46,706 nucleotides of DNA from Candidatus Gastranaerophilales bacterium (GTDB taxonomy: Bacteria; Cyanobacteriota; Vampirovibrionia; Gastranaerophilales; Gastranaerophilaceae), in the NCBI GenBank assembly GCA_947588785.1, contig CANPZN010000006.1, forward strand, positions 1 to 46,706, read 5' to 3'. Both the position numbers and the translations under genes were made by a program. Below are positions 1 to 46,706 of this stretch, piece after piece. Within the stretch, counting starts at the first letter, position 1. Every line of letters starts with the position of its first letter. The notes beneath the pieces were generated by a model that saw only the letters and a list, made by a program, of their open reading frames with translations, had not been told where the DNA came from and searched no databases.

Positions 1-1
1 A

Positions 2-94
2 AATGGTCATTTATGCTCTTCTATTTGTGCTACTGAGTGTTTTTATTGTTATAAATGTGCACAAAAAATAAAAAAACATTTAAATATAAAATGA
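2..94 (+). CDS. C-terminal tail of a Cys-rich protein (cut by window edge)
   Basis: The reading frame starting at base 2 is open from the window edge to a TGA at 92-94 and encodes about 30 residues. It contains five cysteines in a tight pattern (CSSICATECFYCYKC, then AQKIKKHLNIK), which is unlikely in random AT-rich DNA and suggests a metal or iron-sulfur site at the end of a longer protein. A competing frame (3-71) could encode a short hydrophobic peptide but lacks any ribosome binding site in view. The family is not recognised. It lies just upstream of, and in the same direction as, the DUF1848 gene, which also ends in a Cys cluster, so the two may share an operon. Confidence 0.4.
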   Translation, partial: NGHLCSSICATECFYCYKCAQKIKKHLNIK

Positions 95-115
95 TTAATA
101 TGTTAAAATAAAAAT

Positions 116-1051
116 ATGATATTAAATACAGGTTCCAGAACCGATACAGTTCAATATTATACTCAATGGCTAATAAACAGATTTAATGAAGGTTTTGTAT
201 ATTCAAGAAATCCGCTTTTTCCTAACAAAGTTACCAGATACGAATTGAATCCTAAGATAGTGGATTGTATTATTTTTTGTTCCAAAAATTATGAACCTAT
301 TCTTCCATATATAAAATTAATTACAGATAAATTTAATACATATTTTCACTATACAATAACTGCATACGAAAATGATATTGAACCTAATGTTCCTTCAATA
401 GATAAAAGTATTGAAACTTTGATTAAACTTTCCGCTATAGTTGGCAAAAAGAGAATTGCTTGGCGTTATGACCCAATTTTATTAACTAAAAAATATACTG
501 ATATTATGCATTTTCAAATGTTTGATTATATTGCTGAAAATATTTATCCATATATTGATCGTTGTATTTTTAGTTTTGTTGAAATGTATAAAAAATTACA
601 AGTAAACATGCCTGAAATAATTCTGTTAAATGATCTTAAAAAATATGAAATCGCAAAAAACATTGCTATTATTGCTAAAAAATATAATATTACTATCCAG
701 ACCTGTGCCACAAATATTGATTATTCTAATATTGGAATATTAAATTCAGGTTGTATTACTTCTGATATTTTGTCTAAGGCAAATGATATAAAATATAAAA
801 ATATTAAACATTATGGAAATCGTCCTGGGTGTAATTGTATGGAAACTCGCAATATTGGTGATTATGATACTTGCCCTAACGGATGCAAATATTGTTATGC
901 AAATAAAAATCCTCAAATTGCCTTAAAAAATTATAAAAATCATAATCCTAATTCTCCTTTTATATTGGGAAATTTGAAAGATACAGATGAAATTTCTTAT
1001 AGTAATCAAAAATCTTTTATTATAAAAAAGTATCAACAACGTTTATTTTAA
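116..1051 (+). CDS. DUF1848 family iron-sulfur protein
   Basis: This 311-residue protein matches the DUF1848 family, whose members end in a cysteine cluster resembling that of radical SAM enzymes; the biochemical role of the family is not established. The sequence shows a CNC pair (C239, C241) followed by DYDTCPNGCKYCYAN, giving a CxxxCxxC triad at C253, C257 and C260 near the C terminus instead of the N-terminal location usual for radical SAM proteins. The N-terminal SRTD and the Arg/Asn-rich stretch around residue 30 also fit the family. No strong Shine-Dalgarno is visible ahead of the ATG. The length is near the usual 300 residues. An Fe-S cluster is expected; the substrate is unknown. Confidence 0.8.
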   Translation: MILNTGSRTDTVQYYTQWLINRFNEGFVYSRNPLFPNKVTRYELNPKIVDCIIFCSKNYEPILPYIKLITDKFNTYFHYTITAYENDIEPNVPSIDKSIETLIKLSAIVGKKRIAWRYDPILLTKKYTDIMHFQMFDYIAENIYPYIDRCIFSFVEMYKKLQVNMPEIILLNDLKKYEIAKNIAIIAKKYNITIQTCATNIDYSNIGILNSGCITSDILSKANDIKYKNIKHYGNRPGCNCMETRNIGDYDTCPNGCKYCYANKNPQIALKNYKNHNPNSPFILGNLKDTDEISYSNQKSFIIKKYQQRLF

Positions 1052-1093
1052 TTTGGTTTACCATGTTAATAAATAATTTAAGGAAACTTTTAT

Positions 1094-1410
1094 ATGAATA
1101 TTGAAAAGGAAATGTTTAAAAAATCACATTTTGAACCGGATAAACTTTTAGCATTCGGTTTAAAAAAAATACAAAATGATTATATATATGAAAAATTATT
1201 TTTAGATAATAATTTTAAAGCAATAATTATAATAAATAATGATATTATTACATCTGCAAAAGTATATGATATAGAAAATAATAAAGAATATTTACCTTTA
1301 AAAATTGGGTGACTATTATTCTGGATGATTCCTTAACTGACAAAGAATTATTTGAACTTATTTTTGAAAGTTATAAATATTCTTGTGTAAAAAAATTTAA
1401 CCCGATGTAA
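1094..1410 (+). pseudogene. Internally deleted YjbR/MmcQ family gene
   Basis: The first reading frame (1094-1312, 72 residues) resembles the N-terminal domain of long YjbR/MmcQ proteins, with FEPDKLLAFGLKK, YIYEKLFLDNNFKAIIIINN and AKVYDIENNKEYLPLKI. It stops at a TGA. In the frame shifted by -1, bases 1309-1410 encode VTIILDDSLTDKELFELIFE and then SYKYSCVKKFNPM, which matches the C-terminal end of the same family (typically WNTVILDGS...LIDxSY). The roughly 130 residues that normally lie between are missing and the two ends meet out of frame at about 1309. I read this as a decayed gene produced by an internal deletion. The family (cyanobacterial/firmicute MmcQ-YjbR) is a small DNA-binding-like fold of unclear role. 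A truncated 72-residue product could still be made. Confidence 0.7.
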
Positions 1411-1451
1411 TAATCTTTTGTTTACTCTTCACTACAGTAAAGTTTTGAAGT

Positions 1452-1480
1452 AAAAAAGCCGGAAAAATTCCGGCTTTTTT
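1452..1480. terminator. Bidirectional intrinsic terminator
   Basis: A perfect hairpin with arms AAAAAAGCCGGAA and TTCCGGCTTTTTT around a three-base loop lies between the converging YjbR remnant (plus) and the MORN-like gene (minus). A-rich and T-rich flanks on both sides give a U-tract in either direction. Confidence 0.9.
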
Positions 1481-1483
1481 GTA

Positions 1484-2572
1484 TTATATTGTATAATTAT
1501 TTGTTGAACCATCCGGGAATGTTTCGTTTAATTTTGAAAAACCGTCTTCAGCATATTTAATAATACTTCCAGTATCTGTTTCAGCTGAAACTAATGTTCC
1601 ATTTTCTCTGTATTGAGCATTAGGAGATATGTGCAATTGTCCATTTAAGTAATATTCATAATAATCACCTTGTTTAGTATGATTAATAACACAATTATCT
1701 TGAATAAAACTTGTTTTATCTCCGGTAGATTTTTTTATAGTAACAATTCTTTTGTTACCTTGTGTTCTACCCATTTGAACGTGAAGTGATTTATTTTTTG
1801 AATTTGTAGCTGCTATTATATCTCCGTTTAGGTTATATTCAACTATAGTACCATCACTTAACTCTGCTTTCTTACAAGCACCATTTTGAAATGTTTCTAT
1901 TGCATTTTTTCCTTCCAATCTCAGCTCTTTTGCTTTTTGCGAAGCATCACGTTCTATTTTTGTAATACCTTTTGTATTTTTATTAAGAACTGTTGTGCGT
2001 TTTAAAATTCCAAATTCATCATCAAAATCGTTTACTACAATGTTTTTACTATTGTTAAAACATTCTTTTTTTAATATTCCGTTTTCAGTAATTCTATGAC
2101 CATAATTTTTTACCGAAAATTCTCTTTTAGTATCTTCATTAATAAATTTGGTTATAATATTAGATAATTTAGAATCAGCATATTTATATGTTTTTTCGAT
2201 ATTTAATGAACCGTTTCTTACACTTGATTGAATAATACCATCAGCATATTCTAATTTTATACTGTCACCATTTTTTAATGTATCAATAACTGTACCGCTG
2301 AACTTTTCACCATTTCTTTTTACAGTTGCAATTCCTTGATTAAATTGAATATCTTTCAAAGTTTTAATTGTTGAATTATTAATCTGACCTTTTTGTATTT
2401 TGTTTACAACAGTAACAGTTGCTATTCCGGCAGCAGCTAATCCGACTAATGCTAATGCAATTTTTTTCTTTCCGTTTGGTTTACAGGTTTCAGTTAATTC
2501 ATTTTTATTTTTTGTTTCATTTATAATCTCTGTATTACTTGGTAGTGTTTGATGTGTTTTAAATATTCTCAT
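1484..2572 (-). CDS. Membrane-anchored protein with MORN/YwqK-like repeats, function unknown
   Basis: The 362-residue product has a short polar N terminus (about 35 residues, K/N/T-rich), one hydrophobic Ala/Val/Gly-rich segment at about residues 37-57 preceded by KKK, and then a long repetitive beta-rich region. That region contains many short units of the type 'G.I..Y..G' (for example GTIVEYNLNGDI, YYEYYLNGQLHISPNAQYRENG, GSIIKYAEDGF), reminiscent of MORN or YwqK-type toxin-immunity repeats. This suggests a membrane-anchored protein with a repetitive extracytoplasmic or cytoplasmic domain. The N-terminal architecture (polar tail, Ala-rich helix) is like that of the GT5 protein at 29697-32339. 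It lies 142 bases downstream of the radical SAM gene and probably has its own promoter. The ribosome binding site is AAGAAAGG, about 7 bases from the ATG. Confidence 0.55.
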   Translation of the reverse strand: MRIFKTHQTLPSNTEIINETKNKNELTETCKPNGKKKIALALVGLAAAGIATVTVVNKIQKGQINNSTIKTLKDIQFNQGIATVKRNGEKFSGTVIDTLKNGDSIKLEYADGIIQSSVRNGSLNIEKTYKYADSKLSNIITKFINEDTKREFSVKNYGHRITENGILKKECFNNSKNIVVNDFDDEFGILKRTTVLNKNTKGITKIERDASQKAKELRLEGKNAIETFQNGACKKAELSDGTIVEYNLNGDIIAATNSKNKSLHVQMGRTQGNKRIVTIKKSTGDKTSFIQDNCVINHTKQGDYYEYYLNGQLHISPNAQYRENGTLVSAETDTGSIIKYAEDGFSKLNETFPDGSTNNYTI

Positions 2573-2714
2573 TTTGATACCTTTCTTATAGACTCGCTTC
2601 TTATAAAAAATGAGATTAAAAATTATTGCTATTTTTAATAAATTTATCTTAATTTCTTAAAAAAACTTAAAATTTTATTGTATTTTAATTATTTTTAAAA
2701 TATGGCATGATAAA

Positions 2715-4043
2715 TTAAAAAATATGCTTTTTTCTATACAAAACAGCATTTTTATATGCTTGTGCATCTTCACATAATATATCTGATTTTTTTAAAAAAC
2801 CATCTTCTAAATAACAAGAATAAATTGGACAATACATACAATATTTACAATAGTCGTGTTTAAAACAATCTTTTAAATTTTCAGGTTTCAGTTTATTTTG
2901 AAATTCTTTTACTTTAGTTTCTTTAATTTCTTTTAATGATATATTTTTAAGATTTCCTAAAATGTAATAACAATAATTACAAGGATTAACATCTAAATTC
3001 GGCATAACAGCGATTCTGTCAATCCCTCCATAACAATTTAGACATCCATTTCTCAGATTATTCATGTCTAATGTTTCAATATAATACTTTTCAATTTCTT
3101 GTTTTGATAATTTTGCATTTAAATTGTTATTTTTTGGATTGTAATGAAATCTACAATCTGATAAAAATTCCATTTCCATTGATTCTGCAAAATTTTTAAC
3201 TTCAATAAATGATAAAGGATTATAGGATGTTTGAAAACATGATATAGTTGTATTAATTTTATTTAATTTTAGCTCTTTTATTACTGATAATGTTTTAAAA
3301 TGAGAACCTTTAACTCCGGTAATATTATCATGAATTTCAGGATTCATACTATATAAACTTAATTGTACTTTTGCCGGAAATATAGAAATTATATTTTTAA
3401 ATAAAAGTTTATCATCGTATAACTGTTGACCATTTGTTAATATATTTAATTCAAGAAATTTTTCTCTTACATATTTTGCAATTTGAAAAAAATCTTTATT
3501 AATTGTCGCTTCTCCACCTGTCAATGTCACTGAATATACACCCAAGTCATAAGCTTCATTTATAATTTTTTTTGCAGAATCTATATTTATTTCAAATTGA
3601 AACATATCTTTGTTATTACAACAATGTTTACAATTTAAATTACACCTGTAATTTAAATTTAACGCAACATCACAAAGATAATTATTATAAATTAATAAAT
3701 TCTTTTTTTTACTTTCAAAATAATGAAAATTTTTTGCATTTCTATTAATTTTGAAAGACATTAAATTAGAATTTATATTATCATATTTATTTTTTGTTGC
3801 TATAATATTATTTTTTTTTAATTCAAATAAAAAACCATTTAAAATATTTTCTAAATTATTTTTTTTTGCAAAACTTAAAATACTATCATAATAACGCAAT
3901 TCTATAATAGAATTCCATAATTTTGATATATCACCGTATATTACATAATCATTTTTATTATTAAGATCAGTAATAAAACTTACTGATGAATTATTATTTA
4001 ATTCATAGCACTTTGTACAAACATGCGGTTGTATATAAATCAT
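2715..4043 (-). CDS. Radical SAM/SPASM peptide maturase with N-terminal RRE-like region
   Basis: The 442-residue protein has a radical SAM core beginning with the cluster motif CNLNCKHC (C134, C138, C141), followed by SVTLTGGEATINKD, the GGE motif that binds the methionine amino group of SAM. The C-terminal region has at least ten cysteines (CLNCYGG, NPCNYC, DCFKHDYCKYCMYCPIYSCYLE, LCED), the signature of a SPASM domain with auxiliary 4Fe-4S clusters. Residues 25-85 (NDYVIYGDISKLWNS through FLFELKKNNII) have the helix pattern of a PqqD-type RiPP recognition element; this part is an inference. The ATG follows the stop codon of the 48-residue peptide gene with no bases between them, so translation is almost certainly coupled. 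Family knowledge: such enzymes install thioether or C-C links in ribosomal peptides. No transporter or protease gene is adjacent. Confidence 0.9.
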   Translation of the reverse strand: MIYIQPHVCTKCYELNNNSSVSFITDLNNKNDYVIYGDISKLWNSIIELRYYDSILSFAKKNNLENILNGFLFELKKNNIIATKNKYDNINSNLMSFKINRNAKNFHYFESKKKNLLIYNNYLCDVALNLNYRCNLNCKHCCNNKDMFQFEINIDSAKKIINEAYDLGVYSVTLTGGEATINKDFFQIAKYVREKFLELNILTNGQQLYDDKLLFKNIISIFPAKVQLSLYSMNPEIHDNITGVKGSHFKTLSVIKELKLNKINTTISCFQTSYNPLSFIEVKNFAESMEMEFLSDCRFHYNPKNNNLNAKLSKQEIEKYYIETLDMNNLRNGCLNCYGGIDRIAVMPNLDVNPCNYCYYILGNLKNISLKEIKETKVKEFQNKLKPENLKDCFKHDYCKYCMYCPIYSCYLEDGFLKKSDILCEDAQAYKNAVLYRKKHIF

Positions 4044-4190
4044 TTATTTTGCAGTACCACTATAAATACAATGTTGAGGACCGCTATAGCAAGCATCTGA
4101 AAGATTATCTGGTACTTCCAGTATGTCATCAAAGTATTTAAGAATTTCTTCATTTGATAAATTTTCTATATCATCATTGTTGTCAACCAT
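4044..4190 (-). CDS. 48-residue RiPP precursor peptide candidate
   Basis: This short gene sits exactly between the ATP-grasp and radical SAM genes. It has an ideal Shine-Dalgarno (AAAGGAGG, about 6 bases before ATG) that lies inside the last codons of the ATP-grasp gene, and its TAA abuts the maturase ATG. The peptide has an acidic, helical leader (MVDNNDDIENLSNEEILKYF, then DDILEVPDNLSD, 10 Asp/Glu in total before the core) and a neutral C-terminal segment ACYSGPQHCIYSGTAK. The tail has two cysteines (C34 and C41) and two YSG units (35-37, 43-45). The acidic leader, small Cys/Gly/Ser-rich core and coupling to a SPASM enzyme are typical of RiPP precursors. No known precursor family is recognised. 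Likely modification sites are the cysteines or the YSG residues. Confidence 0.8.
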   Translation of the reverse strand: MVDNNDDIENLSNEEILKYFDDILEVPDNLSDACYSGPQHCIYSGTAK

Positions 4191-4191
4191 A

Positions 4192-5203
4192 TTAACCTCC
4201 TTTTAAATTAAGCATATTTCCTAATGTACTTTGCCAATGTTTATATTCGTCAGGAAATGAAAAATATCCGGATAAAGGTGTAAATGTCATTTCTTCAAAA
4301 TACAAATGATTTTTATATAACATCCAATCAACTCTTACAAATTTAAAATTTTCTGCAAGTATTTTACTTAAATCAACTGCTTTTTTAAGATTTACATCAG
4401 GAATTGAATTTTCGATTATATCATCCTGCAAAAATTTTAAATCAATATTCCTAAAGTTTTCATCAAAAGTATTAACTATACGAGATTTTTTTATTTCTTT
4501 ACTTATTTGTTGTATTATTTTGGGTGTACCATTAAAACACCAAACTTCAAATTCTAGAGGGCTAACATTTATGTCTTCTCTATATAATTCTTCAATAATA
4601 ATTTTTGGATCTATATTTTTATATTGAGTTTCAAAATCACTCCAACCAAAAAAGGATTGTTCCATCCAACCATCCATAGTAATTTTACTAATTGTGAATA
4701 ATCTTGAATTTTCAATAAATTTTTGCTTATCTTTTACTATAAAATGCCACTTACAACCATGATTTGCTTTAATAATAAATGTGTTAGGTAGGCTATCAAA
4801 GGGTATTAGATCAAAATTTTTTCCAACCCACAATGTTGGTTTTATAAATTGTTCGCCAATTTTACTTTTTACCCAATCTTTCGCCAAAACTTTATCAGTT
4901 AATTGTGTTTTTAAAGGAATATTATCGTATAATTTTAACCATTGAATTTTTTCGCTAAAAGTTTTTGGTCTATTTAAATGTAAAACTTGTTCTGTTTTAA
5001 TAAAATATGCTTGTGAAAGATATTTTTTATATTTTTTTTCATTTAAAGACATTAAAAAATTATAATCAAAAACAGCTTGACCACTGTTTTGTAAGCGTTT
5101 TAATACAGAACTATTAAAATAAGAACTATTAGAACCAAGAATAAAATACTTTTTTATGTTATTTATAAAATCAAACTTCAAAATCCCCCCCCCCACATTT
5201 CAT
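4192..5203 (-). CDS. TupA-like ATP-grasp enzyme, start at a G10 tract
   Basis: The protein (334 residues if counted from a GTG at 5196) matches the TupA-like ATP-grasp family, with NRPKTFSEKIQWLKLYD, LTDKVLAKDWV, FIIKANHGCKWHF, EVWCFNGTPKIIQQ and VRVDWMLYKNHLYFEEMTF...SGYFSF, where the acidic residues bind Mg-ATP. TupA relatives act in surface teichuronopeptide/polysaccharide synthesis by forming amide bonds; in this operon it may instead act on the peptide. In-frame ATGs at 5203 and 5224 lie upstream of a run of ten G (minus strand). With ten G they lead to a stop after 10 codons; with nine or twelve they read into this protein. Starts usable in the present state are GTG 5196, or TTG 5181 with the G run as ribosome binding site. 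The coordinates given here begin at ATG 5203. Confidence 0.75.
5185..5194 (-). repeat. Homopolymeric G10 tract (C10 on plus strand)
   Basis: Ten consecutive C on the plus strand, in DNA that is otherwise extremely AT-rich, lie exactly at the 5' end of the ATP-grasp coding region. Tracts of 8-12 G are classic sites of slipped-strand mispairing and phase variation in AT-rich bacteria such as Campylobacter. Frames from ATG 5203: 9 or 12 G in frame, 10 and 11 G lead to TGA within about 10 codons. Confidence 0.9.
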
Positions 5204-5258
5204 ACAAACATAAACAAATTTCATATGAATAAGGGGTAAACCAGACTTATGATACAAT

Positions 5259-5286
5259 ATTATAATACATTAATTATATTTGTCAA
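5259..5286 (-). promoter_or_regulatory. Consensus sigma-70 promoter of the RiPP cassette
   Basis: On the minus strand TTGACA (plus bases 5281-5286) and TATAAT (5259-5264) match the -35 and -10 consensus exactly with a 16-base spacer. Transcription would begin near 5252, about 28-50 bases ahead of the candidate ATG codons of the ATP-grasp gene. Confidence 0.8.
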
Positions 5287-5353
5287 ATATATTTTTGAAT
5301 ATAATATAATAATATAAATATAATTTTATTTAGTTTATTAAAAATATTAGTTA

Positions 5354-5362
5354 TGTTATAAT
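5354..5362 (+). promoter_or_regulatory. Extended -10 element for tRNA-Val
   Basis: TGTTATAAT is an extended -10 box (TGn plus TATAAT). The predicted start near 5369 is only about 7 bases ahead of the mature tRNA. The -35 region is weak. The same nine bases precede the tmRNA gene. Confidence 0.6.
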
Positions 5363-5375
5363 CAAACATAAAGAT

Positions 5376-5451
5376 GGGCGGTTGGCGCAGATGGTAGCGT
5401 ATCACATTGACATTGTGGAGGTCGCAGGTTCAAGTCCTGTATCGCCCACCA
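5376..5451 (+). tRNA. tRNA-Val (anticodon GAC)
   Basis: The 76 bases fold into a full cloverleaf. The acceptor stem GGGCGGT pairs with ATCGCCC, the anticodon stem TCACA pairs with TGTGG around loop TTGACAT (anticodon GAC), and the T arm is GCAGG-TTCAAGT-CCTGT. The 3' CCA is encoded. No copy of its 3' end is seen elsewhere in the window, so there is no sign of an integrated element. Confidence 0.95.
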
Positions 5452-5758
5452 TTTCTACTCAATAATAATAAGCATTACAGCTATTAACAATTTTATTATA
5501 TTATATAACCAGTTTTTCTGTATCCATTTTCGGGGTATTTTTAACTAAAATTTGATAACTGAATAATATTTTAAAAGTTAGTGGATATTGCTATATTTAA
5601 ACGTTTACAGAGTAGGTATAAAAAAAATATAACTATTTATCAAATAAATGAATATGAATAGCATTAAATCTTTAAATTTGCTCAAATTTATTGAGTTCAT
5701 TACAATAAGCTGCTTTTAAAATATATATCAATAAATTTATATTAGTTTAAAGCGTATT
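5452..5758. other. 307-base gap without a recognisable gene
   Basis: The stretch between tRNA-Val and the NeuD-like gene is AT-rich and holds no open frame with a ribosome binding site, no convincing GC hairpin and no repeat. I see nothing in it beyond a possible degraded 3' flank of the sugar operon. Confidence 0.5.
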
Positions 5759-6415
5759 TTAAGAATTATAATCTTCTATATTACCTATTTTTAATGCGGG
5801 ATTCCCAGCCAGGTAACAATTATTTTTACAACCCTTATAAACTGCACTTAATGGTGCTATTTTGTTATTATTTCCTATTTTAGAGCGAGGCAATATAATT
5901 GTGTTAGCACCAATTTGATTATAATTTCCAATTTTTACTGCACCAAGAGCTTGGCTTCTTGGACCTAAAAAGTTAAAATCTCCTATTTCACAATCATGCC
6001 CTAAAATGACATCCCCATTAAAAACATTACAATTTCCAATTTTAATGTTGACTGATATTGAGCTTGAAAATATTATGTTTGCTTCTCCTAATTCTACTGA
6101 ATCTGTTATGTATGAATTATTACTAATTAAGTTATAAAACTTTACACCTTTTTCTTTGAGATCTTCATATATTTTTTTTCTAATATCAGGATATCCAGCT
6201 CCGATAATACAATATTCATTTTCTTTAAAAGTATGATCATTTACTTCACCTATATAGAAATTTTGCTTGTTTTTATAATCAACGGTATGACCATACCCGC
6301 CATGCCCCAGAAATCCTCCAAATTGTATATTTTTATCAGTTTTTATTATATTATTTAAAACATCATAACACTCTCTCGCATATCCATTACCGCCTACTAT
6401 GTATATTGTTTTCAT
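5759..6415 (-). CDS. NeuD/PglD-type sugar O/N-acyltransferase
   Basis: The 218-residue protein starts with a small Rossmann-like domain (MKTIYIVGGNGYARECYDVL, residues 1-75) that binds the amino-sugar nucleotide. It continues as a left-handed beta helix built from hexapeptide repeats (IGNCNVFNGDVILGHDCEIGD, LGAVKIGNYNQIGANTIILP, KIGNNNKIAPLSAVYKG). The histidine in GHDCEIGD aligns with the catalytic base of PglD/NeuD enzymes, which transfer an acetyl group from acetyl-CoA to a UDP- or dTDP-4-amino sugar. It is the last gene of a three-gene minus-strand operon; the DegT aminotransferase two genes upstream would supply the amino sugar. Ribosome binding site AAAGAAAGG. Length is normal for the family. 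Confidence 0.88.
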   Translation of the reverse strand: MKTIYIVGGNGYARECYDVLNNIIKTDKNIQFGGFLGHGGYGHTVDYKNKQNFYIGEVNDHTFKENEYCIIGAGYPDIRKKIYEDLKEKGVKFYNLISNNSYITDSVELGEANIIFSSSISVNIKIGNCNVFNGDVILGHDCEIGDFNFLGPRSQALGAVKIGNYNQIGANTIILPRSKIGNNNKIAPLSAVYKGCKNNCYLAGNPALKIGNIEDYNS

Positions 6416-6440
6416 AATATTACCTTTCTTTTTATAATGT

Positions 6441-7592
6441 TTATGCTCTATTAGTTATGGGAAAGAAATCATAATTTTTAGTATAAAATCTTTTCAAATT
6501 ATCTATCCACCAATCAAATTTATATAGTTTCTTATGTCGAGTTAATGTTTCGCTTATTATTTTATTATATTCCTCTTCATTTTCTATAAGTTTTCGCATA
6601 TCATTTGTTATATTGTTTATCAAATCTTCATATGAATTATAAACATTTTTCAATTCTTTCCAGGTTTTATCCGGGAAAAAATTATCATTGTATACTGCAA
6701 ATCCTATTGAATTAACAAATTGTGGTTGTATAAAATAACCATCCATACCTTCCCCAAATGTAATTGTAAAATAAGCTTTTGAAATCAAATCCATATATTG
6801 TGCAAATGTAAGATTTTGAACCGTTATTAGTTTAAAATCACTCATTTCTTGCTTTAATTTATTTATTACATTATCTTTATTTTCGTTGTAGTCCGGAGAA
6901 AGAACTATTATTTTTTCTTTTTGGTTAAAATTATATGCATCATAATTGCTTAAATCTATGTATACTGACAATAAGTGTGTTGGAATATTCCATTTATCAC
7001 ATACTTCTTGTGTTGCATATCTATTATGGGCTATTGTCATTGAAACATCATTAGTCAATAATTTTAATGATTCAATTTCTTTTGGCTTTGGCATTAATTC
7101 TATATTTTGGTTTAATATATTAATTCTTAGATTTTGTTTATTTTTCAATACTTTACGCTCTTTCGCTTTTAGCGTTTTATAAAATTTATTTGCAAAATAT
7201 TCAGGTATATGAATTATAACATTTTTAGCATTATCAATATTATTTATTATTTGTTCCCAATTATATACCTTTTCATCGTTTTTAAAATTAGGATTATAAG
7301 AATAAGTATATTTGCCCGGAATGGTTGAAATTACACATTCATATTTCGGATTTATTTCTCGTGAATATTTACATATTGAGTATATTGATTGAATTCCGCC
7401 ATTTACTACGCATTTATTTGGTACTAGAAATATTATTATATTTTTTGCCTCTTTAATCTTATCTAAATTATATTTCTTTTGAATTGATTTTTCTTTTTTG
7501 GTAAATTCATAATTTCTTAATGTTAATTTCGCACCAAAAAAATGATAGATTATAAAATTATCAGATTTTTCTATAGAAAATATTTTATTCAT
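6441..7592 (-). CDS. Glycosyltransferase-like protein (GT-B type, unassigned)
   Basis: The 383-residue soluble protein has a GT-B-like layout: an N-terminal half with IIIFLVPNKCVVNGGIQSIYSICKY, where the NGGIQSI loop resembles the nucleotide/acceptor loop of GT4-type enzymes, and a C-terminal half with EKIIVLSPDYNENKD, ITVQNLTFAQYMDLISKAYFTITFGEGMDGYFIQPQF. In the second half, FGEGMDGYF could be the sugar-nucleotide binding loop. No named family can be assigned with certainty. Its ATG overlaps the stop of the upstream aminotransferase gene (TAATG), so it belongs to the same operon and probably transfers the amino sugar made there onto a surface glycan. No signal peptide or membrane segment is seen, so it acts in the cytoplasm. 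Confidence 0.6.
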   Translation of the reverse strand: MNKIFSIEKSDNFIIYHFFGAKLTLRNYEFTKKEKSIQKKYNLDKIKEAKNIIIFLVPNKCVVNGGIQSIYSICKYSREINPKYECVISTIPGKYTYSYNPNFKNDEKVYNWEQIINNIDNAKNVIIHIPEYFANKFYKTLKAKERKVLKNKQNLRINILNQNIELMPKPKEIESLKLLTNDVSMTIAHNRYATQEVCDKWNIPTHLLSVYIDLSNYDAYNFNQKEKIIVLSPDYNENKDNVINKLKQEMSDFKLITVQNLTFAQYMDLISKAYFTITFGEGMDGYFIQPQFVNSIGFAVYNDNFFPDKTWKELKNVYNSYEDLINNITNDMRKLIENEEEYNKIISETLTRHKKLYKFDWWIDNLKRFYTKNYDFFPITNRA

Positions 7593-8680
7593 TAAATAAT
7601 ATTCCTTTTGATTATATTGCTTATTTTTTCAACAATATTAATATTTAAGTCCGGATATAAAGGCAAGCAAGCGATTCTAAGTGATATATCTTCCGAAATG
7701 TTACAATTAATTTTATCTGTCAAATATGGTAATGTATTAAGACTCGGATAAAAATATCTTCTCGGAAAAATTTGCTCTTCATTGAGAGCTTTAAATACTT
7801 TTAAAAGTTCTTTTTCATTTTTAAAAACAACAGGATAATACGCATAATTATACTCGACATTTGATTGTTGTTTTGGTCGTTGAATACAATCTTTTAGAAG
7901 AGTATCATATATATCACAAATTATTTTTCTTTTATTTATAATTTCTTTTATGTATGGTAGATTTGACAAGCCCATTGCCGCATGAAATTCTGATTGTTTT
8001 GCATTTATTCCCAAGGTATAGTGATTATCTCCTTGATGTCCAAATCTTTTAATTAATTCCAGTCTTTCTGAGATTTTATCATCTTTAACAATACAAGCTC
8101 CACCTTCTACTGTATGAAATAATTTTGTAGAATGAAAAGAACATGTAGAAATGTCACCATATGACAGTAAAGATTTATTTTTATATTTTGAAGCAAATGC
8201 ATGAGCCGCATCATAAATAACTTTCAAATTATATTTTTTCGCAATCTCTTGAATTTTTTCTATATTACAAGCATATCCGAATACATGAACAGGCATTATT
8301 GCTTTTGTATTTTCAGAAATTACAGATTCTATTTTTTCTGGATCAATTGTAAAATTGTCAGGTTCAATATCAACAAACACCGGTTTACAATGTTCCCATA
8401 AAATTGAAGATGTAGTTGCTACATATGAAAAAGGTGTTGTAATTATTTCTCCCGATTCAATACCAAGGGCTTTTAAGGCTATTTGTATTGCAATAGTACC
8501 ATTTGTAACATAATGAAAGTTTTTTACATTTAAGAAATTTGTTAGTTTTTCTTCTAATTCTTTTAACAATGGTCCCTGATTTGTTAATTGACAATTATTA
8601 AAAATTTTATTTAAATAAGAAAAATATTCATCTTTAGGTGGTAAAAATGATTTTGTTACAAATATATTCTCTCCAAACAT
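7592..8680 (-). CDS. DegT/DnrJ/EryC1/StrS sugar aminotransferase
   Basis: The 362-residue protein is a PLP-dependent sugar aminotransferase. YVTNGTIAIQIALKALGI binds the cofactor phosphate, VIYDAAHAFASKYKN supplies the Asp that holds the pyridine nitrogen (D157), and SFHSTKLFHTVEGGA carries the Schiff-base lysine K186. The sequence pattern (TNQGPLLKELEEKL, SFHxTKxFHTVEGGA) is closest to VioA/FdtB-like enzymes that aminate dTDP-4-keto-6-deoxyhexose, but the exact sugar cannot be fixed from sequence alone. It is the first gene of the operon with the glycosyltransferase and NeuD-like acetyltransferase, and it is transcribed divergently from acpS across a palindromic promoter region. Length is typical. 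Confidence 0.9.
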   Translation of the reverse strand: MFGENIFVTKSFLPPKDEYFSYLNKIFNNCQLTNQGPLLKELEEKLTNFLNVKNFHYVTNGTIAIQIALKALGIESGEIITTPFSYVATTSSILWEHCKPVFVDIEPDNFTIDPEKIESVISENTKAIMPVHVFGYACNIEKIQEIAKKYNLKVIYDAAHAFASKYKNKSLLSYGDISTCSFHSTKLFHTVEGGACIVKDDKISERLELIKRFGHQGDNHYTLGINAKQSEFHAAMGLSNLPYIKEIINKRKIICDIYDTLLKDCIQRPKQQSNVEYNYAYYPVVFKNEKELLKVFKALNEEQIFPRRYFYPSLNTLPYLTDKINCNISEDISLRIACLPLYPDLNINIVEKISNIIKRNII

Positions 8681-8773
8681 AAGTTATTTATTTTTGCCCC
8701 CGTAATTTTTTCTGATCTTTATGATACATATAAATAATACAACTATCTATAGTGTGTAATTTATTTTGATATA

Positions 8774-8791
8774 TTTGTATTATAATACAAA
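8774..8791. promoter_or_regulatory. 18-base palindrome with back-to-back -10 boxes
   Basis: TTTGTATTATAATACAAA is perfectly self-complementary. It contains TATAAT on the plus strand (8781-8786) toward acpS and TATAAT on the minus strand (plus bases 8779-8784) toward the DegT operon. It may be an overlapping divergent promoter or an operator. The -35 regions are weak on both sides, so the call is tentative. Confidence 0.4.
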
Positions 8792-8820
8792 CATTATATT
8801 AATATGAAAATTGGAATATT

Positions 8821-9171
8821 ATGATAAAAATATATACAGGTGTTGATATTGAAAATATATCCAGATTTGAAAATAGAACAATGGAAAATGATAAATATTT
8901 TCTCCATCGTATATATACTGATAAAGAATTAGAATATTGTTTTAAAGCAAAAAGTCCTGCGAAACATTTAGCTGCAAGATTTTGTGCTAAAGAAGCAGTT
9001 TATAAAGCAATAAGTAATACTGTATACAAAGTATCAGATTTTAAAAATATTGAAATTTTAAATAATGAAAATGGCAGTCCTTACGTTTTGTTAAAAAATA
9101 TAAGTGGTAATTATAATATATCAATATCACTTTCACATGATAAAGATAATTGCATTTGCTATTTTATATGA
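8821..9171 (+). CDS. acpS: Holo-[acyl-carrier-protein] synthase
   Basis: The 116-residue protein has the hallmarks of AcpS, the enzyme that moves the 4'-phosphopantetheine group from coenzyme A to a serine of acyl carrier protein to start fatty acid synthesis. GVDIENISRF (D9 binds Mg), FCAKEAVYKAI (E59 and the following lysine) and the C-terminal SLSHDKDNC strand are all present, and the length matches the usual 115-125 residues. Start ATG 8821 has only a weak purine stretch ahead of it (GAAAATTGGAAT). It stands alone on the plus strand between the amino-sugar operon and tmRNA. Confidence 0.92.
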   Translation: MIKIYTGVDIENISRFENRTMENDKYFLHRIYTDKELEYCFKAKSPAKHLAARFCAKEAVYKAISNTVYKVSDFKNIEILNNENGSPYVLLKNISGNYNISISLSHDKDNCICYFI

Positions 9172-9190
9172 ATTTCAACAACCTGAAATT
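9171..9190 (+). terminator. Weak hairpin after acpS
   Basis: AATTTCA and TGAAATT form a seven-pair stem around a six-base loop directly after the acpS stop and are followed by TTTTGT. The stem is all but one pair AT, so this is only a possible terminator. Confidence 0.3.
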
Positions 9191-9218
9191 TTGTAATTTA
9201 AATAAATACTCTAAATAA

Positions 9219-9610
9219 TGGAGACGGAGAGATTCGAACTCTCGTCCGGAATGGGATATAAACCTGCATCTACATGTGTAGGTCTGTTGTTTTAGACAAT
9301 ATTATGGCACGAACCACTCCTATTACATTGTCATAGCAGTTTTAACTGATACGCAGTTTGGAAGTTTAACTTAGTTCTGCTACTTCCGTTACAGAATTGC
9401 AACTTGCATACTGACGCTATATTAAACGGCAAGCTGGTCTAATACAACGGCTGAACTGCAACTAGGCAGCAAGAGCTTTAGCTCTTGAAAAATCAGCTTT
9501 TACTACATTATTTGTAGCGTTTATTTTAGTTTGCTCGTTGATAATCGAGAACAGCTCTCGAACACGCAGCCTGTTCACACCAATCCACCCGTCAAATCCA
9601 AAACGTCCCC
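9219..9610 (-). ncRNA. ssrA: tmRNA (ssrA), tag peptide ATNNVVKADFSRAKALAA
   Basis: On the minus strand the RNA starts GGGGACG at 9610 and ends CGTCTCCA at 9219. These ends pair into a tRNA-like acceptor stem that keeps the G3-U pair recognised by alanyl-tRNA synthetase; the T arm (GAGAGTTCGAATCTCTC) is at the 3' end. CCA is not encoded (TTA follows), so it must be added enzymatically. The resume codon is GCT at 9518-9516 and the tag reading frame ends with TAG at 9464-9462, giving an 18-residue degradation tag that ends in ALAA. The NNVVK segment resembles cyanobacterial tags such as ANNIVxF. The RNA is one piece of about 392 bases. It rescues stalled ribosomes with SmpB. Confidence 0.95.
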
Positions 9611-9647
9611 ATATTTAAATATCAATGTTCATTTATTTATATACCAC

Positions 9648-9656
9648 ATTATAACA
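9648..9656 (-). promoter_or_regulatory. Extended -10 element for tmRNA
   Basis: TGTTATAAT on the minus strand lies 38 bases ahead of the mature 5' end and is identical to the element before tRNA-Val. Transcription would begin near 9641, implying a short 5' leader that is processed, probably by RNase P. Confidence 0.5.
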
Positions 9657-9679
9657 TTTAAATTGTTTTTTTTCACTAA

Positions 9680-11935
9680 TTAATAACTTAGATTAACTTG
9701 AAATTTATTTAAATATTCTTCCATATCATTTTTTTCAAATTTAAACACTTTGTTTTTATGACCGTTTATAAATCTTATTCCGTCTTCTTTCATTCCTAAA
9801 GATTTATAAAATTCGTAGTTTTGCGGATTATCATCTGCCAGTTTTATAGTATTATTCCCTGTTTCCAAACAATAACTTATTATTCTGGCGAATATAGTTC
9901 TTGCACAATTTTTATATTTTTTATCTTTTCCTTGATTCCAAGGGGCGGTATTTAACCCTCTGATCCATAAATTACAATCATCTTGTATTTCAAGATTAGC
10001 AATAGCTTGAATCTTATTATCTTCGGTTCGTAAAATAAAATAAGCTGCATCAGGATAATATACACCTGTTTTATATGCTGATAATACTTTTGCTTGCTGA
10101 TATTTTTCAGTTTTCCATTGATTTTTTAAATCATTCATTAATGTATTATATTCTTCACTGTTATTAAATGGATGAATATCTTTTATTTGTGCAAATTCAG
10201 ATTGACCATCTTTTAAATTCTGCAGATATACATATTGCTCATTCATTAATATATTTCTTGGCAGGATTAAGTTCTTTTCGGGAATAAAAAGATTAAATTT
10301 AGGATCTTTATTTTTTATTCTTATTAACATTTCTTCTCGCAGAATTTGTAATTTTTGTAAGTATTTTCGATAATCACATTCTTTTTTATTTTTTACAAAA
10401 TATGTATTGTTTGCCATTTCCTCTATTTCGGATTGTATATTTGCACGAAGTTGCTCTTTGGGTATATCAAATCTTATTCCGGCATCTCTTATTCTGTCAA
10501 AAGCTGTATTAATTTGTTTCTCAGTGGCTGACATTACTATTCTGAAAAAATTATCCCCATTTTTACCAAATACATTACCCGGAGTAAAAGCAATTTGGGA
10601 TTTATGAAGTACATATTTAAAAAATTCATCGGATGTAAAACCTTTAGGTATTTCTACCCATAAATAATAAGTACCATCTGTTGCTTTTGCATTACTGCCT
10701 AATTCATTCAATCTTTTTATTGCAGTATTTTTTCTGTTTCTGTATATTTTATTAACCTTTGTTATATATCCCTCGTCATCAGTTAATGCTTGTGCAGCTG
10801 CATATTGGATAGGAATATATACGCTTCCCCCTGACAAATATTTAGCATTTAATAAGTTATCTATATGTTTTTTTGAACTTACGGCAAATGCAACTCTTAA
10901 TCCGGGCATACTATGTGCTTTTGAAAATGTATGTATTTCAAATGCAACATCTTTTGCCCCTTCTGCTTGCATTATTCCAGCAGGTTTTTTCCCCGTATGT
11001 GTGATTTCACTGTTATCCATATCGTGAATAATTAAAATACCATTTTCTTTTGCAAATTTTACGGCTTCTTCATAGGTTTTTTTAGGTGCAAAAACACCTG
11101 TCGGATTATTAGGATAATTTAGTATCATAATTTTTGCATCTGTTGATATTTTTGAAAAATCGGGCTGATATCCATTTTCAGGTAAAAGATCGTAAGTCTC
11201 TTTTCTCAGATCGTGCCTTACTATAAGGTCATCATATAATGAATATCCGGGATCAGGTACTAATACTTTATCATTGTAGTTTGCATACGCCGTAAAAATA
11301 TGATCAATAGCATCTGAAGCACCTGATGTTACCATAATTTCACTTTGCGGATTTACTTCTATATTAAATCTTTTTTTCATCCAATTTGCAGCGGCTTGAA
11401 AGAAATATGAATCACCTTTTGGAGCATTATATCTATGCGACCACAGATCGCTGACTTTATCTGTGAGTATTTTTTGAGCGTTTTTTGGCGGTCTGAGATC
11501 AGGATTGCCCATTGACATATCTATAACACTTCTGTCTCCGTAAAATTTACGTGCTTTCGCTATTTCATTTATATATCCTGATATTTTATAATCCGATTTT
11601 TTAAGCCTTTCTGCAGGTTCTATTTCTTTAAATTTATTTCCGTAAAATGAAACAAGAATCAAATTTGAATTTATACGTTTATAATTTAATTTAGTAACAC
11701 ATTCTGCCTCTCCGATCACCTTGTCCTCAGATACTTGAAGTCGCACGCTTTTCTTAGTCTTAATAGAATTGGGTATTTGATATGGAAAAAATGGTACTTT
11801 TGTAAAAGTTTGATTATTGGTTTCTAATATGTTAACCGCTTTTATAAGCATAATTCTCTTAATTTCCTCTTCCTGATTGTTAAAAAATTCTAAAAAAAAT
11901 TTTTGCTTAAACTTTTTCCAAAGATTTGTAAACAA
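9680..11935 (-). CDS. Fusion of a class I/II aminotransferase and a GNAT-like domain
   Basis: The 751-residue protein has three parts. Residues 1-110 are a basic and then Ser/Lys-rich leader of unknown role. Residues 115-495 are a fold-type I PLP aminotransferase: MGNPDLRPP, TSGASDAIDHIF, NYPNNPTGVF (N277-G280), HDMDNSE (D305), HTFSKAHSMPGLRVAF (Schiff-base K339) and NFFRIVMSA (R465, carboxylate binding). The tyrosine that usually follows the pyridine-binding Asp by three residues is Asn308 here. Residues 600-735 resemble a GNAT N-acyltransferase, with FILRTEDNKIQAIANLEI and DDNPQNYEFYKSLGMKEDG, but lack a clear acetyl-CoA loop. The core resembles LL-diaminopimelate/aspartate-type aminotransferases. 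The substrate is unknown. The gene stands alone between tmRNA and the GH57 gene. Confidence 0.8.
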   Translation of the reverse strand: MFTNLWKKFKQKFFLEFFNNQEEEIKRIMLIKAVNILETNNQTFTKVPFFPYQIPNSIKTKKSVRLQVSEDKVIGEAECVTKLNYKRINSNLILVSFYGNKFKEIEPAERLKKSDYKISGYINEIAKARKFYGDRSVIDMSMGNPDLRPPKNAQKILTDKVSDLWSHRYNAPKGDSYFFQAAANWMKKRFNIEVNPQSEIMVTSGASDAIDHIFTAYANYNDKVLVPDPGYSLYDDLIVRHDLRKETYDLLPENGYQPDFSKISTDAKIMILNYPNNPTGVFAPKKTYEEAVKFAKENGILIIHDMDNSEITHTGKKPAGIMQAEGAKDVAFEIHTFSKAHSMPGLRVAFAVSSKKHIDNLLNAKYLSGGSVYIPIQYAAAQALTDDEGYITKVNKIYRNRKNTAIKRLNELGSNAKATDGTYYLWVEIPKGFTSDEFFKYVLHKSQIAFTPGNVFGKNGDNFFRIVMSATEKQINTAFDRIRDAGIRFDIPKEQLRANIQSEIEEMANNTYFVKNKKECDYRKYLQKLQILREEMLIRIKNKDPKFNLFIPEKNLILPRNILMNEQYVYLQNLKDGQSEFAQIKDIHPFNNSEEYNTLMNDLKNQWKTEKYQQAKVLSAYKTGVYYPDAAYFILRTEDNKIQAIANLEIQDDCNLWIRGLNTAPWNQGKDKKYKNCARTIFARIISYCLETGNNTIKLADDNPQNYEFYKSLGMKEDGIRFINGHKNKVFKFEKNDMEEYLNKFQVNLSY

Positions 11936-12135
11936 TACTATAGAATTAATACTATGGTGTTATATTTTTTTTTAATTTATGTTATAAATACTATAATGTA
12001 TAAAAATGTTGTTATAAAAAATAAAAATTCAAACATTAGTAAAACTTTTGTATTGAAGATTATGTAAATAGTCAAGAAAGAAAAAATGTTTGTACATTAT
12101 GCGATATTAGGTAGAAAACTTTTGGAGGAAAAAAT

Positions 12136-13860
12136 ATGACAGTAGGTTCATTTGTATTTATGCTTCATTCCCATCTTCCATATTACAGAAAAGCAGGAAT
12201 GTGGCCATTTGGTGAAGAAAATCTTTATGAATGTATGTCTGAAACTTATGTACCTCTTTTAAATGCAATTTCAGAATTGTATGAAGAAGAAGGAATAAAA
12301 GCAAAATTAACTGTAGGTATCACTCCGATACTTGCGGAACAATTAAATGATGAGCATCTTCAAAACGGTTTTGTTAAATATTTAGATTCCAGAATTGAAG
12401 CTGTTTCAAAAGATCTGGAACGTTATCCTGATCCAAAAGTAGAACATTCTCAGCACTTAAAATATCTGGCAAAATATTATTTTGATTGGTTTAATCATAT
12501 CAAAGATTCTTTTGTAAATAAATATAATAAAGACCTGATATCAGCATTTAAAAAATATCAAGATTTAGGATGTATTGAAATTACTACATCAGGTGCAACA
12601 CACGGTTTTTCACCGCTTCTTGCCACAGATTCAAATCTTAATGCTCAATTTAAAATCGGTCAGGATACTACAAAGCGATTATTCGGGAAAAAAGCAAAAG
12701 GCTGCTGGCTTCCTGAATGTGCATATAGGCAAGGTTATGAATATACTGGTAAGGACGGAAAGAAAAAGTGGCGACCTGCTATTGAAGTAACTCTGCAAAA
12801 TAATGATATAGAATATTTCTTTACTGAATCACATGTTATTGAAGGTGGTAATTCCGTTGGAGAAAGAAGAGTTGTTGGAATTTATGGAAATATTGAATAT
12901 ATTCCACTGCCTAAACGTGAAGCAACAGGTTATGATACTTATTCGGCATATTGGCTTCCCGATGCACAAGTTGCAGTTATGGGACGTAATGATAGAGCAG
13001 GATTCCAAGTTTGGTCTGCCGCTGATGGCTATCCGGGTGATGGTTGCTACCGTGAATTCCACAAAAAAGACGATAAATCAGGTATGAATTATTGGAGAAT
13101 TACTTCTTCCAAAACTGATCTGGGTAATAAAATGCTTTATGATCCGGTTTTAGCTATGAATCAAGTAAACTCAAATTCTGATCACTATACTACACTTTTA
13201 TATCACTTATTAAATGATTATAAAAAATCTCACAACGGAAAAGAAGGATTACTTATGGTATCCTTTGATACGGAATTATATGGTCATTGGTGGTTTGAAG
13301 GTGTTGAATTTATTAAACAAGTTGTCAGAAAACTTAATAACTTTATACCGGAAATTGAAAGATGTACTGCCGGTGAATATTTAGAAAAACATCCTCCGGT
13401 TGATACTATTCAAATCCCTGAAAGTTCTTGGGGACAAGGTGGTCATTTCTATGTATGGTTAAATCATCTTACAGAGTGGATGTGGCCTATTATTAACGGT
13501 TGTGAAAAACGTATTATTGATATAGTTTCAAAATATGAAAAAATACCTGATAATAAATTATTACATAGAGCATTAAATCAATTAGCAAGAGAAAATCTTT
13601 TACTTCAAAGTTCTGATTGGCCTTTTCTCATTACTACTTGGCAGGCTAAAGATTATGCTACCGACAGATTTATGGAACATGTTCACAGATTTGAAAAAAT
13701 TGCAGATATGATAGAATCCTGTAATATTAATGATGATGAACTAAAACAGATTGAATCTGTTGATAATTGCTTCCCGGTTATTGATTACAGAGTTTATTTA
13801 CCTATTGAAGAAGGTGTTATTCCACAACAAGAAGCAAAACTGGCTCCGCTTTATCAATAA
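12136..13860 (+). CDS. GH57 1,4-alpha-glucan (glycogen) branching enzyme
   Basis: The 574-residue protein is a GH57/DUF1957-type branching enzyme, which cuts an alpha-1,4-glucan and reattaches the piece by an alpha-1,6 link. The conserved regions are present: FMLHSHLPYYRKAG (region 1), ITTSGATHGFSPLL (region 2), GCWLPECAYRQG with the likely nucleophile E194 (region 3), SFDTELYGHWWFEG with the likely acid/base D378 (region 4), and the helical DUF1957 segment (SSWGQGGHFYVWL, ENLLLQSSDWPFLITTWQA). It has an ideal ribosome binding site (TTGGAGGAAAAAATATG) and its own terminator. Together with the GT5-like protein at 29697-32339 it indicates storage glucan metabolism. Length is normal for bacterial GH57 enzymes of this group. 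Confidence 0.92.
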   Translation: MTVGSFVFMLHSHLPYYRKAGMWPFGEENLYECMSETYVPLLNAISELYEEEGIKAKLTVGITPILAEQLNDEHLQNGFVKYLDSRIEAVSKDLERYPDPKVEHSQHLKYLAKYYFDWFNHIKDSFVNKYNKDLISAFKKYQDLGCIEITTSGATHGFSPLLATDSNLNAQFKIGQDTTKRLFGKKAKGCWLPECAYRQGYEYTGKDGKKKWRPAIEVTLQNNDIEYFFTESHVIEGGNSVGERRVVGIYGNIEYIPLPKREATGYDTYSAYWLPDAQVAVMGRNDRAGFQVWSAADGYPGDGCYREFHKKDDKSGMNYWRITSSKTDLGNKMLYDPVLAMNQVNSNSDHYTTLLYHLLNDYKKSHNGKEGLLMVSFDTELYGHWWFEGVEFIKQVVRKLNNFIPEIERCTAGEYLEKHPPVDTIQIPESSWGQGGHFYVWLNHLTEWMWPIINGCEKRIIDIVSKYEKIPDNKLLHRALNQLARENLLLQSSDWPFLITTWQAKDYATDRFMEHVHRFEKIADMIESCNINDDELKQIESVDNCFPVIDYRVYLPIEEGVIPQQEAKLAPLYQ

Positions 13861-13883
13861 AAGAGAATACATTAATAATAATT

Positions 13884-13907
13884 AAAAGCCCCGTTCAGGG
13901 GCTTTTT
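13884..13907. terminator. Bidirectional terminator
   Basis: AAAAGCCCC and GGGGCTTTT pair around the loop GTTCA between the converging GH57 and VWA genes. The stop codon of the minus-strand VWA gene directly touches the hairpin. Confidence 0.92.
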
Positions 13908-14647
13908 CAATGTGTAATTACTACGCCCTGAACTTCTTTTTGTAAGTTTAAAGAATCTTGTAAACTATTTTTTAGTTCAGCGGCAGTGTTTGCATTGTAA
14001 AATTTTCCTGAAGTAACAAGTGCAACACATTTTAACTGATTATTTGAATCTATATCACCGACTGCAAGTGCTATAACATCAATTTTTATATCATCTCTGT
14101 TTTTCATTAATTCAATTATAAAATCACAAGGGCTTTCATCACAATTTTCACCGCCGTCACTTATTAAAATTATATGTTTTTTACCGTCAAAATTTCCAAA
14201 ATCCATAAAAGCGGCTTGTTTTAAGGAATATGTAATAGGAGTCCAGCCTACCGCATTAATTGATGATAACTGAGAATATATATTCGCTGCATTATTTTTT
14301 TGAATCGGAGAAATTAGGCTCGAAGCTGTACAGCTTTGTTTTGGTGTAAAGCCTGTTTTATGACCGTATACTCTCAATCCTACGGATGTATGTGCAGGAA
14401 TCATTTGTAGTATATCTTTCATTGTAGAAAGAGCAACATCTAATTTAGACTTATAGCCTAATCTTTCATTCATACTATTTGAAAAATCAACAATAAATAA
14501 AAGTTTTTCGGTATCATCATCATCAATTGCCTGATATTTATAATTTCCAGGTGCGGAATAATTAAAATCAGAAGCAGAATAAGATACGCTGTTATATAAT
14601 AAAATCAATGATGTAATTAATATGTAAGATAAAATATTTTTTTTCAT
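13907..14647 (-). CDS. Exported VWA-domain protein (paralogue 2)
   Basis: The 246-residue protein starts with a signal peptide (MKKNILSYILITSLILLYNS, cleavage probably after YSA near residue 25), followed by one von Willebrand factor A domain. The metal-ion-dependent adhesion site is complete: DFSNS (D54, S56, S58), T136 in GWTPIT, and D164 in LISDGGEN. Cysteines C106, C169 and C174 and one in LKCVAL are shared with the neighbouring paralogue, which suggests disulfides outside the cytoplasm. No further domain or anchor is present. It lies 64 bases downstream of the second VWA gene and the two are about one third identical by eye, so they arose by duplication. The role is probably adhesion or assembly at the cell surface; the ligand is unknown. 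Confidence 0.85.
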   Translation of the reverse strand: MKKNILSYILITSLILLYNSVSYSASDFNYSAPGNYKYQAIDDDDTEKLLFIVDFSNSMNERLGYKSKLDVALSTMKDILQMIPAHTSVGLRVYGHKTGFTPKQSCTASSLISPIQKNNAANIYSQLSSINAVGWTPITYSLKQAAFMDFGNFDGKKHIILISDGGENCDESPCDFIIELMKNRDDIKIDVIALAVGDIDSNNQLKCVALVTSGKFYNANTAAELKNSLQDSLNLQKEVQGVVITH

Positions 14648-14711
14648 TTTTTCACTCGTTTTATTTTAATATATCAGGTAAATTAGTATATGTCATTACC
14701 CATTTTAATTT

Positions 14712-15497
14712 TTAGTTATTAAATTCAAAAGCATAATTTTTATAAATGATATCAGGTCTATAATTTTGCGGCACATTAAATTTTTTATCTAATGGTGAAA
14801 AATCAGGGTTTATTGTTTTTATTTCAGGGGTTTTTGTTGTAATAACAGAAGAAAATACTTTGTCAAAATCATCAGGATTTTCAACATTTTTTAACTCTCC
14901 ATATCCTGCTTCTGCAATGCATTTCAATTGAATTAATTCTTCACCTCGCACGCTTATGGCTATAATATCAACTTTAATATCATTTCTTTCAGCTGCTATG
15001 TCTTGAATTAATCTGCAAGGATCGCCGCCGCAGCTTTCTCCTCCGTCTGTAATGAGTATAATATGTTTTAATGTATTATAATCAGATGAAAAATCATTTT
15101 CTATTGCAAGTTGGAGTGAATATGTAAGAGGTGTAACTCCAAGCGGCATGATTAAATCGAGATATTTATTAATATTAAATATATTATTTGAACTTATAGG
15201 TGAAACAAGTTGTGTTTCCAAACATAATTGCTTTGGATTACGTAATAACCTTAACATATTTGTATCTATTTGTAATCCTATAATTCTTAACCCGATTTTT
15301 TGTTCCGCACTCATATTAGACAAAATTCTTTTAGCAGAATTTATGGCATGAACATATTTAGGTTTACCCCTAATTTCATTTGCCATACTTGTTGAAGCAT
15401 CAAATATTATAAGTATTTCTTCATCATCAAATGAAAAAGCACTTTGATTAAATAATGAGCAGACAACAAATAATAATACTAATAAAAATTTTTTCAT
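14712..15497 (-). CDS. Exported VWA-domain protein (paralogue 1)
   Basis: The 261-residue protein has a signal peptide (MKKFLLVLLFVVCSLFNQSA, cleavage near residue 22) and one VWA domain with a complete metal site: DASTS (D33, S35, S37), T122 in GVTPLT and D151 in LITDGGES. It shares the Cys pattern GGESCGGDPC with the following paralogue. A C-terminal tail of about 45 residues (from TTKTPEIKTINPDFSPLDKK) is absent from the paralogue and may be a linker or attachment segment. A terminator-like hairpin separates it from the 55-residue gene upstream, so it is probably expressed from its own start or by read-through. Substrate or ligand unknown. Confidence 0.85.
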   Translation of the reverse strand: MKKFLLVLLFVVCSLFNQSAFSFDDEEILIIFDASTSMANEIRGKPKYVHAINSAKRILSNMSAEQKIGLRIIGLQIDTNMLRLLRNPKQLCLETQLVSPISSNNIFNINKYLDLIMPLGVTPLTYSLQLAIENDFSSDYNTLKHIILITDGGESCGGDPCRLIQDIAAERNDIKVDIIAISVRGEELIQLKCIAEAGYGELKNVENPDDFDKVFSSVITTKTPEIKTINPDFSPLDKKFNVPQNYRPDIIYKNYAFEFNN

Positions 15498-15534
15498 ACA
15501 AAAAGTTTATCAGAAAATACATTAATTGTCATAT

Positions 15535-15566
15535 AAAAAAGAGATGATTTTTATCATCTCTTTTTT
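15535..15566. terminator. Hairpin between the 55-residue gene and the VWA gene
   Basis: AAAAAAGAGATGAT and ATCATCTCTTTTTT pair perfectly around TTTT. On the minus strand it would end the short transcript of the 55-residue gene, with partial read-through into the VWA genes possible. Confidence 0.85.
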
Positions 15567-15578
15567 TATTTTTTTATT

Positions 15579-15746
15579 TTAGTAACCTATGCCTAACATT
15601 TTTTTGTACCAACTGAATGTTTCTATGTCAGATCCATTAAATGTGGTCTTTAAAGACTGTTTTTTTAAATACTTTTCAAATTCTTCAGTAAACTTAGATG
15701 TAATTGTTGATGATGTTGCCGATAAATCAGCAGTAATATTAGACAT
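15579..15746 (-). CDS. 55-residue small protein of unknown function
   Basis: This short gene is supported by a very strong Shine-Dalgarno (TAAGGAGG, 6 bases before ATG) and a perfect terminator just after its stop. The product begins MSNITADLSATSSTITSKFT, continues as a charged amphipathic helix (EEFEKYLKKQSLKTTF) and ends IETFSWYKKMLGIGY. There is no signal peptide, membrane segment or cysteine. The family is not recognised. The tight ribosome binding site and terminator suggest a monocistronic, well-expressed transcript. It lies between the GntR-repeat regulator and the VWA genes, all on the minus strand. The C-terminal Gly-Tyr and high Ser/Thr content are notable, but no maturation enzyme is adjacent, so a plain small cytoplasmic protein is more likely than a modified peptide. 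Confidence 0.65.
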   Translation of the reverse strand: MSNITADLSATSSTITSKFTEEFEKYLKKQSLKTTFNGSDIETFSWYKKMLGIGY

Positions 15747-15997
15747 GGGGAACCTCCTTATTATACCTGCTATTCAATTTCTATATTATAATTGTAGCAT
15801 TTTTTTTATAATAATTCATCCTGTCCTTTTATCTAAAGTTATTTAAGTAAGTTGATATGCATTATTCGGCTTGTAAAAAATCATAAAGTAAATTGTTTTT
15901 TTAATTTTAAATTATAATATTTAATTCGATATATACCTTGACTTTGATCAATTACAGCCATTTTATTGTAAATATAAAATATTGCGAAATGTTTCAC

Positions 15998-17131
15998 TTA
16001 CATATATTCCGGATTAATCGCTATCCATTGATATTGTTGATTTTCCTTAGAAGGTTTATCTACAATAAAAGTTCCTCCGTACCTTCCTCTGCCAAAGGTT
16101 ATATAACCTTGTTCAGCCAGATTATTTAATGCTTTTCTTATTGTATTTGTACTTACATCAAATTTCTTTGATAATTCTTGCATTGAAGACAATTTATCAC
16201 CAATATTGTATTCAGAATTTATTAAGTCAATTAATTTATTTTCAATTTTTTGATAATTATAAAAAGCGGCATCATCTGCATTTGCAAAGATTGAATTAAT
16301 TTTAAATGATTCCGAGACTGGATTCTTTGCGTATATAGTACCATATCTTCCCCTTCTCGAAATTAATATTCCTTCATTATTTAGTATACTAACTGCATCA
16401 TGAATTGTTTTTATACTAACATTTAATTCTTTTGACAATTTATCATGTGAAGGAATTTTTTCTCCTAATTTTAAATTATTTATTAAATATTCTTTTAGAT
16501 CATTTGTTACAATAGAAACAAGCGTATCAGATGTTGAAATATCAATATTTGTATAATCATGAACGTTTATTCCGGGAATTTCTTTTAAAATCCAATTAGC
16601 TTCATTTCCTCTGATTTGTTTTGATTCCAGTATACCTAATGAGCATAAATATTCATATGCTAATCTTGTTGTATTTTGAGAAATACCAATATATTCAGCC
16701 ATTTTCCTTGATGAGGGGATTGGTTTATTTATTTTGTATTTTTTTTCAATTATAATACTTTTTATTTTTTCTATTGCTTTGTCACGACGTGAAGTTGATT
16801 TTTTTATATTTTCAAACGGATTTGTCAAATTTGAAATCATTGTGCCTAATTTTTGTTTAGATTTTAAAAAGCCTTCATCTTCTACATATCGTATAGCGTT
16901 TTGAACAGTTCCTATGCTTACTCCCAAATAATTTGATATTTCTGATTTTTTGGGTAATATATCATTTTCTTTTATGGTTTTTTCTTTTACGGAATTTAAT
17001 ATCCAATCAATTAACCATTTTTTTATTATGGAATCTTTTGGTTCATAAGATTCAGTAAAATCAGGTAATTCCGAAGGTAATTCAGTAATCTCAATTTTTC
17101 TTTGTTTAGAAATAAGATTTTGCATATTCAC
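15998..17131 (-). CDS. Regulator built of four tandem GntR-type winged-helix domains
   Basis: The 377-residue protein contains four successive GntR-like winged helix-turn-helix units at about residues 35-100, 118-182, 208-268 and 295-357. Each shows the pattern 'I....LPS...LA..LGVS..TV..A...L...G.L....G.G..': LPKKSEISNYLGVSIGTVQNAI, IPSSRKMAEYIGISQNTTRLAY, IPSHDKLSKELNVSIKTIHDAV, LSSMQELSKKFDVSTNTIRKAL (each quoted in part). Units 3 and 4 retain the wing RRGRYG/GRGRYG; units 1 and 2 are more degenerate. There is no UTRA, FCD or aminotransferase effector domain. Such a protein could bind a long or repeated operator as a monomer or bridge DNA sites. Targets and ligand are unknown; neighbouring genes are the 55-residue gene and a NarL-type response regulator. 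Start ATG 17131 follows a weak purine run. Confidence 0.82.
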   Translation of the reverse strand: MNMQNLISKQRKIEITELPSELPDFTESYEPKDSIIKKWLIDWILNSVKEKTIKENDILPKKSEISNYLGVSIGTVQNAIRYVEDEGFLKSKQKLGTMISNLTNPFENIKKSTSRRDKAIEKIKSIIIEKKYKINKPIPSSRKMAEYIGISQNTTRLAYEYLCSLGILESKQIRGNEANWILKEIPGINVHDYTNIDISTSDTLVSIVTNDLKEYLINNLKLGEKIPSHDKLSKELNVSIKTIHDAVSILNNEGILISRRGRYGTIYAKNPVSESFKINSIFANADDAAFYNYQKIENKLIDLINSEYNIGDKLSSMQELSKKFDVSTNTIRKALNNLAEQGYITFGRGRYGGTFIVDKPSKENQQYQWIAINPEYM

Positions 17132-17227
17132 TCCAATTTTTTATTATTATAAAGCTGATTATAAATCTTTTTGTTATTTTTAATAAAAAAATTAATATTT
17201 CGTTACTTTAAATAAAAAATTGATTTT

Positions 17228-17887
17228 TTAAATAATACCCTCTTTTATTGCTTTAACGGCAGCTTGAGTTCTGTCATCAACAACAAGTTTTTGTATTATA
17301 TTGCAAACATGTGCTTTTGCAGTATGTTCTGAAATGCATAATGTATCTGCTATATCGCTGTTAGACTTTCCTTCAACGACTAATTTTAATACTTCATATT
17401 CTCTTTGTGTAAGATTTGAATGAGTATTTCTAAACATAGCTCTTGAAGTTTGTTTCTTCGGAATTAAACTTTCTTGTTTGTTTCTCAGTATGGGAACTAT
17501 TTTTGGATCAAGCCAAATTGCACCTTCATTTATTGTTTTTACAATAAATAAAAGTAGTTCGGTATTAATATCTTTTATTACATAAGCATTAATTCCTAAT
17601 TGCATAGATTTTGTTACTTCATCTTCACTATTATGTGAAGTTAAAATTATAATTTTTGATTGACAATCTTTATCTTGAATCCTTTTAATTACTTTAAGTC
17701 CTGATATATCAGGCAGCGAAATATCAAGTAATATTACATCAGGCAAATATTGTAAGGCCTTTTCAACAGCTTCTTTACCTGTTTCTGCCTCAGCTATAAC
17801 TTTAAAGCCTTCATTTTCTTCAAATAAAGTTCTTATTCCAACTCGTATTAGTTTGTGATCTTCAACAATCATAATATTTATGGGCAT
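17228..17887 (-). CDS. NarL/FixJ-family response regulator
   Basis: The 219-residue protein has an N-terminal receiver domain (MPINIMIVEDHKLIRVGIRT; acidic pocket E9/D10, phosphoacceptor D55 in VILLDISLPD, T/S in ILTSHN, and the conserved Lys in YVIKDIN) and a C-terminal LuxR-type helix-turn-helix (LTQREYEVLKLVVEGKSNSD, then IADTLCISEHTAKAHVCNII). The start has a strong Shine-Dalgarno (GGGAGGG). No histidine kinase is encoded nearby, so the partner must be elsewhere, as is common for orphan cyanobacterial NarL-type regulators. Its target genes cannot be deduced from the window. Confidence 0.92.
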   Translation of the reverse strand: MPINIMIVEDHKLIRVGIRTLFEENEGFKVIAEAETGKEAVEKALQYLPDVILLDISLPDISGLKVIKRIQDKDCQSKIIILTSHNSEDEVTKSMQLGINAYVIKDINTELLLFIVKTINEGAIWLDPKIVPILRNKQESLIPKKQTSRAMFRNTHSNLTQREYEVLKLVVEGKSNSDIADTLCISEHTAKAHVCNIIQKLVVDDRTQAAVKAIKEGII

Positions 17888-18072
17888 ATTATTTCCCTCC
17901 CATTACATATTATGTTTTTTATTTATCTATTTTAACCTTCTTTAAAAAATTTATTAGTATTATTAATCTTTAATTAAAATTTTAATTTTAATATAATTCT
18001 TATAAAATATATCGTATAAATATATACCTATAATATTTTTGTAATTATATAATTAAATCGAAAAGAAATGTA

Positions 18073-19104
18073 TCAATAATATTTTCTTAAAAGTTTAGTA
18101 TGAGAAATTCTATCGGAGGAATTTTGTTCTTTAATTCTATTATTCAAAATATCAATATAAGATAAATTTAAATCAGGGTCTTTATAAGTAATACCACTTT
18201 TGGAGTTGTATAATTCATAGTCAAAATCTGAAAGATTAGAAATGAAATTTTCATTTAAAGAAGCAGAAGTTCCCATATCAATATTATCGATAAAAGTTTT
18301 TTTAATTTTAAAACCAAGATTTAATAAAGCACTTCTAAAAGGGGTTGATTTTGAATACGAAAGAAAAATTGAATTTGAATTCATTAAAGATTTAATTAAT
18401 CTTAAAAAATCTTCACTCCAAAGAGTAGGATCTTTTTGAGGAGAAAAGGCATCCAAAAATACAATATTATATTTTTGATGAATGTCTTTTAAAATTATTC
18501 GGGCATCATTTAAATGTATATTTAAAATAGAGTCCTTGTAATTATTAGCTTTTAATTCGTTTATCGAACTTGACGATATATAGTTATAATATATATTATG
18601 TAAAAACTGATTATCTATACCTGAACCCTTAACTTTATACGCAGAGTTTATTTCTCTAGCCATAAAAGTTGTTATACGAGGTGTAAAAAATTCCTTATAA
18701 CAGCTATAATATTCATTTAAAATTTTACTTATTTGATATATATCTATCCCGTTTCTTATCAGTTCTGATATTATAAATAATTTTATTTCATCATCTTCAA
18801 TATTATCTTTTATAAATGGTGATAATATAAATAATATTCTGTCTGTATCAATTGCATCAATTCTAAATTTTTTTCTATCTAAAGTTTTTATAATTGCTTT
18901 TGAATTATAACCAAGTCCATAACATATATCTAATATTTTTATTTCATTATTATTCTCTGCTATATTTTTTATATTTGCAGGTTCTATAAATTTTTGAATT
19001 GCTTCTTTATATGCTCCGGTTTTTGAATGATAAATATCATTTATTTCAACATTGTACAATCCGGTTGATCCATCTTCCGTAATATTAAACTTATATTTTT
19101 CCAT
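18073..19104 (-). CDS. MnmC2-like SAM-dependent methyltransferase
   Basis: The 343-residue protein carries the methyltransferase signature of the MnmC N-terminal domain (DUF752): NEIKILDICYGLGYNSKAI binds SAM, and IVFLDAFSPQKDPTLWSEDF and FLSYSKSTPFRSALLNLGF are the substrate-side motifs of the family. MnmC2 methylates aminomethyl-uridine at tRNA position 34. The MnmC1 oxidase half of E. coli MnmC is not fused here; a stand-alone methyltransferase is typical of cyanobacteria and relatives. A helical insertion of about 90 residues (residues 95-185, rich in I, N, Y) separates the SAM motif from the DAFSP motif. An FAD oxidoreductase is divergently encoded 209 bases away, but it belongs to another family. 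Confidence is good for fold, moderate for tRNA specificity. Confidence 0.75.
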   Translation of the reverse strand: MEKYKFNITEDGSTGLYNVEINDIYHSKTGAYKEAIQKFIEPANIKNIAENNNEIKILDICYGLGYNSKAIIKTLDRKKFRIDAIDTDRILFILSPFIKDNIEDDEIKLFIISELIRNGIDIYQISKILNEYYSCYKEFFTPRITTFMAREINSAYKVKGSGIDNQFLHNIYYNYISSSSINELKANNYKDSILNIHLNDARIILKDIHQKYNIVFLDAFSPQKDPTLWSEDFLRLIKSLMNSNSIFLSYSKSTPFRSALLNLGFKIKKTFIDNIDMGTSASLNENFISNLSDFDYELYNSKSGITYKDPDLNLSYIDILNNRIKEQNSSDRISHTKLLRKYY

Positions 19105-19313
19105 TTTATTATTATATTTTAATTATCAAAATTTAAAAATAAATTTATATTTTTTAAAAATTTTATACTATCTCTTAGATATATAACAATAATATTTTTT
19201 TAACAAATAATTTTATTGATATATATTTTGTCGATATATTTTGCAAATTAAAATTATAAAAAAAATTTTTTTGATTATAAAATATTATAATAATATTACT
19301 TAAAGGATAATTT

Positions 19314-20582
19314 ATGAAATATGATGTTGTAATTTTTGGCGGAGGAACTGCAGGAATAGCATGTGCATACATTGCGGCTAAATACAAGTTAAAAACCTTA
19401 CTGGTTGAAAAAACAGATGTACTTGGCGGTACTATAACTCAAGGGCTTGTTACTCCTTCAATGAACGTCAATACTGAAAATATTAATACTGAATTTTTTA
19501 ATGATCTCCTTACTTTTGCCGATAAATATAATGCCAGACATACTTTTGTTGACGGAAATAAGGCATGGTTTAACCATGAATTATTAAAAATAGTTTTTGA
19601 TGATATGTTGACGTCTTATAATTGTGATATTTTATTTTCTTCAGAACCTATTAATATTAACTTTGATTCTATTTCTAAAATGTTTATAATCAATTTATCT
19701 CATAAAATATTATCGTTATATATCGATACAAAATATATTGTAGATGCTACGGCAAACGGAAAAATTTTTCAAATTTTAAATTGTGATTTTCAAAATAAAA
19801 ATCAAGAATATCAAAATCCGTCAATGAGATTTATAATTTCAGGAATTAATGTATCGAAATTTGAAAAATGGATTACTGACATTGACAATAACAGAAATGT
19901 AACTATATCTGAAAAAAATGAGCAACAAATATATATGTCTACTGCCTGTACATGGGATTTAAATAAAAATTGGGCTTTATCTCCCATTTTTGAAAGTGCA
20001 CTCAAAAATGGAGATTTACAATACGAGGATACAGCATATTTTCAACTGTTTTCAATACATGGCATGCCTGATTCATTTACATTTAATTGTCCGAGGATAA
20101 TATTAAAAGAAGGTGAAAATCCATTAAATCCTTTTACATATTCTAAATCAGTAATTCAAGGCAGAAAAAAAATTTTAAGATTATATAATTTTTGTGTCAA
20201 ATATCTTCCCGGATTTGAAAAATCTTATATATCACATATTTCTGATATATTAGGTATAAGAGAATCATATAGAGTAAAAGGGCAATATACATTTACAAAA
20301 AGTGATATTATTTCAGGGAAGAAGCCAAAAAATATTGCACTGTCATGTGATTATCCAATTGATATACATTCTAACAATAAGCAAAAAGACATATTAGAAT
20401 TTACAAATCATTCATACTACCTGCCCATAGAAGCATTAATATCAAATAAATATGAAAATTTACTTGCCGTTGGAAGAATTGTAAGTGCTGACTTTTATGC
20501 TCAAGGTGCAATAAGAACTCAATTAAGCTGTTTTTCAATGGGTGAAGCTGCCGCAAAGTTTATTGCAAAGAAAAATAAATAA
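19314..20582 (+). CDS. FAD-dependent oxidoreductase
   Basis: The 422-residue protein begins with the dinucleotide-binding fold MKYDVVIFGGGTAGIACAY and the downstream acidic residue in LLVEKTDVLGGTITQG. This arrangement and the GG.ITQG loop place it in the 'FAD-dependent oxidoreductase' family (FAD_oxidored) that includes putative xanthan lyase-like and fumarate-reductase-like proteins. The C-terminal FAD contact NLLAVGRIVSADFYAQGAIRTQLSCFSMGEAAA is also conserved. An Arg-Glu-Ser stretch (LGIRESYRVKGQYTF) is a further family mark. There is no signal peptide. The substrate is unknown. It is transcribed alone; ribosome binding site TTAAAGGA. It does not resemble MnmC1 closely enough to assign it as the partner of the adjacent methyltransferase. 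Confidence 0.82.
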   Translation: MKYDVVIFGGGTAGIACAYIAAKYKLKTLLVEKTDVLGGTITQGLVTPSMNVNTENINTEFFNDLLTFADKYNARHTFVDGNKAWFNHELLKIVFDDMLTSYNCDILFSSEPININFDSISKMFIINLSHKILSLYIDTKYIVDATANGKIFQILNCDFQNKNQEYQNPSMRFIISGINVSKFEKWITDIDNNRNVTISEKNEQQIYMSTACTWDLNKNWALSPIFESALKNGDLQYEDTAYFQLFSIHGMPDSFTFNCPRIILKEGENPLNPFTYSKSVIQGRKKILRLYNFCVKYLPGFEKSYISHISDILGIRESYRVKGQYTFTKSDIISGKKPKNIALSCDYPIDIHSNNKQKDILEFTNHSYYLPIEALISNKYENLLAVGRIVSADFYAQGAIRTQLSCFSMGEAAAKFIAKKNK

Positions 20583-20603
20583 TAAAAAATAAAATTTAAT
20601 TTA

Positions 20604-21164
20604 TTAATCCAAATAAAAGGCTGTTACAACTTTATGAGAATCTTCGGCATGCTGAATTGCTTTATGCAAGGTATTTGAAGTATGAGATAAGAAACAAATC
20701 AGTTGTTGACATTCATCAATTATTTCCTTATTACATATCCTGCTGGCATCTGCCAATGTCATCATTGATCTATCCGGATGTTCAATTATATTTGGAACAC
20801 CAATCAATTGATCTTGAACATCAGATGGCTGCTGACCGATAGTTTGAGGTAAAATTACTCTTAATTTATCAGGATTAGCTTTCATGGCTCCTCTAATTGT
20901 TGCAGCATTAGTACCTGATGAACCACCGCTGGTAATTACCGTATTTCCTTGAATGACTAGTGCATATGAAAGAATTTCTATTATTTGTTGATGAGTTATC
21001 GGTAAATTTCTACTGCCTATTATCGCTACTTTTTTTGCTGATTGTTGAATTGTTGCAAGTTCCATTGCTAATGCATCTATTGTATTCTCATCAGTGGATT
21101 TTACGGTATCCATATCATCAAGCGGAACCATAATTTGCTGTTCATTTTTCTTATCTTCTGCCAT
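20604..21164 (-). CDS. DprA/Smf-like Rossmann (SLOG) protein, cyanobacterial type
   Basis: The 186-residue protein has a polar N-terminal tail followed by a single SLOG/DprA-like Rossmann fold: AKKVAIIGSRNLPITHQQII, VIQGNTVITSGGSSGTNAAT (nucleotide/ssDNA loop) and LRVILPQTIGQQ. It ends with a helix pair. Proteins of this size are annotated as 'DNA recombination-mediator protein A' in cyanobacteria. It lacks the extra SAM-like and winged-helix domains of full-length DprA (about 360 residues), so a role in natural transformation is uncertain. It is divergent from the PcrA helicase gene, with 75 bases between the starts, which would suit a shared promoter region. Confidence 0.75.
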   Translation of the reverse strand: MAEDKKNEQQIMVPLDDMDTVKSTDENTIDALAMELATIQQSAKKVAIIGSRNLPITHQQIIEILSYALVIQGNTVITSGGSSGTNAATIRGAMKANPDKLRVILPQTIGQQPSDVQDQLIGVPNIIEHPDRSMMTLADASRICNKEIIDECQQLICFLSHTSNTLHKAIQHAEDSHKVVTAFYLD

Positions 21165-21239
21165 ATTTTTTCCTATTTAGCTAAATTTTTTTTTATAATA
21201 TAATTAATAATATCATAAATTTAAAAAAATAAAAGAGAC

Positions 21240-23705
21240 ATGACAAATATTTTAGATGGATTAAACAGAGAGCAAAAAGAAGCAGTACTTCAAGATAGAG
21301 GTACAGTTCTTGTATTGGCTGGTGCAGGCTGTGGTAAAACTAAAGTTTTGACTACACGTATCGCTAATCTTATAAATAATGGCGTTTCCCCTTATGAAAT
21401 ACTTGCTGTTACTTTTACTAATAAGGCTGCTAAAGAAATGCAGCAAAGACTCTCTTCCATGGTCGGTGAAGATAAATCTTCTAAAATGTGGATTGGTACT
21501 TTCCATTCTATTTCAGGTAGAATTTTACGCTCTGATATTTCGGAATATAAAGATGAAAATGGTCTTTCTTATAATAATAAATATGTTATTTATGATGATA
21601 ATGACTCAAATAATATTCTCAAAAATGCAATTAAACATCTCGGCTTGGATGAGAAAATCTATCAGTATAAACTGATTAAAACCATTATTTCAAATGCTAA
21701 GAATAAAATGTTAAATGCTTATGATTATGCAACAAAAGCTCGGGATTTTAGAACTGAGCGTTATGCTCAAATATTTATGGAATATCAAAAACAACTTCAA
21801 AATAATAATGCTCTTGATTTTGATGATATGCTTGTTCTTGCTGTTAAGCTCCTTGAAAATTCAGATACCGTCAGAGAAAAATATTTTAAAAGATTTAGGC
21901 ATATTCTTGTTGATGAATTTCAGGATACCAATATATGCCAGTATAAATTGGTTAATGCAATTTATACTAATAATCAAGATGAAGATCAGATACCCAATGA
22001 TAAAAGTCTTTGTGTTGTAGGTGATGTAGATCAATCAATATACAGTTGGCGTGGGGCTGATTATAAAATAATTCTTAATCTTCAATCTACTTTTAAAAAA
22101 ACTCATTTGATTAAATTAGAACAAAATTATCGTTCTGCCGAAACTATTCTCGAAGCTGCAAATAGTGTTATTGAAAATAATAAGCAACGTATCAGTAAAA
22201 ACCTTTATTCTAATCTGGGTAAAGGTAATAAAATTTGTTTATATAATGCGGCTAATGAATCTGATGAAGCATTAAATCTTGTAAGAGAAGTAAAACGTCT
22301 TTCCATTACAGAATCTTTATCAGATATGGCAGTTTTATACAGAACAAATTCTCAATCAAGAGCTATTGAAGAAGCTTGCATGGCGAACAATATTCCCTAT
22401 AAAGTTGTCGGCGGTCTTAAATTCTACGATAGAAAAGAAATTAAAGATATTGTTGCTTATATTAAATTTATCTATAATCCTTCTGATTCACAAAGTCTGC
22501 AAAGAATAATTAATGTACCTAAACGTTCAATCGGTTCTGCTACTGTTGATAAACTTATTTCCATATTTGAAAAATCAGGCGATAATTTCCTCGAAATTTT
22601 GCAAAATATTAATGATTATGAGGATTTTTCTCAATCTGTTAAACAAAAATTATCTGTTTTTTATAATATAATATTAGATTGTCAAAGTGCTTATTATAAA
22701 ATGGATTTACCTTCTTTCATTTCTTACATCCTCGATAAAACTTCTTATATTAAGGACATTCAAGAAAATGAAGATGAATCAACTGCTGAAACTCGTATTG
22801 ATAACCTTCAGGAATTTATTAGCGTAGCTAAAGAATTTGTTCCCCAAGATTCAGATATTCTCGGTGAATTCCTTTCTCAAGTTTCTTTAGTTAGTGATAT
22901 TGATTCTTATGTAGATGATACAAATGCACTGACTTTAATGACTCTTCATAGTGCAAAAGGACTTGAATTTGATACAGTTTTTCTTGCAGGTCTTGAAGAA
23001 GGAATTTTCCCACATAGCAGGTCTCTGGATTCACCTTCTGAAATGGAAGAAGAACGTCGTCTTATGTATGTTGGTATTACAAGAGCCAAGAAAAATCTCT
23101 TTTTAAGTTATGCAAAAAAACGTAAAATGTGGGGTCAGGATAAATATTATTCTCCCAGCAGGTTTGTTGCTGAAATACCTTCTCATTTGATTTCTTATTC
23201 TGAATCTGATTATATTACATCTTCTTCTTCAAATTCATCTTATACTTTTTCTAAAGCTGTTGATAATATTAGATCTAAAAATATCTCTGAAAATCCAGAC
23301 GGTAGTATAAAATCCGTTTCTTCTTTCGGTAAAAATTTTATTGCACCACAAAAAAAACTTCAACATAATACTTCTTTTGTTATAAAAAGTAAATCAAATC
23401 TTCAAAAACAAGAAGAAAAAAAACAACAACAAGAAGACAATATTAAAAAATTTCTTGAAGATAATCCTATGAAAAGAAGATTACAGGAAATTGAACAAAA
23501 AAATAATATAAAACAATCAGATTCTATTTCTCAAAATAAATTATCTTCTTTTCAAATAAATGACAGAGTCTTTCACTCAAAATTCGGTCTTGGCAATATT
23601 ATTGATATCCAACAAATCGGTTCTTCTTCTATGCTTATAGTCGATTTTGGCTCTCAAGGTAAAAAGGCTCTTGATGCCTCTTTTGCACAATTAAAAAAAT
23701 TCTAA
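21240..23705 (+). CDS. pcrA: ATP-dependent DNA helicase PcrA/UvrD
   Basis: The 821-residue protein is a superfamily 1A helicase. Motifs in order: Q motif (LNREQKEAVLQ), Walker A VLAGAGCGKTKVL (K33), Ia TFTNKAAKEM, II LVDEFQDTN, III VVGDVDQSIYSWRGAD, IV LEQNYRS, V TLHSAKGLEFDTVF, and VI RRLMYVGITRAKKNL. The C terminus (from FQINDRVFHSKFGLGNI) forms the Tudor-like domain that contacts RNA polymerase in PcrA. It unwinds DNA during repair and removes proteins from DNA. The linker at residues 660-765 is rich in S, N, K and Q and looks disordered. Length is slightly above the usual 720-780 residues because of this linker. Convincing in all respects. Confidence 0.96.
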   Translation: MTNILDGLNREQKEAVLQDRGTVLVLAGAGCGKTKVLTTRIANLINNGVSPYEILAVTFTNKAAKEMQQRLSSMVGEDKSSKMWIGTFHSISGRILRSDISEYKDENGLSYNNKYVIYDDNDSNNILKNAIKHLGLDEKIYQYKLIKTIISNAKNKMLNAYDYATKARDFRTERYAQIFMEYQKQLQNNNALDFDDMLVLAVKLLENSDTVREKYFKRFRHILVDEFQDTNICQYKLVNAIYTNNQDEDQIPNDKSLCVVGDVDQSIYSWRGADYKIILNLQSTFKKTHLIKLEQNYRSAETILEAANSVIENNKQRISKNLYSNLGKGNKICLYNAANESDEALNLVREVKRLSITESLSDMAVLYRTNSQSRAIEEACMANNIPYKVVGGLKFYDRKEIKDIVAYIKFIYNPSDSQSLQRIINVPKRSIGSATVDKLISIFEKSGDNFLEILQNINDYEDFSQSVKQKLSVFYNIILDCQSAYYKMDLPSFISYILDKTSYIKDIQENEDESTAETRIDNLQEFISVAKEFVPQDSDILGEFLSQVSLVSDIDSYVDDTNALTLMTLHSAKGLEFDTVFLAGLEEGIFPHSRSLDSPSEMEEERRLMYVGITRAKKNLFLSYAKKRKMWGQDKYYSPSRFVAEIPSHLISYSESDYITSSSSNSSYTFSKAVDNIRSKNISENPDGSIKSVSSFGKNFIAPQKKLQHNTSFVIKSKSNLQKQEEKKQQQEDNIKKFLEDNPMKRRLQEIEQKNNIKQSDSISQNKLSSFQINDRVFHSKFGLGNIIDIQQIGSSSMLIVDFGSQGKKALDASFAQLKKF

Positions 23706-23829
23706 TTGTTTTTATATTAAGTTTTATTACGAAATAAATATATTTTATATAAAAATTATGCATTTTTTTATTCCGTTTTGTTTTTATATATATACAAACA
23801 GTAATAATATTTAAAAAGAGGAAAAATAT

Positions 23830-24018
23830 ATGGCAAGAGTTTTAATTTCAATGCCTGAAGAATTCTTATCAAGAATAGATCAGGTCGCAGAAGGCGAAAA
23901 CAGAACCAGAAGCGAACTTATTCGCGAGGCATTACGAACATACATTCATAAACAAAAAGTTAAAGAAAACACTCTGGCAATGAAAAATGCTGCTATATTG
24001 GAATCATTGTTAGATTAA
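23830..24018 (+). CDS. Ribbon-helix-helix (CopG-type) DNA-binding protein
   Basis: The 62-residue protein MARVLISMPEEFLSRIDQVA...ENRTRSELIREALRTYI is a classic ribbon-helix-helix fold: an N-terminal beta strand (RVLISMP) and two helices joined by the NRTRSE turn. Such proteins are plasmid or toxin-antitoxin repressors or stand-alone regulators. No toxin gene follows it; a perfect terminator comes 43 bases after the stop. It has its own ribosome binding site (AAAGAGGAAAAATATATG). It is therefore a single-gene regulator, and the target is unknown. Confidence 0.88.
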   Translation: MARVLISMPEEFLSRIDQVAEGENRTRSELIREALRTYIHKQKVKENTLAMKNAAILESLLD

Positions 24019-24060
24019 TCGGCTACAGACTTAAATATGGGAATTGGGGAAATTATTATA

Positions 24061-24088
24061 AAAGAAGCCTAATATGGCTTCTTTTTTT
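24061..24088. terminator. Bidirectional terminator
   Basis: AAAGAAGCC and GGCTTCTTT pair around TAATAT, followed by further T residues, between the RHH gene (plus) and rlmD (minus). Confidence 0.9.
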
Positions 24089-24105
24089 TATCTGTTATTT
24101 ACAAA

Positions 24106-25470
24106 TTATTTGCAATTATTCTCAAATAAAACAATTGTTTCTACGTGATAGGTATTTGGAAACATATCTACAGGTTGAACATATGTAACGTTCCATCCTT
24201 TATTAATTAAATATTTCATATCTCTTGCAAGTGTTGAAATGTTACAACTTACATATATTATTACAGAATCTGTTAATTTTATAAGATTATCTAATGTTTT
24301 TTCGTTTGTACCTTTTCTTGGAGGATCTATTATTGAAATATCAAATTTTTCCGATTTCTCAACTAATTTTGAAAATTCTTTTTCAGCATCACCATTTATA
24401 ATTTCTATATTTTTACAATTATTTAGAATTATATTTTCTTGAGCATCTTTTACCGAACTTTTTACTTCTTCAATGCAGGTAATTTTCTCTGCTACGTCAT
24501 TAAGCCAAATTCCAAAACTTGATACACCTGAATATGCATCTAAAATTGTCGGTTTAGTGAATTTAGCTGATATTAAGCATTTAACCGTATCAAAAATTAC
24601 TTTTCCGCATTGCGGATTAGTTTGAAAGAAACTGTTTGCACTTATTTTATATTTGATTCCTGATAATTCTTCCGTATAATAATCTTGTCCGATAATTTTT
24701 TCGGTCTTACTTCCCAATATAACATTTGTTTTTTTATTGTTATAATTTACGCAAACCCCTATTATTTCTTTATATTTATCATAAAGTACTTTAGAAAAAT
24801 TGATTATGTTTATATTTTGTTTTTCGGAATTTATAACTAATATTATTAAAATTTCATTATTATATGAAGATTGTTTAAAAATTACGTGCCTTAACATCCC
24901 TGTATTATTTTTTTCATTATAACCTGATATTTTATAGTTGCAGGCATTCTCTTTTATATATTCCATAATTTCATTAATTAATGGATTATGTATAGGACAA
25001 TATTTTATATTTACAATTTCATGACTATTATTTTTATAATATCCTGAAATTATTCTGCCGGATTTTCTCTCGCTAACGGGATATTGAACTTTATATCTGT
25101 ATTCTCTGACTTTTGGCGACGGAATAGTATTTTTAGGATCTATTTCAATTCCTGCAATATTTTTTATTGTTTCCTTTACTATATTTCTTTTTTGATTTAA
25201 TTGTTCATTATATTCTATATACTGCCAATTACAGCTTCCGCATACTTTATACATTGAACAAAATGGCTTTACTCTATATTGTGAAGGTTTGATTATATTA
25301 ATTATTTCCGCTTCAAGATAGTGTTTTGTTACCTTTGATATTCTTATTTTTAATTGATCTAACGGGCAGGCATCGTTTATAAATATCGTTTCATTATTAT
25401 ACCTTGCAAGAGCTTTGCCTTCATTTACCAATTTTTCAACGATAACTTCCACTTCATCATTTAATTGCAT
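24106..25470 (-). CDS. rlmD: 23S rRNA (uracil-C5)-methyltransferase, RlmD/RumA family
   Basis: The protein has an N-terminal TRAM-like RNA-binding domain (MQLNDEVEVIVEKLVNEGKA), an iron-sulfur motif with cysteines in CSMYKVCGSCNWQY and KYCPIHN, and a C-terminal class I methyltransferase. The catalytic part shows ANSFFQTNPQCG, LDAYSGVSSFGIWL (SAM loop), IIDPPRKGTNEK and IYVSCNISTLARD, which holds the nucleophilic cysteine. RlmD/RlmCD-type enzymes methylate U1939 and/or U747 of 23S rRNA; which one cannot be decided here. I chose ATG 25470 (454 residues), which overlaps the stop of the upstream TPR-glycosyltransferase gene by 14 bases; a longer TTG start at 25494 adds only eight residues and has no better ribosome binding site. 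It is the last gene of the minus-strand glucan/TPR operon. Confidence 0.9.
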   Translation of the reverse strand: MQLNDEVEVIVEKLVNEGKALARYNNETIFINDACPLDQLKIRISKVTKHYLEAEIINIIKPSQYRVKPFCSMYKVCGSCNWQYIEYNEQLNQKRNIVKETIKNIAGIEIDPKNTIPSPKVREYRYKVQYPVSERKSGRIISGYYKNNSHEIVNIKYCPIHNPLINEIMEYIKENACNYKISGYNEKNNTGMLRHVIFKQSSYNNEILIILVINSEKQNINIINFSKVLYDKYKEIIGVCVNYNNKKTNVILGSKTEKIIGQDYYTEELSGIKYKISANSFFQTNPQCGKVIFDTVKCLISAKFTKPTILDAYSGVSSFGIWLNDVAEKITCIEEVKSSVKDAQENIILNNCKNIEIINGDAEKEFSKLVEKSEKFDISIIDPPRKGTNEKTLDNLIKLTDSVIIYVSCNISTLARDMKYLINKGWNVTYVQPVDMFPNTYHVETIVLFENNCK

Positions 25471-27502
25471 TTGCCACTCTTTCAATAACCTCAACCCAAT
25501 TATTTGTTTCTTGTTGTTTAAATATTTCTACCGATTTATACCAGGGTGTTACACTATCATCATTAAACCAACGCCATTCCGGAGTTTTGGGAAGTAATAA
25601 GTATGTTTTTATACCCAATGCACCTGCCATGTGTACAATTGATGAATCAATTGTAACTAATATATCAAGATTTTTTAATAAAGAAGCCGTATCTTCATAA
25701 CTTTTTATATGCTTTTTTAATGAAACAACATTTTCTATATTTTCAATCTCATTCATTTGAAATGAGTAATAAGAATTATTTGTATTTGTTAATTTTGATA
25801 TTATTTCGGTTTTTACTGAACGATTTTTAAATATTTTTTTATTTCCTTGCCAAAATAATCCAATTTTCTTTCCGGTTTCATTTTTAAAAATTTGTGAATA
25901 TTTTTTTGTCAGTTCAACATTATCATACAAATATCCCTCACTATAAGGAATGTGATTAAAATCCAAATTCAAAGCATATGGCAGATTCATAATTGGAATT
26001 ACTATATCATATTGCGGATTATTTTCATTTTTAGCTATAACTTTTATATCAGGAAAATTATATTTAAAAATTGAAATAAGTTCCTTATCTGTTTTTAATA
26101 TTACATCCTTTGCTATTTGTTTTAAGATTTTTATATATCTTACAAACATTATTGTATCACCGAGTCCGCAATCAGAATATACTAAAACTATTTTATCTTT
26201 TAATTCAGAATTGTATTCCCAAATATTAGTTTTAAAAATTTCATAAAATTTTGTATCTCTGCTTCTTAATGTATAAAGATTCATTCCCTCATAAAAATTT
26301 TTTTCGGATAAATACATCATACCTAACGTAACAGAACTTTGAATTAAATCAGGATTATTTTTTACAATATTTTGCATTATACTTTTTGCTTCATCAAAAT
26401 GCCCAAGATATTTTAATGCAGAAGCTTTCCCATGAAGATAATTTGGATTCTCACTATCATATGTTAATGCTTTTTCATAATAATCAAGTGCTTGCTGATA
26501 ACTTCCTATATCCATATAATTTATAGCCAATAATGAATATATATCACCGTCTGCTTCATTAGATTCTAAATATCTTTTTAAAATTGAAATACTTTCTTCA
26601 TTCTGAAATTTTGTTTTATATGCTTGTGCTAATGTTAAACAAACAATTTTTTCATTTGGATTTATTGCATAGGCTTTTAATATATATTCAAAACTTAAAT
26701 TCGGAGAACTTTCACTAAATACTGAAGATAAATTTACCAGTGATTGTGTGTGATTTTTATTGTATTCAAGAACTTTATTATAATAGTATATTGATTTTTC
26801 TTTATTGTTCAATTTAGAATAAAGTACACCTAAATTATAAAAATATAAATATTGTGTCGGATTAATAGCTGCTGCTTTTTCTAAATATTTTACAGCCTTT
26901 TCAATATCATTTTTTATTTCATATAAGTTAGAAAGAAGAGAATATATATCTTCATCATCATTTTTTGTATATTGTGCTAAATTTGCGTATTTTATGGCAT
27001 TATCAATTTGTTTTTCATCTTTATAAATAAGTGCTAAATTATATGCAGCCGCATAATTTTCAGAATTTATTTCTAATGCTTTTAAATAAGCATTGATCGC
27101 AGCTTCTATATTTGAAATTTTTTTATATGCTATTGCCAATGAATAATATAAATCGTCATCTTCTGAATTATTTTCTTCTGTACCATTATCTTCCGAATTA
27201 TTATCAATTGTGTCGTTTATGAGTTTTATTGCTTTTTCAGGCTCATTATTTGCTAAATATGCTTTTGCTAAATTAACTGCAACATATGATGAATGATTTA
27301 ATACCATTGCTTTCGTTAACAAACTTATCGCTTTACTGATATTTCCTGTTGAAATACATAATAATCCGTACAAATTTAATATATTTGCATCTTCCGGAGA
27401 TATTTTTAATAATTCCGAATAAATATATTCGGCTTCATCAAACTTATTTTCCGTATGAAGCATATATGCTTTATCTGATAATTCTTTATATTTTCCATTC
27501 AT
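25457..27502 (-). CDS. TPR protein with C-terminal glycosyltransferase (GT-B/GT9-like) domain, copy 2
   Basis: Residues 1-405 of this 681-residue protein form about eleven tetratricopeptide repeats (for example ANILNLYGLLCISTGNISKA, YYSLAIAYKKISNIEAAINA, IYSLLAINYMDIGSYQQAL). Residues 425-681 form a GT-B-like C-terminal domain: DKIVLVYSDCGLGDTIMFVR, YDIVIPIMNLPYAL, IGLFWQGNKKIFKNRSV and VTIDSSIVHMAGALGIKTYL, LLPKTPEWRWF. This domain is shared with many bacterial 'TPR-containing glycosyltransferase' proteins and has the heptosyltransferase/OGT-like fold. The donor sugar and the acceptor are unknown. It overlaps the preceding paralogue by 17 bases, so the pair is co-translated. An acidic insert (DNNSEDNGTEENNSEDDD, near residue 105) interrupts the TPR array. 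Confidence 0.82.
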   Translation of the reverse strand: MNGKYKELSDKAYMLHTENKFDEAEYIYSELLKISPEDANILNLYGLLCISTGNISKAISLLTKAMVLNHSSYVAVNLAKAYLANNEPEKAIKLINDTIDNNSEDNGTEENNSEDDDLYYSLAIAYKKISNIEAAINAYLKALEINSENYAAAYNLALIYKDEKQIDNAIKYANLAQYTKNDDEDIYSLLSNLYEIKNDIEKAVKYLEKAAAINPTQYLYFYNLGVLYSKLNNKEKSIYYYNKVLEYNKNHTQSLVNLSSVFSESSPNLSFEYILKAYAINPNEKIVCLTLAQAYKTKFQNEESISILKRYLESNEADGDIYSLLAINYMDIGSYQQALDYYEKALTYDSENPNYLHGKASALKYLGHFDEAKSIMQNIVKNNPDLIQSSVTLGMMYLSEKNFYEGMNLYTLRSRDTKFYEIFKTNIWEYNSELKDKIVLVYSDCGLGDTIMFVRYIKILKQIAKDVILKTDKELISIFKYNFPDIKVIAKNENNPQYDIVIPIMNLPYALNLDFNHIPYSEGYLYDNVELTKKYSQIFKNETGKKIGLFWQGNKKIFKNRSVKTEIISKLTNTNNSYYSFQMNEIENIENVVSLKKHIKSYEDTASLLKNLDILVTIDSSIVHMAGALGIKTYLLLPKTPEWRWFNDDSVTPWYKSVEIFKQQETNNWVEVIERVANAIK

Positions 27503-29651
27503 TTTGTATTTCTTGTTTTATTCTTTCTATTACATCATCCCATATAAATTCTTTTTCTTGCTTAAAGAGTTTAATGCTGTTATACCAAGGAGTAGTATTT
27601 GTATCATAAAACCATCTCCATTCTGAAGTATGAGGAATAATTAAAAATGTTTTAATGCCTAAACCTCCTGCTAAATGAGCAATTGATGAATCTATTGTTA
27701 TCAGAACATCTATATTTTTTAAGATTGCTGCCGTATCCTCATAATTTTTTATATATGGTGCAACATCTATTATTGGTAATGTCTTTTTTAACTGTTCGGA
27801 TTCATAATCAACATCTGAAATTTGAAATGAATATATTTGTATTTTATCCAAATTAATTATTGGCATAAAATTATTAAGCGGTACTGAACGATTCCTTAAT
27901 GTAATTGGATTTCCTTGCCAAAATAATCCTACTTTTATTTTATTTGTTTGCAATATTTTTAAATTTGACATTTTGTTTACAAGATTTTCATCTATTTTAA
28001 AATATCCTTCAGGATATGGAATATTGTATAAATCCATACCTAAATTATAAATTAGATTCATAGACGGAGTTGTATAATCATAATTTTCTTCAGGTATAAT
28101 ATCAGTTTGTTTTATTACTTCACAATCCGGGAAATTATATTTATACAAAGAATAAAATGAATCTTGAACTCTTATAATTAATTTTTTACATTTATCTTTT
28201 ATTAAATAAAAATATCTTGTCATCATTAAGAAATCGCCTGCACCTTGAAGCGAATATATAAGAACTGTTGAATTTTTTGTATTTTGATTTTTCAATGTCT
28301 TTTTTAGAAAAATATTTGCTGTATCAATTTCCGCAACTACAGGTGATGCACTTTTTATTTTTACAAATTCTGTTTCATCTATACTGAATCTGTCTTTTAC
28401 ACCTAATCTGTAGAAAAATTTTTTTGCCGTGTTAATTATTTGTTTTTTGTTTAGCACTTTTATATTTGAAATAAAATAATATTCTGCAATATCTTTAAAA
28501 TCTCTTTCTTTTAATATCATTTCAAAGTAATTTTCTGCTATAAAAGAGTCATTTAATGATGACTTATACTTATTTACTGCTTCTTCTCTATATCCTGCTT
28601 TATATAATGCACTAATATATGAGCCTAAAGTTTCACTGTCAAATTTTAAGCCCATATCTAACAATTGTCTATATATCTTAACTGAAGATTCAAATTCATA
28701 TCTTTCATAATAGACATAAGCAAGTATTAAGTAAGAAGAATAATCATTAGGATCTGCTTCTGTCATCATTTTTGCATATTTAAGCATATCATCATAGTTT
28801 AAAGAATTATGAGATAAATTGTAAAGGTAAGATATTACTCTTTTATCATCAGGATAATCCATTAAAACTTCTTTTAATAAATTTTTTGAAATATTTTTAT
28901 CGATATCATCATATAAAAAAGCAATAGCTATCATTGCATTTTTATTTTTTGGTTCTGATTCTAATGCTTTTTTATACATATTCAATGCTGAATCTTTATT
29001 CTTAATTGTTAAATACAAATCACCAAGTTTTATATATAATTCTGCTGAAGGTTGAATTAAAAGAGCATTTTCAAGATAATTAATTGAATCTATAATTTTA
29101 CCCAATTGTTCCGAGAAGTTTGCACACTGTAGTATTACTGATATATCGCTGTTATTTAATTTTAATGATTCCTGAGCATAATATAATGCTTCATTATATT
29201 TATTTAGATAGCTGTAACATAAAGCTATATTAAACAAGTTTATATAATTAGATTCTATATTATTCAGTTTTATATAAACATCAATTGCTTTTTCGTATTC
29301 TTTATTTTTTATATATGCATTTGATAATAATGTTAAAACCTGAGGAGTTTTATTATTAATTGACTCTAATATTTCTATTGCATTTAAAAAATCATCTTTT
29401 AACATATGTACTTTTACAATATTAATTTTTATATCTTCTAAAAATGTTTGAGAATATACTTTTTGAAAGAGTTCTAGTGCTTTATCATAATTTTTAAGCG
29501 TAACATTAAGCTGTGCATATAAATTTAAAACATCCGCATTTGAGGCATCTATAGCCAGAATTTTTTCATACATGCTTTTAGCTTCATCATATTTCCCTGA
29601 AACATGATAATTATATGCTGTATCAATTAATTTATTTATATTATCATCCAT
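27486..29651 (-). CDS. TPR protein with C-terminal glycosyltransferase (GT-B/GT9-like) domain, copy 1
   Basis: The 721-residue protein has the same architecture as its downstream neighbour: about ten TPR units in residues 1-400 (YNYHVSGKYDEAKSMYEKIL, ADVLNLYAQLNVTLKNYDKA, and so on) and a GT-B-like domain in residues 470-721 with VLIYSLQGAGDFLMMTRYFY, KVGLFWQGNPITLRNRSVPL, LITIDSSIAHLAGGLGIKTF and IIPHTSEWRWF. The two proteins are clear paralogues; the glycosyltransferase domains align along their whole length, whereas the TPR parts have diverged. The array may hold a protein acceptor, as in O-GlcNAc transferase; this is an inference from the architecture. It follows the GT5-like gene by 45 bases in the same operon. 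Confidence 0.82.
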   Translation of the reverse strand: MDDNINKLIDTAYNYHVSGKYDEAKSMYEKILAIDASNADVLNLYAQLNVTLKNYDKALELFQKVYSQTFLEDIKINIVKVHMLKDDFLNAIEILESINNKTPQVLTLLSNAYIKNKEYEKAIDVYIKLNNIESNYINLFNIALCYSYLNKYNEALYYAQESLKLNNSDISVILQCANFSEQLGKIIDSINYLENALLIQPSAELYIKLGDLYLTIKNKDSALNMYKKALESEPKNKNAMIAIAFLYDDIDKNISKNLLKEVLMDYPDDKRVISYLYNLSHNSLNYDDMLKYAKMMTEADPNDYSSYLILAYVYYERYEFESSVKIYRQLLDMGLKFDSETLGSYISALYKAGYREEAVNKYKSSLNDSFIAENYFEMILKERDFKDIAEYYFISNIKVLNKKQIINTAKKFFYRLGVKDRFSIDETEFVKIKSASPVVAEIDTANIFLKKTLKNQNTKNSTVLIYSLQGAGDFLMMTRYFYLIKDKCKKLIIRVQDSFYSLYKYNFPDCEVIKQTDIIPEENYDYTTPSMNLIYNLGMDLYNIPYPEGYFKIDENLVNKMSNLKILQTNKIKVGLFWQGNPITLRNRSVPLNNFMPIINLDKIQIYSFQISDVDYESEQLKKTLPIIDVAPYIKNYEDTAAILKNIDVLITIDSSIAHLAGGLGIKTFLIIPHTSEWRWFYDTNTTPWYNSIKLFKQEKEFIWDDVIERIKQEIQNEWKI

Positions 29652-29696
29652 AATATAAATATAATAAACTATGTATAGTCATTATTGCAATATATA

Positions 29697-32339
29697 TTAT
29701 GCAATTTCAGGTAAATTTTCCCTGTTTATTCCAAATTTATCCAGATAATCAAAAATCGGCCCTTGTTTTCCTTTTTGTATCCAGCTAAAATCTTCTGCCA
29801 AAGAATCTTCAACCATTGATTTATATTTTTCAGGCTGTTCAAAATATATTTTTAAACCTTGTTTTATTGCATTATAGAGTCCGTCAGGAGTCAATGGTTG
29901 TTTAGGATCTGTTAATATACCATTTTCTTTCCCATTTCTGTTAACAGTATCAACAATTCCGCCGACGGCACTTCCAATAACTGGTGTTGCAACTGCGAAT
30001 GATTCACCTTGAGTCAATCCGCAAGGTTCAAAAATACTTGGAAGCAGAAAGAAATCTGAACTTGCTGTTATTGCTGTCATTGGGGCAAATCCATGTGCAA
30101 ATACTACTCTGTTTGAATCTTCTTCACTTAATCTGTTATTTTTTAAATCTTCTATATATTTTCTTTGAACTCCGCCTTCTCCATCTTGACCGGCAAGATA
30201 AAATATTGGTTTTTCTCTTCCAGGAAAATCTTTATCCCAATTATCCATTAAAATTTTTATTGCATCTGCCATAATGCCGATACCTTTTTGTGAAACTAAT
30301 CTGCCTACAGAAGATATTACGGGTGTTCTTTTTAATTCTTCATCTGTTAATTTCGGCAGTTTAGTTCTTCCGTTTTCATCAACAAATTCAAGTTTTGAAG
30401 TTATTTTTCTTATATTTTCTACTTCTTGAGAATTATTATTTGAATCATTTTTTAAGGAAAATGGTAAAATAAAATTATTATAGAAATTTATTTTATTTTC
30501 TGTTCTTGCATTCATAACATCATTTATATCAGATTTTTTTGAATAAGTTTTATATTCAAGGCCGGTTTGGTTTTTTATCATATTTTGTCTTTTTTCTATT
30601 GATAAATTATTAAAATCATTACCATTTATAATTCCTACAACAGATCCTGCATTATTTTTCTGAGTAATAGCCCATGCTAATTCTCCTGCTAATTCCGGAT
30701 GTAATCCAGATACAATTTCATTTGTATAATTTTGTGAAACAGGATGAAAATAGTTGCTTAAACATATACCCATATTTAATAAATTTGTGTGATTTGAACT
30801 TGAATCTTGTGCATTTAATATTAAGACATTATCTAAATTTTTCAATCCTTCATCACTACTATCGGTTTTGGAAGCATTTGTTTGTGCATTAATTGTTATA
30901 TCATAAGCAAAATTATCAAACAAAGTATTTAATATATTAGATGTAGATGTTTTTCTTTGACCGTCATTGTTATCATTTCTTGTTGAACCTTGATACATTG
31001 CATTATGACCTATAGTTATTATCGTCATATCTGATAATTTTTTTGCCGCATCATCATTTAATTGACCGAATGCATTTTCCATAGGAGCTTTATATCTTGC
31101 CAAGGCTGCAATTGGAGATGCCTGCCAATCATTTAGAATCATTCCGTCAGGAGATTTTATTGAATCAAATACTTCTTTATTGGTTATAACAAGGTCTTTT
31201 ACACTTCTTATATCTTCTTTTGCTTTTGCAAATTCATATACTGCTTTTGAGAAAAATGCAAATTTTTCAGGTTCTTCTGTTTTTTCGCTGCTCTGATATA
31301 TTGTTCCGTTAAAATATCTGTCATTTTTTATAAAGACTAATTTTTTATCATCACCGGAAACAAAAATTTCTACGTTTTCAGTATTCGATCTGCCATTTTG
31401 GTATGTATCCATTTTAAATGAAGCAGCTTTTTCCAGATTAAATTCTTTTCCTTTATAGTTATAAATATATTTATTTCCTTCTTGTCTGAAACTTGCTATA
31501 CCTTTTTGTTGATACATAGGAATAAATGTAGGTATGTCAATTCCTAATTTACTGACATTATTCTGTATTTCAACCGGAACTGAGCCTAAACCTCCTTCTT
31601 TTATAGGTGCAAATTCTGATGTTATTGACCATAATGTCGGATGTTCTTTTGTTATCGGGGTTATATTGGGTTTTTCATATAAGTATTTTGTTGCTGAGGT
31701 TTTTATTGTTTCTATTGCTTCATTATATTTTTGTACGTTTTTATTAAGAGAATCGCCATTCTGTAATAGTTGAATTCCATTTATATTTCCAAGATATTTA
31801 TTATTTAAACTGTTTGAATTTAACATCATTGATTTCTCTGCCTCATATCTCGCAGTTTGAGAACTATTTTCAATGTTATTCATTCGTTCATTAAATTTTT
31901 CTTTGATATCTTTTTTATCTTCTTTCGATAATTTTCCGGCTGAATATGTACCTGCAACTCCTGCTGCTGTGGCTAATACTTTCCATATTTCTTTTTTCGC
32001 TTTTTTTAGATTTTCAGCTTGTTTGTTTAATTTATCATTAATTATTTGATTTTTTTCTTCATTTATAACTTGTATTTTTGCAATTTCTTTTTTTAAATCT
32101 ACAATTTCACTTTTTATACCATTAATATTTTTTGCAGATAATTTATATGTTATTCCTGCTGTAATTGGAATTGCAATTAGGGGTAAAGCAATTGGTACTA
32201 TAGTTTTTATTAACTGCTTAGTACCATTTTTCTTTTCTGATTTGTCTTCTTGAACACTTTGTTTACTGACTTGTCCATTATTCATCATCAAATTTGAAGA
32301 ATAACCGTTCTGAAATTCTGAAAAAATACCTACATCCAT
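29697..32339 (-). CDS. Membrane-anchored GT5 glycogen/starch-synthase-like protein
   Basis: The catalytic part (from about residue 235) is a GT5 glucosyltransferase: LWSITSEFAPIKEGGLGSVP has the donor-binding K-x-G-G-L motif (K247), ILNDWQASPIAA matches the family DWHT region, RLVSQKGIGIM and SIFEPCGLTQGESFAVATPV form the C-terminal nucleotide-sugar site (E-P-C-G). Family role: elongation of alpha-1,4-glucan from ADP- or UDP-glucose. The first 230 residues are foreign to GlgA: a polar tail, one hydrophobic helix (residues 44-66), a Lys/Glu-rich coiled coil (70-118) and a second short hydrophobic stretch (121-134). This makes 880 residues instead of about 480. I chose ATG 32339, which has AAAGGGG six bases upstream, over a GTG 21 bases earlier. 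An insert of about 100 residues also lies between the two GT-B halves. Confidence 0.82.
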   Translation of the reverse strand: MDVGIFSEFQNGYSSNLMMNNGQVSKQSVQEDKSEKKNGTKQLIKTIVPIALPLIAIPITAGITYKLSAKNINGIKSEIVDLKKEIAKIQVINEEKNQIINDKLNKQAENLKKAKKEIWKVLATAAGVAGTYSAGKLSKEDKKDIKEKFNERMNNIENSSQTARYEAEKSMMLNSNSLNNKYLGNINGIQLLQNGDSLNKNVQKYNEAIETIKTSATKYLYEKPNITPITKEHPTLWSITSEFAPIKEGGLGSVPVEIQNNVSKLGIDIPTFIPMYQQKGIASFRQEGNKYIYNYKGKEFNLEKAASFKMDTYQNGRSNTENVEIFVSGDDKKLVFIKNDRYFNGTIYQSSEKTEEPEKFAFFSKAVYEFAKAKEDIRSVKDLVITNKEVFDSIKSPDGMILNDWQASPIAALARYKAPMENAFGQLNDDAAKKLSDMTIITIGHNAMYQGSTRNDNNDGQRKTSTSNILNTLFDNFAYDITINAQTNASKTDSSDEGLKNLDNVLILNAQDSSSNHTNLLNMGICLSNYFHPVSQNYTNEIVSGLHPELAGELAWAITQKNNAGSVVGIINGNDFNNLSIEKRQNMIKNQTGLEYKTYSKKSDINDVMNARTENKINFYNNFILPFSLKNDSNNNSQEVENIRKITSKLEFVDENGRTKLPKLTDEELKRTPVISSVGRLVSQKGIGIMADAIKILMDNWDKDFPGREKPIFYLAGQDGEGGVQRKYIEDLKNNRLSEEDSNRVVFAHGFAPMTAITASSDFFLLPSIFEPCGLTQGESFAVATPVIGSAVGGIVDTVNRNGKENGILTDPKQPLTPDGLYNAIKQGLKIYFEQPEKYKSMVEDSLAEDFSWIQKGKQGPIFDYLDKFGINRENLPEIA

Positions 32340-32517
32340 ATTCAACCCCTTTACAAACACATATATTTAAGTATTATCAATATTTTTTTGTGACTATTTA
32401 TTCCAATTTGTTAATAATTTGTTACACATTATTTTATTAAGCTAAATAAAATTTTCAGAATTAAATTTAATTTTTTATAAAATTGTGATTTAATTATATT
32501 AATAAAAGGAATATATT

Positions 32518-33459
32518 TTGAAACGTATTTTAATTACAGGCGGAGCTGGATTTATTGGATCTTTTCTTTGTGAAAGATTATTAAATGATGGAAATAATGT
32601 AATTTGTTTAGATAATTTTTATACGGGTTCTAAAGATAATATTAGACATTTAATTGATAATAAAAGGTTTGAAATTGTAAGACATGATGTTATTTCAGAT
32701 TATGCAGCAGAAGTTGATCAAATATATAATCTGGCATGCCCGGCTTCTCCTATTCATTATCAACAAGATCCCATTAATACAATAAAAACTTCAATACTTG
32801 GAATTATAAATATGATAGGTTTAGCCAGAAGATGTAAGGCTACAATTCTTCAAGCAAGTACAAGCGAAGTATATGGTGATCCGAACATTCATCCGCAAAC
32901 TGAATCTTATTGGGGAAATGTTAATCCAATCGGTATCAGGAGTTGCTATGACGAAGGAAAACGTTGTGCTGAAACTATAATGATGGATTATCATCGTAAA
33001 ATTAATTTAAACATAAGAATAGCCAGAATATTTAATACGTATGGTCCAAGAATGGCGTTAAATGATGGTAGGGTTACTTCTAATTTTATTATACAAGCTT
33101 TAAAAAATGAACCTATAACAATTTATGGAACAGGTGATCAAACAAGAGCTTTTTGCTATATTTCCGATATGGTAGATGGGCTTATAAAACTTATGAACAC
33201 AGACAAAAATTATGTTTATCCCCTAAATTTAGGGAATCCCCAAGAAATAAAAATTATTGATTTGGCAAAATTAATAATAAAATTAACAAATTCTAATTCG
33301 GAAATAATTTTCATGGATTTACCTCAGGATGATCCTGTAAAAAGAAACCCTGATATAACATTAGCAAATGAACTTTTAGATTGGAAACCTAATATAAATT
33401 TAGAACAGGGTCTGGAATTGACTATTGATTATTTTGCTAAGATAATTAACAAAGATTAA
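32518..33459 (+). CDS. UDP-glucuronate decarboxylase (UDP-xylose synthase)-like SDR
   Basis: The 313-residue protein is an extended short-chain dehydrogenase with the NAD loop [11 protein letters not shown] (G8-G14), the catalytic triad T115-S116/Y144/K148 ([23 protein letters not shown]) and the marks of the UXS group: [38 protein letters not shown] converts UDP-glucuronate to UDP-xylose with NAD as cofactor. The start is a TTG with AAAAGGA seven bases upstream; no in-frame ATG exists near it. It begins a plus-strand group of four genes with only small gaps and is divergent from the GT5 operon. UDP-xylose could feed the nearby glycosyltransferases. Confidence 0.9.
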
Positions 33460-33477
33460 AATATTATTGGAATTTAT

Positions 33478-34596
33478 TTGAAAAAGATATTCATAGCTTT
33501 TATACTTTTATTTTTCTCGGGTTCTATCTCATACGCAATAGATGAAATTGTACTTGATCAAGAAAAAACTTCTGTTTTTGATAAATTATCTGATATTTAT
33601 TATGGTAAAGTTGAAAATAAATCTGATGTTTCTCCTATATTAGCTTTATTCTCAAAAGATGGTTATGAATATAAAAATTCATACATAAATTCAATTAAGG
33701 CAACTTTTTTATATAGCGGACATTTGAGTTATACAAATACTGAAAAAGATTCATCATTAATACACAGTTTTTATGCCGTAGAACCAATGATTACCATTAA
33801 ATTTAATGAAAATAAATCTAAGGCTATGTTCGATATTAATTTTGCACGAAAAATTGATGATTACGATAATAAATTCACCCAGAAAATATCCCAAGCATAT
33901 ATTTCTCATAATATTTCAAATAATCAAACAATTTTAATAGGTCAGGGTGCAAGACTTCCAAATTCCTATGACGGAAGCAGAAGTCTCTTTTCTCAAGAAA
34001 TGTTTTTAAAATCTCAATTGGGACGTACATTAGGTGAAGCTATTTCAGTAGGAATAAGAAATATTGCTTCATATAAATATATTGATTACGATATCGGGAT
34101 ATATGACAGTACGCGTTATATGAAAGATTTTGGTAAAGGAATAGATTTTACGGGGCAAATTATATATAAACCGTTTACTGAAAATAATGAAAAATCGGGT
34201 GATTTGAAAATAGGTGGTTCTTATAATATTGGAAAGTATTATAACAGTTATAATATGTATTCTGCATTTTTAGGTTATAAATATAAAAAATTTTATATAA
34301 GAACAGAATATGCCAATGCAGACGGTTACAATGGAGTAAGAAATTCAAAAAACAATGCAGACGGTTTTTATTCATTAATTATGTTTAATATTCACCCTAA
34401 ACTTGATCTGCTTACAAGATATGATTATTTTATCGCCGACAGAAATTATAAATCTTCTTATTGTAATGAATATAGTGTAGGTATTAATTATCATTTATTT
34501 TCAAATATGAAACTAATGCTAAATTATGTAAAAAGAAATTATTCTGATAAAATAGATTCTCATATGATTTTATTTGCTACAAGATTTATTCTTTAG
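33478..34596 (+). CDS. Outer membrane beta-barrel (porin-like) protein
   Basis: The 372-residue product begins with a signal peptide (MKKIFIAFILLFFSGSISYA, cut after A20) and then alternates hydrophobic and polar residues in strands typical of a transmembrane barrel, with many Tyr and Gly residues (FYAVEPMITIKF, YKYIDYDIGIYDS, DLKIGGSYNIGKYYNSYNMY, YRYDYF-like strand LDLLTRYDYFIADRNYKSSY). The last strand ends in Phe-Ile-Leu, close to the C-terminal aromatic signal of BAM substrates. It is likely a diderm outer membrane porin, perhaps of the phosphate-selective (OprP/OprO) type, but there is no firm family match. Start codon is TTG. It lies 18 bases after the UXS-like gene, in the same operon. 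Confidence 0.7.
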   Translation: MKKIFIAFILLFFSGSISYAIDEIVLDQEKTSVFDKLSDIYYGKVENKSDVSPILALFSKDGYEYKNSYINSIKATFLYSGHLSYTNTEKDSSLIHSFYAVEPMITIKFNENKSKAMFDINFARKIDDYDNKFTQKISQAYISHNISNNQTILIGQGARLPNSYDGSRSLFSQEMFLKSQLGRTLGEAISVGIRNIASYKYIDYDIGIYDSTRYMKDFGKGIDFTGQIIYKPFTENNEKSGDLKIGGSYNIGKYYNSYNMYSAFLGYKYKKFYIRTEYANADGYNGVRNSKNNADGFYSLIMFNIHPKLDLLTRYDYFIADRNYKSSYCNEYSVGINYHLFSNMKLMLNYVKRNYSDKIDSHMILFATRFIL

Positions 34597-34608
34597 TATA
34601 ATTAATTT

Positions 34609-35682
34609 ATGGAAAAAGAAAATAATCTGTTAAATATAAAAAAACTAATAAAAGCAATAGTAGATAATCCTAATGATTCATCTAATTATGTTAAACTTGC
34701 TAATCTGTACTTAGAAACAGAAGAATACGATTTGGCGATAAATGTATACGAATCTTTATTAAATATTGAACCGGCAAATTTTGTCGCATTAACAAATATT
34801 GGAAGTATCTATTTTTGTAAATATGATTTCATTAAGGCAATTAATTATTATACAAGAGCTTCCGGTCTCGGAGTGGACAATTTCTCAGTTTTTTATAATT
34901 TAGGTAATGCATATGCCGAAATAGGCGAATTTAAACAAGCAATGTCAAATTATATAAAAGCTTTAAATATGGATAAAAATAATTATCAGGTATATTCTGC
35001 AATTGCTATGCTTTATCAAGATAAAGAAAATTATGATGAAGCTTTGCGTTATTACAATAAATCACTTTCTCTAAGGTCAGACTTGGCTGAAAATTATATT
35101 AATCCTGCCTTAGTTTATATGAAAATTTCTGAGTTTAGTAAAGCTATTACTTTATTTCAACAAGCATGTTCAATTAATCCTGATAATTATCATTCAATTC
35201 TTTATCTGGCTAACGCATACTCGGCAAATAAAGAATATAGTAAAGCAAATTCACTTTTTGAAAAAACAATCAGACTTTCAAACGAATCTTATCAAGTTTA
35301 TTTATGTTACGGTATATCTCTTTCTGATCAAAATGATTTTGAAAAAGCTATTGAAATATATAATGTTGCCGTTTCAAAATATCCTGATTTAACAAATGCA
35401 TATATCTTACTTGGAAATTTATATTGCAGTATGCAAAAATATGACTTTGCTATTGATCTTTATAAAAAAGCAATTGAGCTTGATCCCGTAAATGTTAATG
35501 TCTACACGCTTTTAGGTAATACTTATGTCATGATTAAAGATGTAAGATCTGCAATAGGAATTTATAAACAGGCAATTGATCTCGATAATGACAATGATGA
35601 ATTAAAATTAATATATATCGAAATTGTGCAAGAATTTATAAATAATAAATCTCAGGAAGGAAGTAGTAATAGTGCAGAATAA
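34609..35682 (+). CDS. TPR repeat protein
   Basis: The 357-residue protein consists almost entirely of about ten tetratricopeptide repeats (for example SNYVKLANLYLETEEYDLAI, FYNLGNAYAEIGEFKQAMSN, VYTLLGNTYVMIKDVRSAIG), with an N-terminal helix and a C-terminal acidic/Ser tail. There is no signal peptide and no glycosyltransferase domain, in contrast to the two TPR-GT proteins at 25.5-29.7 kb. It probably serves as a protein-interaction scaffold. It overlaps the following Tic20-like gene by 11 bases and follows the barrel gene by 12 bases. No ribosome binding site is obvious. Confidence 0.85.
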   Translation: MEKENNLLNIKKLIKAIVDNPNDSSNYVKLANLYLETEEYDLAINVYESLLNIEPANFVALTNIGSIYFCKYDFIKAINYYTRASGLGVDNFSVFYNLGNAYAEIGEFKQAMSNYIKALNMDKNNYQVYSAIAMLYQDKENYDEALRYYNKSLSLRSDLAENYINPALVYMKISEFSKAITLFQQACSINPDNYHSILYLANAYSANKEYSKANSLFEKTIRLSNESYQVYLCYGISLSDQNDFEKAIEIYNVAVSKYPDLTNAYILLGNLYCSMQKYDFAIDLYKKAIELDPVNVNVYTLLGNTYVMIKDVRSAIGIYKQAIDLDNDNDELKLIYIEIVQEFINNKSQEGSSNSAE

Positions 35683-36103
35683 TTCTGTTCAAATCCGCCA
35701 AATAGAAAAGATTATATCTGTACTTTCATATATATCAATGGGTATAATAGGGCTAATATGGATAATATTCGCTTATTATACCAAGAATAAAATACGTTTT
35801 TTCCTTTTATACAATATCGTTCAATCTATGATTATTGCAGTATTTCTTGCAATTTTTAAGTTATCGGTAGGAATTATATTATCTATTCTTGCAAAAATTC
35901 CTTTTTTAGATTTTGCAGCAGCAATTATTTATTACATTTTAAATTTTCAAATAATTAAAATTTTTAATTTATCTTTAACACCAATTGAATTTATATTATT
36001 TCTATTATTTGCGTATATATTTATTGGTATTTTATTAGGAAGAATATTCTATATACCTTATTTAACAGATATTATGCAAAAATCAATGAAAAAATATTAC
36101 TAA
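35672..36103 (+). CDS. Four-helix membrane protein, Tic20-like
   Basis: The 143-residue protein has about four membrane segments (residues 14-36, 42-68, 70-92, 104-128) and a basic C-terminal end. The stretch KIRFFLLYNIVQSMIIAVF resembles the conserved 'R-F-N-x-x-Q-A-I' helix of the Tic20 family found in cyanobacteria and plastids, where it forms part of a protein-translocation channel. The overall match is modest, so a DUF4870-like protein is also possible. The start is a GTG that overlaps the end of the TPR gene by 11 bases. It is the last gene of the plus-strand group. Confidence 0.45.
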   Translation: MQNNSVQIRQIEKIISVLSYISMGIIGLIWIIFAYYTKNKIRFFLLYNIVQSMIIAVFLAIFKLSVGIILSILAKIPFLDFAAAIIYYILNFQIIKIFNLSLTPIEFILFLLFAYIFIGILLGRIFYIPYLTDIMQKSMKKYY

Positions 36104-36105
36104 TA

Positions 36106-37596
36106 CTAATTACGATTACTGTATATTGAATACTTTAGTAAACTTTTTAAATCATCTTGAGATGTATGTGTATCACCATCCATTCTTGAAAGAGAATGTT
36201 TTGATCTTTTTTTCTTTTGTTCGTTCTGTTCATTTTTATCACATTTATTTTTTATATTTCTTAGTACGTTATAATCAAGTTCTTTAGGTACTTTTCCTTC
36301 AAAACCAAGATCTTTTATGGTAGGAAAGACGGAAACTCCGGTTTCGGAATAAGGTCTTCTTCTTTGCTCCAGATATAATGCATATGTGTAATCTTCAAAG
36401 TGTTTTTTTGTATTGCCTTTATAATATTTTAAAAAATGTTCTTTAAAGGGTTCATAGTTTGAACTCACTACATTTTTATTATCTTTTAATTTATAACATA
36501 AATCTTCTACACTTTTTAATTGTGCTACATCTCTTCCTATAATTTGTATTTCACCTTTGTAATTATTTATAGCATCATTATCCGCAAATAAGCTATTAGA
36601 TAAATCTACGTTAATATGTATAGCCATGTAGCCTGATTTTGTATTATTTTTAATTAGTTTTGCATCTGCAGCTTTAGCAAGTGTTCGTAGTTGTGAATCC
36701 GTAGCATAAAGATAATCAGATATTTGTGCTCCTTTAGGAAGCCTTTTCTGATCGGGAACATTGGTTTCAATTGATGTAATTTTTAATTTTCCGTCTTTTA
36801 CAGCTTGCGTTAATGAATCAATTACCAAAATTGTATTTTTAGGATCAGGATCATTCATAATAATTCTGCCTCCAACTATATCCTGGGCATAATATTTAAT
36901 ACCGTCAGATGTTGTAGGATCAATGTATCTGTTACCTATTACATAATCATCACTTGCACAATCTTTAAGCGAATCTACCATTTCTGTAAATATTTTTTTC
37001 CTAATATTTATCGGAACGCTGTCAAAATCAAAAACATTAATTTTCCTTAATTTTTCAATTATTTCAGGAAAACAATACTCAGCATTTTGAAATAACGGTA
37101 CTTTATTTGCCTGATATATTTCATCTGTTGATTTCTTAATGTAATTTTTAACAAATCCTTTTGAATATTTTTCATTCATTTTAAAATTTTGCGACAAATT
37201 TTCAAAAACTTTAGAGGAAAAATTTTCAGATTCATTGCTTATTCTTTTTGAATATTTTGATATAACTTTTTCTCTTATACTGTTTGGTGATTTAATTCTT
37301 GATTCCACGCTATATACAGGAAAATTTTTATTTTTATCCGTAATATATATTTTTTTATACGGATCAACATATTTTTCTAAAATTAATTTCATATAATGGT
37401 GAGCACATACTGCATTATTAGCTACATTTTTGCATGTACTGTGATCAGGGGCATATTGCATATATTCAGGTGTTAATTTAGTACTTCCTGAAAATGAAAC
37501 TGTATCTTGTTTTAATGGTGACAGAAAATTTACAAAACTTCTATGTATTGTATTTAAGTATAAATTATTTACTATATTATTTGTTTTTATCTGCAT
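36106..37596 (-). CDS. RelA/SpoT-type (p)ppGpp synthetase-domain protein with large insertion
   Basis: The 496-residue protein has all four motifs of the RelA/SpoT nucleotide pyrophosphokinase fold: VESRIKSPNSIREK (R100, K102, K110, ATP phosphates), QDIVGGRIIM (D239, Mg), SGYMAIHINV (Y323, H327, guanine/ATP stacking) and GEIQIIGRD (E349, Q351). No HD hydrolase, TGS or ACT domain is present, so it resembles a small alarmone synthetase. It is much larger than the usual 200-260 residues because about 130 residues separate the first and second motifs (normally about 30), and there are N- and C-terminal extensions, the latter ending in a Lys/Arg-rich tail. The N terminus holds DTVSFSG and no membrane segment. 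It converges on the Tic20-like gene with two bases between the stops. Activity seems likely; the substrate could be a nucleotide other than GTP/GDP. Confidence 0.7.
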   Translation of the reverse strand: MQIKTNNIVNNLYLNTIHRSFVNFLSPLKQDTVSFSGSTKLTPEYMQYAPDHSTCKNVANNAVCAHHYMKLILEKYVDPYKKIYITDKNKNFPVYSVESRIKSPNSIREKVISKYSKRISNESENFSSKVFENLSQNFKMNEKYSKGFVKNYIKKSTDEIYQANKVPLFQNAEYCFPEIIEKLRKINVFDFDSVPINIRKKIFTEMVDSLKDCASDDYVIGNRYIDPTTSDGIKYYAQDIVGGRIIMNDPDPKNTILVIDSLTQAVKDGKLKITSIETNVPDQKRLPKGAQISDYLYATDSQLRTLAKAADAKLIKNNTKSGYMAIHINVDLSNSLFADNDAINNYKGEIQIIGRDVAQLKSVEDLCYKLKDNKNVVSSNYEPFKEHFLKYYKGNTKKHFEDYTYALYLEQRRRPYSETGVSVFPTIKDLGFEGKVPKELDYNVLRNIKNKCDKNEQNEQKKKRSKHSLSRMDGDTHTSQDDLKSLLKYSIYSNRN

Positions 37597-37677
37597 ATAT
37601 ACCCCAATATATAAAATATAAACACTAAAAAAATTGTTATTATTATTTTTTTTATATTTAATTCTTTACAATTTGTA

Positions 37678-38766
37678 TTATTTTACTATTTTTGTAAGAC
37701 CATTTGGATTATCTATATTTCTGTTAAGTAAATTTGATGTTTTTAATGCTAAAAGTTGGAAAATTAAAAGCGATACAAAAAGAAAATCTATATCATACTT
37801 CGTTTTGGTTGATATTAATGTATCCAATGAAATATTATCCAACTCAATTGCTGAAATAATTAATAAATCAGAATGATATTCATCTCTTATTTTGCAAAGA
37901 ACATTTTTTGTAAATTCAACATTATTATTATTTATTAATATAATAACGGCACAAGTTTTATTTAAAATTGCAATATGACCATGTAAAAATTCTCCGGTAG
38001 GATAAGCTGTAGTATTAATGTATGATGTTTCTTTAATTTTTAAAGCCCCTTCTTTTGCCAATGGATAAAACATTCCTGATGCAAGAATTGCCGCATTGTC
38101 ATAATTTTTAAGTATAGCTGCGTATTTATTAATTTTTTCATTAAAATTAAATGAATTTTTAATACTTTCCGGCACTTTTTTTAACTCGAAAAGGAAGTTA
38201 TTAATGGGTTTTTCTTGTTTTTGCATAATTTTAAGTGCAATAAGCAATAAACAAAATAACTGAGCACATACTGCTTTTGTAGAAGCAATTGCTTTTTCTT
38301 CGCCGGCATAAATTAACATTTTATATTTTGCTAAATTATATAATGAAGAATTTTTAGTATTTGTTAAAGCTAATGTTTTATCTGTTTTATTTGATATTTT
38401 TTTTAAAGCGAGATTTGTATCTGATGTTTCACCTGATTGTGAAATAAAAATATATAAAGTTTCCGAATTTACGGAAATGTTTTCTGATAAATAGAATTCA
38501 CTTGAATAGTATGCTTGAGCATAACACGCATTATTTCTGAAGAAATTAGCAGCTATTGCAGCACAATGATACGATGAACCGCTACCTATTATTGCGATAT
38601 TTTTTATATTATCGGGTATTAAAATATTCAATTTAGAATCTGATTTTATGTATTTTTTTATTAAATTTGAGATTATGTCAGATTGTTCCATAATTTCAAG
38701 TTCCATATTTGTTTTACCTGTAAATACAGATATTAATTTATTCAATATAAATTTTATATTTTTCAT
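37678..38766 (-). CDS. SIS-domain sugar-phosphate isomerase (GlmS C-terminal half-like)
   Basis: The 362-residue protein aligns with the isomerase half of glucosamine-6-phosphate synthase: NMELEIMEQSDIISN matches the linker, NIAIIGSGSSYHCAA and FISQSGETSDTNLAL form the first SIS sugar-phosphate site, and AILASGMFYPLAKEGALKIKE with PTGEFLHGHIAIL forms the second. The glutaminase domain with its N-terminal Cys is missing, so it cannot use glutamine; it may act as a deaminase/isomerase (as AgaS or FrlB relatives) or rely on ammonia. It is probably co-transcribed with the TolC-like and RelA/SpoT-like genes (about 80 bases between neighbours). The 20 N-terminal residues (MKNIKFILNKLISVFTGKTN) may be an extension before the real start at M21. 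Confidence 0.8.
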   Translation of the reverse strand: MKNIKFILNKLISVFTGKTNMELEIMEQSDIISNLIKKYIKSDSKLNILIPDNIKNIAIIGSGSSYHCAAIAANFFRNNACYAQAYYSSEFYLSENISVNSETLYIFISQSGETSDTNLALKKISNKTDKTLALTNTKNSSLYNLAKYKMLIYAGEEKAIASTKAVCAQLFCLLLIALKIMQKQEKPINNFLFELKKVPESIKNSFNFNEKINKYAAILKNYDNAAILASGMFYPLAKEGALKIKETSYINTTAYPTGEFLHGHIAILNKTCAVIILINNNNVEFTKNVLCKIRDEYHSDLLIISAIELDNISLDTLISTKTKYDIDFLFVSLLIFQLLALKTSNLLNRNIDNPNGLTKIVK

Positions 38767-38848
38767 ACCGATTATGTCCTATATAAAATATACGAAGAAG
38801 ATTTTACTATAAATTTATAGATTTAGTAATTTTTTTATTATTTGAAAA

Positions 38849-40327
38849 TTAATAATATTTTAATTTATAATCTTTTAAAACATTTTTCGGACTAATAATT
38901 CCTGTTTCAAATAATAATCTGCATTGTGCTTTATTATATTCTATCATATTTTTAATAAGATTTATATTTGCCTGGACTTTTATATTTTGTGATTCAATTA
39001 CATCAATGAATGTTGCATCTCCTGCTTTCATATTTGCAAGTGAAAGATCCAAACTTACATCAGCAGCTTCAACTTCTCTTTTTGCCGCTTGTATTTTTTT
39101 CAGGGCATTTTCAGAATCATAATATGCCGTTAATATATTTGTTTTTACTTCTCGTTCCAAATTAATTAGTTCAAGTTTCTTTGCTTTAACTAACTCTGAA
39201 TCTGCTTTTAATTCACTAATAGTTCCCATAAGTAAATTTTTACCGAGATATGCCCTTATATCAAGAGTTAAACTGTTATGAGCAGTCAACCCGGAATTTT
39301 TAGTTCCTACTAAACCGTTTTGATAGGATAATGTTACTGACGGAATTATATCTGTATAATTCATATTTCTTTGAGCTTTATATGCTTGTATTTCCGCCCT
39401 TTTAGATTTAATATCTTCTCTTGTTTCAAGGGCTTGCTTATATAGACACTCAATATCACATTTAGGGTTAACCAATTCTCTTTGATCAACATTTATTTCA
39501 AACGGATAAATTGAATCTAATATTTCAATTCCCATTATATAAGCCAATTTCCCCTGGTTTATTCGTAAAGTATATAATGTTTCCGCATAATCCTGTTGGG
39601 CTCCGGCATATTCTGCCTGAGCACGTTTTACATCATATAATGTTCCTAAACCGCTTTCATATCTTGCTTGTGTATATTTAAGTTGTTCAACTCTATCATA
39701 TAAATTAACTTTTTGAACTTCGATTTCCATCTTTTTTTCAAGAGTATCATAATAAGCTTGTATTGTATTTAATAAAATTTCATCTCTGGAAAATTGAAGG
39801 TTAGCTTTTGCAGATTTAAGCATATTTCTGGTTATTGCAAGATTAAAAAAGTATCTGCCTTGATTTATTGTTGACCATTCTAAAACAAACAGACTTTGAA
39901 TCGGTACTTCATGCGTAGTTGTAGCAACAATACCGCCAACTAAATATCTGCCTTCTAAATTTTTGATATCATAATTATAATATATATCAGGTAGCAGTGC
40001 GAATTGAGAGTTTTTATTACGCCAAAAAGCCTCACCTTTATACGCTTCACGTATTTTTATATCATAATTTTCACCAAGAGCAATATCAATACAATCTTTT
40101 AAATCCATATAAATAAAATTGGAATCTAATTCTTGTGAAACTTCTCTATCTATTACTTTCTGTTTTTCAATATCAGAATATGATGCACCGCCTTTAACGA
40201 TTTGCGTAAATGTTTTATAAGATTCATTTTCACAGCATTGTGCATAATCATCTATAACATCTGAAAGATTAGCATATACAGGTTGTATGAATATTATACA
40301 AAAAATAATTATAATAATAATTCTCAT
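38849..40327 (-). CDS. TolC-family outer membrane efflux protein
   Basis: The 492-residue protein has a signal peptide (MRIIIIIIFCIIFIQPVYA), then two homologous TolC-type repeats of long coiled-coil helices and beta segments. Recognisable parts are FIYMDLKDCIDIALGENYDI, QYTQARYESGLGTLYDVKRA-like region around residue 220 (KYTQARYESGLGTLYDVKRA), and its repeat LSLANMKAGDATFIDVIESQ near residue 450. It would form a trimeric channel through the outer membrane for type I secretion or RND/ABC export, supporting a diderm envelope. No inner membrane pump gene is in the window. It follows the GT2 gene by 61 bases. Confidence 0.9.
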   Translation of the reverse strand: MRIIIIIIFCIIFIQPVYANLSDVIDDYAQCCENESYKTFTQIVKGGASYSDIEKQKVIDREVSQELDSNFIYMDLKDCIDIALGENYDIKIREAYKGEAFWRNKNSQFALLPDIYYNYDIKNLEGRYLVGGIVATTTHEVPIQSLFVLEWSTINQGRYFFNLAITRNMLKSAKANLQFSRDEILLNTIQAYYDTLEKKMEIEVQKVNLYDRVEQLKYTQARYESGLGTLYDVKRAQAEYAGAQQDYAETLYTLRINQGKLAYIMGIEILDSIYPFEINVDQRELVNPKCDIECLYKQALETREDIKSKRAEIQAYKAQRNMNYTDIIPSVTLSYQNGLVGTKNSGLTAHNSLTLDIRAYLGKNLLMGTISELKADSELVKAKKLELINLEREVKTNILTAYYDSENALKKIQAAKREVEAADVSLDLSLANMKAGDATFIDVIESQNIKVQANINLIKNMIEYNKAQCRLLFETGIISPKNVLKDYKLKYY

Positions 40328-40388
40328 GCAAAAAATTATGTTATAAATTTACGTAAATTATCCTAGCCGGTTTACTTAGTACAATATT

Positions 40389-41327
40389 CTATTTATTTTC
40401 AAGCTTTCTTGTTCTAATTTGAACATCTTCAATTAATTTTCTGTTGATTGCAAGTAAATCAGCAAGTATTCCGAATATTACAGTTTGAAAACCCGTTATA
40501 ACAAGTATTGACGATATTATTAATGATTGAATATGACCGTTTCCTTCATCAAATAAATATAAAAAAATAAATCTTGCCAATAGAATAAGACCGGCAAAGA
40601 GTATTAATCCGCCTGTAAGTGCAAAAAACCTAAATGGTCTGTAAATTATAAACATTCTTAATATAGTAAATGAATTTTTTTGTATATATTGAAATATATT
40701 TTTTACAAGTCTTGATTTTCTGTATGTATCATTTACCCGAATAGGAACAGAAACAATATGTAATCCTTTTGTTTTTGATTGTATTACAGTTTCAATGGTA
40801 TAAGTATAATTATCAAAAACATTAATTGATAAAGCAGCATCACGAGAGAATGCACGAAAACCGCTTGGTGCATCTATCGTTGATGTAGAACTTAACAATC
40901 TTACAACTTTTGAACCAAAAAACTGCAAAAATTTTTTAAATGGAGAAAAAGATTTAATTTGTTTTATCGGTCTTGCCCCGATAACTATATCCGCTTTTTT
41001 CTCGAGAATAGGTTTTATAAGTTTTTCTATATCTTGAGCACAATATTGGTTATCAGCATCAGTATTCACAATTATATCAGCCCCTTCAGCAATAGCTCTT
41101 TGTATGCCGGACATGAATGTTCTGGCTAAACCTCGGTGATGAGTTGATGTAACTATATGATTAACTCCATATTCATTGGCTATTTCAAGAGTTCTGTCTG
41201 TACTTCCGTCATCTGAAATTAATATTTCTATTTTATCTATACCTTCAATTTTTTCGGGAAGTTGAGATAACGTTACAGGAAGTGCAACTTCTTCATTATA
41301 ACAAGGTATTTGAATTATTAATTTCAT
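40389..41327 (-). CDS. GT2 polyprenyl-phosphate sugar transferase (DPM1/ArnC-like)
   Basis: The 312-residue protein has a GT2 domain (MKLIIQIPCYNEEVALPVTL, ILISDDGSTDRTLEIANEYG, DIIVNTDADNQYCAQDIEKL with the DxD-type metal site, and SGFRAFSRDAAL) followed by two membrane helices (about residues 233-258 and 272-296). This is the layout of enzymes that load a sugar onto polyprenyl phosphate at the cytoplasmic face of the inner membrane. The partner that uses the lipid-linked sugar could be the GT39-like protein encoded divergently 59 bases away. The final helix ends in a basic tail. Start ATG 41327; no strong Shine-Dalgarno. Confidence 0.88.
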   Translation of the reverse strand: MKLIIQIPCYNEEVALPVTLSQLPEKIEGIDKIEILISDDGSTDRTLEIANEYGVNHIVTSTHHRGLARTFMSGIQRAIAEGADIIVNTDADNQYCAQDIEKLIKPILEKKADIVIGARPIKQIKSFSPFKKFLQFFGSKVVRLLSSTSTIDAPSGFRAFSRDAALSINVFDNYTYTIETVIQSKTKGLHIVSVPIRVNDTYRKSRLVKNIFQYIQKNSFTILRMFIIYRPFRFFALTGGLILFAGLILLARFIFLYLFDEGNGHIQSLIISSILVITGFQTVIFGILADLLAINRKLIEDVQIRTRKLENK

Positions 41328-41386
41328 ACTACCATTCCTATTGTGCTAAAATAGATTATACAATATAAAAAATATAAAACAATCAT

Positions 41387-43075
41387 ATGAAAAAGAATAA
41401 TACATTTATACTATTTATAATACTTATATTCGGACTTTTACTCAGGATATGGAATCTTGATAAGCCTGAAGGATTATGGAATGATGAGTATACCGGCTGG
41501 TATATTGCTAAACAGTCTGATATATATAATCTTTTTTTAAATATTATCAGAAATTGCCACATGCCTTTATATTATATCTACTTAAAATTGTGGATGTTTT
41601 TATTCGGTGATACAGATAACACTTTAAGATGGTCATCAGTTATTCCTTCTGCTTTATCAATATTAATTATGTATTTTGTTGGTAAGGAATTTAAAGATAA
41701 AAATACGGGTATTTTATGTGCAGTTTTTACGGCTGTAAGTTCTTTTTTAATTTATTTTGCACAAGAAGCAAGACTTTACAGTTTAATATTTTTTATTTCT
41801 TCATTTGTAAGTTTGTATACTATTAAGTTACTAAAAGAACCGAATAAAAATAATTTTAAATGTTATATTATTTCAAATATAATATTAATTCTTTCACATA
41901 CACTCGGAATAATTTATGCCTTTTTCAATTTAATGTTTATTTCATTGCATTTTTTGAATAAAAAAGAAAATTATAAATCATCGGTATTGAAAGTCATAAA
42001 AAATCCCGGTTTTATTTTTACAACAATAATACTTTTAGTTATTACTGCACCTTTTATTTATTTTATAGCAGTACAGCAAATACTATCACAATTTTGGTCT
42101 GTATTTTCAATTTCAAAAATTTTACTAGTATTCACTGATTATTTTTCTCCCATTCAAGCAAATATAGTAAATACACCTGATACTTTTACAACATTTTTAT
42201 TTAAAGAGGATAAAATCAACTATCCGTTTATCTTTTTTGCAATAATGCCAACAATTTTTGCTCTAATTATATTTATAAAATCAATTCTTTCTAAAAATAC
42301 GATTGTTAATATATTATTCAAAATTTCATTATGCTTTTTTATCACTCTTATATTCTTTTCAATATTAGGGAAAATGGTACTGATAACTAAATATACAACA
42401 GAAATGTATCCTGCATTAATATTAATTTTAGTTAACGGATTTTACGAAATAAAAAATAATAAATTAAATAAATTCTTATTTATATTTTATATTTTGATTA
42501 ATCTTATATATATATGTATAGCCCCTGATTCAGCCCCTAAAAGAACACGTCCTGAAGGACATCTTGCACCAATAGAATTGTTAAAAGCTTCAAGACTTAA
42601 AGACAATGATTTTGTATTATTTACTTATTATGATGAAAATAAATTTTCAAGATATCTTAAGAATTTACCATATTATAAAATTTATTCGATAAGTAAATAT
42701 GATTTTAATTATTATTTGTACAAGAATCAGGATTACAAAGATGTAATAAAGAATGGAAAAACGACTTATAGAAATTCATTTAAAATATTTCCCGATCCCA
42801 CAATTAACGACTATTCAAAATATACATTTCAAATTAATATGAAAAAAGGAGATAGAATAGGAATAATATTTTTAAATAACGTTTCATTCATTTCTAATGA
42901 TAATATACAAATGATTGCAGATAATGATAAAATGTATAAAAATACGCCATTTATATTTTTAGTATTTTCAACATTAAGAAATAATCTTTTATATTCATTT
43001 AAAAATGATTTCAAAATTGACAGCATAACACAAGCCGGTGATTGGTCATTATTTGTTTTTGAGAAAACAAATTAG
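41387..43075 (+). CDS. GT39/ArnT-type membrane glycosyltransferase
   Basis: The 562-residue protein begins with a membrane helix followed by the conserved acidic loop LWNDEYTGWYIAKQ, the catalytic Asp-Glu site of GT39/GT83-type (PMT, ArnT) enzymes. About ten further helices follow up to residue 380, then a soluble C-terminal domain of about 170 residues (from PDSAPKRTRPEGHL). These enzymes take a sugar from polyprenyl phosphate on the outer face of the inner membrane and add it to a lipid or protein. The neighbouring divergent GT2 gene probably supplies the donor lipid. The stop overlaps that of recG by four bases (tail-to-tail). Confidence 0.85.
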   Translation: MKKNNTFILFIILIFGLLLRIWNLDKPEGLWNDEYTGWYIAKQSDIYNLFLNIIRNCHMPLYYIYLKLWMFLFGDTDNTLRWSSVIPSALSILIMYFVGKEFKDKNTGILCAVFTAVSSFLIYFAQEARLYSLIFFISSFVSLYTIKLLKEPNKNNFKCYIISNIILILSHTLGIIYAFFNLMFISLHFLNKKENYKSSVLKVIKNPGFIFTTIILLVITAPFIYFIAVQQILSQFWSVFSISKILLVFTDYFSPIQANIVNTPDTFTTFLFKEDKINYPFIFFAIMPTIFALIIFIKSILSKNTIVNILFKISLCFFITLIFFSILGKMVLITKYTTEMYPALILILVNGFYEIKNNKLNKFLFIFYILINLIYICIAPDSAPKRTRPEGHLAPIELLKASRLKDNDFVLFTYYDENKFSRYLKNLPYYKIYSISKYDFNYYLYKNQDYKDVIKNGKTTYRNSFKIFPDPTINDYSKYTFQINMKKGDRIGIIFLNNVSFISNDNIQMIADNDKMYKNTPFIFLVFSTLRNNLLYSFKNDFKIDSITQAGDWSLFVFEKTN

Positions 43076-45486
43076 TCATAAGAAAAATCAGAAAGTAAAC
43101 TTATATTTGCCTGAGCATATTTTTTTAGAGGTTCTTCAAATTCATCAAAAGAATGAGATTCCAAATAATTTTTTGCATCGGCTCTTGCTTGCTCCAATAT
43201 ATATAAATCTTTGGTTAAATCAGCGAGATGAAGCTCCATTTCACCAGATTGCTTTAACCCGAGAAGTTCACCTTGGCCTCTTATTTCTAAGTCTTTTTCT
43301 GCAATTACAAAACCATCATTTGTTTGAACAAGAACATTAAGTCTTGCTTGAGTTTCCTCATTTTTTGCAGATGAAATAAGTATACAATAAGATTGTATTG
43401 AACTTCTTCCGACTCGTCCTCTTAATTGATGAAGCTGTGAAAGTCCAAAACGTTCAGCATTTTCAATGACAATAACTGTTGCATTAGGGACATCAACTCC
43501 AACTTCAACCACGGTAGTGGAAACTAATATATCATACTCTTTATTTTTAAATGCGAGCATAATTGTATCTTTCTCGTCAGTTTTCATTTTGCCATGCAAT
43601 AAACCGACTTTTAAATCAGAGAATATGCCATTTTGAAGATTTTCAGCTTCTTTAGTGGCAGCTTTTGCCGATAATGTTTCAGATTCATCGATTAGAGGGA
43701 AAACAATATATGCCTGATGACCTTTTTGTACTTCATTTCTAATTAAATCATATGCTTGTTTTCTTTGAGAAGATGAAATTAATGCTGTTTTAATTGGTTT
43801 ACGACCTTTAGGTAACTCATCAATGATTGTTAAATCTAAATCGCCGTGAAGAGTAAGAGCAAGCGTTCTTGGAATAGGTGTTGCAGTCATTGTAAGCATT
43901 TGCGGAATTATCGCTTTAGATTTTAGCATATTTCTTTGTTTAACACCGAAACGATGTTGTTCATCAATTACAACTGCTCCCAGATTTTTAAATTCAACAT
44001 TTTCTTGTATCAAAGCATGCGTTCCAACAGCAATATTTATTTGACCATTTCTTAAATCACGCTCCAGTTGTGTTTTTAATTTTTTTGAATTAGAGGAAGT
44101 AAATAAGGCAATATTAATTCCAAATGGTGACAACCAATTTACAAAATTATTAAAATGCTGTTGAGCTAATATTTCAGTAGGTGCCATAATTGCTGTTTGA
44201 AATCCGTTTTCAATGGCAGCTAATAGCATAATACAGGCTACAACGGTTTTACCGCTACCTACGTCACCTTGTAACAGTCGTTGCATCGGATGTTCAGAAT
44301 TAATATCATTAAGAATTTCATTTACTGCTCTTTTTTGAGCCGAAGTCAATTCAAATGGTAATTGTTTTATAAAATTATTTACCAAACCATCTTCTTTAAT
44401 ATTAAGAGCTACAGTTTTATATGAATTACTAATTTTATTTCTTATCAAAAATAATTTAAATTGTAAAAGAAATAATTCTTCATACACAAGAGAATATCTT
44501 GCTCTTTCAAGTTGATCCTGATTGTTAGGGAAGTGAATTATTTCAAGTGCATCTTTACGATTCATAAGAGATCTTTCACTAATAATTTCTTGCGGAATAA
44601 GATTTTCAATCAAGTTTTTATATTCTAAAAGTGCATTATATATAGCTTTTCTTAAAAATTTTATATTAACATCTTCAATAAGCGGATAAATAGGAACAAT
44701 TCTTCCGATATTAAGATTATCATGATTAATAATCCCGTCGGAAATTATTTGATGTTGAGGTTTCTCTAAAGTTAAAGATTGAGAATAATTATCAAATTTA
44801 ACGCAGCCTGATATAATTATCCCGGTATTTTTAGGAAATTGTGCTTTATATCTTTCAATGGAATATCGGTTAATTTTTGAATAGAAATAATTAATATCAA
44901 TACTACCTGATTCATCAGAAACAGTTATTTTAATAATAGTAAGATTATTTTTAGTTGTAAAAGTTTTAACAGAAGTAATTTTTCCATATATAGTAACATT
45001 ATCACCTATTTTTAAATGCCTGATTAATGATCTCGAAGAATAATCAATATACTTTTTAGGATAATAACTAATTAAATCAAAAATAGAATAAATACCTAAT
45101 TTATTAAGTAAATAACCGAATTTTTGACCGATTCCGTTTACGGAAGTGATATCTGCACTATATATATCTAAAGAATCAGCAGAATATTCATTATTTTCAT
45201 GATTTAAATTTTTAAGTTCAGTTTTAAGAAGTTCAACAAAACGTAAAATAGTTTTTTTTCTTTGTAAAATATTGTCTGATTTATATTGTTCAAATGCCTC
45301 AATAACAGGAAGCCATTTTGGATTTTTTTTTGATAATTTATAAATATTTCTAAGTTCTTTTAGCATAAAACCTGAAAATTGAGTTTCACGCCCCGTAATA
45401 TTAATAAATTTATATTTTTCTTCAACGGCAATAGCACGTTTAATATGATTAATGTCAACAGTGTTTAAATAATTTTCATCATACAT
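43072..45486 (-). CDS. recG: ATP-dependent DNA helicase RecG
   Basis: The 804-residue protein has the wedge/OB domain of RecG (VNGIGQKFGYLLNKLGIYSI, DNVTIYGKITSVKTFTTKNN) and the two helicase halves: QRLLQGDVGSGKTVVACIML (Walker A), VVIDEQHRFGVKQRN (DEQH box), MTATPIPRTLALTLHGDLDL, STTVVEVGVDVPNATVIVIE and QLRGRVGRSSIQSYCIL. The C-terminal DLEIRGQGELLGLKQSG is also typical. It remodels stalled forks and branched DNA. An N-terminal extension of about 110 residues ahead of the wedge domain is longer than in E. coli RecG (693 residues) but similar extensions are common in cyanobacteria. Start ATG 45486. Confidence 0.95.
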   Translation of the reverse strand: MYDENYLNTVDINHIKRAIAVEEKYKFINITGRETQFSGFMLKELRNIYKLSKKNPKWLPVIEAFEQYKSDNILQRKKTILRFVELLKTELKNLNHENNEYSADSLDIYSADITSVNGIGQKFGYLLNKLGIYSIFDLISYYPKKYIDYSSRSLIRHLKIGDNVTIYGKITSVKTFTTKNNLTIIKITVSDESGSIDINYFYSKINRYSIERYKAQFPKNTGIIISGCVKFDNYSQSLTLEKPQHQIISDGIINHDNLNIGRIVPIYPLIEDVNIKFLRKAIYNALLEYKNLIENLIPQEIISERSLMNRKDALEIIHFPNNQDQLERARYSLVYEELFLLQFKLFLIRNKISNSYKTVALNIKEDGLVNNFIKQLPFELTSAQKRAVNEILNDINSEHPMQRLLQGDVGSGKTVVACIMLLAAIENGFQTAIMAPTEILAQQHFNNFVNWLSPFGINIALFTSSNSKKLKTQLERDLRNGQINIAVGTHALIQENVEFKNLGAVVIDEQHRFGVKQRNMLKSKAIIPQMLTMTATPIPRTLALTLHGDLDLTIIDELPKGRKPIKTALISSSQRKQAYDLIRNEVQKGHQAYIVFPLIDESETLSAKAATKEAENLQNGIFSDLKVGLLHGKMKTDEKDTIMLAFKNKEYDILVSTTVVEVGVDVPNATVIVIENAERFGLSQLHQLRGRVGRSSIQSYCILISSAKNEETQARLNVLVQTNDGFVIAEKDLEIRGQGELLGLKQSGEMELHLADLTKDLYILEQARADAKNYLESHSFDEFEEPLKKYAQANISLLSDFSYD

Positions 45487-45720
45487 AACATATATATTTT
45501 AGCTAAATTATAACCAATTGTACATATTCAGGTGACATAAAATCTTATTTATAATAATATTTATATTGTCATATATAAATTTTACAATAATTAAAAGCTT
45601 TATTGTTAAAAAAAGTTATGTAAAAGACAGAACAAATTTAAAACAGGTATTAAGAATAATAAAGTTAAAAAATAAGACATATGTATACACAATATGTAAT
45701 CAGATTAGAAAGGAAATAAA

Positions 45721-46706
45721 ATGAAAATTTCTCTTGAGTGGTTAAATGAATTTGTTGATATTTCAGATATATCTGTTGATCAAATAGTCCAAGAACTCAC
45801 AATGAGTGGACTGGAAGTAGAAGAGATAGAAAAAATCGGAGCAAAATTTAGCAATATAATAACTGCTCAAATAAAAGAAATAAAACAACATCCAAATGCT
45901 GATAAATTACATCTTGTAAGTGTTGATATAGGGACTGCAACAAAAACCGTAGTTTGCGGTGCCCAAAATATAGAAGTAGGTCAAATAATTCCATATGCTT
46001 CCGTAGGATCAAAAGTATTATCAAGAAAGACAGGAGAAGAATATGAACTTACACCTGCAGTAATAAGAGGAATAGAATCACAAGGAATGTTATGTTCACA
46101 AGATGAACTAGGACTCGAAGGATATCAAACGGAAGACGGCATATTAATATTAAACAAACTTTATCAAAATATAAAACTTGGAACAAATCTGGAAGAATTA
46201 TTAAACATAAAAGAAGATACAGTAATAGATGTTGCACCGACACCGAATAGAGGGGATGAAATGTCAGTAATCGGTGTAGCAAGAGAAATAGCATCTATTT
46301 TTAATAAGAAATTAAAATATTCAAAATTGAATATTTCAAACAATTATAAGAAAGCAAATTTTAAAGTTGAAATAAAAGATTATGAAACTTGTTTATATTA
46401 TTCAGCAGGTATATTAAAAAATATAGTAATAAAACAGTCACCCGAATGGATGAAAAGACGTTTGGAAGTTTCCGGAATAAGATCAATAAATAACGTAGTA
46501 GATATTACAAACTATGTATTACTGGAATATGGTCAACCGTTACATGCTTTCGACATGGATAAATTAAATGGATATTTATGCGTAAGAAGAGCACAAGAAG
46601 GCGAAAAATTAACAACATTAGATGGTGTTGAAAGAAGTTTAACAAAAGATAAGAACGATAAGACCATACTAGGAGATACAACAAAGACATATAATTCAAT
46701 TAGAAC
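45721..46706 (+). CDS. pheT: Phenylalanyl-tRNA synthetase beta subunit, N-terminal part (runs off window)
   Basis: The frame starts at ATG 45721 after a good ribosome binding site (AGAAAGGAAATAAA) and stays open to the window edge (328 codons). MKISLEWLNEFVDISDISVD, the tRNA-binding (EMAP-like) domain at residues 40-150 (KEIKQHPNADKLHLVSVD, VVCGAQNIEVGQ, SQGMLCSQDELGL), APTPNRGDEMSVIGVAREIA (B-domain) and SGIRSINNVVDITNYVLLEYGQPLHAFD are all diagnostic. With the alpha subunit it charges tRNA-Phe; pheS is not in the window upstream, so the two are not in the usual pheST order here. The last 18 or so codons (after SLTKD) no longer resemble the family (see findings). Confidence 0.92.
   Translation, partial: MKISLEWLNEFVDISDISVDQIVQELTMSGLEVEEIEKIGAKFSNIITAQIKEIKQHPNADKLHLVSVDIGTATKTVVCGAQNIEVGQIIPYASVGSKVLSRKTGEEYELTPAVIRGIESQGMLCSQDELGLEGYQTEDGILILNKLYQNIKLGTNLEELLNIKEDTVIDVAPTPNRGDEMSVIGVAREIASIFNKKLKYSKLNISNNYKKANFKVEIKDYETCLYYSAGILKNIVIKQSPEWMKRRLEVSGIRSINNVVDITNYVLLEYGQPLHAFDMDKLNGYLCVRRAQEGEKLTTLDGVERSLTKDKNDKTILGDTTKTYNSIR

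Follow-up and report, generated by a model that had tools for sequence, protein, structure and literature searches.

The window, by which we mean the whole 46,706-nucleotide stretch of Candidatus Gastranaerophilales DNA that was analysed, contains on its reverse strand, at 2715–5224, three tightly packed genes: a TupA-like ATP-grasp ligase, a 48-residue peptide and a radical SAM/SPASM maturase (Table 1). We judge it very likely that they form a genuine RiPP-type cassette. The close packing described in the initial annotation is borne out, with the peptide's own Shine-Dalgarno falling within the 3' end of the ligase gene and the peptide stop codon (4046–4044) directly abutting the maturase ATG at 4043. 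The ligase frame had been taken to begin at ATG 5224, but from there it is not open; ten G residues (5194–5185) shift the frame, and the only in-frame start is the GTG at 5196. The promoter-like site upstream of the cassette is the top promoter match in the region, where the total number of matches is about the mean for shuffled sequence.

Table 1. Positions of the cassette features in the window.
Feature	Position	Strand	Remarks
Sigma-70 promoter-like site	5259..5286	-	TTGACA-16-TATAAT, 12/12 consensus bases, upstream of cassette
TupA-like ATP-grasp ligase (PF14305)	4192..5196	-	Frame open from GTG 5196; stop TAA 4194-4192
Poly-G tract G10, putative phase-variation switch	5185..5194	-	Inside ATP-grasp ligase gene
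Shine-Dalgarno AGGAGG of peptide gene	4196..4201	-	Within 3' end of ligase gene
48-aa precursor peptide MVDNNDDIENLSNEEILKYFDDILEVPDNLSDACYSGPQHCIYSGTAK	4044..4190	-	Leader about residues 1-29, core about 30-48
Radical SAM/SPASM maturase, 442 aa	2715..4043	-	ORF, Pfam, conserved Cys, predicted fold
Predicted RRE (PqqD-like) domain of maturase, residues 8-77	3813..4022	-	Three strands then three helices (model)
Radical SAM cluster motif CxxxCxxC (C134, C138, C141)	3621..3644	-	Invariant in homologues
SPASM-type auxiliary cluster region, seven Cys (C337-C424)	2772..3035	-	Pfam, conservation

Polysaccharide genes adjoin the window cassette and are absent at most other cassette sites. Upstream, at 5759–8680, are a NeuD-like acetyltransferase, a possible glycosyltransferase and an aminotransferase-like ORF. 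Also beside the cassette, at 116–1051, is a DUF1848 protein (7.8e-92) with a Cys-rich C-terminal stretch that is weakly radical SAM-like. A tRNA-Val (gac) gene lies just upstream at 5376–5451 and a tmRNA gene at 9219–9610. Insertion at tRNA genes was considered and rejected, since a scan of 30 other loci showed a tRNA in just 2. No exporter, leader protease, immunity gene or glycan transferase recurs beside the cassettes in the loci compared.

The maturase matches Pfam Radical_SAM (7.8e-16) and falls just below the cut-off for SPASM (3e-4; 21.4 bits against 21.5). It has the CxxxCxxC motif and SPASM-type Cys array of a radical SAM/SPASM peptide maturase, and these, like the GGE motif at residues 176–178, had been read correctly from the single sequence. 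Across 40 homologues, the cysteines of CxxxCxxC and seven in the C-terminal part of the protein (337, 355, 393, 399, 402, 405 and 424) either never vary or show at least 90% conservation. An AlphaFold model built from 27 sequences has a pLDDT of 91.7, and its best matches in the PDB, spanning most of its length, are SuiB, CteB and SkfB. Could the enzyme belong to the anaerobic sulfatase maturases, as the initial annotation had allowed? The sulfatase maturase anSMEcpe does match the fold, ranked below SuiB and CteB, the NCBIfam scores are low, and no sulfatase was seen among the genes beside the cassette; this identity is not favoured, the nearest folds being those of RRE-bearing RiPP maturases. 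All NCBIfam equivalogs score far under their cut-offs, the top two being heme b synthase and GeoRSP. The named SPASM families AlbA, GeoRSP, PqqE, SkfB and StsB were rejected, the best score being 88 bits against a cut-off of 500.

An N-terminal region shaped like a PqqD/RRE domain had also been proposed for the maturase. The modelled fold of residues 8–77, together with its PDB matches and PqqD matches in family members, supports an RRE there, and it is mainly the fold that argues for it. Pfam PqqD matches 6 of 23 N-termini in the family (best 3.3e-5), the window maturase not among them, and a single-sequence HHalign comparison with one PqqD protein was weak, at 9.8% probability. In several family maturases the N-terminus is shortened and the full RRE is absent.

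The ligase scores 101 bits against Pfam ATPgrasp_TupA (8.3e-29; gathering cut-off 25) and many Lys, Glu, Asp and Asn columns are invariant in its alignment, so that both score and conserved residues place it in the TupA-like ATP-grasp family (PF14305). Its structure model is poor (pLDDT 57), with PDB matches that include PsnB, MdnC and D-Ala-D-Ala ligases equally well, and it was set aside as evidence. The C-terminal TupA-like domain of Cj1438 makes amides at glucuronic acid in the Campylobacter capsule (PMC11800379).

Among the precursor family models of Pfam and NCBIfam, the window peptide and 23 relatives match none beyond weak single matches. Short ORFs stand upstream of the maturases, with strong Shine-Dalgarno sequences and a common leader, LSxxEINELFxDIIExPDD, conserved at the equivalent place across the genus and above chance; the window peptide scores 1.9e-15 against the leader profile. 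The small frame is thus conserved beside the maturase in relatives, which upholds the RiPP reading. Across genomes the precursor gene adjoins a maturation enzyme, the conserved leader is separate from the core, and the enzyme has a predicted leader recognition domain, as judged from its fold and the PqqD matches and with the weak HHalign comparison noted above.

The two parts of the precursor differ greatly. The leaders are acidic and have a mean identity of 46%, against 14% for the cores (13% when shuffled), and Cys is present in 26 of 28 cores as against 1 of 28 leaders. Compared as DNA, six cassettes from two species show 88% identity in the leader and 44% in the core (41% when shuffled), a comparison in which the core end was wrongly framed in two of the six, with an effect that should be small. 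Across 14 loci the leader distances track those of the maturase (Mantel r 0.48, p 0.001) and of the ligase (0.60, p 0.0005), and core distances do not clearly track the maturase (0.16, p 0.07); such signals could reflect common inheritance alone. A diversity-generating retroelement is not favoured as the source of core variation, as the cores vary in length and are without homology.

Pieces of the precursor are in tandem copies at L041, L051 and L060. At the last of these (L060:5463–5783), two tandem precursors have C runs of about 8–10 where leader and core meet, and the frame of the core is set by run length. The L040 precursor is a decayed copy with a stop codon within the leader. More distant maturases (L064–L078, 31–38% identity) accompany other short precursors, MKKLYIKKRVK...ACC and MLKISRIAKHT...GC; TupA is on either the upstream or the downstream side, or is replaced by three other genes.

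How widely is the cassette distributed? Among 98 relatives searched there are about 45 clear maturase homologues, all in the genus and up to several per genome; elsewhere only generic radical SAM proteins were matched. When 383 genomes of the order were searched with a maturase profile, 17 members of the genus and two further genera of the family had matches at 1e-50. The records of the relatives are named Candidatus Gastranaerophilales, and some are 'Lapin' isolates. The genome of the window itself has two paralogues of the maturase. A decayed copy in this genome is a 5'-truncated maturase without a ligase (L007:3329–4105). In most loci a TupA ligase adjoins the maturase but the remaining neighbours vary, and therefore the cassette stands at many sites; the 25 ligase-precursor-maturase loci are at many unrelated ones. 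One conserved chromosomal site carries the cassette in several species, with different cores.

Of 41 genus genomes, 28 contain matches to the leader profile (E up to 0.1). Genome G021 has 42 of these matches and G008 has 34, and their TupA genes number at least 50 and at least 52, respectively. The amplified ligase-precursor pairs in these two genomes (L171–L185) are dispersed, have long Cys-rich cores and are without a SPASM maturase. In about 90 fetched loci a leader ORF follows 62 of the 76 TupA genes that have downstream room, at a median of 17 nt, a count that is biased because many of the loci were fetched for their leader matches. An unselected count in four genomes (G000, G029, G033 and G034) places the leader beside about 16 of 27 listed TupA genes. 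After the 62 leader ORFs come a SPASM maturase (25), a second type of radical SAM enzyme (5), a U32-like protein (5) or none of these within 900 nt (27). Several of the HMMs were built partly from the same loci that were later scored. On sequence evidence it is the ligase-precursor pair, not the SPASM enzyme, that is the constant unit. This constancy, like the hypervariability of the cores, is invisible from one locus and was seen by comparing loci.

The second type of radical SAM enzyme is present in 21 genus genomes at only 1–3 copies per genome, and therefore may act in trans on ligase-precursor pairs that have no maturase nearby. TupA and a precursor are found with a different radical SAM enzyme at L186:3859–7148, L187, L190, L192, L203, L205 and L206, some with a U32-peptidase-like protein. 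A prophage (L188:3519–6600) carries two TupA ligases and four leader-bearing precursors, adjoining terminase and head-tail connector genes. In another locus (L189:1413–5749) three precursors, with C9 tracts at their starts, lie between two PurD-like ATP-grasp proteins. That the pair occurs in viruses at large was rejected: the leader is present in 0 of 41 viral TupA relatives and a search with the prophage copy matched nothing. The sole leader match outside the genus among 191 family genomes is inside a 948-aa frame and is likely spurious.

Apart from the G10 tract, no G/C run in the window reaches 7, and 1.6e-4 runs of at least 10 are expected there. The true start of the ligase is likely ATG 5224 or 5203, with reading through the tract; the ligase ATG has no Shine-Dalgarno. 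From either start the ligase is out of frame and reading ends shortly past the tract, and one G fewer or two more would bring it into frame. Tracts of G6–G11 are found near the start of 16 ligase genes among 36 sequences, some of which are cut by contig ends, and 15 of the tracts have at least eight G. Five of the 16 genes are ON (in frame) and eleven are OFF, where the states rest on start codons chosen by rule (L057 and L059 have another ATG after the tract) and, all genomes being draft, individual homopolymer lengths and hence states may be wrong. One genome has two tandem cassettes, with G9 ON and G10 OFF (L047). The tract is absent in about six SPASM-cassette ligases that have their full upstream region.

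The start ATG sits 53 nt before the tract in seven of the tract-bearing genes. In 9 of 15, a TATAAT-like box precedes that ATG by 6 nt (mean mismatches 1.27 against 1.70 for shuffled sequence), the window not being among the nine, a putative pattern as for leaderless messages. As in poly-G contingency loci, the tracts lie in the coding region and related loci are in ON and OFF frames. Since five are ON and eleven OFF, the ligase tracts look like slipped-strand phase variation. The genome of the window, with 26.7% G+C, has 209 overlapping GGGGGGGG matches against about 0.4 expected runs of 8 or more. Poly-G is common in most genera of the Gastranaerophilaceae and absent in some species, and this abundance suggests phase variation throughout the family. 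One such tract is within a GDSL-like gene. Overall, the RiPP and RRE parts of the initial annotation are supported, and the putative frame switch in poly-G had been missed.

The best explanation, to which we give a probability of about 0.5, is a RiPP-type cassette with a hypervariable product and a ligase that is probably phase-variable. The RRE at the maturase N-terminus would very likely, from its modelled fold, bind the leader. The SPASM enzyme would then modify the Cys-bearing core by radical chemistry, through a cross-link or in some other way, and we lean towards a Cys thioether. The TupA-like ligase would use ATP to form an amide bond between the peptide and a carboxylate. About 18 codons from the ligase start, slippage of the G tract would turn the ligase on or off, with the window sequence OFF from the ATG starts. 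Free replacement of the core with retention of the leader would be expected if diversifying selection acts on a molecule that is antagonistic or exposed at the surface.

The product would most likely be a cross-linked peptide in amide linkage with a carboxylate, which may be that of a uronic acid at the surface. That the peptide is joined in this way to an acidic sugar of a surface glycan, the most likely carboxylate, has close to even odds, if a little below; we infer it from the amide chemistry of Cj1438 (PMC11800379), the hypervariability, the G tract and the polysaccharide genes beside the window cassette. A broader proposal is more doubtful. Across the genus, TupA-like ligases may link hypervariable Cys-rich ribosomal peptides to glycan under poly-G phase control, giving a variable surface coat with a large repertoire and a prophage version.

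Does the ligase need a glycan at all? The peptide might be its only substrate, which it would cyclise as a macrocyclase or tag, with graspetide-like cross-links or a terminal amino acid. No glycan gene belongs to the cassette itself, an acid residue and Lys are both present in most cores, and the ATP-grasp model matches the graspetide ligases PsnB and MdnC. That match does not discriminate, however, given the poor model and the equal match of D-Ala-D-Ala ligases. Asp and Glu make up only 4.8% of the SPASM-cassette cores and are missing altogether from 6 of 26, which speaks mildly against side-chain carboxylate links, and the grasp-with-spasm ligase model TIGR04192 matches nowhere in the genome. 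We regard an action on the peptide alone as unlikely, if a serious contender. Secreted bacteriocin-like antagonistic peptides, diversified by an arms race and with phase variation limiting their cost, are quite unlikely. Cys-bearing hypervariable cores and RRE/SPASM maturases are indeed typical of sactipeptide and ranthipeptide bacteriocins, but the exporter, protease and immunity gene do not recur beside the cassettes, the constant partner is a ligase rather than a transporter, and at least 50 ligase copies per genome would be unusual.

The remaining alternatives concern the tract and the small frame. The G tracts could be ordinary repeats or assembly errors with no switching role, as the genomes are all draft and poly-G is widespread in the family; against this, poly-G matches in the genome of the window are far above expectation, the position of the tract in the ligase gene is near constant and both reading states are found, and we think this reading improbable. 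That the small frame is a regulatory or chance ORF, with the maturase having another target, is very improbable. The precursor has no family match, which favours it weakly, yet the leader profile recurs through most of the genus genomes and in none of the viral TupA relatives, and the Cys content of the cores is kept in kind while their sequence is not.

The open-access literature searched holds no matching description of such a ligase-peptide-maturase system. The suggestion that this is an undescribed RiPP class is accordingly supported within the reach of NCBIfam, that literature and the grasp-with-spasm families tested. As a candidate RiPP class the cassette has an unusual ligase partner, and it comes from an uncultured lineage of the gut in which the same literature yielded no RiPP. 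In it, leader-directed maturation of a peptide meets hypervariable cores and putative homopolymer phase variation, three themes that are seldom combined. The pattern suggests a variable coat or signal. If the product does sit on a glycan, ribosomal peptide modification would extend to surface variation, with likely relevance to the evasion of phages and of immunity in the gut. Which core sequences one leader-guided pathway tolerates can also be read from the natural diversity of the cores.

Among known systems, SuiB (streptide), CteB (ranthipeptide/sactipeptide), SkfB and AlbA have the same RRE-radical SAM-SPASM order, an adjacent precursor gene and a nearly full-length match in fold. The cassette differs from them in sequence (about 15–18% identity), in its unrelated leader and in its TupA-like ligase partner, hypervariable core and poly-G switch in the ligase. 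Among NCBIfam models, GeoRSP-type radical SAM/SPASM proteins rank second for the maturase, at 72 bits where the cut-off is 400, and one of the nearest outside relatives (L097) adjoins a PqqD gene, but GeoRSP systems have neither a TupA ligase nor the leader of this cassette. The grasp-with-spasm systems likewise combine an ATP-grasp protein, a SPASM enzyme and a small peptide, whereas the ATP-grasp protein here is of the TupA family; that identity was rejected, TIGR04192 and TIGR04193 matching nothing in this genome. TupA, of teichuronopeptide synthesis, and the C-terminal domain of Cj1438 are the same kind of ligase. They work within clusters of glycan genes for which no ribosomal peptide is known, whereas here a leader-bearing peptide gene comes next. 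The poly-G/C contingency loci of Campylobacter, Helicobacter and Neisseria have a homopolymer near the 5' end of the gene and ON and OFF frames. In the cassette described here the putatively switched gene is instead that of a RiPP-type ligase, in a non-photosynthetic relative of the cyanobacteria.
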